A stretch of DNA of 64,000 nt, taken from NCBI GenBank assembly GCA_016180645.1, contig JACPAV010000002.1:305729-369728 (forward strand), written 5' to 3'. Positions 1 through 64,000 of this stretch are shown piece by piece; positions within the stretch are counted from its first letter, which is position 1, and the number at the start of each line of letters is the position of its first letter. The position numbers and the translations under genes are program-made. The DNA comes from Nitrospirota bacterium. GTDB taxonomy: Bacteria > JACPQY01. The notes beneath the pieces are model-generated. The model was not told the origin of the DNA and ran no database searches. It saw only the letters and a program-made list of their open reading frames with translations.

Positions 1-316
1 TCAGCGCTTCCTTGGCCTGGCGGATGTAGTCTTCGCGTTCCCGGACGAGGCGCTTTTTCAGATTCTCGAAATCCGCCTGGAGATGGATGAGCTGGTTGTA
101 CGTCGCCTTCGCGTCCTTTCGTGCCGCCTTCAGCTCCATGCGGAGTTCCTTGCGGGACAGTTTCCGCTTCGCCGGGATTTCCGCCTTGGCTTCGGCGGCT
201 TGACCCGCAGCCGAAGGGGCGACGGCACCTCCACCGTTGTTGGGCACGACAGAATCCTTCGACCCTTCCGTGCCTTCCGTTTCATCCGACTTTTTCGACG
301 TTTCGCTGTCCATCAT
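1..316 (-). CDS. grpE: Nucleotide exchange factor GrpE, N-terminal part (runs off the left edge)
   Basis: The reading frame opens with two consecutive ATG codons (first at 316) and stays open to the window edge, giving about 105 residues. A charged, low-complexity N-terminal tail is followed by a helical stretch containing LQADFENLKKR, the hallmark start of the GrpE long dimerisation helix. GrpE releases ADP from DnaK in the cytoplasmic Hsp70 cycle. The C-terminal beta domain lies outside the window, so completeness cannot be judged. Identification rests on the helix motif and on the usual acidic/Ala-rich leader of this family. Confidence 0.85.
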   Translation of the reverse strand, partial: MMDSETSKKSDETEGTEGSKDSVVPNNGGGAVAPSAAGQAAEAKAEIPAKRKLSRKELRMELKAARKDAKATYNQLIHLQADFENLKKRLVREREDYIRQAKEAL

Positions 317-495
317 GACAAGAATTTGGGATGTTATCGTTTCGCCGGACAAACTTCAATCGCGCGAGCGGTGACCTTGAGGCAACACGGCATCCCGGTA
401 ACTGCGGGAACCCCCGAAGATCGACCAGTTTGCCTCTTCCATGCGATCCCTTCAGAATAGCCGAATGATCCTATTGGATCACAACTGAGGAAGTC

Positions 496-822
496 GTGAA
501 GCTCCCACCAGATACCATTATTGCTCCGCAAAAGCTGACGGGCTACTTGCTTTGTCCGCGAGTGGACGACGACAAATCGCGGTTCCTTGCCTTGGCCGGA
601 TACACCATCGAAAACGCCGACCGATTGATGAAGGACCTCCGGGAAAAGATTCTTCCCTTGGACGCCGAGCTGTTCGATAGAACCGAGTATGGCACGAAGT
701 ACCGGATTCGCGGCTCACTGGCGGGTCCGAATGGCCGTGTCCTCCGTGTTGTCACGATTTGGATGATGGAAGAAGCGACAAGTCAGACAAAGTTTGTTAC
801 GCTGATACCGGACAGCCAATGA
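496..822 (+). CDS. DUF6883-family small protein (copy 1)
   Basis: A 108-residue protein beginning at GTG, no membrane segments. It contains the runs KSRFLALAGY, ILPLDAEL and TKFVTLIPD, which recur almost unchanged in the paralogue at 15166-15498. These runs match what I remember of DUF6883, a small cytoplasmic family of unknown function often coded next to toxin-like or DUF4926 genes. The TGA stop overlaps the ATG of the next gene (ATGA), so the two are translationally coupled. The same two-gene arrangement, with the same overlap and a similar downstream repeat, occurs at 15.2-15.8 kb, so this is a duplicated module. Function is unknown; an addiction or stress role is inference. Confidence 0.7.
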   Translation: MKLPPDTIIAPQKLTGYLLCPRVDDDKSRFLALAGYTIENADRLMKDLREKILPLDAELFDRTEYGTKYRIRGSLAGPNGRVLRVVTIWMMEEATSQTKFVTLIPDSQ

Positions 823-1061
823 AATACGAATTGTTCACGAGAGTCGCCTTGAGAGAAGACCTGCCGGATCACGGTCTCCGGCGCGGCGACGTCGCAACCT
901 TGGTCGAACACCACCCCGGCCGAGCCGGCCAGGAGTCAGGCTACAGCCTCGAAGTGTTCAACGCCGTCGGCGACACCGTGGCGGTTGTTACCGTGCGTGA
1001 ATCACAGGTCGAGCCGCTGACCGCCAACGAACTCCTGCACGTCCGCCCGCTCGCCGCATAA
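819..1061 (+). CDS. DUF4926-family small protein (copy 1)
   Basis: An 80-residue protein starting at the ATG that overlaps the upstream stop by four bases. Key runs are DLPDHGLRRGD, YSLEVFNAVGDT and the C-terminal end VRPLAA. These fit DUF4926, a small beta-rich domain found beside nuclease-like or DUF6883 partners. The copy at 15495-15737 shares most positions, including the identical C-terminus. The coupled pair probably acts as a unit; no catalytic residues stand out. The DNA just after the stop is also shared with the second copy (see the repeats). Confidence 0.75.
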   Translation: MKYELFTRVALREDLPDHGLRRGDVATLVEHHPGRAGQESGYSLEVFNAVGDTVAVVTVRESQVEPLTANELLHVRPLAA

Positions 1062-1064
1062 TTC

Positions 1065-1163
1065 CGTCCGACTCCCCCTGCCCCCGGCCCCGCCGTCAAC
1101 CTCAAAACTCCGCGCAAGCCTCGTCCAAAGGTGTCAACCCCTGTGCCTGACCCCAGCGCCCCC
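1065..1163 (+). repeat. Dispersed repeat, copy 1 (TCAACCCC family)
   Basis: About 100 bp beginning just after the DUF4926 stop. It contains CTCCGCGCAAGCCTCGTCC followed by a GTGTCAACCCC-type run and CTGACCCC. Very similar blocks lie at 1740-1838 and 15741-15823, with shorter tails at 16590-16740. No ORF runs through it. I do not see a strong hairpin. It may be the target or footprint of a small mobile element. Confidence 0.6.
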
Positions 1164-1175
1164 AGACGCAATTTC

Positions 1176-1289
1176 ATGTACGGTCAAGAGTGGCAGGGCC
1201 GGCTATTCGCCACGAAGCAGGTCGAAGCGTATGCGGTTCAACAGGATGAGGGTTGGCTGGTCGTCACGGTCGAGGTAAAGTATTTCTGA
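1176..1289 (+). pseudogene. Short ORF, possible C-terminal remnant of a DUF4258-type partner
   Basis: A 37-codon open frame ending six bases before the DUF2283 start. Its tail (GWLVVTVEVKYF) looks like the final beta strands of the small DUF4258/toxin-like proteins that normally sit directly upstream of DUF2283. The N-terminal half, including the usual His/Arg region, is missing, and repeat DNA lies where it should be. It is either a truncated toxin partner or chance; the context makes the former plausible, but the family assignment is weak. Confidence 0.3.
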
Positions 1290-1294
1290 CCAGA

Positions 1295-1534
1295 ATGAAG
1301 ATTCAATTTGATTCACGGCAGAACATCGCATACATCGGCCTTCGAGAGAAGCCCGCGCAAGTCCAAACGATCAAGATCAGCGATGAACTGAACGTCGATC
1401 TGGCGCCGGATGGCACGATCTACGGGATCGAACTGTTGAACGCAAACGAACAACTGCTCTCGCTGGGCAATGGGCAACTGGTCTTCGAGGACCAGTCGAC
1501 CGGGAATGCCGTCGGCCTGATGCTCCCTCGCTAG
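1295..1534 (+). CDS. DUF2283 domain protein (putative antitoxin-like)
   Basis: A 79-residue protein. MKIQFDSRQNIAYI, then LNVDLAPDGTIYGIELLNA, is the standard DUF2283 pattern of a small beta-rich fold. The ATG at 1295 fits the family start; the open frame extends further upstream without homology. DUF2283 genes usually follow a DUF4258 gene and the pair is treated as toxin-antitoxin-like. Here the upstream partner is at best a remnant, so this may be an orphan. Confidence 0.75.
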   Translation: MKIQFDSRQNIAYIGLREKPAQVQTIKISDELNVDLAPDGTIYGIELLNANEQLLSLGNGQLVFEDQSTGNAVGLMLPR

Positions 1535-1906
1535 TCACCGTTCAAGCGGCTCAGGTACGGATCCAGTTCGAAGAGGGGGCCGATGCGAACGTCCTCCCCA
1601 CCGCATATCTCGTACCGCTACGTGAGAACAAAGTGCTTTGCGGTCGAGCGTGAGGCGAGCCGCACTCGCATCATCTGCCGCCGGCCATGGAGGGACGGCA
1701 TGACGAGGGAAGTGCGTCCGTCCGCTGGCTGCCTGAGATCGTCGGATTCCACCTGCCTCCGGCTCCGCCCTCACCTTCAAGACTCCGCGCAAGCCTCGCC
1801 CGAATGTGTCAACCCCCATGCCCGACCCCGGCACCCTTAGCCCCATCGATTCTTGCATTAGATGTCAACACCGATTCCTTGCCTATGCAATCCGTTGGCC
1901 ACCGCG
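1535..1906. other. 372-bp gap with repeat copy 2
   Basis: No convincing gene. Positions 1740-1838 carry the second copy of the repeat that follows the DUF4926 genes. A short open stretch near 1552-1650 reads like a broken protein fragment (FEEGADANVLP), but it has no start and I cannot assign it. The 3' end of the minus-strand gene at 1907 follows directly. Confidence 0.5.
1740..1838 (+). repeat. Dispersed repeat, copy 2 (TCAACCCC family)
   Basis: It shares CTCCGCGCAAGCCTCG, TGTGTCAACCCCCATG and CGACCCCGGC with copy 1 at 1065 and copy 3 at 15741. Unlike those two, it does not follow a DUF4926 gene, so the repeat can move or be kept independently. Confidence 0.6.
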
Positions 1907-3580
1907 CTATTCCTTCTTTCTGCCAGATGGGGCACTCTCATGAATGTATTCGGCCCTATGCGCTCCCCACCAGACCTTCCAATGGTTGATGATCTTCGAC
2001 AACGACTCACCCGACCATTCACGTCCCGACAGCATGGATAGGCGGGGATCTTCGAAGTAGGCCAGCGTGTCACTGTCCTTCGGGAGGGTAAACTCGGCAC
2101 CCTCAGGGTTGATGAAAGTGTGGGTGGCGCGTTCAAGCGCCTCAACAACGTCATTGCGGTCCCACTCATTCAAATCCTGGCGATCAAGCGCATTCATGAG
2201 ATGCGGGGTGGCCGCCGTCCCCAAGATAACCGGTAACAACAGTGCCTCGTCTCCCAAGCGAGGTTTCTTTTCCAGCCGCTGGACCAGAAAGTCTCCAACC
2301 TTCGCATCACCCCGGAAGTATTTGAGGGAATCCAGCGCTCCAGAAAACGCCCTGGCACCCCCCGGCTCTCCAATCTTTGAAAGGAGAAAGTCCCGCCAAT
2401 CCAAGTCACTCCCCCTCCCCGGCCCGCTGAATCCGCGAACGATGCAATCAAAATGCACACCATACGGCACCGGCGATTTCAGCAACTCCTCTCGGAGCGA
2501 CTTGAAGTTCTGCATCCTGCTAGCGAGGAATTCCATCTCCTCGCAACCCCACCTGCTTGGAGGCATGGAACGAACATAGCGCTCCACAAAGTTTGGTCTG
2601 AATCGAGACAGTGGGGAAAAGAATTGCGCATAGAATGAATCACCGATCAATTCGTCCGCTGCTCCCCGTGGAAGGAAAGATATCAGGCTCTTGTACGTCG
2701 CGTCACACGTCGTTTCCCGCATGGGCGGCTTCTTGTCGGGCTGCGGGACATAGTGCCTCCAGGTCTCAGCCTGGAAGTCGAGCCGGGAAAGTCCCAAGTC
2801 CGTTGCCACCCACAGAGCGCCACTGTCCGCCAAGATGTCATGAACAATGAATCCGCACGGGCCGCTTTCGGTGCCTGCGAATGTCTGAACCTGATCCTTC
2901 TCCCAGTCGTATCTTACGAGGCCATGCGTTGGCTCGGCCCCGAGGCACTCGCAGCCTCTCTCCGTGCCGAACCAAAGACTTTTTCCATCGTAGGCGAGAT
3001 GCGAGGCACCAGAGTCCATCAGAACACTTGGTCGGCGGATCTCCAACTTCCCAGTCTTCGGTAGGAATCTGCCGATTCCGCCTACGAGGCCCCCGCCTTC
3101 ACACACAGTTGATCCCATGACGAACCAAACATCATCTCCCACTTCCACGCAGGATGATGGCGACTGCGCAACCTCATCCACATCTTGGTACTGGTAGTGG
3201 GGATTGATTTCCGCAGCCCGCTCCTTCGAGATCGGAAGTTCCGGAAGCGTGACCTCACATCCACGTTCGTACTTGAAGCATTCGCTCCCTGAGCACTTGA
3301 GATCGGGCTGTCGTGCCCAATCCTTTCCCTCATGAAGCTGGAGGACCAAGATGGAGGCCCGTTCCACGTAAACTCGCGGGTCTCCTGTGCGCGCGAACTT
3401 GCCGCCCAGAAAGACCTCCAATCCGTTTTCACCCTTCTCCAGATGCCAAACTGCCGGATAGTACTTCTCATCAGAGCAAACGAACGCCGCGAAGCTTGTT
3501 GAAGCCGGGACAACATACGCCCCAAACACGGCTACGATCAGAAAAACCTTATGCCCGAAGAGGTGATTGAGCTTGCCCAT
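1907..3580 (-). CDS. Exported protein with propeller-like N-terminal half; function unknown
   Basis: 557 residues. An N-terminal hydrophobic segment (about residues 10-30) ending near an Ala-Ala site suggests a Sec signal peptide, so the protein is probably periplasmic or surface-exposed. The first ~280 residues contain several WFV.., LWFGTE and ALWVATD..L strand motifs, typical of the ligand-binding beta-propeller of sensor proteins. The remainder is mainly helical and may contain HEAT-like repeats. There is no kinase or DNA-binding domain, so it is not a complete two-component sensor. Cysteines are frequent in the propeller half, consistent with an oxidising compartment. It is monocistronic between accessory modules. 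I do not recognise a named family. Confidence 0.65.
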   Translation of the reverse strand: MGKLNHLFGHKVFLIVAVFGAYVVPASTSFAAFVCSDEKYYPAVWHLEKGENGLEVFLGGKFARTGDPRVYVERASILVLQLHEGKDWARQPDLKCSGSECFKYERGCEVTLPELPISKERAAEINPHYQYQDVDEVAQSPSSCVEVGDDVWFVMGSTVCEGGGLVGGIGRFLPKTGKLEIRRPSVLMDSGASHLAYDGKSLWFGTERGCECLGAEPTHGLVRYDWEKDQVQTFAGTESGPCGFIVHDILADSGALWVATDLGLSRLDFQAETWRHYVPQPDKKPPMRETTCDATYKSLISFLPRGAADELIGDSFYAQFFSPLSRFRPNFVERYVRSMPPSRWGCEEMEFLASRMQNFKSLREELLKSPVPYGVHFDCIVRGFSGPGRGSDLDWRDFLLSKIGEPGGARAFSGALDSLKYFRGDAKVGDFLVQRLEKKPRLGDEALLLPVILGTAATPHLMNALDRQDLNEWDRNDVVEALERATHTFINPEGAEFTLPKDSDTLAYFEDPRLSMLSGREWSGESLSKIINHWKVWWGAHRAEYIHESAPSGRKKE

Positions 3581-3838
3581 GTGATCCCCAGACCTTGACT
3601 ACGGCTTGCGGCTCGCGCTCTTGCAACGCAGCTGTCGCAACATGGCCCATTCAGTGTAGTCCCCTTCACAAGAACCAACAAGGGCTGGCCTGTCTACAAG
3701 CCATGTCGCCCCAGTGCCTTGGTGATGGTCCGATCCGCAACCCTGTTGAAAGCCAGCGAACGAGGGCTAAGGTGTCGGTTTTGCAGATTGAGTTGTGCTT
3801 TCATTCTACCGATGGGAGACGTCTTTACAAAGGTGCGG

Positions 3839-3973
3839 TCATCTTCTCCCTCGAATCCGCTGGAGTTCATCAGGGTCGATTTCAATATCCTTTAGAATGG
3901 AGCGTATCGTTCCTCGTCGAAGGTCCTCCCCGCGATGAACAGGTACGACGGTGGCCCTACCATCTTCGTCAAT
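3839..3973 (-). pseudogene. HicA toxin, C-terminal remnant truncated by a palindromic repeat
   Basis: On the minus strand, 44 codons and a TGA read as the second half of a HicA-type mRNA interferase: a strand with VVPVHRGEDLRRGT followed by the helix IRSILKDIEID and a short tail. The N-terminal dsRBD-like half with the catalytic His is absent. The open frame ends exactly where the inverted repeat at 3976-4018 begins, and a stop codon lies just upstream in that repeat. No hicB partner is visible. I read this as a toxin gene destroyed by repeat insertion or recombination. Confidence 0.65.
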
Positions 3974-3975
3974 CT

Positions 3976-4018
3976 GGGGACACCATACCTATTTTCACGA
4001 ACTGAGTAAGGTGTCCCC
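3976..4018 (+). repeat. REP-like inverted repeat, copy 1
   Basis: A hairpin with a perfect 9-bp outer stem (GGGGACACC / GGTGTCCCC) that continues as TAC/GTA after one unpaired base, around an A+T-richer loop with the run TATTTTCA. A half copy follows at about 4033-4068. Related hairpins occur at 4846-4889 and 16455-16495. This style of repeat is typically mobilised by REP-associated tyrosine (IS200-like) transposases; none is encoded in this window. Confidence 0.8.
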
Positions 4019-4032
4019 CGATTCCCCCTTCT

Positions 4033-4068
4033 GTTTTCATGAAATGAGTAAGGTGCCCCCCGATTCCG
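4033..4068 (+). repeat. REP-like repeat, half copy
   Basis: This repeats the right arm of the hairpin at 3976-4018 (TTTTCATGAAATGAGTAAGG, then CCCCCCGATTCCG) without a matching left arm. It sits directly between the full copy and the 3' end of the DUF2971 gene. Confidence 0.65.
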
Positions 4069-4076
4069 AAAATAAT

Positions 4077-4832
4077 TTAGAAGAATGGGGCGGAATCGAG
4101 CGATGATCGGCTTGTCGGTGGATTTAGCCGGTACTGTTTTGCGACCGATTGAACGGCCTCGAGGTACCAGTCGGGTGCTAAGGGACTAACTAACACCTTC
4201 TCTATCAACAAATTTAGTTCGACCTGAACGAGCGTACCCTGGTCTGGCGGAACTGCCTCAAAGTCATACACAACCATACGGGGAGGTCGAGCCGACTTAC
4301 TTCTCTTATATTTCAATGGCCAGTCGTCGGTTAGAATTGCCCGCAACTCACGTTCATGCTCGAATGATTTTCTTTTGTATAGGAATGGAGCGATGTACAT
4401 GTCTTCAGGAATGGGCTGAGTCGCATAGTCGACATACGCAACCTTCCCACACAAAATACTTTCATGCAGCAACCTGCGTAATCGCCCGAATGTAGATTGA
4501 ATGGCTATCGCCTTGCCTGAATCCGAATAGAGGCGCCACATTGCCTCTGACTCACCATCGTTTATATGCCAGCAGCTCACCTTGGTCCACTGGCGAATCG
4601 ACTCTCGAAAAAGTGATTGAACTTCTCGAATCTCCTTTGGAGTTCTTGACTTGGAATTGCGGTTGCTCTTATTTGCTATCGGCAACGAGCCTTCGTGCGC
4701 ATCCGCCAACGTCGAAACTCGTGAGAAATATAAGCCCCCCTTGGCCAACATGGATACAAATTTGGCGAAATCCATGTAACGCCAGATCCTGACCTTGGGA
4801 TTTCCAGGCTCCCGGATATTGGGATGGATCAT
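4077..4832 (-). CDS. DUF2971 domain protein
   Basis: 251 residues from the ATG at 4832; an upstream in-frame ATG at 4868 lies inside the flanking repeat and is unlikely to be used. The sequence shows the DUF2971 pattern: an early WRYMDFAKFVSML, then a GLYFSR.STLADAHEGS block, SCWHINDGESEAMWRLYSD, and a conserved basic and acidic patch (KSFEHERELRAI). DUF2971 proteins are widespread in accessory and defence-associated regions. Their activity is not firmly established, though some are linked to NAD- or nucleotide-related folds. REP-like repeats flank the gene on both sides, suggesting it moved as a unit. Confidence 0.8.
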   Translation of the reverse strand: MIHPNIREPGNPKVRIWRYMDFAKFVSMLAKGGLYFSRVSTLADAHEGSLPIANKSNRNSKSRTPKEIREVQSLFRESIRQWTKVSCWHINDGESEAMWRLYSDSGKAIAIQSTFGRLRRLLHESILCGKVAYVDYATQPIPEDMYIAPFLYKRKSFEHERELRAILTDDWPLKYKRSKSARPPRMVVYDFEAVPPDQGTLVQVELNLLIEKVLVSPLAPDWYLEAVQSVAKQYRLNPPTSRSSLDSAPFF

Positions 4833-4845
4833 CTTCTTTCGATCT

Positions 4846-4889
4846 GGGGGCATCATACCTATTTTCATGAATTGAGTAAGGTGTCCCCC
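4846..4889 (+). repeat. REP-like inverted repeat, copy 2
   Basis: The same architecture as 3976-4018 (GGGGG..ATCATACC, loop TATTTTCATGAATTGAGTAA, GGTGTCCCCC), with a less perfect left arm. It overlaps the possible upstream start of the DUF2971 gene and lies 3' of the nuclease gene at 4950. Confidence 0.75.
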
Positions 4890-4949
4890 GATTTCCCCGA
4901 TTTCCCCAATTTCGAAAGGACGGGGGTAAGCTCCCTTTCCATCAGCCGC

Positions 4950-5867
4950 TCAAAGAATCTCGTGGATGCGAAGGTAGATGTTGCCAGTTTGCGACGCCTC
5001 TCTGCGCTTTCTCAGGAGAAGCTGAATGAGATCAATGCGCCCTTCCAGAACCGCCATCAGATCGCTGCCGTCTACAAGCAGCATCATCCGGCGGCCGGAC
5101 GAGTGAGCCCTTACGCCGTCCTCCGAGAAACCATTGATCGAGAGGAAGAACCCCAGGGTGTTGTCGAGCTTACGGGCCAGCTTCCCGGCAAGAACATCCA
5201 GGTCTGCCGCACCGATAGCCTCCTGCTGCCACTTGCCCTCGAATAGGTAATCCGTAGCGTCGAAGGTGAAGGCCCCGTCGATCTGCTCTCCGACGATCTT
5301 GAAAGACGCGCGGGGGTCCAGATCAAAGAGTTCAAACAGCTCGCGAATGATCTTCTCCAAGCGGTAGCCGCGCTGCTGCGGCTCTTGGGAGTTCAAGAGG
5401 CTGAAGTATTCCTTTGTCAGATCCTCCAGCTTGGACCGGACGGCTGTCGTCCGGAGCATCTCCTCATGCGCTTTCCGCCGTCGCTCCTCCATCCGCTTCT
5501 GCTCGTCAAACAGAGCTTCGTGGGCTTCTGTCAGTTTCCGAAGCGCCCGTACGGACGCACGAGCTGCGGCAGCCTTCTCCTTTCCGCCCTCAAGACGCTC
5601 CAGATGCGAGAAGTCGTCGACTCTCGCGACCTCTGCCATCAACCTGAGGATGTCCGCCTGGTATTCATCCTGCCGGCGCTCAAGAAAGCCAATCAACTCG
5701 CTGACGATGTTCCTCTTGTAGTCACCCCAATTTAGACGGCTCAGCAAGGCCGGGTTGGTGACCGTGGTCGTCAGGAAGCTCCTGAGATCGCCCTTGTACC
5801 AGTAGAGATTGGTCAGAGCATCTTTGAGAGCGACGATCGCGGCTGACGCGATCTTCTTGGTCGACAT
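4950..5867 (-). CDS. Solitary PD-(D/E)XK restriction-like endonuclease
   Basis: 305 residues. The N-terminal ~90 residues (LTNLYWYKGDLRSFL, NWGDYKRNIV) resemble an AbiJ N-terminal-type domain that is often fused to effectors in defence genes. A charged helical linker follows (about 95-150, ERRRKAHEEML). The C-terminal half carries a PD-(D/E)XK active site: E171 in a helix, D197 (EQIDGAF) and E210-G-K212 (LFEGKW). Homologues are usually annotated only as restriction endonuclease. No methyltransferase partner is adjacent, so modification-dependent cleavage or abortive infection is more likely than a classical R-M pair. It is monocistronic and probably cytoplasmic. Confidence 0.75.
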   Translation of the reverse strand: MSTKKIASAAIVALKDALTNLYWYKGDLRSFLTTTVTNPALLSRLNWGDYKRNIVSELIGFLERRQDEYQADILRLMAEVARVDDFSHLERLEGGKEKAAAARASVRALRKLTEAHEALFDEQKRMEERRRKAHEEMLRTTAVRSKLEDLTKEYFSLLNSQEPQQRGYRLEKIIRELFELFDLDPRASFKIVGEQIDGAFTFDATDYLFEGKWQQEAIGAADLDVLAGKLARKLDNTLGFFLSINGFSEDGVRAHSSGRRMMLLVDGSDLMAVLEGRIDLIQLLLRKRREASQTGNIYLRIHEIL

Positions 5868-6164
5868 GTGCGTCTCTAGTGTTCCTCCAGGTGGCTAACG
5901 CTCCGGTTCAGCGGCGGCGGAACGCCGTCCGTGCATTTGGGGCGTGCATTTGGGGTCAACTCCACACACTTGACAGAACGGACGGTCGGGTCAGTCCGAC
6001 GGGAGCGGAGTGCCTTGTGTACAGAGTGTAGAGCTCCTCCCAATACTTGCCTTGCTTGGTCCCCCAACATCGGATGGAAGATTCCCACGGCGGTCTTGGT
6101 GCTGTCAAGCGCGGGGAAAGCACATTTGAAAACCGCAGGAGGGGTCTGATAGAGTGAAACCCTC
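5868..6164. other. Intergenic region with an attC-like fragment
   Basis: About 300 bp without a gene. Positions ~5890-5935 read GGTGGCTAACGCTCCGGTTC followed by AGCGGCGGCGGAACGCCGTC, which resembles one arm of an integron attC site (a YAAC end plus a GCGGCG-rich stem). I cannot find the complementary GTTRRRY arm, so it is at most a degenerate or partial site. A direct repeat of GTGCATTTGGGG-like sequence follows at ~5930-5955. The rmlA promoter must lie near the right end. Confidence 0.3.
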
Positions 6165-7229
6165 ATGAAAGGTCTCATCCTCAGCGGCGGGAAGGGCACG
6201 CGGCTCCGCCCGATGACGTACACGAGCGCGAAGCAACTCCTCCCCGTTGCCAATAAGCCGATCATCTTCTATGGAATTGAAGCTCTCCGCGAAGCGGGAA
6301 TCGTAGACATCGGAATCATTGTCGGAGAAACCAAGAAGGAAATCGTCGAAGCGGTGGGCGACGGCTCGCGATGGGGCGTGTCGATCACGTACATCGAGCA
6401 GGACGCCCCCCTCGGACTGGCCCACGCGGTCAAGACGGCCCGAGACTATCTCAAGAAAGATCGTTTCGTCATGTATCTCGGCGACAACCTCCTCCTCGAA
6501 GGCATCAAGAAGTGGGCCGACCTCTACAGCCAGGATAATGCTCATTCTCACATTCTGCTCGTGAAGGTGCCAAACCCGTCCTCCTTTGGAGTGGCCGAGG
6601 TGAAGGATGGGCGTGTGGTGAAGCTCGTCGAGAAACCGAAGCAGCCGAAGAGCGATCTCGCTCTGGTCGGGGTTTATTTCTTCGATCACCACGTGTTTGA
6701 GGCCGTGGATCAACTGAAACCCTCGGCGCGTGGCGAACTGGAAATTACCGATGCCATCCAGTGGCTCGTCGATCACGATTTCAAGGTCGTCCCCCACCAG
6801 ATCACGGGGTGGTGGAAGGACACCGGCAAGCTGGAGGATATCCTGGAGGCAAACCGGATGGTGCTCGACAATCTCACGATGCGCGTGGAGGGAAAAGTCA
6901 GCGAGTCGTCACGCGTGGAATTCAAAGTTGTGATCGAGCAGGGCGCCGAAATCGTCGGCAGCGTCGTCCGCGGGCCCGCGATTATCGGCCGCGGGGCACG
7001 GGTGGAGGGATCCTACGTCGGGCCTTTCACGGCCATCGGGGAGAATGCGGTGATCCAGAACAGCGAAGTGGAGCACAGCATCATCCTGGGAGGCAGCCGG
7101 ATTCTCGATCTGGAAGGGCGCATTGAAGACAGCCTGGTGGGAAAGGACAGCGTGATCACACGGGCGAAGAAGTTCCCGCGGGTGCACCGGTTCATGATCG
7201 GAGACAGTTCCCAGGTCGAAATCGTTTGA
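6165..7229 (+). CDS. rmlA: Glucose-1-phosphate thymidylyltransferase (long form)
   Basis: 354 residues. The nucleotide-binding signature GGKGTRLRPMT is at residues 8-18, followed by K.LLPVANKPI and the metal-binding region around GDNLL. The C-terminal third (from about residue 245) has hexapeptide-like repeats (VVRGPAIIGRGARV..) forming a left-handed beta-helix, as in the longer archaeal/StrD-type enzymes rather than the ~290-residue enteric RmlA. It makes dTDP-glucose from dTTP and glucose-1-phosphate in the cytoplasm. The next gene, seven bases downstream, is rmlB, so the first two steps of dTDP-deoxysugar synthesis are co-transcribed. rmlC and rmlD are not in the window. Confidence 0.92.
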   Translation: MKGLILSGGKGTRLRPMTYTSAKQLLPVANKPIIFYGIEALREAGIVDIGIIVGETKKEIVEAVGDGSRWGVSITYIEQDAPLGLAHAVKTARDYLKKDRFVMYLGDNLLLEGIKKWADLYSQDNAHSHILLVKVPNPSSFGVAEVKDGRVVKLVEKPKQPKSDLALVGVYFFDHHVFEAVDQLKPSARGELEITDAIQWLVDHDFKVVPHQITGWWKDTGKLEDILEANRMVLDNLTMRVEGKVSESSRVEFKVVIEQGAEIVGSVVRGPAIIGRGARVEGSYVGPFTAIGENAVIQNSEVEHSIILGGSRILDLEGRIEDSLVGKDSVITRAKKFPRVHRFMIGDSSQVEIV

Positions 7230-7236
7230 GGCGGAG

Positions 7237-8262
7237 ATGAAGCTGCTCGTCACAGGCGGCGCGGGTTTCATCGGGTCGGCGTTCATCCGGCTGGTTCTCC
7301 GCGAGAGAGCCGCATGGAGCGTCGTTAACGTCGACACGCTCACCTACGCGGGTAATCTGGAGAATCTTGCCGAGGTCGAAACCAACTCCCGGTACCAATT
7401 CGTCAAGGCGGACATCACGGACGGCAAGGCGATCCAGGAGGTCCTATCGAACGGATTGGATGCCATTGTCCATTTTGCCGCCGAAAGTCACGTAGATCGG
7501 AGCATTCAGGACTCCCATCCGTTCATCGCCACCAACGTCCTCGGCACACAAATCCTCCTCGATGCGGCCCGCGCGCGCAAGGTTCCCCGTTTTCTCCACA
7601 TATCCACCGATGAAGTCTACGGCTCACTCGGGGAGACAGGCCACTTCACCGAGGACAGCCCCTTGCAACCCAACAGCCCTTACGCGGCCACAAAAGCCGC
7701 CGCCGACCTTCTTGTGAGAGCCGCCTTCGTCACCCACAAGATGGGCGCTCTGATCACGCGCTCGTCCAACAACTACGGCCCCTACCAGTTTCCCGAGAAG
7801 CTCATCCCGCTCATGATCACGAATGCGATGGACGATCAGCCGCTTCCCGTCTACGGCAAGGGCGAGAACGTGCGGGATTGGACGTATGTGGACGACAACG
7901 CGAGGGGGATCCTCACGGTTCTGGAGAAGGGCAAGGACGGCGAGGTGTACAACATCGGCGCCGGGGAGGAGCGGAGAAATCTCGAAATCTGTGAAATCAT
8001 CCTAAAGGAACTTGGGAAGTCTCGATCGCTCCTTCGTTTTGTGACGGATCGGCCGGGGCACGACTGGCGGTACGCGCTAAAGAGCGACAAGGTCCGTGCA
8101 CTCGGCTGGTCGCCCGCTCTCGATCTGCCGCGCGGCCTCCATCAAACCGTGGAATGGTACAAAGCCCAACGCACATGGTGGGAGCGCGTCAAGTCCGGCG
8201 AATACAAGAACTACTACGAACAGGCGTACGGTCGCAGGCTCCAGGCCGCTCGCGCTCGCTGA
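7237..8262 (+). CDS. rmlB: dTDP-glucose 4,6-dehydratase
   Basis: 341 residues, an extended SDR. It has the NAD-binding motif TGGAGFIGS at the N-terminus, then NVDTLTYAGN, HFAAESHVDRSI, the catalytic STDEVYGS (Thr-Asp-Glu) and YAATKAA with the Tyr and Lys. NNYGPYQFPEKLIP and DRPGHD are RmlB-specific. It converts dTDP-glucose to dTDP-4-keto-6-deoxyglucose for cell-surface glycans. Translation starts seven bases after rmlA, and uvrC follows after six bases, so the three are probably one transcript. Confidence 0.95.
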   Translation: MKLLVTGGAGFIGSAFIRLVLRERAAWSVVNVDTLTYAGNLENLAEVETNSRYQFVKADITDGKAIQEVLSNGLDAIVHFAAESHVDRSIQDSHPFIATNVLGTQILLDAARARKVPRFLHISTDEVYGSLGETGHFTEDSPLQPNSPYAATKAAADLLVRAAFVTHKMGALITRSSNNYGPYQFPEKLIPLMITNAMDDQPLPVYGKGENVRDWTYVDDNARGILTVLEKGKDGEVYNIGAGEERRNLEICEIILKELGKSRSLLRFVTDRPGHDWRYALKSDKVRALGWSPALDLPRGLHQTVEWYKAQRTWWERVKSGEYKNYYEQAYGRRLQAARAR

Positions 8263-8268
8263 CATGGC

Positions 8269-10113
8269 ATGAGCGCCGACAGCGCGCTCCTCGAAAAAAT
8301 CGGGCGGTTTCCCCACTCCCCTGGCGTTTACCTCATGAAATCGGCCCGCGGGGACGTTCTCTATGTCGGCAAATCCACCGACCTCCGCTCCCGCGTGAGG
8401 CAGTACTTCGCGGGACAGGATACCCGGCCGCGCATCCACTCCCTCATGAAACAAGTCTCCGATGTGGACTGCATCGTCACCGCGAGCGAAAAAGAGGCCC
8501 TCCTACTCGAAAATTCGCTGATCAAGGAGCACCAGGCTCCTTACAACGTGTCGTTCCGCGACGACAAGGACTATCTCTGGCTCAAGATGGACATGCGGCA
8601 TGATTTCCCCCGCCTGGTCTTCGTGCGCCGCCCCAAACACGATCAGTCCAAGCTATTCGGTCCCTTCGCCTCCGCGCGGGCGGCGCGGGAAACCGTCCGA
8701 TTCGTCAGCTCGATGTTCCCCCTCCGCACCTGCTCCGATTTCGAGTTCGCGAACCGGAGCCGACCCTGCCTCGAATACCAGATGATGCGATGTCCCGCCC
8801 CGTGCGTCGGCAACATAAGCCGGGAGGATTACGGGAATCGCGCCAGGGAGGCGATGCTATTCCTGAGCGGAAAGAGATCGGAGGTCGTGCGCGAGCTGGA
8901 AGCCGAGATGGCCGCCCTCTCCGCCGAGGAACGCTTCGAAGAGGCGGCCGCGGTCCGCGACCGGATCGACGCCATCCGGAAAACACTCGAACCGCAGTCG
9001 GTGAATCGGGCGGAATCCCAGGACCAGGACGTGCTAGGCATGGCGAGAGAGGCCGATCGGTTGACCGTCATCCTCATGGCCATCCGGCAGGGGAAACTGA
9101 CGGACACCAAGACCTACCACCGGCACGATGTTATGGAAGACGATCCCGAAGTTCTGGCCGCGTTTCTCTTGCAGCACTACGAGAAGAACGCCGTCCCAAG
9201 TCAGATTCTGCTCCCTTTTTCCGTTGCCGGCATGGAAGAGATGCAGGGGGAACTGAAATCCAAGGCCCTGCACGCGGTATCTCTGGAGGTTCCGGAGAGG
9301 GGCATGCGCAAGTCGCTGACCGAACTGGCGAGGAAGAATGCGGAGAATGCGCTTCAAATCGCCCGGCGGGAAGAGGAGCGGAATCATGATCTGCTTGCCG
9401 GTCTCCAAAAAGAGCTCTCTCTCCGGAATTTCCCCGCCGTGATGGACTGTCTGGACATCTCCAACATTTCGGGCGAGCACGCCGTGGGATCGGCCGTTGT
9501 CTTCAGAGACGGGATTGCGTCGAAAAAAGATTACCGGAAGTTCCGTGTTCGCCTTCGGACGTCGGATGGAACCACGCTCGTGGATGACTACGCCATGATG
9601 CGCGAGGTGGTCCGTCGAAGATACGCGCGCCTTCTCCGGGAGTCCAAACCGCTGCCGGATTTGATCGTCATTGATGGCGGACGAGGGCACGTCGAGGCTG
9701 CCCGCACTGTTTTGGCGGAGTTGAACGCGGAGACTGATCTGATCGGCTTGGCGAAGGACAAGGAATCAGGAGTCCAGCCCCGTGTGGATAGGGTTTACAA
9801 GGCCGGGGCCGTCGCCCCAATCATCCTTTCAAGCAACGCGGCGGCCGCCTTCGTTCTGATGCGGTTGAGGGACGAAGCGCACCGGTTCGCCATCACCTAC
9901 CATCGGGTCCTGAGATCGAAAAACACCATCGCCGGCGAACTTGAAAAGATTCCGGGAATCGGGCCGAAGACCTTGCGAAAAATCATGCGGGCATTTGGAA
10001 GCCCGGACGCAGTGAAAAAGGCCACAGTGGAGGATCTTGTGGGCAGGGGGAAACTGCATGCGGCACTCGCCGATCGATTGTATCGCCACTTTCATCCTGA
10101 GACACCCGCCTGA
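8269..10113 (+). CDS. uvrC: Excinuclease ABC subunit C
   Basis: 614 residues, full length. The order is GIY-YIG nuclease (about 14-90, PGVYLMKS..VLYVGKS..LRSRVRQYF), UVR motif (about 203-238, EERFEEAAAVRDRI) binding UvrB, an RNase H-like endonuclease domain (about 380-540, DCLDISNISGEHAVGS) and a helix-hairpin-helix end (about 555-600, IPGIGPKTLRKIMRAFG). It makes both incisions in nucleotide-excision repair. ATG at 8269 puts the GIY domain at the usual distance from the N-terminus. Confidence 0.95.
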   Translation: MSADSALLEKIGRFPHSPGVYLMKSARGDVLYVGKSTDLRSRVRQYFAGQDTRPRIHSLMKQVSDVDCIVTASEKEALLLENSLIKEHQAPYNVSFRDDKDYLWLKMDMRHDFPRLVFVRRPKHDQSKLFGPFASARAARETVRFVSSMFPLRTCSDFEFANRSRPCLEYQMMRCPAPCVGNISREDYGNRAREAMLFLSGKRSEVVRELEAEMAALSAEERFEEAAAVRDRIDAIRKTLEPQSVNRAESQDQDVLGMAREADRLTVILMAIRQGKLTDTKTYHRHDVMEDDPEVLAAFLLQHYEKNAVPSQILLPFSVAGMEEMQGELKSKALHAVSLEVPERGMRKSLTELARKNAENALQIARREEERNHDLLAGLQKELSLRNFPAVMDCLDISNISGEHAVGSAVVFRDGIASKKDYRKFRVRLRTSDGTTLVDDYAMMREVVRRRYARLLRESKPLPDLIVIDGGRGHVEAARTVLAELNAETDLIGLAKDKESGVQPRVDRVYKAGAVAPIILSSNAAAAFVLMRLRDEAHRFAITYHRVLRSKNTIAGELEKIPGIGPKTLRKIMRAFGSPDAVKKATVEDLVGRGKLHAALADRLYRHFHPETPA

Positions 10114-10128
10114 TCCTGGGCGCATGCC

Positions 10129-12567
10129 GTGAATCCGCCGCCTCCACGGCAGGCCACGCCGCTCATTCAATCCCTCTTCCTTCAGCCGCTCATCGTGTGT
10201 CTGGCCGGTGTCGCAATCGGCATCCTCCTCTCGTCATCCATCCATTTCTCGCTCCCCATCCTTCTCATTCTGGATGCCATTCTCGTATTGCCCCTGATTT
10301 GGACTCACACCAAACCCACGCTCTACCTCTTCCTGCTCCTCGCGACGGCCGCCTTATTCGGAGCAGCAAGGACAAGGGCATCCCTCACCCCTCCAGCCTC
10401 AGACGACGTTTCCAAGTCGGATTCCAGCAAGTCGGTCATTCTCGAAGGTCAGATCGACGAGGTTCCGGATCTGACCCGCAATGGAACACGCTTTGTGCTC
10501 CGCGCCACCAGGCGGATTCTGGGTCCGGCGGAATGGCAGCCGCTCACCGGGCGAATCCTCATCTACCTGCCGGAGAAGATTCCCGATCTCGCTTTCGGCG
10601 ACAGGCTCCGAGCACGCGTGAAGGTCTCGCCACCCCGGAACTACCGGACGCCCGGGGCGTTTGACTACGTCCGGCACCTGGAACGTCGGAACATCCATGT
10701 TGTGGGCTATGTGCATGACAGCCGTCACCTCGCCGTGCTCGGTGATCGGCCCTCGACCGGTTTTCGCGGTTGGATCCTTCGCGTTCGGAATCGATTGGAT
10801 GACGCACTCTCCCGCCACTTCCCGCCGCGATCGGCGGGCCTGGCCAAGGCCTTCCTCATCGGCCGGCGCGACGCTCTGTCCGAGCAGGATGAAGATATTT
10901 TCCGCCGGGCGGGCGTTGTTCACATTCTATCCGTGTCCGGACTGCACATGGGCGTGGTGGGCCTGTCGGTCTTCGCCGTTCTCTGGCGCCTTCTCGCCGC
11001 GATTCCGGGGCTTGCGCTGCGAATGTCCGTCCGAAAAATGGCGGCCGTGTTCGCCATCGGGCCGACGGTCTTGTACCTCTTCCTCTCCGGAGCGGAACCG
11101 CCGGCCGTCCGCTCCACTCTCCTGATCGGGCTTTTCTGCATGGCCCAGTTGGTGGAGAGGCCGAAAGAACCGTTCCACGCCCTCGCTGTTTCGGCGCTCA
11201 TCATGCTGGTTGCCCGCCCCCTTCTTCTGTTCGACATTTCATTCCAGCTCACGTTTCTCTCTGTCCTCGGCATTCTGATGGCCATGCACGGCTTTCCCGT
11301 CCTGGAGTTCGATGCTGAAGGTATCACTCGCATCTTGTTCAAACCGATCCGGGGGCTTATTCAGGGCCTGACCGCCACGATCGGGGCCACGCTGCTTACC
11401 GCTCCGCTCGTCCTTCAAGCGTTCAACCTTTTCTCTCCGGTCGCCATTCTCTCGAACCTGGTGATCGCGCCCCTGTCGAGCGTGGCCGTCGTTCTTCTCC
11501 TCCTGCTGACGCCTGCGGCCCTGTCGGGATCGTCCATCCTTCCGGTCCTAATCACCCCGGTTCAGGCCCTCCTGAATGGAATCACGGATTGCGCGAAGCT
11601 CCTCTCCAATCTCCCCGCCGCCTCCCTCTGGCTGCCGGAACCCACCCTCACAGAAACCTGCCTCCTTGTCACCCTGGGCACAAGCCTCCTGTTGATCCGG
11701 AGGCGCGTGGGACGCGCAGGGCTCGCGCTCTCAGTTCTTGGCCTGGGCGCGGTTATGGGCGGAGGCTTCCTCCACGAACACCGTGCGGGGACCTTCAAGG
11801 CCGTCTTCCTCGATGTCGGGCAGGGAGACTCCGCCTGGGTCCGGCTTCCCTCGGGTAAGACCATGCTGATCGATGCCGGTGGAGGGGCCTTTCAGACCTT
11901 CGACGTGGGAAAAAACGTCGTGGCCCGATACCTCTGGTTGCGAAAACAACTCCGCGTGGATGTTCTGGCCATTTCGCATCCTCATCCGGACCACGCGGAT
12001 GGGGCAAAGTTCATCCTCGAACACTTTCGGGTCGGGGAGCTGTGGACATCGCCCGAATTCCCCGGCCCGGACGGCTACGGTGCCGAACTTCTGGACATCG
12101 CAAAGCACAAGGGAATCCCCCACCGCGTGCTCCAGGCAGGGGACGTCGCATGGCAGGGACCGAGCGAGATCATCCGCGCTCTTGCACCGCCGACGGCGCT
12201 TTACGATGACGTCAACGACAACTCACTGGTACTCCGAATTGATGCGGATGGCGCGAACGCACTTTTCCCCGGCGATATCGGAACCCGATCCGAAACCCGG
12301 ATGTGGCTCGCCGGTGAGGATCTACACGCCGCTTTGCTTAAAGTCCCTCACCACGGCTCGCGCACCTCCAGTTCGGAAGCGTTTCTGCAAGCGGTCCTCC
12401 CGAAGCATGCGGTCGTTTCGGTGGGAGCGGACAATCGATACGGACTTCCCGATGAAGAAATCTTGGAGCGAATTGCTAAGGTTGGTGCTGAAGTTGTGCG
12501 ATTGGATCAGACCGGCGCCGTCGCCTTCGAATGGAAGAATGGAAAATGGCAAAGGGCGACTCCATAG
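10129..12567 (+). CDS. comEC: ComEC/Rec2 DNA-uptake channel protein
   Basis: 812 residues starting at GTG. The N-terminal membrane helices and an OB-like DUF4131 region (to about 200) are followed by the multi-helix competence domain (about 230-520; HILSVSGLHMGVV is the classic motif). A C-terminal metallo-beta-lactamase domain (from ~555; DVGQGDSAWV, SHPHPDHADG, PHHGSRTSS) completes the fused architecture. The full metal-ligand set HxHxDH is present, so the nuclease-like domain may be active. The protein moves single-stranded DNA across the inner membrane. It starts 15 bases after uvrC. No other competence genes are nearby. Confidence 0.92.
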   Translation: MNPPPPRQATPLIQSLFLQPLIVCLAGVAIGILLSSSIHFSLPILLILDAILVLPLIWTHTKPTLYLFLLLATAALFGAARTRASLTPPASDDVSKSDSSKSVILEGQIDEVPDLTRNGTRFVLRATRRILGPAEWQPLTGRILIYLPEKIPDLAFGDRLRARVKVSPPRNYRTPGAFDYVRHLERRNIHVVGYVHDSRHLAVLGDRPSTGFRGWILRVRNRLDDALSRHFPPRSAGLAKAFLIGRRDALSEQDEDIFRRAGVVHILSVSGLHMGVVGLSVFAVLWRLLAAIPGLALRMSVRKMAAVFAIGPTVLYLFLSGAEPPAVRSTLLIGLFCMAQLVERPKEPFHALAVSALIMLVARPLLLFDISFQLTFLSVLGILMAMHGFPVLEFDAEGITRILFKPIRGLIQGLTATIGATLLTAPLVLQAFNLFSPVAILSNLVIAPLSSVAVVLLLLLTPAALSGSSILPVLITPVQALLNGITDCAKLLSNLPAASLWLPEPTLTETCLLVTLGTSLLLIRRRVGRAGLALSVLGLGAVMGGGFLHEHRAGTFKAVFLDVGQGDSAWVRLPSGKTMLIDAGGGAFQTFDVGKNVVARYLWLRKQLRVDVLAISHPHPDHADGAKFILEHFRVGELWTSPEFPGPDGYGAELLDIAKHKGIPHRVLQAGDVAWQGPSEIIRALAPPTALYDDVNDNSLVLRIDADGANALFPGDIGTRSETRMWLAGEDLHAALLKVPHHGSRTSSSEAFLQAVLPKHAVVSVGADNRYGLPDEEILERIAKVGAEVVRLDQTGAVAFEWKNGKWQRATP

Positions 12568-12707
12568 TCACCCTTTGAAACTCTATCCCTGTATTCAGCC
12601 AGAACGCCCTCCGTCCTGCCGAAGGCCACCGTCGCCTTATCTGATCGTCAGAACTCGGCCAAAGTTTAGCGTTTTACACTCGGGGCCTTCTCCGCAACAA
12701 TGCGCGC

Positions 12708-13862
12708 ATGCGAATACTGGTCACAGGCATCGATGGGTACATCGGCTGGCCGCTGGCGCTGCGCCTTTCCCGAAGGCTTCCGAAAGCGAAAATCGTGGGC
12801 GTGGACAATCTGGCACGCCGAAAATGGGTGCGGGAATCGAAATCCACCTCTGCAATCCCGATCCAAGGAATGGAAACCCGGCTCAAAGCCGCCCGCGCGA
12901 ACGGGTTTGAACGCATCTCCTTTCAGAAATTGGACCTCACCCGGCTGGACGAAGTCCACGATCTGATCCGGCGGACCAAGCCCGACCTTATCCTTCATCT
13001 TGCGGCACAACCGTCGGCGCCCTACTCCGAGTCGAGTCCCGCACGGGCCCATTACACCCAGGCCAACAACGTGCTCGGCACGCTGAACCTGCTTTGGAGT
13101 TTGCGGAAAACGGGTTTGGAGAAAGATTGCACGTTCGTCGAAACGACCACGATGGGCATTTATGGCGCTCCGGAGATTCCGATTCCCGAGGGATTCCTCG
13201 ACGTGAGCCGGGATGGAAAACAGGATCGGCTTCCCTATCCCGGCCTGGCGAGTTCCTGGTACCACATGACCAAGGCCCACGACTTCAACAACCTCTACCT
13301 CGCACACCGCCAGTGGAAACTGAAGGCGATCGATCTTCGCACGGCCATCGTCTACGGGACCGGAACCGTGGAAACGAGCGTCCATCCACACCTCGCTACC
13401 CGTTTCGATTTCGATTTCTACTTTGGGATCGTCATCAATCGATTTTGCGCGATGGCCATGATCGGCCACCCCATCAGCATCTATGGTACGGGCGAGAGGG
13501 GCAAACCGTTCATTGCGCTGGAGGACTGCGTCGAGTCGCTCGTGCGCATCGCCGAGAAGCCGCCCGCGGGCGGTTTCCACGTTCTCAATCAGTTCACGGA
13601 GATCGTGACCATTACGGAACTCGCCCGCCTCGTGGAGGCGGCAGCGCAAGAGCTGAACTTGAAGTGCGAAATGAATTGGATCGAAAATCCGCGTTCAGAG
13701 AAGGACGTTCACAAGATGGCCGTGGACTCTCCGGCCTTTCAGCGTCTGCTCGGCGAGCCCAAAGTCCGGGTCAGCGCCGGCATCCGCGAGATCATGAAAC
13801 GTCTCCTCCCCGCCCGCCCCGTCATCGAAAACCACCGCTCCGCCATCCTGCCGAAAAAATAG
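12708..13862 (+). CDS. SQD1-like NAD-dependent sugar-nucleotide epimerase/dehydratase
   Basis: 384 residues. GIDGYIGWPLALRL replaces the usual GGAGFIG glycine motif, followed by VDNLARRKWVRE, LHLAAQPSAPYSE, TTTMGIYG, a long insert EGFLDVSRDG, and YHMTKAHDFNN with the catalytic Tyr and Lys. These are the hallmarks of the UDP-sulfoquinovose synthase (SQD1/SqdB) group, which forms UDP-sulfoquinovose from UDP-glucose and sulfite for sulfolipid. No sqdX-type glycosyltransferase is adjacent, and related non-sulfolipid enzymes exist, so substrate is not certain. It ends 26 bp before the eno remnant and would have been the convergent neighbour of eno before the island arrived. Confidence 0.75.
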   Translation: MRILVTGIDGYIGWPLALRLSRRLPKAKIVGVDNLARRKWVRESKSTSAIPIQGMETRLKAARANGFERISFQKLDLTRLDEVHDLIRRTKPDLILHLAAQPSAPYSESSPARAHYTQANNVLGTLNLLWSLRKTGLEKDCTFVETTTMGIYGAPEIPIPEGFLDVSRDGKQDRLPYPGLASSWYHMTKAHDFNNLYLAHRQWKLKAIDLRTAIVYGTGTVETSVHPHLATRFDFDFYFGIVINRFCAMAMIGHPISIYGTGERGKPFIALEDCVESLVRIAEKPPAGGFHVLNQFTEIVTITELARLVEAAAQELNLKCEMNWIENPRSEKDVHKMAVDSPAFQRLLGEPKVRVSAGIREIMKRLLPARPVIENHRSAILPKK

Positions 13863-13887
13863 CAGGGCTGGCGTTCAGCGCGCTAAT

Positions 13888-13962
13888 TCAGGAGGCGGAC
13901 GAACGGAGGGCCTTGGCGCCCGGAAAGATGGCGCGTTGGCCAAGGAGTTCCTCGATGCGGAG
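13888..13962 (-). pseudogene. Displaced 3' end of enolase (left boundary of the Dnd island)
   Basis: On the minus strand this encodes 24 codons plus [23 protein letters not shown] and four more residues. That is unmistakably the enolase C-terminus, matching codon for codon the tail of the intact eno at 24762-26042 (by my count 61 of 75 bases). The first 20 bases of both copies are identical (CTCCGCATCGAGGAACTCCT, minus strand); similarity stops abruptly upstream. Both copies lie in the same orientation and bracket 14.0-24.8 kb. I interpret it as the original eno tail displaced by insertion of a genomic island that brought its own tail. Confidence 0.88.
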
Positions 13963-14024
13963 ATGAGGCACCCCGCGTGAACCCAACCTTTGCCTGTTCG
14001 GTACTGTAACAATACAATGGCGCC

Positions 14025-15155
14025 ATGATTTACCTTGACCACAACGCCACAACGCCCGTGTTGCCGGAGGTACTTGAGACGATGATGCCCTACTTCACCA
14101 AGGAATGGGGCAACCCCTCCAGCAGCTACAAATTCGGATCCAAATTGAAAACCGTGATCGAGCAGGCGCGGGAGCAGGTAGCTCAACTGATAGGCGCGCA
14201 CCCAATGGAAATCATCTTCACCTCGTGCGCCACGGAGAGCAACAACGCGGCGATCCATGCAGTGCTCAAAGCCAATCCGGGCAAGCGGCACATCATCACG
14301 TCATCTGTGGAACATTCGTCGGTGCTCAACTACTGCAAGGCACTGGAGAAGGATGGTTATCGCGTCACGTATCTGCCGGTGGATCGCGAAGGGCTGATGA
14401 AGCCGGCGGATTTGGAGACTGCGATCACCGGCGAAACGGCCATCGTCTCATTGATGTGGGCGAACAACGAGACGGGGGTGCTGTATCCGGTGAAAGAAAT
14501 CGCGGAGATTTGCCGGTCCCGCGGGGTATTCTTCCACTGTGATGCGGTGCAGGCAGCGGGCAAAGTGGAAATCGACGCACGAAAAGCGCCCTTAGACTTC
14601 CTTTCACTGACAGGCCACAAATTTCATGCGCCGAAGGGCATCGGGGCGTTGTACATCCGCCGAAAGGCGCCGTTTTCACCTCTCATCGTTGGTGGGCATC
14701 AGGAGCGACGTCTGCGCGGGGGAACCGAGAGCGTCCCGTTGATCGTTGGGATGGGCAAGGCGGCGGAGTTGGTGGGCAAGAGTCTGCCCGCCTACGACAA
14801 GAGAGTCGGGCCGTTGCGTGATGCGTTGGAGGCCGGGATCCTTGGGTCAATTCCTTACGGGGAATTGAATGGGCATAAGACCTTCCGTTTGGCGAATACC
14901 ACCAACCTCACATTCAGAGGAATCGAATCGGAGGCTTTGCTTTTGCTGCTCGATCAGGAGGGAATATGTGCCTCATCGGGATCGGCCTGCCTTGCCGGGT
15001 CGGACGAACCTTCGCACGTCGTCAAGGCCATGAAGCCCGATTCCTCCGCTTCCCGTCAGATGATCCGATTTTCGCTGGCCCCTTCGAATACGTCCGATGA
15101 GGTATCGGCAGCCGTCGGGGCCGTGCTCCACGCTGTCACCGATTTGCGGGGCTGA
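14025..15155 (+). CDS. dndA: Cysteine desulfurase, NifS/DndA type (sulfur donor for DNA phosphorothioation)
   Basis: 376 residues, complete class-V aminotransferase fold. The PLP-binding lysine lies in SLTGHKFHAPKG (near residue 200) and the catalytic cysteine in the loop ASSGSACLAGSDEPSHV (near 323). LDHNATTP opens the protein. The sequence is NifS-like rather than housekeeping IscS. It mobilises sulfur from L-cysteine. It is the only + strand gene of the island with an obvious link to the dnd operon at 16.8-24.2 kb, and no Fe-S assembly or tRNA-thiolation genes are adjacent. DndA is therefore the best reading, with a general NifS role as the alternative. A possible promoter lies in 13963-14024. 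Confidence 0.85.
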   Translation: MIYLDHNATTPVLPEVLETMMPYFTKEWGNPSSSYKFGSKLKTVIEQAREQVAQLIGAHPMEIIFTSCATESNNAAIHAVLKANPGKRHIITSSVEHSSVLNYCKALEKDGYRVTYLPVDREGLMKPADLETAITGETAIVSLMWANNETGVLYPVKEIAEICRSRGVFFHCDAVQAAGKVEIDARKAPLDFLSLTGHKFHAPKGIGALYIRRKAPFSPLIVGGHQERRLRGGTESVPLIVGMGKAAELVGKSLPAYDKRVGPLRDALEAGILGSIPYGELNGHKTFRLANTTNLTFRGIESEALLLLLDQEGICASSGSACLAGSDEPSHVVKAMKPDSSASRQMIRFSLAPSNTSDEVSAAVGAVLHAVTDLRG

Positions 15156-15165
15156 CTTCTCTCTC

Positions 15166-15498
15166 ATGAAACTTCCGGCGGACACGGTGATCGCCCCCGA
15201 GAAGGTGACGCGATACCTGCTTGTACAGTATGCCCGTGGCGACAAGTCAAAGTTTCTGGCGGCGGCAGGCTATTCTCTCGAAGACCCTGACAGGCTCCTC
15301 CACGATCTCCGCGCGCAGATTCTCCCGTTGGAGGCAACGGCCGTGGAATCGAATCAGTTCGGGGAATATTTTGAAATCCGAGGCACGCTGACCGGCCCCA
15401 ACGGCGTAACGTTGGCTATCCGAACCATCTGGCTCAAGGAACGTTTGTCCGGCGCCACGAAATTCGTTACACTAATTCCAGACAGGCGGAAAAAATGA
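15166..15498 (+). CDS. DUF6883-family small protein (copy 2)
   Basis: A 110-residue paralogue of 496-822, sharing MKLP.DT.IAP, KF.A.AGY, ILPLEA and TKFVTLIPD. It starts 10 bases after the cysteine desulfurase stop, so it is probably in the same transcript. Its stop overlaps the next start by the same ATGA arrangement. There is no visible catalytic motif or membrane segment. Carriage inside the Dnd island suggests a maintenance or accessory defence role; this is inference. Confidence 0.7.
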   Translation: MKLPADTVIAPEKVTRYLLVQYARGDKSKFLAAAGYSLEDPDRLLHDLRAQILPLEATAVESNQFGEYFEIRGTLTGPNGVTLAIRTIWLKERLSGATKFVTLIPDRRKK

Positions 15499-15737
15499 CG
15501 GAATTGACATTGTACAGAGATGCCGTGCTCACGGCCGACCTGCCCAAGCATGGCCTCAGGCGTGGCGATATCGTCAAATTGGTGGACCACCATGTTGCTC
15601 CAGATGGGACGGAGGGTTACTCCATCGAGGTGTTCAATGCCGTGGGCGACACCATCGCCGTCACCGCCGTTCCAGCCGCTTCGCTCGAACCCCTAAGCGA
15701 GAACGAAATCCTCTGCGTCCGCCCCCTCGCCGCGTAA
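15495..15737 (+). CDS. DUF4926-family small protein (copy 2)
   Basis: An 80-residue paralogue of 819-1061 with DLPKHGLRRGD, YSIEVFNAVGDT and VRPLAA. It is coupled to the DUF6883 gene by ATGA. The similarity continues past the stop into the dispersed repeat at 15741, so the duplicated unit is at least the gene pair plus ~80 bp of flank. Confidence 0.75.
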   Translation: MTELTLYRDAVLTADLPKHGLRRGDIVKLVDHHVAPDGTEGYSIEVFNAVGDTIAVTAVPAASLEPLSENEILCVRPLAA

Positions 15738-15740
15738 TAT

Positions 15741-15823
15741 CGTCCGATTCCCCCCGCCTCAGGGTCCACCCCCTACCTGAAGCTTCGTCCAAATGTGCCA
15801 AACCCCATGCCTTACCCCGGCCG
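15741..15823 (+). repeat. Dispersed repeat, copy 3 (TCAACCCC family)
   Basis: Begins with CGTCCGATTCCCCC just after the DUF4926 stop, exactly as copy 1 begins after the other DUF4926 gene. It continues with a CTTCGTCCAAATGTGCCAA run and CATGCCTTACCCCGG. Part of the middle seen in copies 1 and 2 is deleted. Confidence 0.6.
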
Positions 15824-15887
15824 TGCGGTTGCCGCTCGGGCCGCTCTTGAGGAGCGTGGAGGCCTCTGCTAGACTCCGATTGAGATC

Positions 15888-16061
15888 ATGACCATTACCA
15901 CGCTCGCCCAAACTATCCGCCACCTTCCTACTCCGGACCGGATCAAGCTCTTTGATCGGCTTGGCCCGACGCTGGAAGATTACCTTCTCGCCAAGATAGC
16001 CTACGACCGCTTCAGGAAGGCATCTCACAAGCGGATTCCCTGGGCGGACCTCAAGCCCTGA
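15888..16061 (+). CDS. Small RelB-like antitoxin
   Basis: 57 residues from ATG 15888 to TGA 16061. The C-terminal half (YDRFRKASHKRIPWADLK) resembles the toxin-embracing tail of RelB-type antitoxins. The N-terminal half is helical with many charged residues. The stop is two bases before the toxin start, and the order antitoxin-toxin is the usual one. Autoregulation by the antitoxin is expected but no operator is obvious. Too short for a confident family call on its own; the partner makes it convincing. Confidence 0.7.
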   Translation: MTITTLAQTIRHLPTPDRIKLFDRLGPTLEDYLLAKIAYDRFRKASHKRIPWADLKP

Positions 16062-16063
16062 CG

Positions 16064-16342
16064 TTGTACAAGGTCGAATTCCTCGAGGAAGCCGCACAGG
16101 ACTGGCTTGACCTCGATCATTCCGTCCGCAAGAGACTTTTCGCGGCCATTGAACGATTGAGGTCGCATCCCGATCTGTACGGGAAACCTCTCGCCCAGCC
16201 TCTCCACCGTCTGCGACGCATCCGAAGCGGCGACTTCCGAATCGTCTACAGGGTGAACGAAGGAACCAAGACGGTCGAAGTTGGAGTCGTCTGCCACAGA
16301 TCGCAGGTCTACCAAATCGCCCTCCGTCGCCGGCTCGTCTGA
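16064..16342 (+). CDS. RelE/ParE-family toxin
   Basis: 92 residues, starting at TTG. The RelE/ParE fold is clear: YKVEFLEEAAQDWLDLD, helix RKRLFAAIERLRSHPD, LHRLRRIRSGDFRIVYRVNE and a final VCHRSQVYQIALRR. The basic residues in the C-terminal strands fit ribosome-dependent mRNA cleavage by RelE-type enzymes. A ParE-like gyrase poison cannot be excluded. The pair probably stabilises the Dnd island. Confidence 0.85.
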   Translation: MYKVEFLEEAAQDWLDLDHSVRKRLFAAIERLRSHPDLYGKPLAQPLHRLRRIRSGDFRIVYRVNEGTKTVEVGVVCHRSQVYQIALRRRLV

Positions 16343-16454
16343 ACCTCCCGCATAACGCCGCGGTTCACGCGCGCCAAGGGGGAGTGGCACAATCGGGGTA
16401 CATTCAAAACCACGCTCTGGCGGAATTGCGAGATCCGCGCTGTCGGGGGGAATC

Positions 16455-16495
16455 GGGGGACGCCATACTTATTTGTGAATTGAGTACGGTATCCC
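16455..16495 (+). repeat. REP-like inverted repeat, copy 3
   Basis: GGGGGACGCCATAC and a TATTTGTGAATTGAGTACGG core ending in TATCCC. It clearly belongs to the family at 3976 and 4846 but is more diverged, with a weaker stem. Confidence 0.65.
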
Positions 16496-16658
16496 GGGAA
16501 TCCAGACCGTATCGAGCCATCGAGAGAATGCTCACAATCACGTTGTCGGGATCAGCCTTGTCCGTGCTGCCCCACGGAGTGTCAGAACACGCCGGACTCA
16601 AAGTATCAACCCCCATGCGCCATGCCAGCCGCCGCGAAATGTCCTGTGTCTAGAGTTG

Positions 16659-16740
16659 ACCCCACTGCCCGCTAGAGTTGACCCCACTGCCCGCATCAAC
16701 CCCCATGCCTGACCCCCGCCAGCCGCCGTTGATTTCACCT
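16659..16740 (+). repeat. Short tandem repeat plus TCAACCCC-family fragments
   Basis: Two adjacent near-identical units (AGAGTTGACCCCACTGCCCG) are followed by a CATCAACCCCCATGCCTGAC block. The unit is out of any ORF. It marks the junction between the TA module and the operon end. Confidence 0.6.
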
Positions 16741-16751
16741 TCACCCGCAGA

Positions 16752-17750
16752 TCAGGGAAATAGCACCTCCGAAAAGGATGGGAAGTATCGATACACCTCC
16801 GCATATCTCTTGACATCCGATTCAGGCACGCCGGGCACGCGCAGTTTTCCTGAGGATATCTTGGGCAACTGCGAGTTAAGATGACGAATTTCTTTCGGCG
16901 TCAGACAGGGCGCCTTTATGTGGCAAGGATCGGAACTGGCGCGAATGAACGGCAACGTATCAAAGTTGCACTCTAGGAATTTCTGCTCCTCTTCCGCACG
17001 GAAAAAGATTCCACCGACCGTAACCATCTGGGCTCCATCCTTGTAGCGGAAGTGAAATAGTTGCCGATATTGGACCTTTTCATTCAGCGGAAGCATTGAA
17101 TTTCGCAAAGATATTTGCTCGGAAATTACGTTATCAATGACCTTGCGAAACACGCTAGCAAGCCCTTGACCACGCAAGTCAGTTCCAGAAGTGCCAGCCG
17201 GCAGTTGCCCCCCCAAAAGCTCCTTGGCGATACGCAGGCGATACTCGTCGAGATCGAACGTTTTGCCAGTTTCCTTTTCATACGTTTCGCGATCCTCCTT
17301 GGCTGGCTCGGCGTCTGGGTGTGCGTTTACGGTGACTACCAACGAACTGCCGCTGGCCGCACGCAGACAGACGGTTGCGATATCCCCCAATATTCCAGTA
17401 TCAAGACGATTCTCGTAGTCCAACCATGCGATGGTGCGACGCCGCCAGTCTATTGTAGGCAGAACCTCACCAGAGTTTGCAAACTTCAATTGTATGCACC
17501 GGTAAGGGCGGTTGAATCGGAAGCAGGCTCTCGACGACGTTTCTTTTTCAATACTCAGCATGTTGGTTATGCCGAGTTCGCGATGGAGGAGTTGGAAATC
17601 GCTGAAGTAGATGGAGCCAAATCCCACGTAGCGGTATTCCTGAATCCGCTGGAAGGGATGCAGACGTTCGAACGCCGCACACAGCATCCTCCGTTCAATC
17701 GCCTTTCCCGGACGCAGTGCATAGTTGATGATTCGGAAGCTGTCCGACAC
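16752..17750 (-). CDS. Rossmann-fold O-methyltransferase-like protein, putative partner of the GHKL ATPase
   Basis: 332 residues from GTG 17750; this codon overlaps the TAG of the upstream gene by one base, implying translational coupling. The N-terminal half looks like a class-I methyltransferase: YVGFGSIYF at 41-49 for motif I, an acidic end of strand 2 (SIEKE, 66-70) and WLDYE at 109-113. Similar proteins are annotated only as putative O-methyltransferase and, from memory, recur beside GHKL ATPases in defence islands. Glycine-rich motif I is atypical, so catalysis is uncertain; it could bind a nucleotide or DNA instead. It is the last gene of the operon. Confidence 0.7.
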   Translation of the reverse strand: MSDSFRIINYALRPGKAIERRMLCAAFERLHPFQRIQEYRYVGFGSIYFSDFQLLHRELGITNMLSIEKETSSRACFRFNRPYRCIQLKFANSGEVLPTIDWRRRTIAWLDYENRLDTGILGDIATVCLRAASGSSLVVTVNAHPDAEPAKEDRETYEKETGKTFDLDEYRLRIAKELLGGQLPAGTSGTDLRGQGLASVFRKVIDNVISEQISLRNSMLPLNEKVQYRQLFHFRYKDGAQMVTVGGIFFRAEEEQKFLECNFDTLPFIRASSDPCHIKAPCLTPKEIRHLNSQLPKISSGKLRVPGVPESDVKRYAEVYRYFPSFSEVLFP

Positions 17751-19114
17751 TATTCTTCCCCTTCGGCTTCGTAGCGCATGAAATATTCGAACGTTTTCTC
17801 CCCAACGCCAGTGAAGGTTTTCGATTTAAGAATCAGCTTGGCTCTCTCAACCTCACTCGCAGGCTTCCAGTATTGAATTCTACACATTCTCGGCCCGGCA
17901 GCGGCGGGAGCCATTGACGGAGCTACGAAATTACCCCCACGCTTAATCATGTTGACCTGTTTCGAGTCGGCGGTCTCGATTGCATTTTCGAGGGGATGTT
18001 GGCCCTCACCGGCAGTCTTTTCCTTGACAAGATTAGTTAGAAAAGTCAGTACCGGCCTGGTCATCTCGATCATCTCGCGCTGGACAGCCTTGTAGACGGG
18101 GGAGTCGGCGTCCACTCCGGTTTTCGTCGTTGTCCAAGGCAGCAAAGAACCATCATCAGAGTCGAGATAAGCGTAGCCACGAAAATAGGCAAAATCAGGA
18201 TGGTATGCCCGCATGTTGTGACGATTCCCCCAGACTGTTGCGTCTGATTGGTCGGCGCGCAATATTAGGCGTCCGTTGCAGAAGACATACCAGCCGCCAT
18301 CGTGGAAGCTACGCTCCGCAACGCCAGCATATAGCCTTACTCGCACCGGCGGGCCCGGCTTACCTACGAGTATTTTGCTCGGATAAGACTTCTCCACATA
18401 GCCGGGCTGCAACATCTTCGAAACAAAAAGCTCCTGCGGATCATGCTTGATCGGCAGACCGTTCAAGGTGATGGCAAGCTCGCGATCCAAAGTTAAGGGG
18501 TGAGCTTGGCTCATCTCCTCTGCAAGCCTGCTCTTAAAGTTATCCAATGCGAAAGTATCCGCAACATTCGCCAGGAGCCGGTCGACCTCGATGCGCGTGC
18601 CGGTGTCCTTCTCCGGAACGTGCAAACCAGTCTCTAGTTCACTGAAAGTGAAGTGCCACTCCTCGGGAGATTGGGCATCAGCCATCCATTGATCCACATC
18701 GACATCCACCGTGAATCGCGCCTCCCTTGTTGTCGAGCGCACGACAAAATGGCGTCCAAGCCTAAAGAAGGTCCGCTTCATGCCTACTCCGAACTGTCCC
18801 ATTGAGCCAGGGGTGCCCTCAGTTTCTTCTGGCCGCCCAAAGCGAAATGCGTAGCCGCGTGCGACATCAACGGGAATTCCGCCACAGTTATCGGCAATGA
18901 GAAAATGCCTAGCATCCAGTTTCATTTCCACCCTTAGCCCGCCATAGTTGCCAGCGGGACGAAGTCTCCGTGCTCCGTCCACCGAATTATCTACGAGATC
19001 AAGAATGGCTCGCGTTAGCGGGATGTCCCTTGTGAGCATGTGAATGAAGAATTCCTTTGTTGGAGACGCATTGATGAGCTTCTGCCCACCTTGGGAGGAT
19101 GAAGTAGGTGCCAT
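17750..19114 (-). CDS. GHKL-type ATPase (MutL/Hsp90/MORC-like), putative Dnd effector
   Basis: 454 residues from ATG 19114, four bases after the upstream stop; the frame is open further upstream but overlaps the previous gene. The Bergerat fold is complete: N box DLVDNSVDG (39-47, with the catalytic-type Asp/Asn pair), G1 DNCGGI (75-80) and G2 GQFGVGMKR (106-114). The middle domain contains a lysine-rich strand region. There is no histidine-kinase H box and no receiver domain, so it is not a sensor kinase. ATP-driven clamp closure on DNA, as in MutL and MORC ATPases of some R-M systems, is the likely mode. Its position after the dnd modification genes suggests a role in restriction or signalling. 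Confidence 0.8.
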   Translation of the reverse strand: MAPTSSSQGGQKLINASPTKEFFIHMLTRDIPLTRAILDLVDNSVDGARRLRPAGNYGGLRVEMKLDARHFLIADNCGGIPVDVARGYAFRFGRPEETEGTPGSMGQFGVGMKRTFFRLGRHFVVRSTTREARFTVDVDVDQWMADAQSPEEWHFTFSELETGLHVPEKDTGTRIEVDRLLANVADTFALDNFKSRLAEEMSQAHPLTLDRELAITLNGLPIKHDPQELFVSKMLQPGYVEKSYPSKILVGKPGPPVRVRLYAGVAERSFHDGGWYVFCNGRLILRADQSDATVWGNRHNMRAYHPDFAYFRGYAYLDSDDGSLLPWTTTKTGVDADSPVYKAVQREMIEMTRPVLTFLTNLVKEKTAGEGQHPLENAIETADSKQVNMIKRGGNFVAPSMAPAAAGPRMCRIQYWKPASEVERAKLILKSKTFTGVGEKTFEYFMRYEAEGEE

Positions 19115-19118
19115 GCGT

Positions 19119-20600
19119 CTACCTCCCCCCATCACGCCAGAATTGGCGGGCTGGGCCGGTGATGAGCTTGCCTTGCAAGCGCAGAGCGGCTTCGGCTTTC
19201 GTGAGTTTCTGATGAACCACACCGCCGAGGATCATTCGTTGTTCGGCGTCTTTCAGCGTGTGCGGCGAGAAGTGGGCTCCGCATTCGGCCAACTCGGCGA
19301 AATTGGTATCGTTGGCGCCCGGCGTCAGGAATTTATCGGCGTCCTGCGAAGCCAGCCAGACGGGGAAGCCCCATGATCGACCCTGCCTCGCGAGCAGGCT
19401 CAGCAGGCCGGCCTTGCTCTCCTTCGGCAGAATCAGATGCGCTTCATCCACAAATAGCACCATCTTGAGAGGCTGGATGTCATTCTTCACGGCCAGTTGC
19501 CGGCTCAATTTCTTGATGAGGAAGTTCAGAATGAGGGCGGCCGACAATGCCTTCGTATCGTTGTCCGTCCCGAACTCCTTGAAATCGATGACCAGGGAAC
19601 CATTCAACCATTCCTCCGGGGTGATCGCGGTCCGGGCGGAGGCGAACAGATTGAACCGCTCGATCTTTTGAACGATGCGCTGTTCAACACCCTCCGTGCC
19701 GCTGTTCACGAGCTCCGCCGACAAGGACGCGAAATCCGGTTCGGCGAGTCGCTGGTAGCAGTCGCTGAGATTGCCCTCCTGTCTAGCGCCGAGTTGCGGC
19801 GCGAAGCATCGGATAAGGCCCGCCATCTCGTAGGCAACCTGGGCATTCTGTGTTGGGTTCTGATGGCGGTAGAGTGGGTTGATCGGCAGGCTCTGCTGGA
19901 TCAGGCGGACATACCGCGCGCCGGTCTGTTCCAGGAAGCGCCTGCGATTCTCCGTCTGCCTTGCGTCCTTGGGATTGTCTTCAAGCTCGCCCTTCATGTC
20001 GAAAAACACGAAACGAACGCCACCATTCGCCGCTTGCGCCAGGAGGTCGAGCGCAAGCTGGCTCTTGCCGCTGCCGGGTTGACCGGAAATCACCAGCAAG
20101 CCGTTGTTCGTGCCCGGACCGTTTACCGACCATTCCGGACCGTCCGTCAATACTTTCAATTTCACTTCGGTCTCGACCACCGGCATCGGTCGAGCGACGG
20201 GCTCCGCGCCGGGAAGCCCAGACTCGCCACTCGCCAAACGCAAGAGAGACGCCACGAACCGGGCCTGATCGTTCCCCGATTCCGACCATATCTGCCCCAA
20301 GCGTTGGCAGCCAAACTCAAAGTGACGACGAAACTCCTGCCGGTACCCGGCTTCGTCGAGGGTCCGTCCGGCCCGGTGGTTCAATGCGGCGCGGACCAGA
20401 TCCCGGAGATCATCGCCGACAACCTGCTCGTCATTCAGCGTCACGCCTTTGGAGTCCTTGGGTTTGTACTCGGTGGGCACGCCCTGCCCCAGAGCGAGGA
20501 AGAGCGCCGCGCGTCCGACAATCGCCTGATTCCGCGCGCCGACGCGGGCAAAGACGTTCTCGATGAACTCGTGAGCTTCGCCGCTGGTCTCGAATTTCAT
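19119..20600 (-). CDS. DndE-like domain fused to a HerA/FtsK-type ATPase
   Basis: 493 residues. The start is ATG 20600, which overlaps the upstream stop (ATGA) and has a purine-rich AAGGAAAAGG before it. Residues 1-105 resemble DndE (RVGARNQAIVGRAALFLALG, GVTLNDEQVVGDD, RRHFEFGCQRL), the nicked-DNA-binding subunit. After a linker comes a P-loop ATPase: Walker A GQPGSGKS (173-180), Walker B VLFVDEAHLIL (near 390) and a LARQGRSWGFPVWLASQ segment typical of HerA. In classical systems DndE is a separate ~110-residue protein and the HerA-like DptH belongs to the restriction set. Here the two are one polypeptide. The DndE part is a remote match. Confidence 0.78.
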   Translation of the reverse strand: MKFETSGEAHEFIENVFARVGARNQAIVGRAALFLALGQGVPTEYKPKDSKGVTLNDEQVVGDDLRDLVRAALNHRAGRTLDEAGYRQEFRRHFEFGCQRLGQIWSESGNDQARFVASLLRLASGESGLPGAEPVARPMPVVETEVKLKVLTDGPEWSVNGPGTNNGLLVISGQPGSGKSQLALDLLAQAANGGVRFVFFDMKGELEDNPKDARQTENRRRFLEQTGARYVRLIQQSLPINPLYRHQNPTQNAQVAYEMAGLIRCFAPQLGARQEGNLSDCYQRLAEPDFASLSAELVNSGTEGVEQRIVQKIERFNLFASARTAITPEEWLNGSLVIDFKEFGTDNDTKALSAALILNFLIKKLSRQLAVKNDIQPLKMVLFVDEAHLILPKESKAGLLSLLARQGRSWGFPVWLASQDADKFLTPGANDTNFAELAECGAHFSPHTLKDAEQRMILGGVVHQKLTKAEAALRLQGKLITGPARQFWRDGGR

Positions 20601-20863
20601 GGGCCTTTTCCTTCCCGAACAAGCCGCTGCCCTGTGGGAGAGGCCCAAAAAGCTGCGAGAACGCCGTCGCGGAATTCTTCGTAAACCCCTCGATCAGCCT
20701 CAAGCATCTTGGCTGCCTTTCGCGCAGCGCGGCGAAACTCAGCCGCAGTTTGCCAGTCCAGCGTACTGTGAAATATCTCGTTGCGCATGATCTCTTCAAT
20801 CATCCCTGCGTCCACCGGACTGCAACCCGTAGCTTCGATGATGTCTTCAGCGTAGCCGCTCAT
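20597..20863 (-). CDS. Small helical protein between dndD and dndE::herA
   Basis: 88 residues, predicted all-helical and acidic. An N-terminal stretch DIIEATGCSPVDAGMIEEIM is followed by HSTLDWQTAAEFRRAARKA and an aromatic C-terminal helix (EFRDGVLAAFWAS). Its stop overlaps the next ATG, and it starts 18 bases after dndD, so it is firmly inside the operon. I remember similar unnamed small proteins beside other genes, without known function. A stabilising subunit or small regulator of the modification complex is plausible. Confidence 0.7.
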   Translation of the reverse strand: MSGYAEDIIEATGCSPVDAGMIEEIMRNEIFHSTLDWQTAAEFRRAARKAAKMLEADRGVYEEFRDGVLAAFWASPTGQRLVREGKGP

Positions 20864-20881
20864 GGTATTCCTCCTTCGTTG

Positions 20882-22945
20882 TTACAGGTCCTTTCCGAAG
20901 TAGTCGCTTGTGATGCGCACTTCGTAGTTCGGGCTGTCGGGTCTGCCATGCGGGTGCAACGTGTAGGCACGCGCAAACCGGCCACGGGCGCGGTCAAACA
21001 GCGGTCCATCCGGATCAATCTCAGCATTCGTGCTGAGGATGATGGACTGGTGGCCGCTGAGGTAAAGCCGGTCGAGCACGTTGGCGCGGACTTCTTTGTC
21101 GAGGCGGGCCAGTGGCGTGTCCACAACCAGCGGCGGAACGAGCTTGGCCAGACGACGCAGGGCTTCGTAGAACGCCAGCATTCGCACCTGTCGCTGACCG
21201 GCGGACGTGTTCGTTTCCTCCCAGGTAACTTTCCTGCCATCCCGGCGCACGAGCCAGCATTGCCAATGGCCGTCAAAGTCCATGCCCTCGAACTCCCGCT
21301 CCCGCTCGGTAATTTCCACCCACAACTTGCCGACTTCCTCGGAGAGCTTCCGCCGCATCAGAATTGCGGCTCGGCTGCGAATCTCGCCGGCGGCCTCGCG
21401 GTAGCGGGTCGCCATCGCCGCCAAACTTTCGCCCCGCTTGGCACGTTCGGCAATTTCCGACTGCGTCGTCTCCTGGCGTTTCAGATCCACAAGCTCAACC
21501 TCAAGACGCGCGATTTCGGCATCAATATCCTTCAGTCGTTTGGAGATTTGATCGCGGCGAGTGATGAGGCCGCCCCGCTTTTCGTGGAGTTCCACGCCTC
21601 GTTTGTACGCCGCCGTGTTTTGTTGCATCTGTCTCAGCTTCTGGTTCAACTCGCGTAGCTCAACGTCCATTCGGTCGATCTCCGCACACCTGTCCGATAG
21701 GTCGCGAATATCGCTCTGGTTCAGGGCAAGCTGTCGGCGAATCTGCGCACTCGTGTCGTTGCGGTCGGCAATGTAGATGCGGTCGGGCATCCCTTGCGGT
21801 GGTGGATGGAACAGGCTGTGGAGAGCGTCTTCCAATCGCTTCATGTAGAAGGATTCGACATCAGGTTGGAGCTCGAATTCCTTGGGAACACCACCAAACA
21901 CGTCCTGCTTTACCTGCGGAATCTTCGGCTCGACCGTGGACTTGGCGCTTTCCCACTCGCGACGACGTTCCTCGGATAGCAAAGCGCCATGCAATTCCTT
22001 GCAGTAGACCCCAAGCAACGAGACCGGTAGAGCCAACTCCCAAGCTTCTGTGAGTCTGGCTTCGAGTTTGGCTTTGGCCCCTGTAAGTTCGCCGCGGCGT
22101 TCTTGAGCTCTCTGCAACTCATCGGGGTCGACTGCTCCAAGCGTTTTCAAGTCGTCTTCGACTTCAACCAGTTCGGCTTCGACTTCTTTCAAGTCGCGGT
22201 CAAGGGTTTCGCGTTCAAGATGTCTGACCTTCAAGTTGCCCTCCACAGTCCTCACCTTGCTGTTCAACTCGTTGAGGGTCGTCAATGGGTCAGGGCCGCC
22301 GGTGGAATTGAACACGCGTGGGATCTTCGAGCTGATCAGTTGACGGAGATCGTTTTCCAGTTCGGCATAGGCCTGAAGGCCAAGGATTCGACTCACGCCT
22401 TCAACGATGTCCTGCTGTCCCAAGTTGATGGCCTGGCTGCGCTCAGCATCGAAAAAGAAGAACCGCGCCAGATGGCGCGGCAGGAAAGCGTCCCGAAGTT
22501 TGTGTATCTCTTGTTCGTCTTGGATGGTGCCCGGCTTGTCGGACCGTGTGGCATGATGCTCCCAGACTGGCGCCGAGTTGGAGCGGAACCGCACTTGGCG
22601 AAGGATCTCCACTTTCCGACTGCCCACTTTGTCATCGCGGAGACTCACCACCGCCTTGAGACGCACTAAGTCTTTACCTTCAGACAGTGCATGCCGATTG
22701 AGCGACTTCTCGAAGGTGAACCGCGTCGCATCTGACCCAGTCTCCACCTTCTTCAAGTCGCCGACGCCGCTCTCGCCGACCACCGCAAGATATAGGGCGC
22801 GCAGCAGGTGAGTTTTTCCGGCACCATTCTTTCCGCCCACGATAACGCCACACTTGCCCTCAAGACTTCGGAAGTCAACGGTGTGCTCGCCGTAGAATGG
22901 CCCAAAGTTCTCCAGCGTTAGTGAGTCGATATGGACTTCCGCCAT
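20882..22945 (-). CDS. dndD: DNA sulfur modification protein DndD (SMC-like ATPase)
   Basis: 687 residues. Walker A is GGKNGAGKTH (37-46), after the N-terminal strand LENFGPFYGEHTVDF. Two coiled-coil stretches (about 230-320 and 400-510) flank the hinge. The C-terminal lobe has the ABC signature NTSAGQRQVRM and Walker B LVVDTPLARLD followed by D-loop-like residues. This is the DndD pattern of RecF/SMC-type ATPases that supply energy or DNA opening for phosphorothioation. Only two bases separate it from dndC. Length is normal for the family. Confidence 0.92.
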   Translation of the reverse strand: MAEVHIDSLTLENFGPFYGEHTVDFRSLEGKCGVIVGGKNGAGKTHLLRALYLAVVGESGVGDLKKVETGSDATRFTFEKSLNRHALSEGKDLVRLKAVVSLRDDKVGSRKVEILRQVRFRSNSAPVWEHHATRSDKPGTIQDEQEIHKLRDAFLPRHLARFFFFDAERSQAINLGQQDIVEGVSRILGLQAYAELENDLRQLISSKIPRVFNSTGGPDPLTTLNELNSKVRTVEGNLKVRHLERETLDRDLKEVEAELVEVEDDLKTLGAVDPDELQRAQERRGELTGAKAKLEARLTEAWELALPVSLLGVYCKELHGALLSEERRREWESAKSTVEPKIPQVKQDVFGGVPKEFELQPDVESFYMKRLEDALHSLFHPPPQGMPDRIYIADRNDTSAQIRRQLALNQSDIRDLSDRCAEIDRMDVELRELNQKLRQMQQNTAAYKRGVELHEKRGGLITRRDQISKRLKDIDAEIARLEVELVDLKRQETTQSEIAERAKRGESLAAMATRYREAAGEIRSRAAILMRRKLSEEVGKLWVEITEREREFEGMDFDGHWQCWLVRRDGRKVTWEETNTSAGQRQVRMLAFYEALRRLAKLVPPLVVDTPLARLDKEVRANVLDRLYLSGHQSIILSTNAEIDPDGPLFDRARGRFARAYTLHPHGRPDSPNYEVRITSDYFGKDL

Positions 22946-22947
22946 GA

Positions 22948-24246
22948 TTAGGCCTTCTTCTCTGCCTCCTGTTTCGCCAAATCGTCTTTCAAGATGAAGA
23001 GCAGATCGTCCGGGAGGCCGTGGGCGCGGTGGCTTTCGCTGTATTCCTCCACCTTGGCAAGCATCCGACGGAGCGTGTCGGTGTTGATCCCCTTTTCCCG
23101 GGCGATTTCGTCCTCCAGCTCCCGAAGTTTGTTGAGTTCCTTCAGATCCGTGCTCATCATGACACCTCGCTGTTTGTTGAGGATACGGGCGACGCCCCGG
23201 CCGTCATCGGGATCGCGCGCGGCCTTCCACATTTGTTGGATCAAGAGGAGCTCCTCGGAGGCTATAATGGGCAAACGGGTTTCCTCCTGCAACGCGAGCA
23301 ATCGGGCCAGCAACTCACGCCGGGCCTCAATGTGCAAAGGCCCCGGGCCCTTGTCGCCATTCATCCGTTTCATGTCGCGCTTGCCGTTGGCGGGGTCGCG
23401 GTAGAACTGTAGGGTTTCTCGAAATTCGATGAGCTTCTCCATCCGCTCGTCGCCGGCGGCCAGCAGCCCCTCACTGGCTTTGTCGCGATCCACCACGGTG
23501 CAGGTCCAGCAGCCGAAGCGGGAGTTGCCGCAGCTTGGAGTGCTGGTGTCGATCTGAATGGGACATTCACCGTTGGAGGCGCTGGAGTAGAGTTTGTATA
23601 GTGCGCGGTTGTCGCCACCCCAGGGGTTCGGCGTTTGGAGGAGATAGGCCCAAACTTCCTCGGTGGTCAGGTATTCGATTGGATTGGAGACCCACACGCG
23701 CGGCAGGTCCGGGTGACGGCGCAAGCCGTTGCGGGTCTCGATACCCGCCATTGTTTGCGCCCGAGTTGCGCTTTCCTCCCGCCGCGCCCCCAAATGCAGG
23801 ATGGCATCGCCCCAGTGTCCTATCCGTTTCTTTACAAAGTCATTTACCGGATCTATCTTCATCCGCTGAGTACACCAACGAAAGGTGCGATTGGGAGGGG
23901 GGTATCCACGCCCGATGATGTTGACCCAGAACGATTGTTCGGCCGGGGGTTTCAGGAGGTGGGCTTCGAAGTTCAACTCGTTCTGGCTGGAGAACTTCCT
24001 CATTTTGTCGAGCGTGCCCTCTACCATCCCGACGATGGCCGGGATTTCCACGCGCGTGTCCGTACAGAGGAGATTGATCGGCTTCTTGCGATTTTCCCTG
24101 GGGATGGACGCGACCGCGTCGAAGAGGAGCGAGGCCAGCATGGTGCTGTCCTTCCCCCCGCTGAATCCGACGAGCCACGGACGAGGATCCTCGATGTAGA
24201 GGCGGCTGAGGGATTCGCGAATTTCTTGATATCCGCCGGTCACCAC
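22948..24246 (-). CDS. dndC: DNA phosphorothioation sulfurtransferase DndC
   Basis: 432 residues starting at GTG. The ATP-pyrophosphatase loop SGGKDST is at 29-35. Four cysteines (C126 in FRWCTQRMK; C239, C246 and C249 in PSCGNSRFGCWTC) are placed to bind an Fe-S cluster. LGARREES and YL..EEVW are also typical. DndC belongs to the PAPS-reductase/adenylation family and transfers sulfur from DndA to the DNA backbone. It is somewhat shorter than characterised DndC (about 500-540 residues). It is the first gene of the operon; the promoter should lie in 24247-24330. Confidence 0.92.
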   Translation of the reverse strand: MVTGGYQEIRESLSRLYIEDPRPWLVGFSGGKDSTMLASLLFDAVASIPRENRKKPINLLCTDTRVEIPAIVGMVEGTLDKMRKFSSQNELNFEAHLLKPPAEQSFWVNIIGRGYPPPNRTFRWCTQRMKIDPVNDFVKKRIGHWGDAILHLGARREESATRAQTMAGIETRNGLRRHPDLPRVWVSNPIEYLTTEEVWAYLLQTPNPWGGDNRALYKLYSSASNGECPIQIDTSTPSCGNSRFGCWTCTVVDRDKASEGLLAAGDERMEKLIEFRETLQFYRDPANGKRDMKRMNGDKGPGPLHIEARRELLARLLALQEETRLPIIASEELLLIQQMWKAARDPDDGRGVARILNKQRGVMMSTDLKELNKLRELEDEIAREKGINTDTLRRMLAKVEEYSESHRAHGLPDDLLFILKDDLAKQEAEKKA

Positions 24247-24328
24247 GGGCGACAGTAAGCGACCCCCAGCGAGCTTGTCAAGCCGGGCCTGCCACAGGGG
24301 AGGAGGTCGGCAAAGTCAGGGAAGAATC

Positions 24329-24399
24329 GTCATTCCCGCGGAGGCGGGAATCCAGAGCTTCTTGATTTCACTGGACCCCCGCCTTCGCGGGGGTGACGG
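24329..24399. repeat. Inverted repeat, GCGGAGGCGGGAAT family, copy 1
   Basis: The left arm CATTCCCGCGGAGGCGGGAA pairs approximately with a right arm containing CCCCCGCCTTCGCGGGGGTG. Each arm also folds on itself. The pattern is a widespread type of bacterial interspersed palindrome. Confidence 0.75.
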
Positions 24400-24530
24400 A
24401 TAGGGTCGGGATTCCATTCTCATGATTCCCGATTGTTCATGGGCAGTTGGCATGGAACCTGCCGTGACCGTGGCCACAGGGGTACGTTAGGGGTTGCGAG
24501 GAAAGAACCTACTCAATTTTCCATCTTCTC

Positions 24531-24585
24531 GTCATGCCCGCGGAGGCGGGCCTCCAGTCTGGATTCCCGTCTTCACGGGAATGAC
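24531..24585. repeat. Inverted repeat, GCGGAGGCGGGAAT family, copy 2
   Basis: GTCATGCCCGCGGAGGCGGG on the left and TTCCCGTCTTCACGGGAATG on the right with a short spacer. It is more compact and more symmetrical than copy 1. Confidence 0.8.
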
Positions 24586-24761
24586 GGAGCGAGGGACTTG
24601 TTCACTTTGTTTCCACGCGACCCCTTGCCTCCGTCTCACCCCCTTTTCCCGGCTTGGCATGTTGGCTTGGAAACGAGTTGTCAGAGTTGAGTGGGGCGTA
24701 GGGAATTCAGCATCCAACGGCGTCTCGCTTACGCCGCCGACTATGCTGACCGTGCGTGGAG

Positions 24762-26247
<1,486 letters not shown>

Positions 26248-26349
26248 CGGGCGTGAACGTAACGGAAGCGGTCCGCATTCGCAAGAGAAAACGGGGTCAA
26301 TTTCCGGGTTTACGCGGCCGGCCGATCATGGTATGGCTGGGCTCCGGCG

Positions 26350-26673
26350 ATGAACGCCCCATCAACAAACATCGAAGTTCGCATCCCATCGCCCGTCTGG
26401 ATCATGCTCACACTGATGTGGGCCTTTCTAATCGGACTAGGGTTCATGGTCCGGCTGCCCAACGAGTCCCTCCAGGGTTTCATCCGATTCGCCTTCTGGG
26501 TCGTTCTGATCGCACACTTCGGCGAGGGCCTTGTCGGCGCCTATTTCGGTTTCCAAGCCAAGCAGAACCCCGTGAAGTGGTTTCTCCTCACCGTGTTTCT
26601 CGGCTTTCCGGCCTGGATAGCCCTGCGCCGGGCGATTCGCAAGGCCCGGATTCCTGCTTCCGCCAAGGCCTGA
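26350..26673 (+). CDS. DUF4499/TMEM254-like membrane protein
   Basis: 107 residues with three predicted membrane helices (about 17-38, 45-70, 78-92). The helix with LIAHFGEGLVGAYFGFQ recalls DUF4499 proteins, which carry an invariant His and Glu in a membrane helix. No function is established. It lies 16 bases before dciA. Confidence 0.55.
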   Translation: MNAPSTNIEVRIPSPVWIMLTLMWAFLIGLGFMVRLPNESLQGFIRFAFWVVLIAHFGEGLVGAYFGFQAKQNPVKWFLLTVFLGFPAWIALRRAIRKARIPASAKA

Positions 26674-26689
26674 TCCGTCGGCAGGCTTC

Positions 26690-27154
26690 ATGCCTGAAAA
26701 CACCTTCGCGCAGCTCGCCCAGCGGTTCCTATCGAACTGGGGACTGCGAGATCGGGCCTTCGAGCAGAAACTTGTCGCGCAATGGCCGGACGCCGTGGGT
26801 CCGTTTCTTGCCGGACTGACCATGCCGACGGGTTTCAAGAAAGGCTTCCTCTACCTGGCGGTGAACAACTCGGTGCTCCTGCACGAGCTGTTCTACCAGA
26901 AGCCGCAGATGCTGGAAAAAGTTCAGTCCTATTTTGGAACGGCGATACGGGACATCAAATTCTCCCTGCGTCCCCGATTCCTGGAGACCCCTCCGGCGGG
27001 CAAGCCCAAAGCAACCGGACCCGCCCCGCTCAGTCCAGAAGAACGGGCCTCGACGCTCCGCATCACCGAGGGAATCGCCGATGACGAACTGCGTTCCAGC
27101 CTGGTGAATCTTTTCGCGAACTCGAAACGGCGCCTGGCCGCCCGGAAACGCTGA
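26690..27154 (+). CDS. dciA: DUF721 protein, DciA-type replicative helicase loader
   Basis: 154 residues. The N-terminal WPDAVGPFLAGLTMPTGFKKGFLYLAVNNSV and following YQKPQMLEKVQ match the KH-like DUF721 domain, in which W-x-x-xVG is diagnostic. DciA-type proteins help load the DnaB helicase in bacteria lacking DnaC/DnaI. The Pro- and Lys-rich C-terminal tail is variable in the family. The convergent rhodanese gene begins 4 bp after its stop. Confidence 0.8.
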   Translation: MPENTFAQLAQRFLSNWGLRDRAFEQKLVAQWPDAVGPFLAGLTMPTGFKKGFLYLAVNNSVLLHELFYQKPQMLEKVQSYFGTAIRDIKFSLRPRFLETPPAGKPKATGPAPLSPEERASTLRITEGIADDELRSSLVNLFANSKRRLAARKR

Positions 27155-27157
27155 GAC

Positions 27158-27952
27158 TCACTCTTCGAGGGGGAGATCTTTTCGATTTCCCCATTCGCCC
27201 CACGATCCGATGTAGTTGCGAACCCGATCCGCTCCGATCAGCCAAAGGGCCAGAAAGGTGTGTGCAGATCGGTAGCCGCCGTGACAGTAAGTAATGAACT
27301 CCTTCTTGGGATCGATCCCTACCCCCCGGTACACACTCTCCAGTTCGGAGGGCGGCAGAAAGTATCCGTCGGACGTCAGATTCCTCTTCCACTCCACGTT
27401 CACGGCGCCGGGGATGTGCCCTCCTCGATCCGCACGCACGTGTTGTCCTGAAAATTCATCCGGCGTCCGGCAGTCGATGATCCTCGCTCCCATGCCTGAG
27501 AGGTTTGAATGCGTCGAATCGACCGTCGCCAGGAGTTCGGCGCGCGGCGTGTACTGAAATCCCTCGATTCCCGGAAGCGCCGCCGGGTCGGTCGAAAGGT
27601 CGTGGCCGCACCGCAACCATTCGCGCAATCCGCCGTCCAGCATGAGCGGTTCCTTGAATGAAAAGTAGTGAAGTACCCAAATCATCCGCGCGGCAAGCAT
27701 TCCCGAGTAGCCCTCGTAGACCACCGTGGTCCGGTCGGGATGGAGTCCCGCCTCGCGCAGCCCCGCCGCCATCCACTCATTGAATTTTTTCATTCCAGCC
27801 TGGGTCGTATCGAACCAATGGTACTCCCAGATGTCGAAAAGAATCGCCCCGGGGATGTGTCCCTTGTCGTATTCCTCCCGCGGCCGCACGTCCACCACCG
27901 CGGCGTCCTGAAGGTGTTCCCGCAGCCAACTTCCTTCCGTCAAAATGCGCAT
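27158..27952 (-). CDS. Tandem-rhodanese sulfurtransferase
   Basis: About 264 residues from ATG 27952; a longer start at 27979 adds a hydrophobic nonapeptide without a cleavage site. Two rhodanese domains are visible. The N-terminal one (VVDVRPREEYDKGHIPGAI) has lost the catalytic cysteine (VVYEGYSG). The C-terminal one has an active-site loop CHGGYR near residue 225, preceded by the structural IIDCRTPDEFSG. This is the usual inactive/active layout of thiosulfate or mercaptopyruvate sulfurtransferases. It is divergently transcribed from nfeD. Confidence 0.85.
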   Translation of the reverse strand: MRILTEGSWLREHLQDAAVVDVRPREEYDKGHIPGAILFDIWEYHWFDTTQAGMKKFNEWMAAGLREAGLHPDRTTVVYEGYSGMLAARMIWVLHYFSFKEPLMLDGGLREWLRCGHDLSTDPAALPGIEGFQYTPRAELLATVDSTHSNLSGMGARIIDCRTPDEFSGQHVRADRGGHIPGAVNVEWKRNLTSDGYFLPPSELESVYRGVGIDPKKEFITYCHGGYRSAHTFLALWLIGADRVRNYIGSWGEWGNRKDLPLEE

Positions 27953-28026
27953 GAGAAGGGTGAAGTATAGCAGCATCATGATGGCGAAGGTTGTGTTCGC
28001 CGCGAAAGTTCCTTATATTGATTTCC

Positions 28027-29319
28027 GTGCGTAAGAAATTGTTCGCGTGGGGCATCGTGGCATTCGTGCTCGTTGGATGGGCGGCGCATGCGCAGGATGT
28101 CCCAAACCCCTCCGCCCTGCTCCATCTCAAGATCGATGGGGCCATCAACCCGGTCGTCGCCGAGTTCATCATCGACGCGATTGAGCAGGCCGAGCGGGAA
28201 GGCGCGCAGGGCGTGCTCGTCGAGCTGGACACGCCGGGCGGTCTGGACGAATCCATGCGGGACATCATCAAGAAAATCCTCAACACCCCCGTCGTGGTGA
28301 TCGTGTACGTCTCACCCTCCGGAGCACGGGCCGCCTCGGCGGGAGCTCTCATCACACTTGCGGCCGATGTGGCCGCCATGGCGCCCGGCACGAACATCGG
28401 CGCGGCACACCCGGTCGCCATGGGCGGCGGCATGGACAAGACCATGGAGAAGAAGGTGGTGAACGACGCCGTCGCCTACATCAAGGGCCTCGCCAAAAAG
28501 CGAAACCGAAATGAGCGATGGGCTGAGCGCGCCGTGAAGGACAGCATCTCTACCTCGGCGGACGAGGCGTTGAAACAGAATGTGGTGGACGTAGTGGCCG
28601 CGAGCGTGACGGAGTTGATGGAGAAGATCCACGGGAAAGTCCTGAAAAAGGGAACCGAATCCCTCACTCTCGCCACCCGGGGAGCCGAGCTTCGCCCCGT
28701 TGGAATGAGTTTCCGGCAACGGCTCCTCAACACCCTCTCCAATCCAAACATCGCCTACATCCTCATGATGATCGGCGTGTGGGGAATGTTCTTCGAGCTG
28801 ACGAATCCGGGCGCCATTTTCCCCGGCGTGGTCGGTGGTCTCTGCCTTCTCCTCGGTCTGTACTCGCTTCAAACACTTCCGGTCAACTACGCCGGGTTCG
28901 CCCTCATCGGCCTTGGCATCGTGCTCCTCATTCTCGAAATCAAAGTCACCAGCTACGGCCTGCTGACGATCAGCGGACTCATTGCGATGGCCCTCGGCTC
29001 GATGATGCTCATCAAGGGGCCGGCGCCGTTTTTCACCATCTCCAAATCCGTGGTGCTGGCGACCGTGGGGGCCACGGGGCTGCTGTTTGCCTTCGTCATG
29101 CTCGCCGTGGCCCGCGCTCAACGATCCCTGCCGGCCTCCGGAGCGGAAGGGCTCGCCGGCGAAGTCGGTCACGCCCTGAGTCCGATCTCGTCCGGCGGGG
29201 GGAAAGTGTTCGTCCACGGGGAATACTGGGACGCCGTCAGCGATGAGTCGCTGGAGGCCGGATCAAAAGTCAAAGTGAAATCCGTGAACGGCCTCACGAT
29301 AAAGGTCGGAAGAGTTTAA
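28027..29319 (+). CDS. NfeD1b-type membrane serine protease (ClpP class)
   Basis: About 430 residues from GTG 28027, with a signal-anchor (FAWGIVAFVLVGWAAHAQ). A ClpP/SppA-like protease domain comes first: VELDTPGGLD, the catalytic Ser in SPSGARAASAGA and Lys near KKVVNDAVAYIKGLAK. Four membrane helices and a C-terminal OB-fold NfeD domain (LAGEVGHALSPI..GKVFVHGEYWDAV) follow. These proteins cleave stomatin-like partners. The slipin gene follows 15 bases downstream, the canonical pair. Confidence 0.88.
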   Translation: MRKKLFAWGIVAFVLVGWAAHAQDVPNPSALLHLKIDGAINPVVAEFIIDAIEQAEREGAQGVLVELDTPGGLDESMRDIIKKILNTPVVVIVYVSPSGARAASAGALITLAADVAAMAPGTNIGAAHPVAMGGGMDKTMEKKVVNDAVAYIKGLAKKRNRNERWAERAVKDSISTSADEALKQNVVDVVAASVTELMEKIHGKVLKKGTESLTLATRGAELRPVGMSFRQRLLNTLSNPNIAYILMMIGVWGMFFELTNPGAIFPGVVGGLCLLLGLYSLQTLPVNYAGFALIGLGIVLLILEIKVTSYGLLTISGLIAMALGSMMLIKGPAPFFTISKSVVLATVGATGLLFAFVMLAVARAQRSLPASGAEGLAGEVGHALSPISSGGGKVFVHGEYWDAVSDESLEAGSKVKVKSVNGLTIKVGRV

Positions 29320-29333
29320 CGTAAGGAGGACTC

Positions 29334-30101
29334 ATGGGACTCGGACTACTGGTCGTCATCGCCATCATCATTTTCGGATTCATCTCGGGCGTCCGGGTCT
29401 TGAATGAGTACGAACGCGGCGTCCATTTCCGGCTGGGACGCATCCAGGACACCAAGGGCCCCGGCCTGCGCTGGATCATTCCCTTCGTCGATCGGCTTGT
29501 GAAAGTCAGCCTCCGAACCGTGGTGCTGGACGTTCCTCCGCAGGATGTCATCACCAAAGACAACGTCTCCGTGAAAGTGAACGCCGTGGTGTATTTCCGC
29601 GTGCTGGACGCGCGCAAGGCCGTGATCGAGGTTGAAAACTACCTCTATGCAACCTCTCAGCTCGCGCAAACAACTTTGCGAAGCGTGTTGGGAGAAACCG
29701 AACTGGATGAATTGCTGGCCGACCGCGAAAAGATCAACCACAAGCTCCAGGAAATTTTGGACCGACACACAGACCCGTGGGGCATCAAGGTGGCCAACGT
29801 GGAAGTGAAACACGTGGACCTCCCGCAGGAAATGCAGCGGGCGATGGCCAAGCAGGCGGAGGCGGAACGGGAGCGGCGCGCAAAGATCATCAACGCCGAG
29901 GGCGAATTCCAGGCGGCCCAGAAGCTCTCAGAGGCGGCGAACATCATGTCCAAGAACCCCACCACGCTGCAGCTTCGATACCTTCAAACGCTTGTGGAGA
30001 TTTCCTCCGAGCGGAATTCCACCGTCATCTTCCCCCTGCCCATGGACATCATCCGGCCCTTCCTGGACACCGTATCGAAGAAGGAGTTGAGCGGGTCGTA
30101 A
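29334..30101 (+). CDS. Slipin/stomatin-like SPFH protein
   Basis: 255 residues. One N-terminal membrane hairpin ([17 protein letters not shown]) precedes the SPFH domain ([33 protein letters not shown]-like VYFRVLD). A charged helical coil ([19 protein letters not shown]) leads to the C-terminal region. It probably forms membrane microdomain assemblies controlled by the NfeD protease encoded immediately upstream. Confidence 0.92.
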
Positions 30102-30137
30102 GGTCTTCCCGAGAGGACCCTCCCGTTCGGGCCCCGC

Positions 30138-30974
30138 ATGGATGTCCTTTCCTATTCTTCTCCGGACGTGGTGGCGCCCTACGCCGCCTACTGTAAGAGT
30201 CTCAAGTCACGGAACGCCTATGTCTCCCTCGCCCGTCACCTGATCCACACGGCCGCGCTGAAGAAGGGCGAGAGAGTCCTCGATCTCGGCTGCGGCTGTG
30301 GCGAATCGACCAAGGCGATTCTGCAGGTCATCGGCAAAACCGGGACGGTCATCGGCGTCGATCCCTCGGAACCGATGATCGAAAGTGCCCGCCGAAATCT
30401 CGGTGACTCGAACGTTGCTTTCAACGTCTCCACCGCGGAGGCGGTTCAACAATGGGTGAAACCGGAGTCGGTCGACTCGGTCATCTCCAGCGCCGCGATC
30501 TGGTATCTGGATTTTTCGCTCACCTTGGCCGCCGCCCGGGCCGTGCTCAAAGCCCACGGCGCACTCGCATTCAACTTGCGATGGGATGTCATGCCGGACG
30601 ATCTCCCGCTCGCCAAGGCATCGGCCCGATTCATGACCGAATTCGGAAAGAAGGTGGTGGAACTGGCCCAACATGTGGAGCCCGGATATTCACCCACGGC
30701 TCATCCGGCCCCTGAAAGGCGGATCTTCAAGTTCATTGAAATGTACAAGACCATTCCGACCTCCGGTTTCACGCTCATGCAGTGCAAGGTCTTTGAAGTC
30801 GGAACCAGCCCGCAGGACTTCCTCGCCTGGCTCAAGTGCCCCAGGGAGGGCGCGCGTTTTCTTCCCGGCCTGGCGCCGAAGAAGCAGGAACGGGTCTTTC
30901 AGCAGGTTTTGAAGGAACTGAAGCCCAAAGCCATCCGTCAGAAGTTCGCCGACGTCCTTCTCTACCGCGACTGA
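30138..30974 (+). CDS. Class-I SAM-dependent methyltransferase, substrate unknown
   Basis: 278 residues. Motif I VLDLGCGCGESTKAI, motif II VIGVDPSEPM and the SVDSVISSAAIWYLD region give a canonical methyltransferase fold resembling UbiE/small-molecule enzymes. The C-terminal 100 residues are not distinctive. It is 36 bases after the slipin gene and could share its transcript. The convergent gene at 30982 follows by 7 bp. Confidence 0.8.
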   Translation: MDVLSYSSPDVVAPYAAYCKSLKSRNAYVSLARHLIHTAALKKGERVLDLGCGCGESTKAILQVIGKTGTVIGVDPSEPMIESARRNLGDSNVAFNVSTAEAVQQWVKPESVDSVISSAAIWYLDFSLTLAAARAVLKAHGALAFNLRWDVMPDDLPLAKASARFMTEFGKKVVELAQHVEPGYSPTAHPAPERRIFKFIEMYKTIPTSGFTLMQCKVFEVGTSPQDFLAWLKCPREGARFLPGLAPKKQERVFQQVLKELKPKAIRQKFADVLLYRD

Positions 30975-30981
30975 GTTCAAT

Positions 30982-32334
30982 TCATCCGCTGCCGCAGCGG
31001 ACTCGCAGGCCGAGCCTGCCGGAGCAGGAATCGGTTTCCTTCCAGCAAAAATCCTTCGATCGTTCGGCGCCGGCGGGAGCCGACACCGTCACCATCCACT
31101 CCGTACCCGAAAGCGGTTCAATCGTGATCCCTCCGGGCAGGCCCTCGCGCGCGGGGAGGGAACCGTTTTCTCGATACTGCCTGCAGGAGGCCGCGGCCGT
31201 TTCCACAATCCGAATTCTCATCGGCACTCGATCGATCCGCTCGCGAAGCATCGCATGCGGGAGATCGGTCATGGCTTCCATCAACAGCCGTTGAACGGGT
31301 CCCGCGGGAGAGTAGTACCACGCGACCGGAGAGATCATCTGCCGACTCTCCCGCGCCTGGATTTGTACAAGGCTTGGAACGCCCTCCATCCAACCGGCCA
31401 GGAGGCGCGCCGCCTCGGACTCGATCTCGAGAAGACGATCTGCATCGAGCGATCCGGCCGCGACGGAAGAGCCGAGAACGGTAAACGCCTGAGCCGCGAG
31501 GCTTCCGGCAAGGATCAACCCTTCGACCGTGTGGCTGGAGAGGGCCACATGGAGGCCCAATCGCGCCGTGTCGAAATAGGTACGAACCGCGGCCTCCGGT
31601 TCTCCCGATTTCTGCTCGCCTGAGCCCAGGAGAAGCAGGAAGCATCCGAGGTCGCGCGCCTTGAGGAGTGCCTCCGCAAGCACCGGATTGTCCAACTCCA
31701 TGGCTGAACGAGCGGGCAGGATCTGAAGTGCCCGGTGCACCGCCTCGATGGCTCTCGACTGCCTGCGAAGTTGGACCATCGCCCGTGTCCACTGCTCATC
31801 GGTCCAAAGATCCTCTGCATCAACGAGTTCCCGGCAGGAAGTAAGTTGGGTATCATCGACTTGGATTTCGTGCGACGCGGTGAGGAATTCCAGCAGGAAA
31901 TCCGAGTCCCGAGGAACGGCTCGCGAGTGAACGGAGACGCTACCGGGAAACTTCAGGGCTCGGCCGTCATGCGAATAGACGGAGAGATTCGTCATCTCCA
32001 GCTGTGTCGTCCCGACCTGAAGAGGCGGCAATTCGATTCGCAGATCTTCAAGCGTGGTGACCCTGCCGGAATCCAGCGGCACGTTTGATCCCGCCGGGCT
32101 CTTGTAGGATTGGCCGTTCCACACCACCTGAGCTCCCGTGGTCCAGAACCCGCGGCCGGCCGACGTCGATATCCGCAATTGGACTTGAGGCTTTTCTCCC
32201 TCACGACCCGCCAGAAGGTTGACGGAGTAGCCGTAGGAACGCGTTCGCTCACGCATCTGCATCACTCCGAGGCAGGCCCATCCAACCAGCAGGCTGGACA
32301 GCGCGAGCGAATAGGCCAACCGCCGATGCTTCAT
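30982..32334 (-). CDS. Membrane-anchored protein of unknown function
   Basis: 450 residues from ATG 32334, which overlaps the upstream stop by four bases (ATGA). A single N-terminal helix (YSLALSSLLVGWACLGVM) suggests an uncleaved anchor or a signal peptide; the rest would be periplasmic. The N-terminal third is beta-rich and the middle is helical (WTRAMVQLRRQSRAIEAVHR). I do not recognise a domain. It forms an operon with the preceding membrane protein. Confidence 0.6.
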   Translation of the reverse strand: MKHRRLAYSLALSSLLVGWACLGVMQMRERTRSYGYSVNLLAGREGEKPQVQLRISTSAGRGFWTTGAQVVWNGQSYKSPAGSNVPLDSGRVTTLEDLRIELPPLQVGTTQLEMTNLSVYSHDGRALKFPGSVSVHSRAVPRDSDFLLEFLTASHEIQVDDTQLTSCRELVDAEDLWTDEQWTRAMVQLRRQSRAIEAVHRALQILPARSAMELDNPVLAEALLKARDLGCFLLLLGSGEQKSGEPEAAVRTYFDTARLGLHVALSSHTVEGLILAGSLAAQAFTVLGSSVAAGSLDADRLLEIESEAARLLAGWMEGVPSLVQIQARESRQMISPVAWYYSPAGPVQRLLMEAMTDLPHAMLRERIDRVPMRIRIVETAAASCRQYRENGSLPAREGLPGGITIEPLSGTEWMVTVSAPAGAERSKDFCWKETDSCSGRLGLRVRCGSG

Positions 32335-32864
32335 CGAAGGAGGTTGATAAGGGGAAAGGCCGTGACCGCCGCGGCGGCCAAGACGGGGGCGTAGAAGCAG
32401 GTCAATGTGGCCACCCAGGTTTCCTTGCGGCTCAGCAGGTGGACCTTTCCCCACGTCCTTCCCGTCCAACCCAGCACGGACAGGAATCCAAGCATGAATC
32501 CAGCGAAGCCGGCCCATTCGTGCAGTCCATTGAGCGTCGCGCCCAAACGCGCGGCTTCAAGAAGAGCGATGATCCCGATCATTCGTCCTGTCATTCTCAT
32601 GCTGTCCATCAACGATCCCTTGCCGTTTATAAACCAGGCGATGATGTGGAGAATCAGGCTGAAACCGAGCCACCCCAGGAGGAGATAGGCAATGGGCATG
32701 AGATCTGGAAAGTGTTGAGTGGACGAGGCCGACCATGGCCTCTGCAGGGCGAGTTCGGCCTCATGGGCCATCTCCATCCCTTCGTACAGCATCAGAAGGC
32801 AGGCCAAGAGAGGAGAGCCGAAGGAGAAAAGCGTTCCGAACAGCCCCGGTTCCCTTCGTTCCAA
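32331..32864 (-). CDS. Polytopic membrane protein, YIP1-like
   Basis: 177 residues, starting at TTG with no clear ribosome-binding site; an internal start is possible. Five hydrophobic helices are spaced like the Yip1 domain (LMPIAYLLLGWLGFSLILHI, GFAGFMLGFLSVLGW, APVLAAAAVTAFPLI). No catalytic residues are visible. It is translationally coupled to the next gene. Confidence 0.55.
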   Translation of the reverse strand: MERREPGLFGTLFSFGSPLLACLLMLYEGMEMAHEAELALQRPWSASSTQHFPDLMPIAYLLLGWLGFSLILHIIAWFINGKGSLMDSMRMTGRMIGIIALLEAARLGATLNGLHEWAGFAGFMLGFLSVLGWTGRTWGKVHLLSRKETWVATLTCFYAPVLAAAAVTAFPLINLLR

Positions 32865-32965
32865 GATGACGCGAGTATATCACCCACCGAAAGAAAAACC
32901 TTCCACTTGAGGCTCATCGCTTCAAATTGACAATCGTCGTGGGGGTGTCGTAGGTTCACGTCGAA

Positions 32966-33253
32966 ATGCCGGTCACCAAAGAAACCGTCGATCACGTCGC
33001 CAAGCTCGCCCGGCTGGAATTTCCCGAGGAAAAAAAGGCCAAGCTCACCGAGCAGCTCGGGAACATTCTCGACTATGTCTCGAAGTTGAATGAATTGAAG
33101 ACGGATGACGTGGCGCCCCTCACTCATACCCTCGATCTGGAGACGCCATATCGAGAGGACGCCGTGAAACCTTCGCTCGGGCTGGAAGACGCCCTGGCCA
33201 ACGCGCCCGCCAAGGAAGGCCCGTACTTCAAAGTGCCGCCGATCATTGAATAG
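32966..33253 (+). CDS. gatC: Asp-tRNA(Asn)/Glu-tRNA(Gln) amidotransferase subunit C
   Basis: 95 residues. VDHVAKLARLEFPEEKK near the start, then FGNILDYV-like LGNILDYVSKLNEL and a C-terminal VPPIIE, are textbook GatC. The subunit wraps around GatA and stabilises the amidotransferase that makes Gln-tRNA or Asn-tRNA from mischarged precursors. gatA follows after 71 bp of low-complexity DNA (CTCAGCACTCAGCACTT style). gatB is not in the window. Confidence 0.93.
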   Translation: MPVTKETVDHVAKLARLEFPEEKKAKLTEQLGNILDYVSKLNELKTDDVAPLTHTLDLETPYREDAVKPSLGLEDALANAPAKEGPYFKVPPIIE

Positions 33254-33324
33254 TGCCGAGTCCTGAGTCCCGAGCCATGAGTCGAAGCGAAGTTTTCTCT
33301 GCTCAGCACTCAGCACTTCCAGCG

Positions 33325-34812
33325 ATGGATCTCCTAGATCTGACTCTGAAGGAAGCGCGCGACGGGCTCCGTGCCCGGAAATTCTCCTCCGTCGATCTCA
33401 CCAAGGCTGTTCTGGCCGAAGTGGAAAAGCGGGAGCCTGAAATCCACAGCTTCATCACCCTCACGCCGGATCTCGCGATGGCCCAAGCCAGGGAAGCCGA
33501 TGCGGCACTCGACAAAGGGAACGCGCCGCCGCTGTGTGGAGTGCCCATCGCGCTGAAGGACATCTTCTGCACGAGAGGCGTCAAGACCACCTGCGGCAGC
33601 CGGATTCTAGAAAACTTCGTGCCCCCCTTCGACGCCACCGTCACGCGAAAACTTCGAGACGCCGGCGCCGTGATTGTAGGAAAGGCCAATATGGACGAAT
33701 TCGCCATGGGTTCCTCCACGGAACGCAGTGCGTTCGGCCCGACGAGGAATCCGGTGAACACCGCCTGCGTTCCGGGCGGCTCCAGTGGTGGTTCCGCGGC
33801 CGCGGTGGCCGCGAAGTTTGCGTTCGGTTCAATCGGCACCGATACGGGCGGGTCGATCCGCCAGCCGGCGGCCTTTTGCGGCGTGGTCGGCATGAAGCCC
33901 ACATACGGCCGGGTGAGCCGATACGGCATGATCGCCTTTGCCTCGTCGCTCGATCAGGCCGGACCCTTCGCGCGGAACACCGATGACGCCGCACTTCTCC
34001 TCCAAGCCATCATGGGGCACGATCCGCTCGACTCCACGTCCTCCCCTCTGCCGGCCCCCAACCTGCAATCGGAATTGGAGCCCGTGAGCAAGGGCCTCCG
34101 GCTCGGCAAGCCGAAGGAGTACTTCGTGCAGGGTCTCGATCCGGAAATCCGCGCGGCCATCGACGGAGCGCTCAAGAAAATGGAATCCGCAGGCGCGGCG
34201 GTGGAAGAAGTCACGTTGCCGCACACGGAGTACGCCGTGCCGACCTACTACGTCCTGGCGCCGGCCGAAGCCAGCTCGAATCTTTCACGCTTCGATGGCG
34301 TGCGATACGGATTCCGCGCCAGGATGGCTGGCGGTCCCCGGAGCACCATGGACGGTAGCGGAGGGGGCCGCGCCCCCGGCACGGACAGACTCCTCGAGGT
34401 GTTCACGGAGTCACGGTCACAGGGATTCGGCGAAGAGGTGAAGCGTCGCATCCTGATCGGCACCTACGCCCTGAGCGCCGGATATTACGACGCCTACTAC
34501 CTCAAGGCCCTGAAAGTGCGCCGGCTCATCAAGCAGGATTACGACCGCGCGTTTTCAAGGGTCGACGTTATCGTCACTCCCACGACTCCATCACCGGCCT
34601 TCAAGCTCGGCGAGAAGCTGGACGATCCGCTCCAGATGTACCTGTCGGACATCTTCACCATTCCTTGCAATCTGGCGGGTCTCTGCGGCATTTCGATTCC
34701 CTGCGGGAAAACGAAGAGCGGACTCCCCATCGGCCTCCAGATCCTGGGCAAACCGCTCGACGAGCAGAAGGTGCTCCGCGTCGCAAAGGCGTTTGAGGAA
34801 TGTCTCAGATAG
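33325..34812 (+). CDS. gatA: Asp-tRNA(Asn)/Glu-tRNA(Gln) amidotransferase subunit A
   Basis: 495 residues from ATG 33325; the frame is open upstream, but only through repeat-like DNA. The amidase signature is intact: Lys in PIALKDIFCTRG, GGSSGGSAAAVAA with the cis-Ser and nucleophilic Ser (TDTGGSIRQPAAFCG). It hydrolyses glutamine to supply ammonia for tRNA-dependent amidation. Confidence 0.95.
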   Translation: MDLLDLTLKEARDGLRARKFSSVDLTKAVLAEVEKREPEIHSFITLTPDLAMAQAREADAALDKGNAPPLCGVPIALKDIFCTRGVKTTCGSRILENFVPPFDATVTRKLRDAGAVIVGKANMDEFAMGSSTERSAFGPTRNPVNTACVPGGSSGGSAAAVAAKFAFGSIGTDTGGSIRQPAAFCGVVGMKPTYGRVSRYGMIAFASSLDQAGPFARNTDDAALLLQAIMGHDPLDSTSSPLPAPNLQSELEPVSKGLRLGKPKEYFVQGLDPEIRAAIDGALKKMESAGAAVEEVTLPHTEYAVPTYYVLAPAEASSNLSRFDGVRYGFRARMAGGPRSTMDGSGGGRAPGTDRLLEVFTESRSQGFGEEVKRRILIGTYALSAGYYDAYYLKALKVRRLIKQDYDRAFSRVDVIVTPTTPSPAFKLGEKLDDPLQMYLSDIFTIPCNLAGLCGISIPCGKTKSGLPIGLQILGKPLDEQKVLRVAKAFEECLR

Positions 34813-34844
34813 CCCTCAGCGGTCAGCTGTCAGCTTTCAGTGCC

Positions 34845-34901
34845 GTAGGGGAGGACCTTCAGGTCCTCCCTGCTTGGGAGCAGCTAAAGCTGCTCCCCTA
34901 C
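34845..34901. repeat. Double-hairpin palindromic repeat, copy 1
   Basis: A unit of 57 bp in which GTAGG/CCTAC ends enclose two perfect hairpins: GGGAGGACCT-TC-AGGTCCTCCC and GGGAGCAGCT-AA-AGCTGCTCCC. The outer ends can also pair, giving a cloverleaf-like fold. It lies between gatA and purD. The same architecture with different stem bases occurs at 43775-43833, so structure rather than sequence is kept. Confidence 0.85.
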
Positions 34902-34929
34902 ACTGAATACTGACAACTGAGAACTTGGA

Positions 34930-36213
34930 ATGAACATTCTAGTCGTCGGCGGCGGAGGGCGGGAGCATGCCCTTGTCTGGAGGCTGGCTCAGAGTCCCGA
35001 GAAACCCCGCATCTTCTGTGTTCCGGGAAGCGATGGGATTTCTCACCTCGCGGAAACCGCCAATATCCGCGTGGACCAGATTCCTCACCTCGTCCAGTTC
35101 GCGAGAGAAGAGAGAATCGACGTCGCCGTGGTGGGTCCCGAACAGCCGCTTGTTGCCGGTCTGATCGACGAACTCCAGAAGGCGGGCGTCCCATCCGTAG
35201 GACCTACCCGCACCGCGGCAGAAATCGAAGGAAGCAAGGTCTTCATGAAAGAACTTATGACGCGCGTCGGCGTGAAAACGGCACCCTTCAAGGTTCTTTC
35301 CGGCAAGACCGACACGCTGACCTACATCCGGCACCGGCCCTTCCCTCAAGTGCTCAAAGTGGACGGACTCGCCGGCGGCAAGGGCGCCTTTGTTTTGAAT
35401 GAACTTGCGGACGCATGGGCGGCCCTGGGGATGATCTTCGACTCGAAGGAACTCGCCGAAGCTGGAAAACGGCTGATCGTGGAAGATTTTCTGCCCGGAG
35501 AGGAGGCCTCGTTCATTGTGCTGACCGACGGAGAGAACTGCGTTCCACTTCCACCGGCGCAGGACCACAAAAGGCTCAACGACGACGACCAAGGCCCCAA
35601 CACCGGCGGCATGGGCGCGTACGTCCCCGCCCCCGTCCTCACCGACGAACTGCAACAGCGCGTCCTGAAAGAGATCATCCGGCCCGTTCTGCACGGCATG
35701 GCGCAAATGGGACGTCCCTATCGGGGATTTCTCTACGCCGGCCTCATGATCACAAAAGAGGGGCCGTCCGTACTGGAGTTCAATGCCCGTCCTGGAGATC
35801 CGGAGACGCAGCCCCAAATGTTTTCGCTCCGCGAAGATCTCCTTCCCGTTCTGGTCCAAGTGGCGCAGGGCAGATTGGAGGGTCGCCCTCAGTCGATCGA
35901 GTTTTCTCCTTCAGCGTGTGTCGTGGTGTCCTCGGCCGGATATCCCGGAACCCCGGAGAAAGGAAAAGTCATACAAGGGCTGGGGAAGAAAGAAACCGAT
36001 CCGGACGTGGCCGTCTTTCATGCGGGCACAAAGAAATCCGGGGAAAATTGGATCACCAACGGCGGGCGCGTGCTCGGAGTGACGGCGCGCGGCAGCTCGC
36101 TCCAAAACGCCCTTCAGAAGGCCTACGGCCGCCTCGAAACCATCCAGTTTGAAGGCATGCATTTCCGAAAAGACATCGGGCGGAAAGGCCTGAACCGACC
36201 GGAGGCGCCCTGA
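34930..36213 (+). CDS. purD: Phosphoribosylamine-glycine ligase
   Basis: 427 residues, ATP-grasp. The opening VVGGGGREHALVWRL, GPEQPLVAGLIDEL, KVDGLAGGKGAFV, EEASFIVLTDGE and NARPGDPETQ are diagnostic of PurD. It makes glycinamide ribonucleotide, purine step 2. It starts a + strand run purD-cutA-purE-tsaC with small gaps or overlaps. Confidence 0.95.
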   Translation: MNILVVGGGGREHALVWRLAQSPEKPRIFCVPGSDGISHLAETANIRVDQIPHLVQFAREERIDVAVVGPEQPLVAGLIDELQKAGVPSVGPTRTAAEIEGSKVFMKELMTRVGVKTAPFKVLSGKTDTLTYIRHRPFPQVLKVDGLAGGKGAFVLNELADAWAALGMIFDSKELAEAGKRLIVEDFLPGEEASFIVLTDGENCVPLPPAQDHKRLNDDDQGPNTGGMGAYVPAPVLTDELQQRVLKEIIRPVLHGMAQMGRPYRGFLYAGLMITKEGPSVLEFNARPGDPETQPQMFSLREDLLPVLVQVAQGRLEGRPQSIEFSPSACVVVSSAGYPGTPEKGKVIQGLGKKETDPDVAVFHAGTKKSGENWITNGGRVLGVTARGSSLQNALQKAYGRLETIQFEGMHFRKDIGRKGLNRPEAP

Positions 36214-36219
36214 GGCCCC

Positions 36220-36549
36220 ATGGCTGATTTCGTTGACGCCATCGTCGTTCTCATCACCGCTCCTCCCGGCGAAGCGGCGGACACAATCAGCCGCAAGATC
36301 CTGGAGGACAAGCTCGCCGCCTGCGTGAATCAAATTCCCCAGATCCGCTCACTGTATGGGTGGGAAGGAAAAATCAACGACGATTCCGAGGTGTTACTGG
36401 TTGTCAAGACCACTCGATCACACTTCCAGAAACTCGTCCACGTTGTGAAGAGCGTCCACCCCTATGAAGTGCCGGAGATCATCGCGCTGCCCGTGGTGGA
36501 CGGTTCGGACTCGTATTTGAAATGGATTGCCGAAGCCACGCGAACGTGA
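36220..36549 (+). CDS. cutA: CutA-family divalent-cation tolerance protein
   Basis: 109 residues. ITAPPGEAADTISRKILEDKLAACVN, YGWEGKINDDSEVLLVVKT and HPYEVPEIIALPV are the standard CutA blocks of a small PII-like trimer. It is seven bases after purD. Its real role in most bacteria is unclear despite the copper-tolerance name. Confidence 0.93.
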   Translation: MADFVDAIVVLITAPPGEAADTISRKILEDKLAACVNQIPQIRSLYGWEGKINDDSEVLLVVKTTRSHFQKLVHVVKSVHPYEVPEIIALPVVDGSDSYLKWIAEATRT

Positions 36550-36562
36550 TAGCCAGAGCCAC

Positions 36563-37105
36563 GTGGCTCGTAAGACGGTTCGAGGTGTATCAGTCAAGAA
36601 AGGGCGGGACGGTCCGCTCGTGGCCATTCTCATGGGCAGCCTATCGGATCAAGACTCCATGCAAGAAGCGGCTAAGGCCTTGTCGGACTTTGGAATCCCA
36701 TACGAGTCCCACGTCACGTCGGCCCATCGCACACCTTCGCGAACCGAGAAACTGGTACACGATTGCGAAGCGAACGGCGTGGAAGTATTCATCGCGGGCG
36801 CCGGCGGAGCGGCTCACCTCGCCGGCGTGGTGGCGGCGCGAACTCTCGTTCCGGTGATTGGGGTTCCGCTCGATTCGTCCCCACTCAGGGGAATCGATGC
36901 CCTCCTCTCCACTGCCCAGATGCCCCCGGGAGTTCCCGTGGCCTCCATGGGCATCGGCCGATGGGGAGCAAGGAATGCGGGGATTCTGGCCGTCCAAATT
37001 CTTTCCCTGAGCCGGCCGCCTCTCCGGGAGGCCCTGGCGAAACATCGAAAGACCATGGAAGAAGGTGTTGAGGAAGCGGATGGAAAACTCAAGAAGGGTG
37101 CGTAG
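36563..37105 (+). CDS. purE: N5-carboxyaminoimidazole ribonucleotide mutase
   Basis: About 180 residues from GTG 36563; the TTG at 36527 overlaps cutA and is unlikely. GSLSDQDSMQEAAKAL, YESHVTSAHRTPSRTEKL, AGAGGAAHLAGVVAA and QMPPGVPVASMGIG define class-I PurE. There is a ~16-residue basic extension before the first strand. purK is not nearby. Confidence 0.9.
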   Translation: MARKTVRGVSVKKGRDGPLVAILMGSLSDQDSMQEAAKALSDFGIPYESHVTSAHRTPSRTEKLVHDCEANGVEVFIAGAGGAAHLAGVVAARTLVPVIGVPLDSSPLRGIDALLSTAQMPPGVPVASMGIGRWGARNAGILAVQILSLSRPPLREALAKHRKTMEEGVEEADGKLKKGA

Positions 37106-37775
37106 GAAGTCCGGTGACGCCCGACGAATTTCGAATGCAAGATTCCCCCAACTTGTTCCGATCCGAGAGGCCTACCCGGATGGAGACGTGCTGGACCGCG
37201 CCCGCCTTGAAATCTATGCCGGTGGAATTGTGGCGTACCCCACGGAAACGTTTTTCGGACTTGGCGTGAACGCGCTCGACTCAAAGGCCGTGGAGAAACT
37301 CTTTGCCCTCAAGGGAAGAGATCGAAAGAAAGCCATGCCGATGCTGCTCCCCTCGCGCAATTCCCTCGATCAGTGGGCGCGCAAGGTGACGCCCCTCGCC
37401 CGAAGGCTGATGGAGGCCTTCTGGCCGGGGCCGCTCACGCTCCTGCTCGCCGCCCGTCCCGGATTGCCCGCTCCGCTCATCGGTCAGGACGGCACACTGG
37501 GGGTTCGGGAGACCCGACTCCGCTGGGTTCAGGATTGGGTGGCGGCTTGCGGCACGTTGATCACCTCCACGAGCGCGAATCGATCCGGCCGTTCCCCGGC
37601 CACTCGCGGCGCCCAGGTGGCGCGGGAGTTCGGACTGGGAGTCGATCTGGTTCTCGACGCGGCGGGATGCACCTTGCGCGCGCCATCCACGGTGGTGGAC
37701 GCCCGCCAAAAGCGGCCGGTGATCGTCCGTGAAGGCGCCATCGCGCGAAAAGACATCCTGGAGGCCGCCCAGTGA
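37080..37775 (+). CDS. tsaC: Sua5/YrdC-type threonylcarbamoyl-AMP synthase
   Basis: 231 residues from ATG 37080, overlapping the purE end by 26 bases and preceded by AGGAAG. IVAYPTETFFGLGVNALD, the K-rich ALKGRDRKKAMPMLL, WPGPLTLLLAA, and STSANRSG..PAT are the YrdC fingerprint. It forms the precursor of the tRNA t6A modification. The Sua5 C-terminal extension domain is absent, so it is TsaC-like in length. Its stop codon falls in the loop of a hairpin (37758-37790). Confidence 0.9.
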   Translation: MENSRRVRRKSGDARRISNARFPQLVPIREAYPDGDVLDRARLEIYAGGIVAYPTETFFGLGVNALDSKAVEKLFALKGRDRKKAMPMLLPSRNSLDQWARKVTPLARRLMEAFWPGPLTLLLAARPGLPAPLIGQDGTLGVRETRLRWVQDWVAACGTLITSTSANRSGRSPATRGAQVAREFGLGVDLVLDAAGCTLRAPSTVVDARQKRPVIVREGAIARKDILEAAQ

Positions 37776-37826
37776 TTCACCAGCCTCCAGCCGATTTGAG
37801 ATTTGAGATTTCAAATTTGAAATCCT
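37758..37826 (+). repeat. Hairpin over the tsaC stop plus TTTGAGATTTGAG repeat, copy 1
   Basis: The 8-bp stem CTGGAGGC/GCCTCCAG encloses the tsaC stop codon. It is followed by GATTTGAGATTTGAGATTTC and AAATTTGAAATC, which contains its own palindrome. The same order, stop-spanning hairpin then TTTGAGATTTGAGATTTCAA, follows the DUF1015 gene at 39171. Confidence 0.7.
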
Positions 37827-37842
37827 CTGAACGGGTGGTGGG

Positions 37843-39180
37843 ATGATCGAGATCAAACCCTTCCGGGGGGTGCGGTACAGCGCCTCCCACATCCGCGACC
37901 TCTCGAACGTGGTGGCCCCTCCTTACGACGTCATCACGCCTGATCTCCAGGAATCGCTCTACGAAACGCACCAGTACAATTGCGTCCGTCTGACCTTCGG
38001 AAAGATTTACGGGAGCGACACGCCGGATGACAATCGATACACCCGTTCGGCGCAATTGCTGCACGACTGGATGGCCAAGGGAACTCTGGCCGCGGATGCC
38101 GAGCCCTCCATCTACATCACCCAGCAGGAATATCCGGTTCCCCTCTGGCCTCACGGCCCCATGACCCCGACCCGGCGCAAGCAGGTCGGGTTCGTCGCTT
38201 TGTTCAAACTTAGGCCGCTGACATCGGGAGACATTTTCCCGCATGAGAAGACGCACGGGCCCCCGAAGGAAGACCGGTACAAGCTCCTCGAATCCACCCG
38301 CGCCAATTTCTGCCAGGTGTTCGGACTCTACTCCGATCCCTCGGGAAAGATCGAGGAGCTCCTAAAAAAACGGATCAGGGGCAAGGCCTCCAAGGTCCAA
38401 TTCCAAACGGTGGAAGGATCGGAACACCGGATGTGGGTCGAGTCCGACAAGGCTTTTCTCGGTCCCTTCATCCAGTTGGTTCAGAAAAGCGCCCTGATGA
38501 TCGCGGATGGCCATCACCGCTATGAAGCGGCCCTTCGCTTCTCCAAAGATCATCCGGGCCGGGAAACCCCGTGGTCGCACGTCCTCATGTACTTCACGCG
38601 GATGGAAGGCGAAGGGGTCTCCGTGTATCCCACCCACCGTCTCGTCGGGGGTCTGGAAAAGCGGGATGCGCAGGCCTTCGTGGCCCAACTGCGAAAAGAC
38701 CACCCGACGGACATCGTCTCGTTCGACCGGACAAACCCCCAGAAGATGGCGCGGCGCCTCCTCAGCCAACTCGAGAAAAAAGGCAAGTTCCCCTATTTCG
38801 GAATCTACATTGCGGACAGCACCGAGCTCGTTTTCGTGAACGCCAGGAACGCGAAGGTGAAAGTCCCGGCGGCGTTGAAACAGATGACCGTCCCGATCCT
38901 CCATGAAGGATTCATCGAACCCCTCTTGGGAAAAGGGAAAGAGCGCGAAACGCGCACCTTGAGTTACGGCGTCGATCCTATTGAACTAATGCGGTGGGTG
39001 GACGAGGGCCAATATCAGATCGCCTTCTTGGTGCCGCCCGTCGATACCAAATCCGTGTTCGAGGCCGCCTCCCAATCGATCATCCTCCCGCCAAAGACGA
39101 CTTTCTTTTTTCCCAAGCGCCTCTCCGGGATGGTCATGTACAAGTGGGAACTGCCCGTCAAGCAGGAGCAGGCGGGGTGA
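37843..39180 (+). CDS. DUF1015 family protein
   Basis: 445 residues, cytoplasmic. KPFRGVRYSA, DLSNVVAPPYDVI, YFVYRQ-like IYITQQEY and MIADGHHRYEAALRF are the conserved blocks of DUF1015. The family is widely conserved near serine or purine genes but has no proven activity; the His-rich block suggests a catalytic or phosphate-binding site. Its TGA is in the three-base loop of a perfect hairpin (39171-39187). Confidence 0.85.
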   Translation: MIEIKPFRGVRYSASHIRDLSNVVAPPYDVITPDLQESLYETHQYNCVRLTFGKIYGSDTPDDNRYTRSAQLLHDWMAKGTLAADAEPSIYITQQEYPVPLWPHGPMTPTRRKQVGFVALFKLRPLTSGDIFPHEKTHGPPKEDRYKLLESTRANFCQVFGLYSDPSGKIEELLKKRIRGKASKVQFQTVEGSEHRMWVESDKAFLGPFIQLVQKSALMIADGHHRYEAALRFSKDHPGRETPWSHVLMYFTRMEGEGVSVYPTHRLVGGLEKRDAQAFVAQLRKDHPTDIVSFDRTNPQKMARRLLSQLEKKGKFPYFGIYIADSTELVFVNARNAKVKVPAALKQMTVPILHEGFIEPLLGKGKERETRTLSYGVDPIELMRWVDEGQYQIAFLVPPVDTKSVFEAASQSIILPPKTTFFFPKRLSGMVMYKWELPVKQEQAG

Positions 39181-39226
39181 CCCCGCCTCCACGGCGAGAT
39201 TTGAGATTTGAGATTTCAAATGGGGA
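39171..39226 (+). repeat. Hairpin over the DUF1015 stop plus TTTGAGATTTGAG repeat, copy 2
   Basis: GGCGGGG-TGA-CCCCGCC is a perfect 7-bp hairpin whose loop is the stop codon. CTCCACGGCGA and then GATTTGAGATTTGAGATTTC follow, matching copy 1 at 37758. purQ begins 22 bases later. Confidence 0.75.
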
Positions 39227-39247
39227 ATCCGCGGAGGGGAGCGGATC

Positions 39248-39946
39248 ATGAGATTCGGCGTCGTCGTCTTCCCGGGCTCCAATTGCGATCTGGATGCGCT
39301 GTATGTTCTGAGGAACGTCCTCGGCGTGCCGGCCGATCTCGTTTGGCACGGTCAAGCGGATCTCTCCGGATATGACACCGTCATTCTACCCGGAGGTTTT
39401 TCGTACGGGGACTACCTCCGCGCCGGCGCCCTCGCCGCCTTCTCTCCCGTCATGGGCGCCGTGAAATCCTATGCGGAGCGGGGCGGCCTCGTAGTGGGCA
39501 TCTGCAATGGCTTCCAGATCCTGGTCGAAGCCGGTCTCCTGCCGGGCGCCTTGATTACGAACAAAACGCTCTCCTTCATCTGCCGTGAGGTCCCCCTGAG
39601 GGTGGAGCGAACGGACACCCCCTTCACCAAGCTCTATCGCCTGGGCGAAATCATCCGCTTGCCCATCGCCCACCAAACCGGAAACTACATGGGAAACCCC
39701 GACACCCTCGCGCAGATCCAGAACCACCGCCAGATCCTATTCCGCTACTGCGGCGAAGAAGGGGAATCGTCGCCGGACGCCAATCCAAACGGCTCGGCCC
39801 TGGACATTGCAGGGCTCCAGAACCTCCAAGGCAACGTGCTCGGCATGATGCCCCACCCCGAACGCGCCTCCGAATCCGTTCTGGGGCGCGCGGACGGACT
39901 CAGACTCTTCGAATCCATCCTTGCCCACGCCCAACACCGGAACTGA
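39248..39946 (+). CDS. purQ: Phosphoribosylformylglycinamidine synthase, glutaminase subunit
   Basis: 232 residues. VVFPGSNCDLDA at the N-terminus, GGFSYGDYLRAGA, the nucleophilic Cys in VVGICNGFQILVEAG and the C-terminal MMPHPERA complete the class-I amidotransferase. It supplies ammonia to PurL. A purS gene, which small-type PurL needs as third subunit, is not found in the 66-bp gap before it or elsewhere in the window. Confidence 0.95.
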   Translation: MRFGVVVFPGSNCDLDALYVLRNVLGVPADLVWHGQADLSGYDTVILPGGFSYGDYLRAGALAAFSPVMGAVKSYAERGGLVVGICNGFQILVEAGLLPGALITNKTLSFICREVPLRVERTDTPFTKLYRLGEIIRLPIAHQTGNYMGNPDTLAQIQNHRQILFRYCGEEGESSPDANPNGSALDIAGLQNLQGNVLGMMPHPERASESVLGRADGLRLFESILAHAQHRN

Positions 39947-39994
39947 ACGCTCGCCTGCCGAATCCGCCGCCCCTTCCGCGGCGCTTCAGGGACG

Positions 39995-40022
39995 GCCCCC
40001 TGCGCTCCGCTTCGGGGACGAT
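39995..40022 (-). repeat. CGTCCCCGAAGCGGAGC repeat, intergenic copy
   Basis: On the minus strand it reads CGTCCCCGAAGCGGAGCGCA with GGGGGC after it. Matching copies lie in frame inside the SDR gene (about 50286-50312) and the SurA-like lipoprotein gene (about 60285-60310). The GTCCCC and GGGGGC ends can pair. Confidence 0.65.
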
Positions 40023-40066
40023 GAAAGGACTCGTCATGGGGTCTCTGCATCGCGAATGGAATTGCA

Positions 40067-42247
40067 ATGCTGACTCTCGCCGCTCGCCACGGTCTCGGAC
40101 CGGCCGAATACGAGCGCCTGAGAGAGCTGCTCGGCCGGGAACCGGACGAGATCGAAATGGGCGTCATGGGCGCCATGTGGAGCGAGCATTGCAGCTACAA
40201 AAGCTCCAAGGTACATCTCCGCAAGTTGGCGAGTTCCAGCCCGCGCCTCGTGCAGGGCCCCGGCGAAAATGCAGGCATCGTCGAGCTGATGGACGGCTGG
40301 TGCGCCGCTTTCAAGATCGAGAGCCACAATCATCCCTCGTACATCGAGCCGTTCCAGGGTGCGGCCACCGGCGTGGGCGGAATCATCCGCGACATCCTCG
40401 CCATGGGCGCCCGCCCCATCGCCCTGCTCGACTCCCTCCGCTTCGGCTGGCCCGATCATCCGAAAACGAAATACCTCGTGAACGGAGTCGTCTCCGGCGT
40501 CGGCTCCTACGGAAACTGTGTCGGCGTGCCCACCGTGGGCGGTGAAATCCAGTTCCATCGCTCCTACAATCGGAACAATCTCGTCAATGCGTTCTGCCTC
40601 GGCATCGTCCGGAAGGACCGCATCATTCGCGGACGCGCCGAGGGCATTGGAAATCCTCTGATCTACACAGGCGCAAAGACCGGAAGGGACGGCATCCACG
40701 GCGCCACGATGGCCTCGGCCGCATTCGGCTCCAAGGATGAGGAGGTCAAGCGGCCCAACGTCCAGATCGCGGATCCGTTCATGGAAAAACTTCTGATCGA
40801 AGCCTGCCTCGAAGCCATCGACAAGGGCCTCGTCCTCGGGATGCAGGACATGGGCGCGGCCGGCATCATCAACTCCACGTCCGAAATGGCGGGGCGCGGG
40901 GGAAACGGAGTGGATCTCCAACTGGAACGCGTGCCTCTCCGGGAGCCGGCGATGAGACCCTACGAAATCGTGCTTTCTGAGTCGCAGGAACGAATGGTCC
41001 TCGTGGTTCCCTCTTCGAGAGCCTCGGAAGCCGTCGAACTGTTCCGCAAGTGGGGTCTGAATACGGAAGTCTTCGGAAATGTCACGGATCACGGCGCCGT
41101 CCGACTGCTCTCCGACGGCCGGGAGGTCGGGCGGATTCCCGTTCACGTGATCGTGGACGGCGCGCCGCAATACACCCGTGCCTTCGAGGCCGACCCGCGC
41201 CCGGCCGCGACCCCCCCCCCGGCGCTCCGCGAGGAACCGGAACGGATCTTCAAGGCGCTGCTGGCCGACCCGAATCTGAAGAGCAAGCGCTGGGTGTGGG
41301 AGAAATACGATTGGAGCGTGGGCACCAACACCGTGTTAGGGCCGGGTTCCGATGCCGCCGTCCTCCGTCTGAAGGGATCGCGGGGGGGGATCGCACTGAC
41401 GGTGGATGCCAACCCGCGGTGGTGCTTCGCCGACCCGAAAAAGGGAACGATCCTGACGCTTCTCGAATCCTTCCGAAATCTTGCCTGCGTGGGAGCGGAA
41501 CCCGTGGGGGTGACCAATTGCCTGAACTTCGGGAACCCGGAGAATCAGCGCGTGATGGGCCAATTCGCCGCCGCCGTGGCCGGTTTGCAAGAGGCCTGCA
41601 AAAACCTTACACTCCCGATTGTGAGTGGAAACGTCAGTTTCTACAACGAAACCGAAGGGGACCAAATCCATCCAACACCCGCTTTGGCTCTCGTTGGGAC
41701 ACTCGAAGACGTATCCAAGCCGGTAGGCGCTTCGTTCAGGAAAGATAATCAGATCATCGGGTTGGTTGGAGACTCATTGGGTTCGGCAATGCATCTTGTT
41801 GGTTCAGAAGCCCTCGCATTCCTCGAGGACGCAGAAGGGATTCCTCCTTACGAACCCAGTTTCCAAAAGGAGCAGGCCACCGCTTCGTTTCTCCGCGAGG
41901 CTCTGAACGCAGCGATAGTTTCTTCTGTGCACGACGTATCGGATGGGGGGCTTGCCGTGGCGCTCATGGAATGTTGTCTGGGTGCGGCAAGCATCGGCGG
42001 CATCGGAGCCCGCGTGTCCCTGAAGAACTCAAATCATCCCATTGCCGAATTGTTCGGCGAAGGTCCTCCCCGATTCGTGATCTCGGCGGACGCCGATTCG
42101 GCTGGGCGTCTCCATGAGCTCGCCTCCTCGCACCAGGTCACGTTCTCCGAGATCGGCCGCACGGGCGGCGACGCCCTCGTCCTCGATCCTTTCCTCCGAA
42201 TCCCACTCCGCGCTCTCCGGGAGCAATGGGAGGCCCCGTGGCGTTAG
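40067..42247 (+). CDS. purL: Phosphoribosylformylglycinamidine synthase, synthetase subunit (small type)
   Basis: 726 residues, the size of the multi-subunit PurL used with PurQ and Pur[51 protein letters not shown] and [15 protein letters not shown] are diagnostic. It uses ATP and ammonia to make FGAM. The last 22 bases overlap purF. Confidence 0.96.
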
Positions 42248-43749
42248 AGCTTCGCGAGGGCTGCGGCGTATTCGGCATCTATTCTCACAGCGAGGCCGCG
42301 AACATGACCTACCTCGGCCTGCACGCCCTCCAGCACCGGGGTCAGGAGAGCGCCGGCATCGCCACGGCGGACGGACAGAGAATCATGACCCACCGAGGCA
42401 TGGGCCTCGTGGCGGACATCTTCGATGAAGACACCCTGGCGAAGTTGCACGGACACCACGCCATCGGTCATGTGCGCTATTCGACGGCCGGAAGCAGCGA
42501 CCTCAAGAACGCGCAGCCCCTGCTCGTCACGTCTTCCAAAGGCGCCGTCGCCCTCGCCCACAACGGCAATCTCGTCAATTACGAAATCATCCGCAACGAA
42601 CTGGAAAACCACGGAGCCATCTTTCAATCCTCCACGGACACCGAAGTGATCGCGCATCTGATGGCCATCTCCCAGCAAGAGAAGCTCATCGACCGGATCA
42701 TATCGGCCCTGTCCTACGTCCGGGGGGCCTTCTCGCTCGTGTTTCTGACCGAGAAGGCGCTGATTGCCGCCCGTGACCCGCAGGGATTCCGCCCGCTCGT
42801 CCTGGGAACGCTCGGTGATTCGTATGTCGTCGCCTCCGAAACCTGCGCCTTCGACCTCATCGGCGCGAAATTCGAGCGCGAGATCGAACCCGGCGAAATC
42901 ATCGTGGTGGACGAATGGGGCCTCAACAGCCTCAAGCCCTTCACGCAGCAACAACACGCGAAATGCGTGTTCGAGTTCGTCTACTTTGCGCGACCGGACA
43001 GCACCATCTTCGGCCGCAATGTCTATGAAGTGCGCAAGGAGCTTGGCCGCCAGCTCGCGCGCGAGGCTCCCGTGCCGGCCGATCTCGTGATGGCCGTGCC
43101 CGATTCCGGTGTGCCCGCCGCCATCGGATTCGCGGAAGAATCCGGGATCCCGTACGAAATAGGAATGATCCGAAATCACTACGTCGGCCGCACCTTCATC
43201 GAACCCCAGCAGAGCATTCGCAACTTCGGCGTGAAGCTGAAACTCAATCCCATTCCGCACGTTCTCAAGGGAAAGCGTGTGATCGTGGTCGACGATTCGA
43301 TCGTACGGGGCACCACGGGCCGGAAGATCATGAAGATGCTCCGCCACGCCGGCGCGCGGGAAGTCCACGCCCGCATTACCTCTCCGCCCTTCGCCTGGCC
43401 CTGCTATTACGGCATCGACACACCCACCCGGAAAGAGTTGATCGCCGCGGTGCATACCATTGAAGAAATGAACCAGTTCCTGACAAGCGATTCTCTCCGC
43501 TACCTCAGCCTGGACGGTCTGCTGAAAATCGCCGCCAAGAACGATATCGAAGGGTTCTGTCGCGCCTGCTTCTCGGGGCAGTATCCCGTGAAAATTCCCC
43601 AACCCAGCACAGTGGAACAGATCCCGCTTTTCCGGGGCCACGCCAAAACAAACGGCGAATCCCCGGGGGCGAGAGAGGAAAAGCCGCCCGTCCCGGCGGA
43701 AACGCCGGTCGCCAAGGAAAAAGGCACCCGCACGGATTTTGTCTACTGA
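42226..43749 (+). CDS. purF: Amidophosphoribosyltransferase
   Basis: 507 residues. After a short propeptide comes Cys in [10 protein letters not shown], the N-terminal nucleophile of class-II amidotransferases; removal of the leader is required. [19 protein letters not shown], and the PRPP-binding [13 protein letters not shown] follow. A Pro/Lys-rich C-terminal tail of about 35 residues extends past the usual end. GTG at 42238 is an alternative start. It commits PRPP to purine synthesis. Confidence 0.95.
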
Positions 43750-43774
43750 GAGCGGGCCCCAAGGTCCACACGTT

Positions 43775-43833
43775 GTAGGGGAGCATCTTCAGATGCTCCC
43801 TCTTGACGGGAGGGTCTGAAGACCCTCCCCTAC
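43775..43833. repeat. Double-hairpin palindromic repeat, copy 2
   Basis: GTAGG and CCTAC ends enclose GGGAGCATCT-TC-AGATGCTCCC and GGGAGGGTCT-GA-AGACCCTCCC, both perfect 10-bp stems. Relative to copy 1 at 34845, the inner stem bases differ while pairing is retained. It sits between purF and pyrE and could act as a bidirectional terminator. Confidence 0.85.
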
Positions 43834-43843
43834 GTATCCGGGA

Positions 43844-44407
43844 ATGCGTTCCGAAATCCGACAAGTCTCCCGGCTCCGCACGCTCCTCAAGACAATCGCC
43901 CTTCAGCGCGGACCGTTCGTCCTCTCCTCCGGCAAGACCTCCAGCTACTATTTGGATTGCCGCCGAGTAACGCTCGACCCGGAAGGCGCTTTCCTGATTG
44001 GCAGCCTCCTGTTCAATCGCCTGACACAGGGCCGACCCAAAGTCGCCGGAGTGGGTGGACCGACCATGGGCGCCGATCCGATCGTTTCCGCCATCACCGT
44101 GATCAGTCAACTGAAGAAAAAACCGCTGGGTGGGTTCTACGTACGAAAAGAGCCCAAGAGTCATGGGATGGCTCAATGGGTTGAAAAGTCGGGACGCCTC
44201 CGCGTGGGCGCCAAGGTAGCCATCGTGGAAGACGTGGTCACGAGCGGCGGATCGATCGTGAAAGCCATCGAACGCGCGCGGCTGGATGGCTTCCATGTGG
44301 TCCGGGCCATGGTCGTGGTGGATCGGGAGGAAGGAGGCCGCGAAGCGGTCGAAGCCGCCGGCATTCCCCTGGAAAGCCTGTTCAAGGTGGGCGAGCTGCT
44401 GAAATGA
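43844..44407 (+). CDS. pyrE: Orotate phosphoribosyltransferase
   Basis: 187 residues. FVLSSGKTSSYYLDCR, YVRKEPKSHGMAQWVEK (flexible loop with catalytic Lys) and the PRPP motif VAIVEDVVTSGGSIVKA identify it. It converts orotate and PRPP to OMP. It is separated from purF by the double-hairpin repeat, so it may have its own promoter. Confidence 0.94.
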   Translation: MRSEIRQVSRLRTLLKTIALQRGPFVLSSGKTSSYYLDCRRVTLDPEGAFLIGSLLFNRLTQGRPKVAGVGGPTMGADPIVSAITVISQLKKKPLGGFYVRKEPKSHGMAQWVEKSGRLRVGAKVAIVEDVVTSGGSIVKAIERARLDGFHVVRAMVVVDREEGGREAVEAAGIPLESLFKVGELLK

Positions 44408-44550
44408 AAGACTGTCAGCTTTCAGCATGCAGCCATCGGCCCCAAGCCAGGAGGGCCTTCCCTTGTTGAATGCCGAAGCGGCCAAGGTGCGCGCCATGAA
44501 CCGGAACAACTGCGCACCATGAGCGGAATACGCAACGATGCGGACATTAG

Positions 44551-46782
44551 TCAAGGAGACAATTTCCTCTGCCCTGCCTTCAACCGTTTTGCAGCGGCAA
44601 GCAACCTCCGTATTTCCACGGAGTCTGGCTGTATTCGTAGGGCTTCCGTGTAATGGTATATGGCTTCTTCACGCCTCCCCTGTTCACCTAGAAGGTTGGC
44701 TAGATTAATGTGTGCCACCACGTCTTCTGGCTTGCTTTGAATGGCCTTCTGGTAATGTTTTACAGCCTCTTCCACGTTCCCGCGCTCGGCCAGGAGATTT
44801 CCCAAGTTATTGTGGGACTCAACATGATCAGGATCGAGTCGGAGCACCTCGGAGTAATGCGCCATGGCCTCGTCAACCTTGCCCTGCGCGAACAAAGCTA
44901 CTCCCAAACTATAGTGGGCGTCCTTGTGATCGGGTCTTATCCGTAGTGCTTTCCTGTAACAAACGATGGCTTCTTCAACCTTGCCCTGCCTGGCCATAGC
45001 AATACCAAGATTAACGTGAGCATTGGCAAAGTTCGGAGCAGTTTCAATGGCCCTCTGGTAATGTTTTACGGCCTCTTCCACGTTCCCGCGCTCGGTCAGG
45101 AGATTTCCCAAGTCATTGTGTGTCTCAACATCTTCAGGATCGAGTCGGAGAATCTCGGAGTAATGCGCCATGGCCTCGTCAACCTTGCCCTGTCGTATGA
45201 GCAGATTCCCTAGCCTGTGATGAGCCTTCCGATAGGTTGGTAAGATGCTTAGAGCGTAAATATAATGAGCGACAGCTTTGTCCGGTGCACCTTGCCTCTC
45301 GGCTGCAACGCCCAAGTTGTAGTGCGTTCTCACACTACTTGGGTCAAGCCGCAGGGACTCGGAGTAATGCGCTATGGCCTCATCAACCTTGCCCTGTCGC
45401 ATAAGCGCAGCTCCTAGGCTGTTGTGCGCGGGGCTCGATAGCGGCGCTTTCTTGACCGTATCTTCGAAAAGAGACAGTTCAGAAGCCCACAATCCACTCC
45501 GTTCGAATGTAGCAATCAACAAGGGCAATATGAGTACTCCTAGAAGAAACGGAACCGAAAACGCTTTTGAAAGCTTACAGATCATGGATTGGAGGAGCAG
45601 GACTAATCCTATCGAAGGCAGGTAGATGCGGTGTTCGAACACTAAAGCCAGTTGGGGATGGAACACCTCGACGCCGCTGGCTACCAAGAAAAACAACCAA
45701 CCAAAGGATGCGGAGGGCCAACGCCTTGACAAACACCCCGTTACGACGACACTTGCGAGCAGCAAGACCAATGCTGTTGCCGTAGTGGGCGGATCCCCTA
45801 AAGAAGTAGATAGAGGAAAATCATGCACAACGCTGAGCCTACTTGGTGCGGGAAATAGAAAAAGAGAGATATAGTACCACAGCGCCCTAGCCTCTGTTAG
45901 CCACCTTTCTAGTAAGGTCCACTCCTTGCCCTCAACGGTCGATCCAGTTTCAAGAGACACAACAAGCTGTGTGACTCCGGCCCGGAACTCAGCTGAGGAA
46001 ATGAGCAGTAGCACACCCGGTATGAACCAAAGGATAGTCCTACGAAGTGCGGTCTTCACGTCGGTTTTGAGGAGCATGACTTCACTCAAGAACAACACCG
46101 CAGGGAATGACACAGCCAACTCTTTGGTACCCAAGGCGAGAAGGTAGAGAACGCAGGCAAGTGCGAAGAAATGGTGGCACCCGGGTCGAGGCCCAAGCCT
46201 AGCGCGGAGATAACACACCAGGGACCATATGTAGAAGGCCGCGCAGAGGGAAGTCATTCGCTGGACAACATATGCTACAGCCTGGGTTTGGACGGGGTTG
46301 AGGGCCCAGATTAGAGTAAGTACTAGAGGTATACCAAACTTCGATGGAGTGTTGCCATCTTGGTCTACAACATGACGCACAAAGTACAATAGAAGGAAAA
46401 GGCCGATCGAGGCTCCAACATGGATCAGGATGTTGGTTACATGATAGGTAACAGGATTCAACCCTCCAAGGCGGTAATTGAGTACAAATGTGAGATTTGC
46501 AATAGGACGAGGGGCGGCAACCGTAGGGCTGCGTACCATCGCACGCCACAAGGCGCCTGGGCTAATATCATCCAAGTGCAGCGCGTAGTTGTCGACAATA
46601 TTACCGCTATCATCATAGACAAACGGACCGAACAAGGCAGGCCAATACGCGAGAAAAACAAGAAGTGTAAGAGCTATGATACTGGCGATGGCTTTTCGCC
46701 AAGATCTCAACTCTAGGAGATCAAAACCTCCATCTGCTGTGAGCTGTCCGCCCACGCTTTTCGGAGAAATAGACTCCCCCAA
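44551..46782 (-). CDS. Polytopic membrane protein with C-terminal TPR array (TMTC/O-mannosyltransferase-like)
   Basis: 743 residues. The N-terminal 420 residues contain about ten membrane helices with an early FVYDDSGNIVDNYAL loop (the Asp-Asp of GT-C transferases such as PMT/TMTC). The C-terminal 300 residues are at least eight TPR units (ALMRQGKVDEAIAHYSESLR pattern). DNA of the units near 44741-44892 and 45047-45195 is nearly identical at a 306-bp offset, i.e. a recent three-TPR duplication. It probably glycosylates exported proteins or assembles envelope components; substrate unknown. Confidence 0.75.
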   Translation of the reverse strand: MGESISPKSVGGQLTADGGFDLLELRSWRKAIASIIALTLLVFLAYWPALFGPFVYDDSGNIVDNYALHLDDISPGALWRAMVRSPTVAAPRPIANLTFVLNYRLGGLNPVTYHVTNILIHVGASIGLFLLLYFVRHVVDQDGNTPSKFGIPLVLTLIWALNPVQTQAVAYVVQRMTSLCAAFYIWSLVCYLRARLGPRPGCHHFFALACVLYLLALGTKELAVSFPAVLFLSEVMLLKTDVKTALRRTILWFIPGVLLLISSAEFRAGVTQLVVSLETGSTVEGKEWTLLERWLTEARALWYYISLFLFPAPSRLSVVHDFPLSTSLGDPPTTATALVLLLASVVVTGCLSRRWPSASFGWLFFLVASGVEVFHPQLALVFEHRIYLPSIGLVLLLQSMICKLSKAFSVPFLLGVLILPLLIATFERSGLWASELSLFEDTVKKAPLSSPAHNSLGAALMRQGKVDEAIAHYSESLRLDPSSVRTHYNLGVAAERQGAPDKAVAHYIYALSILPTYRKAHHRLGNLLIRQGKVDEAMAHYSEILRLDPEDVETHNDLGNLLTERGNVEEAVKHYQRAIETAPNFANAHVNLGIAMARQGKVEEAIVCYRKALRIRPDHKDAHYSLGVALFAQGKVDEAMAHYSEVLRLDPDHVESHNNLGNLLAERGNVEEAVKHYQKAIQSKPEDVVAHINLANLLGEQGRREEAIYHYTEALRIQPDSVEIRRLLAAAKRLKAGQRKLSP

Positions 46783-46805
46783 GTTAGGGCGGACGGAGCT
46801 ATAGG

Positions 46806-49331
46806 CTACTTCCCCCGTTCTATCACCTTGATGGTATCTGTCACCGAGAACGTACTGCCAGTAGTAAGTTGGCCCTGAATCTGAATCGTTGCGTCACCCT
46901 CGCCAAAGCCGAGACCTTTAAGAGCGCTGATGAGCGCTTGACGACTGAACTGAACCTTCAAATCTTGTACGCCATTTCCGTTCGCATCAGCCAACTCAAC
47001 AGGCTTGTTGAAAGGAGACAACGCAGCGATTGCCTGACTATTTACGGCATTCAAAGTCAAGGTTGCCACAACAATCTGGGACGAGTCTCCTCCTTGTGTT
47101 ACCTCAAGAACAGCAGTGACAGGATTACCCTGGCTCCTAATATTCAGAGTATTCGGATCAATATCCAGAGCCACAACAAGCTGGGAAGGTGGAGGAGGCA
47201 CATTCAGCACAGTTACCTGAACGCTCCCACTGGTCACCCCACCTTGACCATCGGAGACCTGCACCGTAATTGTGATTGTCTGGTCAGCATCAACCTGGGG
47301 AGATGTCCACATCGGATTTTGCAAAGAGGGATTTGAAAAGGTGCCCGCTGGAGCCGACCACAAGAACGACAAGGGATCCCCATCGGGATCGGACGCCTGT
47401 ACGGATAGACTGACAGTTCCACCCTCATTGACAGTCGTTGGATCCGCCGAAGGACCAGAGGTGATCACTGGAGGGTTATTGGGAAGAGGACATTCTTGAA
47501 CCTCGGACGAAACTGTATCGGATACAATGGCTGATGTGGGACTCGGACTCACCGTGGTGGCGGTAATTCCAGAAGATGTCGGTTGTGCACCTGCGAGCGT
47601 GTTCGTTACCGTAGCCAAAGTATCGCCGAGTGGAGGGCAGATCGGTACGTTACCGCCAGCGTCGACGTTGAGAACAACGACGCCACTCCCGAAGCCAGAC
47701 ACGGCAAAGCCACCCCCGACCGTATGGACGATCTCCGTTGCAAAACCAAACGACACGAGGTTGAAGACCTTCTGCCACTCTGCGTTGCCGGCGGCGTCAA
47801 GCCTCACAACCCAGGCGTCGGTGTCGCCAGCGTCGAATGAATCGGTCCGACCAGCAAACGCAAATCCTCCGCCTACCACGTTGACTATGGAGAACGCCAC
47901 ATCCATGCCACTGCCACCATACGCCTTCTGAGACATCACATTCCCTGCCGAGTCAATCCGTAAAACCCAGGCGTCAGAGGAACCGGCCCCGAAGGATCCA
48001 GTGCTACCGGCAACTGCAAACCCACCATCGGATGTCTGCACGATCGACTGCCCAGAATCGCCAGCGGCTCCACCATATGCCTTCTGCCATATTACGTTCC
48101 CAGCTCCATCAAGCCTCACAACCCAGGCGTCACCAATCCCGAAAGATGACGTGGAACCAGCAACCGCGAACCCCCCATCCATGGTCTGAACAATGGATTG
48201 AAAGCCATCCGCGCTCGGTCCGCCAGACGCTCGCTGCCATATGATGTTTCCACTTCCGTCCAACCTCAGAATCCAGCCACGCAAAACACCACCTGGAGCA
48301 AAAGATGTTGCTTCGCCAGCAACCGCAAACCCACCATCCCCCGTTTGAACAATAGACCGGGCGGCATCAAAGGTGCTGCCACCATATGCCTTCTGCCATA
48401 TTACGTTCCCAGCTCCATCAAGCCTCAACACCCAGAAGTCAGCATTACCTGCGCCAAAGGATTCTGTATGCCCGGCCAAGGCAAACCCACCATCGGATGT
48501 CTGCACGATCGACTGCGCAAAATCGGCAGCGGCTCCACCATATCTTTTCTGCCATATGACGTTGCCTGATGGATCGAGCCTAACCAGCCAGAGATCGTTT
48601 GGACCCGCCACGACACTTGCTTCGCCAGCAACCGCAAATCCTCCATCTCCTGTCTGGACAATAGACCAACCTCGCCCACCAAACAGTTGAGGAGTAAACA
48701 CTTTCGCGAAGGGGGGATCGTTAATTTGTGTCGTTTCAACCGACTTGATTTCCACGATCGGAAAAAGCAGTAGGCCTTGGCCTTGTCTTTCGACAACCGA
48801 CCTTTTCGCATCAAAATCGAGGGTGATAGAAAGCTGTTCACCCTTTCCCACGCCGTAGGATGTTTCAAAGTCAACGCTAACACGAGTACCGGTAGGTACG
48901 TCAACAGGTACCCGCTGGCCACCAACGACAGCAGTTGCTGAAGAAACGCCAAACCCAATTCCAATCAACGTGCCCTGTCCGAGACCCACACTGCCAAGTT
49001 TCAGGGTCTGTCCATTTTGCAGAGATAGAAGCTCAACCTGTGTCTCGCCACTTATACGGATCCATTGAGACCCGGTGCCGGATGCACGGAAATGAATCAA
49101 GAGCTCAGAGAGCGTGACTGAAAGAGCTTCCAAATCAGCCGGAGCATCCGTCAATTTGACAACGATGCGCGATTCGCCGGTGAGGTTTTTTCCATCCACG
49201 ATTTCGCCAGGCGTGATTTCGCCGGGCGTATTGCTACCTGAATTCGTACAGCTCAGCCCAAGCAAGCTGAGAACAAGCAGAACATAGGAAGAGAGGGAAA
49301 ACCCCTTGGAGATGGAACGCTCACCAGTCAT
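46806..49331 (-). CDS. Lipoprotein with DUF4382, seven-bladed repeat propeller and Ig-like domain
   Basis: 841 residues. The signal peptide LLVLSLLGLSC ends in a lipobox Cys. A DUF4382-like domain (about 55-200, VVKLTDAPADLEALSVTL) is followed by seven ~51-residue repeats (SIVQTGDGGFAVAG .. WVVRLD..GNVIWQKAYGG), which would close into a beta-propeller. A cadherin/Ig-like domain (PSADPTTVNEGGTVSLSVQA) and a final beta domain complete it. The repeats differ in only a few positions, so the array has expanded recently. Outer-membrane surface display is likely; function unknown. It lies 23 bases upstream of the TPR membrane-protein gene and may be co-transcribed. Confidence 0.8.
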   Translation of the reverse strand: MTGERSISKGFSLSSYVLLVLSLLGLSCTNSGSNTPGEITPGEIVDGKNLTGESRIVVKLTDAPADLEALSVTLSELLIHFRASGTGSQWIRISGETQVELLSLQNGQTLKLGSVGLGQGTLIGIGFGVSSATAVVGGQRVPVDVPTGTRVSVDFETSYGVGKGEQLSITLDFDAKRSVVERQGQGLLLFPIVEIKSVETTQINDPPFAKVFTPQLFGGRGWSIVQTGDGGFAVAGEASVVAGPNDLWLVRLDPSGNVIWQKRYGGAAADFAQSIVQTSDGGFALAGHTESFGAGNADFWVLRLDGAGNVIWQKAYGGSTFDAARSIVQTGDGGFAVAGEATSFAPGGVLRGWILRLDGSGNIIWQRASGGPSADGFQSIVQTMDGGFAVAGSTSSFGIGDAWVVRLDGAGNVIWQKAYGGAAGDSGQSIVQTSDGGFAVAGSTGSFGAGSSDAWVLRIDSAGNVMSQKAYGGSGMDVAFSIVNVVGGGFAFAGRTDSFDAGDTDAWVVRLDAAGNAEWQKVFNLVSFGFATEIVHTVGGGFAVSGFGSGVVVLNVDAGGNVPICPPLGDTLATVTNTLAGAQPTSSGITATTVSPSPTSAIVSDTVSSEVQECPLPNNPPVITSGPSADPTTVNEGGTVSLSVQASDPDGDPLSFLWSAPAGTFSNPSLQNPMWTSPQVDADQTITITVQVSDGQGGVTSGSVQVTVLNVPPPPSQLVVALDIDPNTLNIRSQGNPVTAVLEVTQGGDSSQIVVATLTLNAVNSQAIAALSPFNKPVELADANGNGVQDLKVQFSRQALISALKGLGFGEGDATIQIQGQLTTGSTFSVTDTIKVIERGK

Positions 49332-49447
49332 GTATCCCCCTTTCGCCTAGAGCAGCTGTGTGACACGTGTTACGATCCGCCCGCGTATGCACAATTACTG
49401 CCCTTTCGTCCACAGTCTTCTCTTTTTTGTACCGAAGTTGGACGCGA

Positions 49448-49642
49448 TCATATGGTTATCTCGTGGAGGAAAGTGGCGGTGCCGACCTCAGAACTGAGGA
49501 GAAGTTTCAGGCCGACGTCTATGGACCCACTGCCAAATCGACGCTTGCATGCCGCGCCAAGGATAACCAGGCTGAGAAGCAAGAGGCTAAACCCATGCCT
49601 GCTAACGAATCGCCCTGCCCTACTCCTGAACCTTTTTCCCAA
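49448..49642 (-). CDS. Possible short lipoprotein (doubtful)
   Basis: 64 residues from a TTG codon. A basic N-terminus is followed by GFSLLLLSLVILGAACK, a good signal-II pattern with lipobox LGAAC. The remaining 30 residues have no recognisable domain. There is no ATG and only a weak GTGAGG upstream. It could be a truncated relative of the adjacent lipoprotein or simply chance. Confidence 0.3.
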   Translation of the reverse strand: MGKRFRSRAGRFVSRHGFSLLLLSLVILGAACKRRFGSGSIDVGLKLLLSSEVGTATFLHEITI

Positions 49643-49891
49643 TCGACCTCACTTATCGTATCGTGTCCATCCGTGGGTCGACCAACTCTACCGTTTTTCT
49701 TTCGCTGATACCCGATTACCACGAGGGTGTAGTCTTGTCAAGCAAATTGGGCGCTTCGCGTCGGCACGTGTGCAACTCGCGCCGCCATCTGCCCCGAAGT
49801 TTGCCTCGGATCCGAGATTGCTTCACCCTCGTCCTGCCTGCCCACACCCACGCAGGCGGATCGTACAAACTGCTCGCAATGCCACCTTGTG

Positions 49892-49946
49892 TTGTCATTG
49901 CGAGGGAAGGTCCTCGACGTTAGTCGAGGGCCCCGTGGCAATCCCG
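49892..49946. repeat. Palindromic repeat TTGCGAGG...GTGGCAATC
   Basis: The ends TCATTGCGAGG and CCGTGGCAATC pair imperfectly around an 8-bp hairpin (CCTCGAC/GTCGAGG core). It resembles a common bacterial interspersed palindrome and is the only copy I see here. Confidence 0.6.
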
Positions 49947-50090
49947 GACGAGTCGTCCGATAAACTCAAATTGTGACAGCAACAAGTAGGCTATCTATGA
50001 TTGTGGGGTCACTTGACATTTCGATGCACGGCTCTACTGTGGTTTTCACTGGGAAGTCGCGCACAACAGTCACTTGGAAAGGACGCGAAC

Positions 50091-50930
50091 ATGCGATTGC
50101 AAAACCAGGTAGCCCTCATCACCGGTGGGGGGGACGGGATCGGACGGGCGATCGCGAGAGCTTACGCGCGCGAAGGCGCCCGAGTCGTCATCTCCGGCCG
50201 GAGAGCCGAGAAGCTGGAAGAGACCAGAAGCCAGATTCTCGGCGAGGGGGCTGCGCCGGGACCCCATAGCGATTCTGCTCGCCGTCCCCGGAGCGAAGCG
50301 GAGGGGGCTGCGCCAGGATCGGTGGTCACGGTTCCGGGGGATGTTTCGAGCGAACCGGACGTGCGCGGGCTTGTGCAGGAAACGCTCCGGCAATTCGGCC
50401 GGATCGATATTCTCGTGAACAACGCCGGCATCATCGGTCCCACCGCTCCGGTCGAACAGGTTCGGACGGAGGAGTGGGACGAAGTTCAAGCCATCAATCT
50501 CCGTGGTCCCTTTCTCACCTGTCGTGAAGTCGTTCCCCTTATGCTGAAGCAGGATCGAGGCGTCATTATCAACATCGCGTCCGTCGCGGGACGCATCGGG
50601 TATCCCACCCGAAGCCCCTACGCCGCTTCGAAGTGGGGGCTGATCGGATTCAGCCGGACACTGGCTCTGGAGTTGAGCACCACCGGCGTTCGGGTGAACT
50701 GCGTCTGCCCCGGTGCTGTCATGGGAGAGCGGCTCGCCACGATCCTCGGAAACTTCAATCGCATCATTCAGGATCAAGCGAACTCGCGGCTGAAGGCTGC
50801 CCTTTCTTACGTGAAAGCCTCGAAACTTCTCCCACCGGAAGAGATCGCTTCCGTTTGCGTCTTCCTCGCGTCCTCGGAGGCGGCGGGAGTGTCCGGACAG
50901 GAAATCGTTGTCGCGGGCGTGACGGGGTAG
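50091..50930 (+). CDS. Short-chain dehydrogenase/reductase with an in-frame repeat insertion
   Basis: 279 residues from ATG 50091. Cofactor loop TGGGDGIGRAIARAY, NNAGIIG, catalytic Ser region NIASVAGRIGY and YAASKWG (Tyr, Lys) are intact. Between the third and fourth Rossmann elements (about 51-77) there is an extra segment rich in Gly, Pro and Arg that encodes GAAPG twice. At DNA level it includes a CGTCCCCGGAGCGAAGCGGA repeat that is also found elsewhere in the window. The insert keeps frame and lies in a surface loop. Substrate is unknown. Confidence 0.85.
   Translation: MRLQNQVALITGGGDGIGRAIARAYAREGARVVISGRRAEKLEETRSQILGEGAAPGPHSDSARRPRSEAEGAAPGSVVTVPGDVSSEPDVRGLVQETLRQFGRIDILVNNAGIIGPTAPVEQVRTEEWDEVQAINLRGPFLTCREVVPLMLKQDRGVIINIASVAGRIGYPTRSPYAASKWGLIGFSRTLALELSTTGVRVNCVCPGAVMGERLATILGNFNRIIQDQANSRLKAALSYVKASKLLPPEEIASVCVFLASSEAAGVSGQEIVVAGVTG
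50286..50312 (+). repeat. CGTCCCCGGAGCGAAGC repeat, in-frame copy
   Basis: It reads CGTCCCCGGAGCGAAGCGGA followed by GGGGGC and lies inside the SDR gene. It matches the copies near 39995 and 60285. It is flanked by two GAGGGGGCTGCGCC direct repeats (50246 and 50304 regions). Confidence 0.65.
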
Positions 50931-50937
50931 TTCCGCC

Positions 50938-51855
50938 GTGCGCATCGCCCTCTTCGGTCTGCCCAAGCGCGCTACACATTTCGTCCCGGTCCTCGTTCAG
51001 GAGAACTACAAGGTCGTCGCCCTGTTTCTTTCGGAGCCGCATGAGCCCTATTTTCCGCAGATCCAGGCCATTGCCGAGGCCTTCAAGATCCCCTGCATCT
51101 ACCCGGCGGACGCCGCCGATCCCACGCTGCCGGGACGCCTCCACCAACTCGAGATCGACCTCCTCATCTCGATCAATTTCACCAAGCGCCTCCCGAAAAG
51201 CATTCTGAGCGCGCCTCGCCGCGCGGCGATCAATCTCCACCCCTCCCTCCTGCCCAAGTACCGGGGACCGAATCCCTATTTCTGGGTTCTTCGAAACGGC
51301 GAGCCCCGCACCGGCGTGACCGCCCACTACATGGAGGAAACCCTGGACACCGGGCCGATCATTCTCCAGAAAGCGATGGAGATCGAAGCCCATGAGACGT
51401 TGGGCGGTCTGCTTGGAAAACTGGAGGCCCTGGGTGAACAGGTCCTGTTGGACACTCTCCGACTTTTCAAGAGCCGGGATGACGTGCCTTCTTCGCCGCA
51501 GGATCCGGCCGAGGCCACGCTTGCGCCGCAAATCAAGGAGGAGGATTTGGTCCTCAATTTCGCCAACCCGACCGCCGATATTCTCCGCCAGATCCGTGCC
51601 TGCAATCCGGCCTATGGAGCGTGGACTTCACTCGACGGTCGGGCCGTCAAGTTCTTCTCGGCGTCGATGGTGCAGGGGGCGATATCGCTCGCCGCTCCAG
51701 GCACTTGTTTTCTACACGAGGGACATTTCCTCATTGCCACGGGGGACGGCGCGATTCGTCCGGAGGTGATTCTCCTGGAGGACGGCGGATTCTACTCCGC
51801 CGATTCGCTCGCCCGACTCGGTCTCCTCATCCCCGGCTCCCGCTTCGGCGCGTAG
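50938..51855 (+). CDS. Methionyl-tRNA formyltransferase-like protein
   Basis: 305 residues from GTG. The formyltransferase domain has INLHPSLLPKYRGPNPYFW (catalytic Asn-His) and THYM-like TAHYMEETLDTGPI with the Asp. The C-terminal OB-like domain (IRACNPAYGAWTSLDG) binds tRNA in true Fmt. The N-terminus MRIALFGLPKRATHF departs from the usual pattern, so it could be a sugar-nucleotide formyltransferase of the same fold. It follows the SDR gene by seven bases. Confidence 0.75.
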   Translation: MRIALFGLPKRATHFVPVLVQENYKVVALFLSEPHEPYFPQIQAIAEAFKIPCIYPADAADPTLPGRLHQLEIDLLISINFTKRLPKSILSAPRRAAINLHPSLLPKYRGPNPYFWVLRNGEPRTGVTAHYMEETLDTGPIILQKAMEIEAHETLGGLLGKLEALGEQVLLDTLRLFKSRDDVPSSPQDPAEATLAPQIKEEDLVLNFANPTADILRQIRACNPAYGAWTSLDGRAVKFFSASMVQGAISLAAPGTCFLHEGHFLIATGDGAIRPEVILLEDGGFYSADSLARLGLLIPGSRFGA

Positions 51856-51863
51856 GTCGGGGT

Positions 51864-52781
51864 TCAATCGCAGATCTGGAAGCCTTCCGCGGGGTAGTGG
51901 TACATGAGCGTCACGCACATCTCCTCGGGGAACTGGAGGATGTGGTCGGTCGTGTTGTCGAATTCGCACACCATTCGAAACCGGTCACCCTTTTCCACAC
52001 GCAGCGGCGCATCGACCGGAAAATTCATGATCGGCGGATCTCGCTGGAGTTGCGCGCCCGCCCCAACCTGTTTGTAGATCAACCTCTCCTCCCCCTGCTG
52101 GGTGAGCCAGAGCTCAAAATTCACACCCCACTGGTGGGTGTGGCCGAGGACCGTGATGATGCTGGACGTTCGTTCGGCGCTGCACGTTGCTTCGGAGCGG
52201 TGGGTTTTTCCCGGCTGGATCTGGAAACTACTCTCGTTGATCGCCCACGGAGCCGCAGAGGATAGCGCCGGAGTGGGATCGACCGTGTGGAGGTTCACCG
52301 TGTCAGTCTGAAGGGCCGCATCGCTCCCCGGGTTGATGTAGTGCGATTGGAGCATGATCTGCGATCCCCGCGGGACCAGGATGGCCACGTCCTTCGGCAG
52401 ACGCGTCACGGCCGCCGGAACATCGCCTGAACCGCCGCCCGCCCCACCGACAAACATCAGCCAGGGAGCTGCCATGTCGAAATCTGCGCACACATGCGAA
52501 GTCGGATCGTACTTGATCGAGCTTCTATACACCGCCACGTGATGACCCGTTTTGCCACCGCTTTGACGCCCTTCGATGAGCGTGACGTACATGTCGTCCG
52601 TGGTCACCACATCCGTGTACGTGCAGACAAAGACTTCGGAATACGGCTCGATGCGCAGCTCGGGGGTATGCACTTGTATTCCGCGCGCCGGTTTCGCCAG
52701 TCCCTCCGAATCCTCCGAACAGGAAATCGACCCCATCATGACTAATGAGGTCACCAATAACGCAAGAAAAACACCTCTCAC
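51864..52781 (-). CDS. Lipoprotein with a copper type II monooxygenase (PHM-like) domain
   Basis: 305 residues. The leader FLALLVTSLVMMGSISC ends in a plausible lipobox. Copper ligands match peptidylglycine hydroxylating monooxygenase: His-His in KTGHHVAVY and His in LQSHYIN for CuM or CuH, His-x-His in LGHTHQWG and Met in PEEMCVTLMYHY. All ligands are intact although the two domains are compressed compared with animal PHM. In bacteria such proteins are little studied; extracellular oxidation of a small molecule or peptide is conceivable. It is monocistronic. Confidence 0.72.
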   Translation of the reverse strand: MRGVFLALLVTSLVMMGSISCSEDSEGLAKPARGIQVHTPELRIEPYSEVFVCTYTDVVTTDDMYVTLIEGRQSGGKTGHHVAVYRSSIKYDPTSHVCADFDMAAPWLMFVGGAGGGSGDVPAAVTRLPKDVAILVPRGSQIMLQSHYINPGSDAALQTDTVNLHTVDPTPALSSAAPWAINESSFQIQPGKTHRSEATCSAERTSSIITVLGHTHQWGVNFELWLTQQGEERLIYKQVGAGAQLQRDPPIMNFPVDAPLRVEKGDRFRMVCEFDNTTDHILQFPEEMCVTLMYHYPAEGFQICD

Positions 52782-52820
52782 ACCACCCTCCTTCCGGTTG
52801 GGAATCAGCGAATCAGGGAA

Positions 52821-54005
52821 TCAGTTCTTCCGGTAGACCGCCACGAAGCACGCCCCGCCGAGGCCGATGTTGTGTTGGAGTGCGATCTTGGCGTTCGGCA
52901 CCTGTCGCGGACCGCAAAGTCCACGAAGCTGCTGGTTGAGTTCGAAACATTGGGCCAAGCCGGTGGCGCCCAGCGGATGCCCTTTGGAAAGCAGGCCTCC
53001 GGAGGGATTGACAACCCATTTGCCGCCGTAGGTGGTTTGATTCTCATCGAGCAGACGCCCGGCCTCCCCTTCTTTGCAGAGACCCAGCGCCTCATACGTG
53101 ATCAGCTCGTTGGCCGTGAAACAGTCGTGAAGTTCGATGACGTTTACGTCCTTCGGACCCAGTCCCGACTGCTCATAGGCGCTGTCCGCAGCCTTCTTCG
53201 CCATATCATAGCCAACGACTTTGATCATCGAGGGGGGATCGAAAGCGGTCTTCACATCCGTCTTGAGCGCGGCCGCGGCAATCCACACCGGATCGGACTT
53301 GCCCATTTTTTTCGCGAACTCTTCCGAGCAGACGACGGCCGCCGCCGAGCCGTCCGTAGTGGGGCAGCACTGAAGTTTCGTCAGGGGATCGAAAATCATG
53401 GGAGAGGCCATCACTTCCTCGAGCGAGACGGCCACGCGGAACTGCGACCGCTCATTGTGCACCGCATGCTTCTTGTTTTTCACGGCGATCTTGGCGATCT
53501 GTTCCTTGGTCGTGCCGTACTTCTTCATGTGCTCGCGTCCTGCCCCACCGAACAATTGGGCGGCGGGAGGTGCCATCTCGAATCCCTGCACGGAACTCAT
53601 CACTTCCACGTGCTTATCCATCGGATTCGTTCGATCGCTGTATTTGGGCGCGAGCGATCCCTTCTCCATCTTTTCAAATCCAAGCGCGAGCGCGCATTCC
53701 ACCGCTCCGCCCGCCACCGCCTGCGTGGCCAGGAAAAGCGCGGAGGAGCCCGTGGAGCAGTTGTTGTTGACGTTCACGACCGGGATACCCGTCAGACCGA
53801 GCTGGTACACCGCCCGTTGGCCGCAGGTGGATTCCCCATACACATATCCGACAAATGCCTGCTCGATCTTGTCATAGCTCACGCCGGCGTCTTTGAGGGC
53901 CATCTCCCCCGATTCCTTTGCCAATTCGGGATAGTCGTGTTCTCCCGGTTTGTGAAACTTGGTCATTCCGACGCCGATAATGCAGACTTTGCGGCCTTTA
54001 CCCAT
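52821..54005 (-). CDS. SCP2-type thiolase / acetyl-CoA acetyltransferase
   Basis: 394 residues. Cys in [16 protein letters not shown] acylates the substrate. [33 protein letters not shown] with the catalytic His, and a C-terminal [11 protein letters not shown] are the SCP2-thiolase pattern (lipid-transfer thiolases), not FadA/AtoB. It may cleave or condense acyl-CoAs of branched or steroid-like chains. No other beta-oxidation genes are adjacent. Confidence 0.85.
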
Positions 54006-54144
54006 GGAAAACCCCTTTCGCTTTGAAAGATGTCAGTCGCGGCTGGTGCGAGTACGCGCTTTTCTCTTTAAGCACGCCGCGAAGTCTAGCTAACCGGATG
54101 GTTAATTGCAACATAGCCGGGTGGGAGTGGTAAAGTACGCGCCC

Positions 54145-56343
54145 ATGGGGAGCCGCTTCACCCGATTGGCCGTCGCCCTTCTCATCTTCTCTTGCGACAG
54201 CCCAAAGCCTTGGGACGGAACCTTTCCCGAGCCTGTCGCCCGGCCTGAACACCCAAGGCCCGATTTCCGGCGCAACACCTTCATCAACCTGAACACGAAG
54301 TGGGATTTCGCGTACGACCCGGACGACCGCGGACTGCGCGAGGAATGGTTCAAACGCGAGGACGTTTGGACCCACAAGATTCAAGTGCCGTTCGCATGGG
54401 AGGCGCCCCTCTCGGGGCTCGTCCCGCCGCATGAAGGTCCGTACACGATTTTCGAGACACTCCAAGCCAAGACGTACCGAGGAGTGGGCTGGTACCGGCT
54501 CAAGCTTCCCGGCCGTTTACCGCAGACGAAGGGTCTCAACTGGCATCTGATCTTCGGCGCCGTCGATTTCAAGTCCACCGTCTGGATCAACGACAAGCAG
54601 GCAACCGAACACGAGGGCGGCTACGATCCGTTCTCGGTGAATCTGGCCGACTGGGCCGGTCCCAACGACGTTCCCGAAATCGTCCTTCGCGTCGAGGACT
54701 TCACCGAACTCAACGACTACGCCCAGCCCGTCGGCAAACAGGGCGGCGTCTGGTACACCCGCACGAGCGGCATCTGGCAGACGGTGTATCTGGAACAACG
54801 ACCGAAGTTCTATTTGGCCGGGCTGCGATTGAATACATACATGGGCGTGCAGGAGGTTGCCATCGAACCCCAATTCAGCGGCACGCCGCAGGGCGAATTC
54901 AAGCTGGATTCGACTGAAGAGCCGGGATCATTCAACCCCGGGGAGAGCACGGCATGTTGCTGGTGGGAAAACCCAAATCCCCACGTTCAAGAGATTGCAG
55001 TTCGGCTCACCGATGAACGTGGAACGCCCGACGTGGTCCACACATACTTCGGAAAACGGGACCTTCACATTCTGAGAACTCAAACAGAGACAAGGATGAA
55101 CGCGGCTTACTATCACGCGCCGATCGAATCCTCGGTGCTTGCGGTAAACCTCTACCCACGGTATCTCCGTTGCGTCCTCGACCAGTCCTACTACCCGGAT
55201 GGCATCTACACCGCGCCGAGCGTGGATCGAATCCGGGCCGATCTCGAACTCGCCAAGTCGTTCGGGTTCAACTGCATCCGGCTCCACATCAAGATGGATG
55301 AACCGATCAAATATCGAATTGCGGACGAACTGGGACTTTACGTCGTCTACGATATTCCCGCTCTCGATCTTCAAGCCGAGAACCTGCCGGGTTTCAAAGG
55401 CCGCGATTACTTCGAACACACGCTCCGCGCTGCCATCGAACGCGACGCCAACCATCCCAGCATCATCGCGTGGACCATCTTCAACGAAAACTGGGGGCTC
55501 CTCTCGAACGGCTCACTGACCAACCCCGTCCCGATGGGTGACAACCCGGAGATCCAGAAATGGGTGAAGGACATGGTCACCCTTGCGCGCTCCCTCGATC
55601 CCACGCGCCCCGTCGAAGACAACAGCGCGGGCGGAGTGACGCAACGTTTCGAACACATCGACACCGACCTCAATTCCTTCCACTACTATGGAAACGACAT
55701 GGCCAAGTTCAGAGAGTTTCTGCAAACCGAATCGGATGGGACCTACCCAGGCAGCCCCCGGAACTTCGTCGGCGGCGCCGTCCAGGATGGCGATCCCTGG
55801 TGGAACTCCGAATTCGCCAGTTTCAGCGCGCTGGGCGGAACCGAAGGGCCCGGGATCTATTGCGATCTTTTCGGCCTCCTCAATGAGATGCGACGCTTCC
55901 CCAAGCTCGTCGGTTACGTGCTCACGCAACTTACGGACGTGGAGTACGAACGAAACGGTCTCGTAAATTATGACCGCTCACCCAAACCGGATCTCTGCGC
56001 GAGATTCGGCGTCAGCCTGAAGGATGTCCTTGGCGAAGATTTCATCGCCTTCGACTGGCTGCCGAATCATGAGCTCGGGGCCGGCGCAACCATCCATGTC
56101 CCGCTTCGCTACTCCCACTGGTCCGGCTCCACCATCGAGCCGAGGAAGGTCCGTTTGAGTTGGGAGAACGCCGCTCCAGTGGAATGGACGCTGGCCTCCT
56201 ATGCGCCGTACGATGCCACCACCGTCGAGAGCCCCGATTTCATCACGCCCGCCGACCCCGGCGATCACACTCTGATCGCGGAGGTTTTCGACGCTCAAGG
56301 CAAGCGCACCTGCGCCAACCGGTTGACGGTCACGATCAGGTGA
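54145..56343 (+). CDS. Glycoside hydrolase family 2 lipoprotein
   Basis: 732 residues from ATG 54145. The leader LAVALLIFSC gives a lipobox. The sugar-binding jelly roll (WYRLKLPGRL, VWINDKQATEHEGGYDPF) precedes the immunoglobulin-like linker and a TIM barrel. FNENWG holds the acid/base Glu and WNSEFASFS the likely nucleophile Glu. The profile fits beta-galactosidase, glucuronidase or mannosidase; specificity cannot be read. It probably acts on the outer face of the envelope. The next gene follows 23 bases downstream with a GGAAGGAG site. Confidence 0.88.
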   Translation: MGSRFTRLAVALLIFSCDSPKPWDGTFPEPVARPEHPRPDFRRNTFINLNTKWDFAYDPDDRGLREEWFKREDVWTHKIQVPFAWEAPLSGLVPPHEGPYTIFETLQAKTYRGVGWYRLKLPGRLPQTKGLNWHLIFGAVDFKSTVWINDKQATEHEGGYDPFSVNLADWAGPNDVPEIVLRVEDFTELNDYAQPVGKQGGVWYTRTSGIWQTVYLEQRPKFYLAGLRLNTYMGVQEVAIEPQFSGTPQGEFKLDSTEEPGSFNPGESTACCWWENPNPHVQEIAVRLTDERGTPDVVHTYFGKRDLHILRTQTETRMNAAYYHAPIESSVLAVNLYPRYLRCVLDQSYYPDGIYTAPSVDRIRADLELAKSFGFNCIRLHIKMDEPIKYRIADELGLYVVYDIPALDLQAENLPGFKGRDYFEHTLRAAIERDANHPSIIAWTIFNENWGLLSNGSLTNPVPMGDNPEIQKWVKDMVTLARSLDPTRPVEDNSAGGVTQRFEHIDTDLNSFHYYGNDMAKFREFLQTESDGTYPGSPRNFVGGAVQDGDPWWNSEFASFSALGGTEGPGIYCDLFGLLNEMRRFPKLVGYVLTQLTDVEYERNGLVNYDRSPKPDLCARFGVSLKDVLGEDFIAFDWLPNHELGAGATIHVPLRYSHWSGSTIEPRKVRLSWENAAPVEWTLASYAPYDATTVESPDFITPADPGDHTLIAEVFDAQGKRTCANRLTVTIR

Positions 56344-56366
56344 GTCCTCCGACCGGAAGGAGTAAC

Positions 56367-58358
56367 ATGCCCGCCATGGCACGAGTCCGGCGATACCTCC
56401 CGTGGCTGATCGGACTCTTCTGGCTCGCCTTCTACCTCACTTACCCTTACCGGGAACTGGTGGACGACTCCCAGCATAGGGGGATCCTGGAAAACCGCTA
56501 CTTCGCTATTTTCGATGAACTGAAGTACTCCCGGCCCCTTCACGCGCTCCTCCTGCACGCCCAGGGCCATTTCTTGAGCAAAGCGATGGACAAGGCAATG
56601 CTCGTTTCGATGATTCTCCACCTGCTGATCGCCTTGATCGCGTGGCGTGTTGTTATTCCACGAATGCCCGAACGAATGCACTCCTGGGCAAGATTCGGCC
56701 TCACGGCTTTCATGCTTCATCCCATCGCGCTGCAAACCACCGTCCATGTTTCACAGCGCGTCGAACTGCTGGGCACGTTCTTCGTGGCTCTTTCCCTGGC
56801 CGTCTTCTTTCGCGCTCGGTCACGGACAACTCCCCTTCCATCCTCGGCTCCTCCTACTCACCACTCACCACTCACCACTCACCACTTCTTCTGGCTCACC
56901 CTCTGCGCCCTCGGCGCCCTGGCCTCGAAGGAAAATTACGTACTCATCCCCTTCGCACTGACGCTGGCGCTCGCCATCCGGGCAAAATCCAACGCGGGAG
57001 CGATCGCCGCAGGCGTCATGGTCGCCTTCATAGTCCTCGGCTCCTATTTGAACACCTTTTCGCATGAGGAAATCCGGAGTGAAGACAATTACAGCCGCAG
57101 CCGGGCCTTCAGGCAGGCGGTCCTCGATGGTCGCGAGGTCACGAACGAGGAGTCCATCTTCCTCCCGCTGCGATCACCGGTGGAAAACCTGAAACTCCAG
57201 GTAGCATTGGTACCTCTCATCCTGAGAATCGTGTTCGTGCCCTTCGGACTCACCAAGGACTACGGCCACTTCCCCTACGGCCGCCAGACCTATTCCCCCG
57301 ACCTCCCATGGCTTTGGATCGGGCTCGCGATCCTGATCGGCATCACCGCGCTCATTTTTGTGAAACGCAAAGCGGCGACCTTCGAACAATGGGTCCTCAT
57401 CCTGTCGCCCGCCGTTCTCTACAGCGCGTACGTCGTCTTCGTGGTCTACGATCCGCTCTTCCTCTACCGGCTCTATGGAGTCTCTTTTCTCACCTTCGTG
57501 GTGGCCCTCCCCACACTGGCCGGCATCCTTGTGGACGTGAAGAAGATCGGCCTGGAACGCGCCGAAAAGATTGCCGCGGGCCTGGCAGGAATCTGTGTCC
57601 TGGGCGGGGTTGTTCGTTTTTATGAGATGAAAAACCCGATCGCGGAGACCGCCATCGACCTGAGACGTCGGCCGGACAATTTCCGGCTGTACGTTTCCCA
57701 TATGCGCAAACTCGTGGAATCGGGAAAACGTCCCGTCGATTGCGGAGCCGAACTGGCCCCCGCGCTGAAGTATGCCCCGAGCAGTTCGCACGTCTATGTC
57801 CAGTGGGCGTGGTGCCTGAAACAACAGGGCAAGATTGAGGAAGCGCAGACCTATGCCATGAAGTCGCTCGAGCAGCAGACCGGATTCATCGAAGCCCAAA
57901 CCGCGCTCGGATATCTCTCCGAACCTCCCTTCCCCAAGATCGACATCGATCGGGTCCACCCCATGAACAAGGCATATCTGGCGCCGACTCCGATTCAAGA
58001 TGCGGCCGGAGCGCCCCGTCCGCAGAGTCCACCGCCCGGGGATGGACGAAGCACGTTCTGGTCCCCCAGTCCTCCTACCGGTCAGGGAGTCACTTCGGGC
58101 GCAGCGCGCCCGCTCGATGAACAATCAAAGATGTTCATCGACCTCTACGAACAGGGTCTCACGCGGGATCCAGGCAACATGAAGATTCGGGAAAAGTACG
58201 CGGAGTTCCTGGCCGGTCGCGGCGATTGGAGCAAGGCGCTGGAGCACTACAGAATTCTTCTCGACAAGGACCCCACGAATGCCGACCTGAAGAAAAGAGT
58301 GCAGGAAGCGGAACTTCGGGCCGGATCGCCCGCTTCCGGAACCGCGCCGTCCAAGTAA
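56367..58358 (+). CDS. Polytopic membrane protein, tandem paralogue A
   Basis: 663 residues from ATG 56367 preceded by GGAAGGAG. About ten membrane helices start with WLIGLFWLAFYLTYPYRELVDDSQHRGI. An Asp-Asp in the first loop and HPIALQTTVHVSQRVELL resemble GT-C glycosyltransferases. Two soluble TPR-like segments form the C-terminus (WAWCLKQQGKIEEAQTYAMK; YAEFLAGRGDWSKALEHYR). Loop 150-165 encodes THHSPLTTHHF from a simple DNA repeat. The neighbouring gene at 58362 is a clear paralogue of roughly the same length. Confidence 0.75.
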   Translation: MPAMARVRRYLPWLIGLFWLAFYLTYPYRELVDDSQHRGILENRYFAIFDELKYSRPLHALLLHAQGHFLSKAMDKAMLVSMILHLLIALIAWRVVIPRMPERMHSWARFGLTAFMLHPIALQTTVHVSQRVELLGTFFVALSLAVFFRARSRTTPLPSSAPPTHHSPLTTHHFFWLTLCALGALASKENYVLIPFALTLALAIRAKSNAGAIAAGVMVAFIVLGSYLNTFSHEEIRSEDNYSRSRAFRQAVLDGREVTNEESIFLPLRSPVENLKLQVALVPLILRIVFVPFGLTKDYGHFPYGRQTYSPDLPWLWIGLAILIGITALIFVKRKAATFEQWVLILSPAVLYSAYVVFVVYDPLFLYRLYGVSFLTFVVALPTLAGILVDVKKIGLERAEKIAAGLAGICVLGGVVRFYEMKNPIAETAIDLRRRPDNFRLYVSHMRKLVESGKRPVDCGAELAPALKYAPSSSHVYVQWAWCLKQQGKIEEAQTYAMKSLEQQTGFIEAQTALGYLSEPPFPKIDIDRVHPMNKAYLAPTPIQDAAGAPRPQSPPPGDGRSTFWSPSPPTGQGVTSGAARPLDEQSKMFIDLYEQGLTRDPGNMKIREKYAEFLAGRGDWSKALEHYRILLDKDPTNADLKKRVQEAELRAGSPASGTAPSK

Positions 58359-58361
58359 CGC

Positions 58362-60137
58362 GTGGCCGCACCCTCCGCAAAGTTTTCAGAAGCCATCCTG
58401 GCCTCTGGTCACAGCTCCGGGTACAGGCCTTCCGTGGCCGAACGCCTCCGACGATACTGTCCCTGGTCGGTTGCGGCTTTCTGGCTCCTTTTCTACCTCG
58501 CGCATCCTTATCGGATTCTCGTCGACGACACGACCTACCGCGGGATTCTGGAGAACAAGTTCTTCCACTACCACATCGAGCAACGCTACTCGCGCCTCCT
58601 GCACGACGGGCTGCTGTATCTCCAGGGATTCCTCTTCGAGCCGTCCATGCAAAAGGCGATGTTCGTGGCGATTCTCCTGCATCTGCTGACGGGATGGATC
58701 ACGTGGAGAAGGGTGATCCCGGCGCTCCCCTCACGGAGCCAGGTCCCTGCGCTCATGGGCCTCGTCGCCTTCCTTCTCCATCCGGTCTCGATGCAAACAG
58801 TGGTTCATGTGTCCCAGAGCGGCGAAGTCCTCGGCGGCGTCTTTCTGGCTCTCTCGCTGGCTGTCTTCTTCCGAGCTCATTCTTCCGATCCTTTGCCTCT
58901 CACCTCTCGCCTCTCGCCTCTCGCCCCGCTCTTTCTCGCCCTTTGCGGCCTTGCCGCCCTGATGTCGAAGGAATCTTACGCGGTAGTGCCGTTCACTCTC
59001 GCGGTCCTCATGGCGTTGAAGACAAAATCGATGCCGTCCACCCTCGCCGCGCTCGCGCTGCTCTCGGCCATCCTCTTCGGGGCGTGGGCCAATTCCTACT
59101 CCCGGCCTCTGATCCAGAACGTCCGGAACTACGAGCGCAGCCGGGCCTTTCATCAGGCCGTTGAACAAGGCCGGGAGATATCGAACGACGACTCGATCTT
59201 CCTCCCTCTCCGAACAAAATCGGAGAACTTGAAGCTGCAAACTGCCCTCGTCCCGAAGCTCCTCCAAATTGTGTTTGTTCCATTCGGACTCGTAAAAGAC
59301 TACGGAAACTTCCCTCTGGGCAAGGAGACGTACAATTTCTCGAAATCATGGCCATGGACTGGAGTCGGCGGCGCGATCCTTCTCGGCGCAGTAATCCTCG
59401 GCTTGGGTCTGCGAATCCGCGTTGGATTGAACGGGCTGGCGCTCCTGGCGCTGCCGGCAATCCACTACGCAGTCTATTGGGTGTTCCCCGTCTACGACCC
59501 CCTGGTTCTCTATCGTCTGTACGGCGTTGTTTATCTCACCTTCGTGGTGGCCCTACCCGCTCTGGTCAGCGCCAAGGAAATCTCACCTCCACAATCATCC
59601 TTACCCCTCAAGGGAGAGGCTCGAAGAAAATCTCCCTCCCCCCCGGAGGGGGATGGCATGGGCGGGGGGGGGAAGCGTATCTTGATCGCTTGTTGCTCAA
59701 TAGTCGTCCTCGGCGGCTTCGTCCGTTTCTGGGAGATGAAAGACCCCATTCGGGAAACCGCTCTCGAACTCAAGCGCGCACCGACAAGCTACCGCGTGTA
59801 CGCTTTTCACATGCAAGAGCTCATCAAAAAGGACCTGCCGGTGGACTGCACCGCCCTGCTCGGACCTGCGCTCACATTGGCCCCGAGCACAGCGCTGGTT
59901 CACATCGAGTGGGCCTGGTGCCTCTGGGAGCAGGGGCAGAAGGACGAGGCCCGGACCCATGCGCAGAAAGCGCTCGAGCAGGAAGCCGTCCCCCAGAATA
60001 TTCCGTTGCTGCTCGACTATCTCGTCGGACCGGACGGGACTCAATTTGATCTGAAGAAGATCCACCCTTTCAATGTGAAGTACCTCCCCTTCAAAGACCA
60101 AGAGCCCGCGCTTCGGATCATTCCGGACGAAAACTGA
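58362..60137 (+). CDS. Polytopic membrane protein, tandem paralogue B
   Basis: 591 residues from GTG 58362, or about 567 from GTG 58434, which better matches the paralogue's N-terminus. It shares FWLLFYLAHPYRILVDDTTY, HPVSMQTVVHVSQ.., VFVPFGLVKDYG and YDPLVLYRLYGV with gene A. It lacks the second TPR-like segment. Between two membrane helices (about 408-437) there is an extra Ser/Pro/Gly stretch created by a palindromic DNA repeat that kept the frame. Function as for A. Confidence 0.75.
   Translation: MAAPSAKFSEAILASGHSSGYRPSVAERLRRYCPWSVAAFWLLFYLAHPYRILVDDTTYRGILENKFFHYHIEQRYSRLLHDGLLYLQGFLFEPSMQKAMFVAILLHLLTGWITWRRVIPALPSRSQVPALMGLVAFLLHPVSMQTVVHVSQSGEVLGGVFLALSLAVFFRAHSSDPLPLTSRLSPLAPLFLALCGLAALMSKESYAVVPFTLAVLMALKTKSMPSTLAALALLSAILFGAWANSYSRPLIQNVRNYERSRAFHQAVEQGREISNDDSIFLPLRTKSENLKLQTALVPKLLQIVFVPFGLVKDYGNFPLGKETYNFSKSWPWTGVGGAILLGAVILGLGLRIRVGLNGLALLALPAIHYAVYWVFPVYDPLVLYRLYGVVYLTFVVALPALVSAKEISPPQSSLPLKGEARRKSPSPPEGDGMGGGGKRILIACCSIVVLGGFVRFWEMKDPIRETALELKRAPTSYRVYAFHMQELIKKDLPVDCTALLGPALTLAPSTALVHIEWAWCLWEQGQKDEARTHAQKALEQEAVPQNIPLLLDYLVGPDGTQFDLKKIHPFNVKYLPFKDQEPALRIIPDEN
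59583..59676 (+). repeat. Palindromic repeat, in-frame copy inside paralogue B
   Basis: The blocks CATCCTTACCCCTCAAGGGA and CTCCCTCCCCCCCGGAGGGG form two hairpins with a GGATGG.. right end, the same layout as the intergenic copy at 61240-61350. The open frame continues through it, and the paralogue A has no equivalent. Confidence 0.65.
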
Positions 60138-61149
60138 ACTTCTGCGACCAAGGCACGAGCCTCTTCATCTCACCCACAGCCGCCGGGTTCGTGGCTCGCA
60201 CCGGGAATTCCTTGGCCGCATCAAAGAAGAAGTCGTCGTACTCGCGCTTGGGGAAACTGACAAATCTCAGGAGGTAGGCATCGCCCCCTCCGCTTTGCTT
60301 CGGGGACGACGAATGGAGCGGTGATCCGGGCGTCGCGTCGCCCTCCTTCTTCTCGTACCGTCCGGCCAGGAACGAATCGGGGAATTCCAAAAGATCGGGC
60401 AGAAGCATTCCGGAGACGGCATCTTTGAGATGAGTGTCGATCAAGCCCTCCACCCAACGGATCGAGTCTTGTTGCTGTGACCACCGCTGTTGGGCCAAGG
60501 CCCCTGCCGCGGCCTGCGGGGCCCCCTGGGGTGCGGCCGGCGGAGGGGGAATACGTCGCGGGTCCTTGCGATCGAAGGGCTCCCACCCTCCCGTCTTCGA
60601 GACTCTCGCCCAACGAGGTTCTCCGCCGGTCCGCTCTTTCGCCCATTCGTTGAATTTCCCGGGATTGGCTTTCACTCGATCCAGCCAGCCCTGCGCCTCG
60701 GAACGCGCATACGCCTGGATCTCCCGGTTCTGTCTCACAATATCGTAGGGGAGAACCCGGTTGACGTAAACCGGCAGGATGTAGTCTTTCAAATACGCTT
60801 CCCGGTTCTCCCCAAACACCTGTTTGATCCGGGCGAGCACATCGGGCATGAACGTGCTCTCGTCTATGCGTTTCGCCTCGCCTTCGAGAACCTCCTGTGT
60901 CACGGGTTGACCGTATTTCTTCATGATGGCCGCTCCCACGCAGGGCTTGAGCAGGTGAGACAGCACGATGCCCGGCTCCACGATCCGGCCCTCCTCGGTG
61001 ATTTTCAGAACCGCCTGGCGGTAAGTCAGATCCTGTTCGGTGATCTTGCAGTCTCCCGCCTCGGCCACAAGAAGAGGGATTTTCTTCCGATTACACGTGG
61101 TGGACGTGAGAATCAGAACCAGGAATGCGAGAAGGGCGGGTTTTTTCAC
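60118..61149 (-). CDS. Lipoprotein resembling a SurA/parvulin N-terminal chaperone domain
   Basis: 343 residues. The leader LLAFLVLILTSTTC is probably cleaved before Cys19. The helical region (VAEAGDCKITEQDLTYRQAV .. AKRIDESTFMPDVL) is arranged like a SurA N-domain. A Pro/Ala/Gln linker (RIPPPPAAPQGAPQAAAGAL) follows, then a beta segment ending LLRFVSFPKREYDDFFF. A parvulin core with its conserved His is not obvious. It overlaps the convergent gene B by 20 bp. Part of it (SSSPKQSGGG) comes from the CGTCCCCGAAGC repeat. Confidence 0.55.
   Translation of the reverse strand: MKKPALLAFLVLILTSTTCNRKKIPLLVAEAGDCKITEQDLTYRQAVLKITEEGRIVEPGIVLSHLLKPCVGAAIMKKYGQPVTQEVLEGEAKRIDESTFMPDVLARIKQVFGENREAYLKDYILPVYVNRVLPYDIVRQNREIQAYARSEAQGWLDRVKANPGKFNEWAKERTGGEPRWARVSKTGGWEPFDRKDPRRIPPPPAAPQGAPQAAAGALAQQRWSQQQDSIRWVEGLIDTHLKDAVSGMLLPDLLEFPDSFLAGRYEKKEGDATPGSPLHSSSPKQSGGGDAYLLRFVSFPKREYDDFFFDAAKEFPVRATNPAAVGEMKRLVPWSQKFSFRPE
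60285..60310 (-). repeat. CGTCCCCGAAGCAAAGC repeat, in-frame copy
   Basis: Minus-strand reading CGTCCCCGAAGCAAAGCGGA followed by GGGGGC. It is the third copy, after 39995 and 50286, and lies in the coding sequence of the SurA-like lipoprotein without breaking it. Confidence 0.65.
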
Positions 61150-61239
61150 AGAGACAAGCTTTCAGTTCGAGGATCCCGTCCGGAAGCGGTCCATGGATCA
61201 ATTCTATGAGCGACCACAACCGAAGCAAAGGTAAGCGTT

Positions 61240-61350
61240 CACCCCCACCCCCACCCTCCCCCGTCGAGGGGGAGGAGAAAAGAGAGTAAGGCGCACTTCT
61301 TGTTGTCCCTTCCCCCCTTGAGGGGGAAGGTGAGGATGGGGGGTGCTGAA
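61240..61350. repeat. Palindromic double-hairpin repeat, intergenic copy
   Basis: CCTCCCCC-GTCGA-GGGGGAGG and CCTTCCCCC-CTTGA-GGGGGAAGG are two strong hairpins between CACCCCCACCC and GATGGGGGG ends. It lies upstream of gdhA, and a diverged relative is embedded in gene B at 59583. Confidence 0.75.
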
Positions 61351-61411
61351 CGGATACAAGTAAAGTTCGACCGCGGCTTGCGAAATACGGGGGTCATGAT
61401 AGGAAGCTCAC

Positions 61412-62641
61412 GTGGGTCATTTCGAACATACGGTCTATTACTTCCGGCGGGCGGCAAAGATCATGGATCTCTCTGAGCGGATCCAGAAGCTACTCGTCAC
61501 TCCCCGGAGAGAGGTGCGGGTGGAGATCCCCATCGAGATGGACAACGGAGAACTGGGACACTTTATCGGATTCCGAATCCAGCATAACAGCGACCGAGGA
61601 CCGATGAAGGGCGGTCTCCGGTATCATTTCCAGGTCGACGACGATGAAGTGAGGTCCCTCGCCAGCCTCATGACGTGGAAGACCGCCGTGGTCGATCTCC
61701 CATTCGGGGGCGCGAAAGGGGGAATCGCCTGTGACCCTTCCAAGCTTTCCTCACACGAACTCGAAAGTCTTACGCGCGGCTTGATTGATCGCATTCACGA
61801 GTTGATCGGCCCCACGATAGACGTTCCCGCACCGGATGTCGGCACGAACGCGCAGGTGATGGCCTGGATCATGGATCAATACTCCCGGTACGCCGGGTTT
61901 CATCCCGCGGTCGTGACGGGAAAGCCCGTGGACCTCTACGGCTCCGCCGGCCGGGAAGAGGCGACGGGGCGCGGCATCCTTTTCGTTTGCGATGAACTGC
62001 TGAGCGAGGCGGGGCGACGGATCCAGGATTGTACGTTCCTGGTCCAGGGATTCGGCAACGTGGGAGCGAACACGGCCAAACTCATCCACCGCATGGAGGG
62101 CAAGATCGTGGCGGTGGGCGACGTGAATGGGGGCATCCACAACTCAGCGGGGCTCGATATCCCGACCCTGATCGAGCACGTCCGAAAGGTTCATTCCATT
62201 CACGGATTCGAAGGCGGGCGGGCGGTGAGCAATGACGAGCTGCTTCGCCTCCCGTGCGATGTTCTCATTCCGGCCGCCCTCGGCGGCGTGATCACGCCCG
62301 ACGTTGCGCGGGACGTTCAGTGCAAGTTCATCGTCGAGGGCGCGAACGGGCCGACCACGCCCGAGGCAGACGAAATCCTGGACCGACGCGGCATTGTTGT
62401 CTGCCCGGATATTCTGGCCAACGCGGGCGGGGTGACTGTTTCCTATTTCGAGTGGGTCCAAAACATCCAGCAGTTCCGATGGGGCGAGGTGCAGGTCAAT
62501 ACGGAACTCGAAAAGGTCATGCGCAAGAGCTACAAGAGCGTGTCAAGGCTCGCCCGAGAGAAAAAGCTCGCGTTGCGAACTGCCGCGTTCATCATCGGCA
62601 TCGGTCGGGTCGGCCGCGCCCGTGTTCAACGGGGGTTGTGA
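61412..62641 (+). CDS. Glu/Leu/Phe/Val-family dehydrogenase (glutamate dehydrogenase)
   Basis: 409 residues from GTG 61412, which gives the usual N-terminal helix (FRRAAKIMDLSERIQKLL). Substrate-binding GPMKGGLRYH and the catalytic Lys/Asp region KTAVVDLPFGGAKGG are intact. NAD(P)-binding LVQGFGNVG and GVTVSYFEWVQN follow. The motif set matches hexameric glutamate dehydrogenases of about 415 residues. It interconverts 2-oxoglutarate with ammonia and glutamate. Its stop shares one base with the next start (TGATG). Confidence 0.92.
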   Translation: MGHFEHTVYYFRRAAKIMDLSERIQKLLVTPRREVRVEIPIEMDNGELGHFIGFRIQHNSDRGPMKGGLRYHFQVDDDEVRSLASLMTWKTAVVDLPFGGAKGGIACDPSKLSSHELESLTRGLIDRIHELIGPTIDVPAPDVGTNAQVMAWIMDQYSRYAGFHPAVVTGKPVDLYGSAGREEATGRGILFVCDELLSEAGRRIQDCTFLVQGFGNVGANTAKLIHRMEGKIVAVGDVNGGIHNSAGLDIPTLIEHVRKVHSIHGFEGGRAVSNDELLRLPCDVLIPAALGGVITPDVARDVQCKFIVEGANGPTTPEADEILDRRGIVVCPDILANAGGVTVSYFEWVQNIQQFRWGEVQVNTELEKVMRKSYKSVSRLAREKKLALRTAAFIIGIGRVGRARVQRGL

Positions 62642-63168
62642 TGCCTCCTTTCGACCCTCGGTCCATCCCCATGCTGGCCGGCCTCAACAAGCTTGAGATG
62701 GATGACCTCCTGACCTACTCCATCGGCCAATCGATTCCGGAGGGAACAACCATTTTCAAGGAAGGCGATCAAGCGGATGCTTTCTACATCCTCCTCAAGG
62801 GCGAAGTCGAATTTACGAAACGGACTCCCAGCGGCAAGGACGAGAGGATTGCAACCTTGCAGCCGCCCGCCGTTTTCGGGGAGACCGTGCTCTTCCTGAA
62901 CCCCATGACGCGGATCGCCACCGCCCGTACGGTCGCCGATATCGAGGTCCTCGCCTTCGACGTCAAGACGTTCATGCAGCGTCTCGAAAAAGGGGCCGTG
63001 GGGGCGTACAAGGTCATTCACTACTTGGCGAAGGTGATCGCCCATCGGCTGAAGGCGGTGGACGAGGAACTGGTCCGGCGCATCGGAACGGTCGGCGCCT
63101 CGGAGCGGAAACCTCTCGAAGAGTTCTCGAAGTTCAAGGACAAGTTGTTCGCCGAGTGGAATTTCTAG
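62641..63168 (+). CDS. Cyclic-nucleotide-binding domain protein
   Basis: 175 residues from ATG 62641, translationally coupled to gdh. The cNMP domain has EGTTIFKEGDQADAFYILLK, VFGETVLFLNPMTRIATARTV (phosphate-binding cassette) and a C-terminal helix. No helix-turn-helix DNA-binding domain follows, so it is a stand-alone sensor or interaction module. Because it is coupled to gdh it may regulate that enzyme or nitrogen metabolism; this is inference. Confidence 0.82.
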   Translation: MPPFDPRSIPMLAGLNKLEMDDLLTYSIGQSIPEGTTIFKEGDQADAFYILLKGEVEFTKRTPSGKDERIATLQPPAVFGETVLFLNPMTRIATARTVADIEVLAFDVKTFMQRLEKGAVGAYKVIHYLAKVIAHRLKAVDEELVRRIGTVGASERKPLEEFSKFKDKLFAEWNF

Positions 63169-63209
63169 GTTCTGCGGGAACAAACAAGTCAATATTCAAG
63201 ATTGACCCC

Positions 63210-63851
63210 GTGAATCCGCTTTTGGTTTACGCGGCGGTCGTCGGAACTCTCAAGATCCTCTACACCTTCCGGGGGATCGAGTTCATCGGAAAATACCTCC
63301 ACGTCATTGCACTCGTCCTGTTCCTTTACACGCCGCTTCTCATGATCGTGCTTAGGAAAGCCACCGCCGAATCGATGGGGTTATTCATCGGGAACTGGAT
63401 CGCCTCGCTTCGGGTCACCGGAGCCACATGCCTGGTGGTTTTCGTTCCCTTTGTGGCGGGTTTCTACCTCTGGCACCGCATGGTCCTCGGCCACGCGTTC
63501 ACAACCGATTGGGGTCTGCCCGACTGGACGTTCATGGTCGCCCAGTTCGCCGGGGCTGCGCTCCCCGAAGAGGTTTTCTACAGGGGGTATTTGCAGTCTT
63601 CCCTCAATCGAGCTTGGCCTGGAGGGAAGGCCATCCTCGGTGCCCGGGTGGGAAGAGGCTTGATCCTAACTTCGGTCTTATTTGCGCTGGGGCATGTCAT
63701 CATCGAACCGACCCCGGTCCGATTCGGTGTGTTTTTCCCCTCACTGATTTTCGGCTGGCTCCAGGAGAGGACGGGAAGCGTGCTCGCGCCGGTCCTCTTT
63801 CACGGGGTGGCCAATATTCTCATGGCCACGTTGCAGTCGGCGGTGCAATAG
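63210..63851 (+). CDS. CPBP-family intramembrane metalloprotease
   Basis: 213 residues from GTG 63210; an earlier GTG at 63156 would overlap the previous gene. Five to six membrane helices carry the family motifs: EE..R in LPEEVFYRGYLQ, His in FALGHVIIE and HxxxN in LFHGVANI. These residues make a zinc site as in CAAX proteases and bacteriocin-immunity relatives. Targets in bacteria are mostly unknown. Confidence 0.85.
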   Translation: MNPLLVYAAVVGTLKILYTFRGIEFIGKYLHVIALVLFLYTPLLMIVLRKATAESMGLFIGNWIASLRVTGATCLVVFVPFVAGFYLWHRMVLGHAFTTDWGLPDWTFMVAQFAGAALPEEVFYRGYLQSSLNRAWPGGKAILGARVGRGLILTSVLFALGHVIIEPTPVRFGVFFPSLIFGWLQERTGSVLAPVLFHGVANILMATLQSAVQ

Positions 63852-64000
63852 GAAATCGTTTGTGGGTGGCATCCATGCGTCATTTTGTGCACGTAGCCGA
63901 GCCTTAACCTGAATCCGGCGTGAATATGGCTTTTCCGGGGGCTGCCGTGGGGGTATGTTTTCGAGGTTTCTTTTTCATCGATTGTCAGGCGTGCGACCTT
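63852..64000. other. Right-edge tail without a called gene
   Basis: About 150 bp after the CPBP stop. Two short open frames begin near 63926 (ATGGCTTTTCCG) and 63956 (ATGTTTTCGAGG) and run off the window. Neither can be supported by homology. Confidence 0.4.

Follow-up and report, generated by a model that had tools for sequence, protein, structure and literature searches.

A 64,000-nucleotide stretch of a Nitrospirota genome (the window) encodes a Dnd phosphorothioation (PT) system of the DndEi type, whose operon continues directly into genes for a GHKL ATPase and a protein of the family PF20553 (Methyltransf_35, here MT35). On balance, we favour the reading that the restriction role in this system is taken by the obligate pair of GHKL ATPase and MT35. 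The gene content, its conservation, the obligate pairing, the adjacency of the pair to modification genes and its exchange in one slot of related loci were observed directly.

Operon layout and modification core

The host genome (4.7 Mb, 65 contigs, 97% complete) carries six almost gapless genes on the minus strand in the order dndC, dndD, an 88-amino-acid ORF (orf88), a dndE::herA fusion, GHKL ATPase and MT35, with spacings of +2, +18, −4, +4 and −1 nt in the order of transcription. A gene for a NifS/DndA-like cysteine desulfurase, dndA (14025–15155, plus strand), is convergent to this operon. Ordinary genes form the borders of the locus, with ComEC and an epimerase on one side and enolase on the other. 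DndC, DndD and a DndE homologue thus share one operon, and a cysteine desulfurase is encoded at the same locus, which together is the gene set of a Dnd system. Family scans matched every gene named by the initial annotation except orf88, and its claim of a single unit agrees with the near-zero spacings and with the same order being kept in four other genomes. A chance reading of the ORFs is ruled out by identities of 66–84% in DndC, DndD and DndEi across other genomes.

The product of dndC (22948–24246, minus strand, 432 aa, GTG start), a PAPS-reductase-like sulfurtransferase, matches the PADLOC model of DndC with E 3e-125 and TIGR03183 with 375 bits against a cut-off of 290, and both its P-loop SGGKDST and the Cys-rich region CP..SCG..GCWTC are intact. 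DndD (20882–22945, minus strand, 687 aa), a DndD/PbeC-type ABC ATPase with a coiled coil, is recognized by PADLOC with E 3e-60. We call it divergent because PbeC models score nearly equally and TIGR03185 stays under its cut-off. In the fusion protein (19119–20600, minus strand, 493 aa, ATG at 20600) a DndE domain (PF08870, 29.0 bits against a cut-off of 25) is followed by a HerA/FtsK-type P-loop. A DndE domain and a HerA-like P-loop in a single ORF define the DndEi type, so that the fusion fits a published description and is ruled out as the new architecture it had been taken for.

The small protein orf88 (20597–20863, minus strand, 88 aa) is preceded by a GGAGG ribosome site and matched no family at a meaningful E-value in PADLOC, Pfam, NCBIfam and PHROGs. 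It is present in the operon as annotated but is not a constant component, since only three of eleven dnd loci have it, the window among them; the other two are L003 (45% identity) and L009 (73% over 63 aa). In L002, the orf88 position between dndD and dndEi is occupied by a gene (7428–8450) for a restriction endonuclease of the Mrr type that also matches HARE-HTH weakly. No relatives came up when plasmids were searched with orf88 and DndEi and viral contigs with MT35 and DndEi.

The reported absence of dndB and dndFGH was borne out: neither DndB nor DndH (PDLC02683) had a match in the 97%-complete genome, and no operon protein matched the DndF or DndG models. A GmrSD_N/DUF262 protein (PF03235) was likewise not detected in the genome, hence there is no detectable DndI or SspE homologue. 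Genes of Dnd-Pbe, i.e. the HKD nuclease-SF2 helicase PbeA and a second ABC ATPase/DndE pair, were found neither in the operon nor in its flanks, and no nuclease domain was recognized in any gene of the cassette.

Further small genes lie between dndA and MT35. Directly 3′ of dndA are genes with DUF6883 (15097–15498, plus strand) and DUF4926 (15495–15737, plus strand), two domains that also adjoin dndA in L004 (13452–14117) and are possibly another accessory of such dnd loci. A ParE-family toxin gene (16064–16342, plus strand; PF05016, 48 bits) follows a 57-aa ORF located just 5′ of it, the two spanning 15888–16342 of the plus strand. No ParE-type insert was found between dndA and MT35 in L006, L008 and L009.

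An exchangeable slot behind dndEi

As the host phylum is represented by only two genomes in the collection, relatives were sought in other phyla. Ten genome loci with DndEi were found at 71–78% best-segment identity. As to the phyletic spread of the gene neighbourhood, the order DndC-DndD-DndEi-GHKL-MT35 facing DndA is kept in four of them (L006, L008, L009, L010), whose record titles name different phyla or groups, namely Deltaproteobacteria, Acidobacteria, Nitrospiria and Verrucomicrobia. A convergent DndA relative is present downstream in full length in seven of the ten related loci and, cut by the locus end, in an eighth (L011); L002 and L005 stop before the place of dndA. In L002, L003, L004 and L007 the slot after DndEi is filled by a small protein and a DndB-family protein, the small protein having two to four membrane-like segments in the first three and none detected in L007. 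No DndFGH was found among the flanking genes tested in these loci either, so that the absence of this restriction module is not special to the GHKL-MT35 variant.

In a tree of concatenated DndC, DndD and DndEi the slot types are interleaved, with L006 (GHKL) grouping with L004 and L007 (small protein and DndB), and a single GHKL lineage is rejected (AU test, p = 3.5e-57). Since the core tree mixes slot types, the modules swap. The GHKL proteins of the five dnd loci form one clade, as do their MT35 proteins, and both clades stand apart from their methylase-linked relatives. The simplest reading of these trees would be that GHKL-MT35 entered dnd loci once and was afterwards exchanged among their cores. 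Judged from its gene orders, the locus combines a predicted PT core with one exchangeable slot or more. In L010, a C-terminal dndA fragment (9803–10099) separates MT35 from a complete dndA copy and is possibly a trace of recombination at the slot boundary.

Such mobility could also mean that an ordinary Dnd modification system merely has an independent defence unit, GHKL-MT35, as a neighbour sharing the slot by chance. The pair does occur apart from dnd, and its G+C content of 52.8% differs from that of dndC-D (58.6%), dndEi (60.7%) and the flanks (60–61%). However, the single operon with near-zero spacing, the gene order common to five genomes and the dnd-specific clade of both proteins make a chance neighbourhood very improbable.

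The GHKL-MT35 pair within and outside dnd loci

The GHKL ATPase (17750–19114, minus strand, 454 aa) is a paraMORC-like protein that matches HATPase_c_3 with 35.9 bits against a cut-off of 25. Its motifs DLxDN, DxCGGI and GxGxKR and the TTK lysine are conserved in 18 sequences, and with these motifs retained an active ATPase is expected. The protein also has an S5-like region, a putative S5 domain whose fold the structure model (pLDDT 44) was too poor to confirm. The neighbourhood with DNA modification enzymes matches that of the paraMORC ATPases of restriction-modification (R-M) systems, and by domain and neighbourhood together the protein fits the MORC/paraMORC group of R-M operons. A GHKL ATPase domain is needed for the anti-phage activity of VcSduA (PMC12137116).

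MT35 (16752–17750, minus strand, 332 aa) matches PF20553 with 344 bits against a cut-off of 27. Its AlphaFold model, built from five sequences, is of moderate confidence (pLDDT 65, pTM 0.67) and has many matches among SAM-methyltransferase folds, the best with Z 12.5 over 167 residues. A class-I SAM-methyltransferase fold with a conserved GxG, E68 and D111 is therefore predicted. The idea of a hidden nuclease is not supported, as the moderate model matches SAM methyltransferases. Thirteen residues are invariant in 17 MT35 proteins (Y10, R13, K16, R20, Y41, G43, G45, D51, E68, W109, D111, E287 and P324). RlmM, TlyA and fibrillarin are among the fold matches, which together with the invariant K16, D111 and E287 gives a lead, and only a lead, towards a 2′-O-methyltransferase.

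Nearly 1,400 genomes, drawn mostly from four phyla, were scanned for PF20553, and all of the eleven new genomes over the cut-off were examined. With the five dnd loci, two plasmids and one phage this makes 19 MT35 loci, and in 19 of 19 the GHKL gene lies directly 5′ of MT35. In all eleven sampled genomes the pair has a DNA methylase gene as its immediate neighbour, of the C5-cytosine type in five (L037, L039, L040, L042, L043) and of the N6/N4 type in six (L038, L041, L044, L045, L046, L047). With 1–11 methylase matches per genome, the chance of such adjacency within a 5 kb window is 0.2–2.4% per genome and approximately 1e-24 for the eleven together, a value that assumes random placement, which defence islands violate, and is thus a lower bound on chance. 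In genomes G457 and G815 the neighbour of the pair is the sole C5 methylase match, and PF01555 has no match.

Mobile elements carry the pair as well. On a Microvirga plasmid it is located inside a DISARM operon between an MmeI-like gene and drmA, and the inovirus (filamentous phage) Pseudomonas phage PfAC20 has a compact cargo cassette of GHKL, MT35 and cytosine methylase (L048, 280–3711), whose methylase is listed by its authors as an incomplete defence system (PMC11878078). On pSymA of S. meliloti (L012, 8148–13347) MT35 is split by an inserted IS66-like transposase cluster with the upstream GHKL open, and the distance to a cytosine methylase and Vsr is about 3 kb. Two haloarchaeal plasmids encode a more distant GHKL beside Dam-type adenine methylases and lack MT35 (L014, 7799–11784, beside dptFGH; L015, 8992–11854). 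Among the loci found, the GHKL-MT35 pair was never seen without an adjacent DNA-modification gene. This favours a restriction-like role, as a restriction component needing protection is expected to keep such company.

Two other roles have to be weighed against these neighbourhoods. The main rival is that the pair is a regulator in the place of DndB, tuning the PT level or dnd expression, and no restriction component itself. It does occupy the slot that holds the small protein and DndB in four related loci, and DndB is described as a negative regulator in other Dnd systems. However, the pair also stands beside several unrelated types of DNA methylase and in DISARM, where no replacement of a DndB was seen, and we regard regulation as unlikely. 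Slightly less probable again is a second mark on DNA or RNA, written by MT35 as an active methyltransferase while the GHKL protein opens or clamps the substrate, which would make the cassette epigenetic and non-restricting. Such activity would suit the modelled fold, the invariance of R13, K16, G43, G45, E68, D111 and E287 across the 17 proteins and a cassette without nuclease. Yet MT35 is always linked to another modification gene, its GHKL partner points to R-M-type operons and SAM binding could by itself account for the conserved sites.

Proposed function and relation to known systems

The marking scheme of dnd genes is established knowledge for the family. In our proposal, DndA would supply the sulfur, and DndC, DndD and DndEi, the last with a DndE DNA-binding domain and a HerA translocase, would place PT marks in host DNA at a short motif. 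The GHKL protein may clamp DNA as a dimeric ATPase in the manner of MORC/paraMORC proteins, and MT35 would be its dedicated partner or the catalytic subunit. Their common target would be DNA without the self mark of the locus, which is PT in this operon and methylation in the relatives, and they would so block invading DNA. As the cassette has no recognized nuclease, the block may consist of clamping or silencing, of an MT35-dependent reaction or of the action of a host nuclease. That PT is made at the locus, that the pair restricts and the manner in which it does so are what we infer. The initial annotation had left the choice between a PT-linked defence system and a solitary epigenetic one. 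Comparison across the loci speaks more for a module with a restriction-like or regulatory role, because the pair was always seen beside a DNA-modification gene and is exchangeable with the small protein and DndB, and the solitary epigenetic alternative keeps some plausibility.

More tentatively, and as a possibility we would not yet bet on, GHKL-MT35 might be a modification-agnostic restriction module that serves C5-cytosine, N6/N4-methyl, DISARM or PT marking alike. Unmarked DNA would then be stopped without a classical nuclease by a MORC-like clamp and a methyltransferase-fold partner. If this is true, many methylases called orphan or incomplete R-M systems, such as that of PfAC20, would be complete systems, and the neighbourhoods suggest that an overlooked restriction partner may be encoded right beside DNA methylases now classed as orphan. 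Should the pair sense that a base methyl group or a backbone sulfur is missing, one effector would serve chemically unrelated self marks. Our findings add a candidate partner module to the PT-based systems, one that looks common to methylation-based systems, and link prokaryotic PT systems to MORC ATPases. In eukaryotes, MORC ATPases silence DNA.

Among the components, DndEi, paraMORC ATPases in R-M operons and PT-based defence with several partners are already known. New, as far as the searched literature goes, are GHKL-MT35 as a pair, its presence in DISARM and its link to PT. In accordance with the initial annotation, no publication with the same gene set was found, and neither Methyltransf_35 nor PF20553 was mentioned, an absence that is weak evidence in a literature with few subscription journals and no supplements. 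The main text of the 2024 Dnd survey (PMC10853773) makes no mention of GHKL.

One of the closest known systems is the DndEi-type Dnd system, in which DndE has an added ATPase/helicase domain instead of standing alone (Zheng et al. 2016 JBC, doi 10.1074/jbc.M115.694018; cited in PMC7464106); the window differs by the GHKL-MT35 pair, of which the sources consulted make no mention. PT-based defence has several known partner modules (DndFGH, Pbe, SspE, SspFGH and DndI), and the window resembles these systems in combining predicted PT with a second module that would act on unmarked DNA. Here, however, the second module is GHKL-MT35, and the operon has no PbeA-like gene. In paraMORC R-M operons, a GHKL ATPase, there with an S5 domain, similarly stands beside cytosine methylases and Vsr (Iyer 2008, PMC2292703), whereas a PF20553 partner and a link to phosphorothioation are not described in the accessible parts of that paper. 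The sets of HEF_HK, Response_reg_2 and C5-methylase (PMC8011034) likewise bring a GHKL protein together with a cytosine methylase and one further dedicated gene, but this further gene is Response_reg_2 (PF19192) instead of PF20553 and they involve no PT. DISARM, finally, shares the very same GHKL-MT35 pair with the window through the Microvirga operon, while the window itself has no drm genes.

Follow-up and report, generated by a model that had tools for sequence, protein, structure and literature searches.

The operon in the window

The window (the whole stretch of 64,000 nucleotides that was analysed) contains a compact minus-strand operon with the gene order DndC, DndD, an 88-aa open reading frame (ORF), DndE-HerA, a GHKL ATPase and a Methyltransf_35 protein, DndE-HerA being the fourth gene. 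The genes are separated by gaps of at most 18 bp or overlap by 4 bp and 1 bp, and a cysteine desulfurase gene is convergent with the operon. The features are as follows.

22948..24246, minus strand: DndC sulfurtransferase, 432 aa, with the PP-loop SGGKDS and a cysteine cluster (TIGR03183 4.9e-112, above cut-off; PADLOC DndC 3.1e-125)
20882..22945, minus strand: DndD ABC ATPase, 687 aa, with Walker A GKNGAGKT, signature TSAGQ and Walker B LVVDTP (PADLOC DndD 3.1e-60)
20597..20863, minus strand: 88-aa ORF, overlapping the start of DndE-HerA by 4 bp
19119..20600, minus strand: DndE-HerA fusion, 493 aa, with a DndE double ribbon-helix-helix domain (residues ~1-118) and a HerA/FtsK motor (residues ~150-460)
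17750..19114, minus strand: putative GHKL (paraMORC-like) ATPase (HATPase_c_3 8.8e-9), with intact N box, DNCGG and GQFGVGMK, and a 55% identical partner in locus L021
16752..17750, minus strand: Methyltransf_35 protein (PF20553, 9.6e-103), 332 aa, 49% identical to its counterpart in L021
14025..15155, plus strand: NifS/DndA-type cysteine desulfurase, convergent with the operon (PADLOC DndA 3e-145; active-site SSGSAC)

DndC, DndD, DndE-HerA, the GHKL protein and the desulfurase all retain intact active-site motifs. DndD matches TIGR03185 with 2e-47, yet stays under the cut-off, and motif inspection finds no CxC motif in it; the desulfurase is placed just below the cut-off of the NCBIfam NifS model. 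For the 88-aa ORF no significant match was obtained in Pfam, PADLOC, NCBIfam, PHROGs, plasmids or 385 other genomes. None of the operon genes was recognised as a nuclease. In the host genome, which is 97% complete, there is a single DndE match, and neither DndB (PF14072) nor DndH (one profile, PDLC02684) gave a match. On the plus strand, at 16064-16342 of the window, lies an ORF that by eye resembles a RelE-type toxin.

The DndE domain and the HerA/FtsK motor in one chain

The DndE-HerA gene is a real ORF that begins with an ATG at 20600 and ends with a stop at 19119. The preliminary description had noticed a DndE-like pattern in the N-terminal part, and the strings quoted there were located at residues 19-38 and elsewhere within residues 1-101. 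With the whole protein as query, Pfam DndE (PF08870) matches residues 3-101 (E 1.4e-6, 29 bits, cut-off 25), and with residues 1-118 alone the match rises to 33.2 bits (E 6.9e-8, same cut-off). The NCBIfam DndE equivalog model scores under its cut-off (16.9 vs 71.85). When 15 homologous N-terminal domains are combined into a profile, its top PDB matches are the three DndE proteins of solved structure (7x4e, 1.1e-9; 5wtu, 4.4e-7; 4lrv, 5.6e-6).

The AlphaFold2 model of residues 1-118 is a confident double ribbon-helix-helix (pLDDT 93.9), predicted as two tandem units with a long last helix (strand 2-4, helices 7-16 and 25-39; strand 54-56, helices 57-77 and 83-107). This predicted fold is closest to the same solved DndE proteins, with Z scores of 14.3 for 7x4e, 11.2 for 4lrv and 11.1 for 5wtu, so the N-terminal domain has the DndE fold similarity on which the initial assignment depended. 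The next matches are chains of the F-plasmid relaxosome (Z 9.0 and below); Rakesh et al. (PMC10853773) likewise compare DndE with TraY of the F plasmid.

The P-loop HerA/FtsK ATPase that had been described behind this domain is likewise there, with Walker A GQPGSGKS (173), Walker B VLFVDEAH (381), an arginine finger (R405) and a sensor glutamine (Q419), the last two being invariant in 16 aligned sequences. The gene is thus a DndE domain fused to an intact HerA/FtsK motor. In the model of the full protein, pLDDT falls below 50 for residues 126-137 and 460-493. In structural comparison this model comes closest to the DndH C-terminal domain (7es4, E 1.8e-12), with VirB4 and HerA (4d2i) also among the best matches. 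PADLOC mad8 (2.3e-17) was set aside as the identity of the protein, the similarity being confined to the motor.

The motor thus resembles that of the DndFGH (DptFGH) restriction system, and the PADLOC DndH profile also matches the L021 homologue of DndE-HerA (1.2e-23). The motor of the window is fused to DndE, whereas that of DndH is joined to the DndH nuclease and other domains. The proximity to the DndH C-terminal fold speaks for a surveillance or restriction role no less than for one in modification. TdpAB (PDB 8wfd, 8wet), which has a HerA-like motor, appears in the fold search of the window protein as a weaker match (TM 0.25). TdpAB is tied to phosphorothioate (PT)-sensitive defence in Thermus, and its motor is a separate protein.

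Relatives of the fusion and neighbors of the GHKL pair

GTDB genomes were scanned for relatives and 386 genomes were searched, giving 21 distinct loci with the motor; loci L039 and later, which are weak HerA-only matches, were left out, and the first phylum-level search had comprised 2 genomes only. Both domains are kept, with DndE ahead of HerA, in 20 of the 21 loci, so the fusion is the rule in this family; in three the gene contains frame breaks. DndE-HerA nearly always directly follows DndD. The sole exception to the domain order is L029 (8950-10032), which has the HerA part alone, DndD and DndE being missing, and is probably a deleted copy. No relative of DndE-HerA was found in plasmids or viral contigs, and none of the window DndC in viral contigs.

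Full-length identity is 53% for two homologues, those of L021 (Verrucomicrobiaceae) and L020 (Candidatus Electronema), and in a tree of 16 homologues they group with the window protein with full support; other, long branches leave the deeper placement unsure. L021 has DndC, DndD, DndE-HerA, GHKL and Methyltransf_35 in the order of the window, at 48-70% identity. Its desulfurase gene, 70% identical, is likewise convergent at the same operon end, and the 88-aa ORF is missing. The complete layout is thus seen in two loci only, from two distant phyla. L020 has no GHKL pair and consists of DndC, a DndD spread over two overlapping frames, and DndE-HerA, while L022 (Acidobacteria) has DndC, DndD, a DndB-domain protein and DndE-HerA. 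DndC was identified in four of the 21 loci, namely the window, L020, L021 and L022; some of the others are short.

At least eight DndC-less loci have type I HsdM and HsdS near DndE-HerA (L016, L026, L027, L029 with HerA alone, L032, L033, L035 and L036), and they represent a methylation-linked version of the system. In L029, HsdM-HsdS is shortened and fused. The HsdM/HsdS loci also carry a small protein and often one or more proteins of ~210 aa, one example of which was scanned and has no Pfam family. In the DndC-less loci the small ORF ahead of DndD (e.g. L016:13427-13609 and L033:6327-6512) shows homology to the C-terminal tail of DndC, encoded at 22951-23208 of the window (probability 98.1%, E 1e-13 in profile comparison). 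As an independent check, PADLOC DndC matches the small protein of L033 (4e-9, DndC positions 403-458). This homology suggests that DndC may dock to DndD via its tail, with the small protein as a substitute where DndC is missing. In the literature such small proteins are described as rapidly evolving and mostly disordered.

The pair of GHKL and Methyltransf_35 genes also occurs elsewhere, for the most part on phages, next to DNA methylases, which were checked with Pfam on examples and otherwise recognised by eye. Each of the seven viral contigs in which it was found (L100-L106) has a C5 cytosine methylase next to it; the pair adjoins Dcm and Vsr in L085 and L086, and an N4/N6 methylase in L087. 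In Microvirga the pair lies within a DISARM operon with Dcm and Vsr, and in S. meliloti KH46 it is near a Dcm gene, its second gene being split by a transposase-like ORF. Some of the viral contigs have, by eye, filamentous-phage-like surroundings, and phage PfAC20 has the GHKL gene too.

Prokaryotic MORC/paraMORC genes have been known from restriction-modification operons since 2008 (Iyer 2008, PMC2292703). In that set, as with the pair elsewhere, a GHKL ATPase is found beside DNA methylases and Vsr nucleases; the GHKL protein of the window has the Bergerat-fold ATPase motifs, and its gene stands beside PT enzymes instead. Neither phosphorothioation nor HerA is mentioned in the text of that paper. 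In the literature texts searched there was no report of the pair together with PT genes, Methyltransf_35 was not mentioned by name or accession, and for the Dcm-linked pair no tested function was found.

A DndD-DndE core with sulfur as the proposed self mark

The fusion itself is not new. DndE fused to HerA/FtsK beside a DndD-related ABC ATPase has already been described as 'clade 3' (Rakesh, Aravind, Krishnan 2024, PMC10853773), and the window, matched to it by layout, shares the DndE-HerA/FtsK polypeptide next to a DndD-type ATPase. The main text of that paper, which was searched, has no GHKL, MORC or Hsp90 partner. The newer aspect is the context, a compact operon of sulfur-marking enzymes, DndE-HerA and the GHKL-Methyltransf_35 pair. 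Compared with the DndABCDE phosphorothioation system, the window has a DndA-type desulfurase, DndC, DndD and a DndE domain; its genome gave no DndB match, and DndE forms part of a motor protein. Only about one in two taxa with a Dnd system has DndB (PMC10853773), so it is not obligatory.

The domains, intact motifs, folds, operon layout, persistence of the fusion and varied modification enzymes next to one and the same pair are observed, whereas the function of the locus, with translocation, PT at this site, an effector role of the pair and an order of events, is inferred. The locus is best described, at a probability of roughly 0.5, as a PT-based defence variant of the DndD-DndE core, with sulfur in place of methylation as the self mark. 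The DNA backbone would receive its sulfur through the cysteine desulfurase and DndC, with DndD and the DndE domain selecting the sites. Tethered to a DndH-type HerA/FtsK motor, this DndE domain would also act as a recognition module that loads or halts a dsDNA translocase, which would survey the DNA for the mark. Unmarked DNA would be handed to the GHKL ATPase and the Methyltransf_35 protein encoded in the same operon, and PT would thus take over at this locus the self-mark role of 5mC. The absence of a recognised nuclease in the operon leaves the cutting step unexplained and is the weakest point of this interpretation. The restriction of the full layout to two loci, and the lack of the GHKL pair in L020, also count against it.

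For the pair, a tentative proposal, held at rather less than even odds, is that it is a modification-neutral effector. The self mark served by it would have been exchanged from 5-methylcytosine, as in the phage-borne Dcm modules and DISARM, to backbone sulfur, and DndE-HerA would be the adaptor motor that enables the exchange.

The preliminary description had called DndE a nick-recognition subunit, a putative role weakened by PMC10853773, where it is argued that DndE has no catalytic residues and that purified DndCDE bypasses nicking in PT synthesis. It had also suggested that modification and translocation are physically linked. The latter stands insofar as DndE and the motor are in one chain; it is too narrow for a family with DndC in only four loci, with HsdM in at least eight others that lack it, and with a motor fold nearest to DndH. 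The corresponding explanation, that the HerA motor drives DndE, DndD and DndC along the chromosome for correct sulfur placement, with GHKL and Methyltransf_35 as accessories, agrees with the presence of DndC in the tightly packed operon and with the union of recognition and motor. We consider it unlikely, since most homologues have DndD and DndE-HerA without DndC, the motor fold is closest to a restriction subunit, and purified standard DndCDE reportedly makes PT without a HerA motor (cited in PMC10853773). The scarcity of DndC among the relatives ties the motor to the DndD-DndE core, not to the insertion of sulfur, and, together with the resemblance to DndH, favours surveillance or restriction over pure modification, with DndE as a shared address module.

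The core is found beside a variety of partners, or beside none that was recognised, and this would also fit a self-standing anti-invader motor complex of DndD and DndE-HerA that stalls or destroys DNA entering the cell, with DndC and the GHKL pair as mere neighbors through defence-island shuffling. Such an arrangement appears distinctly improbable, given the identical gene order in two distant phyla and the short gaps and overlaps of the operon. An ordinary dndE joined to an unrelated ATPase by chance read-through or assembly error is ruled out for practical purposes by the single continuous ORF, the recurrence of the DndE-HerA order in 20 of 21 loci across many phyla and the colinear junction in 16 aligned sequences.

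The wider meaning lies in the restriction partner of the many PT systems without DndFGH, for which the GHKL-Methyltransf_35 pair is a concrete candidate. The same pair is found naturally beside different modification enzymes, and DndE-HerA belongs to a core that accompanies both methylases and sulfur enzymes.
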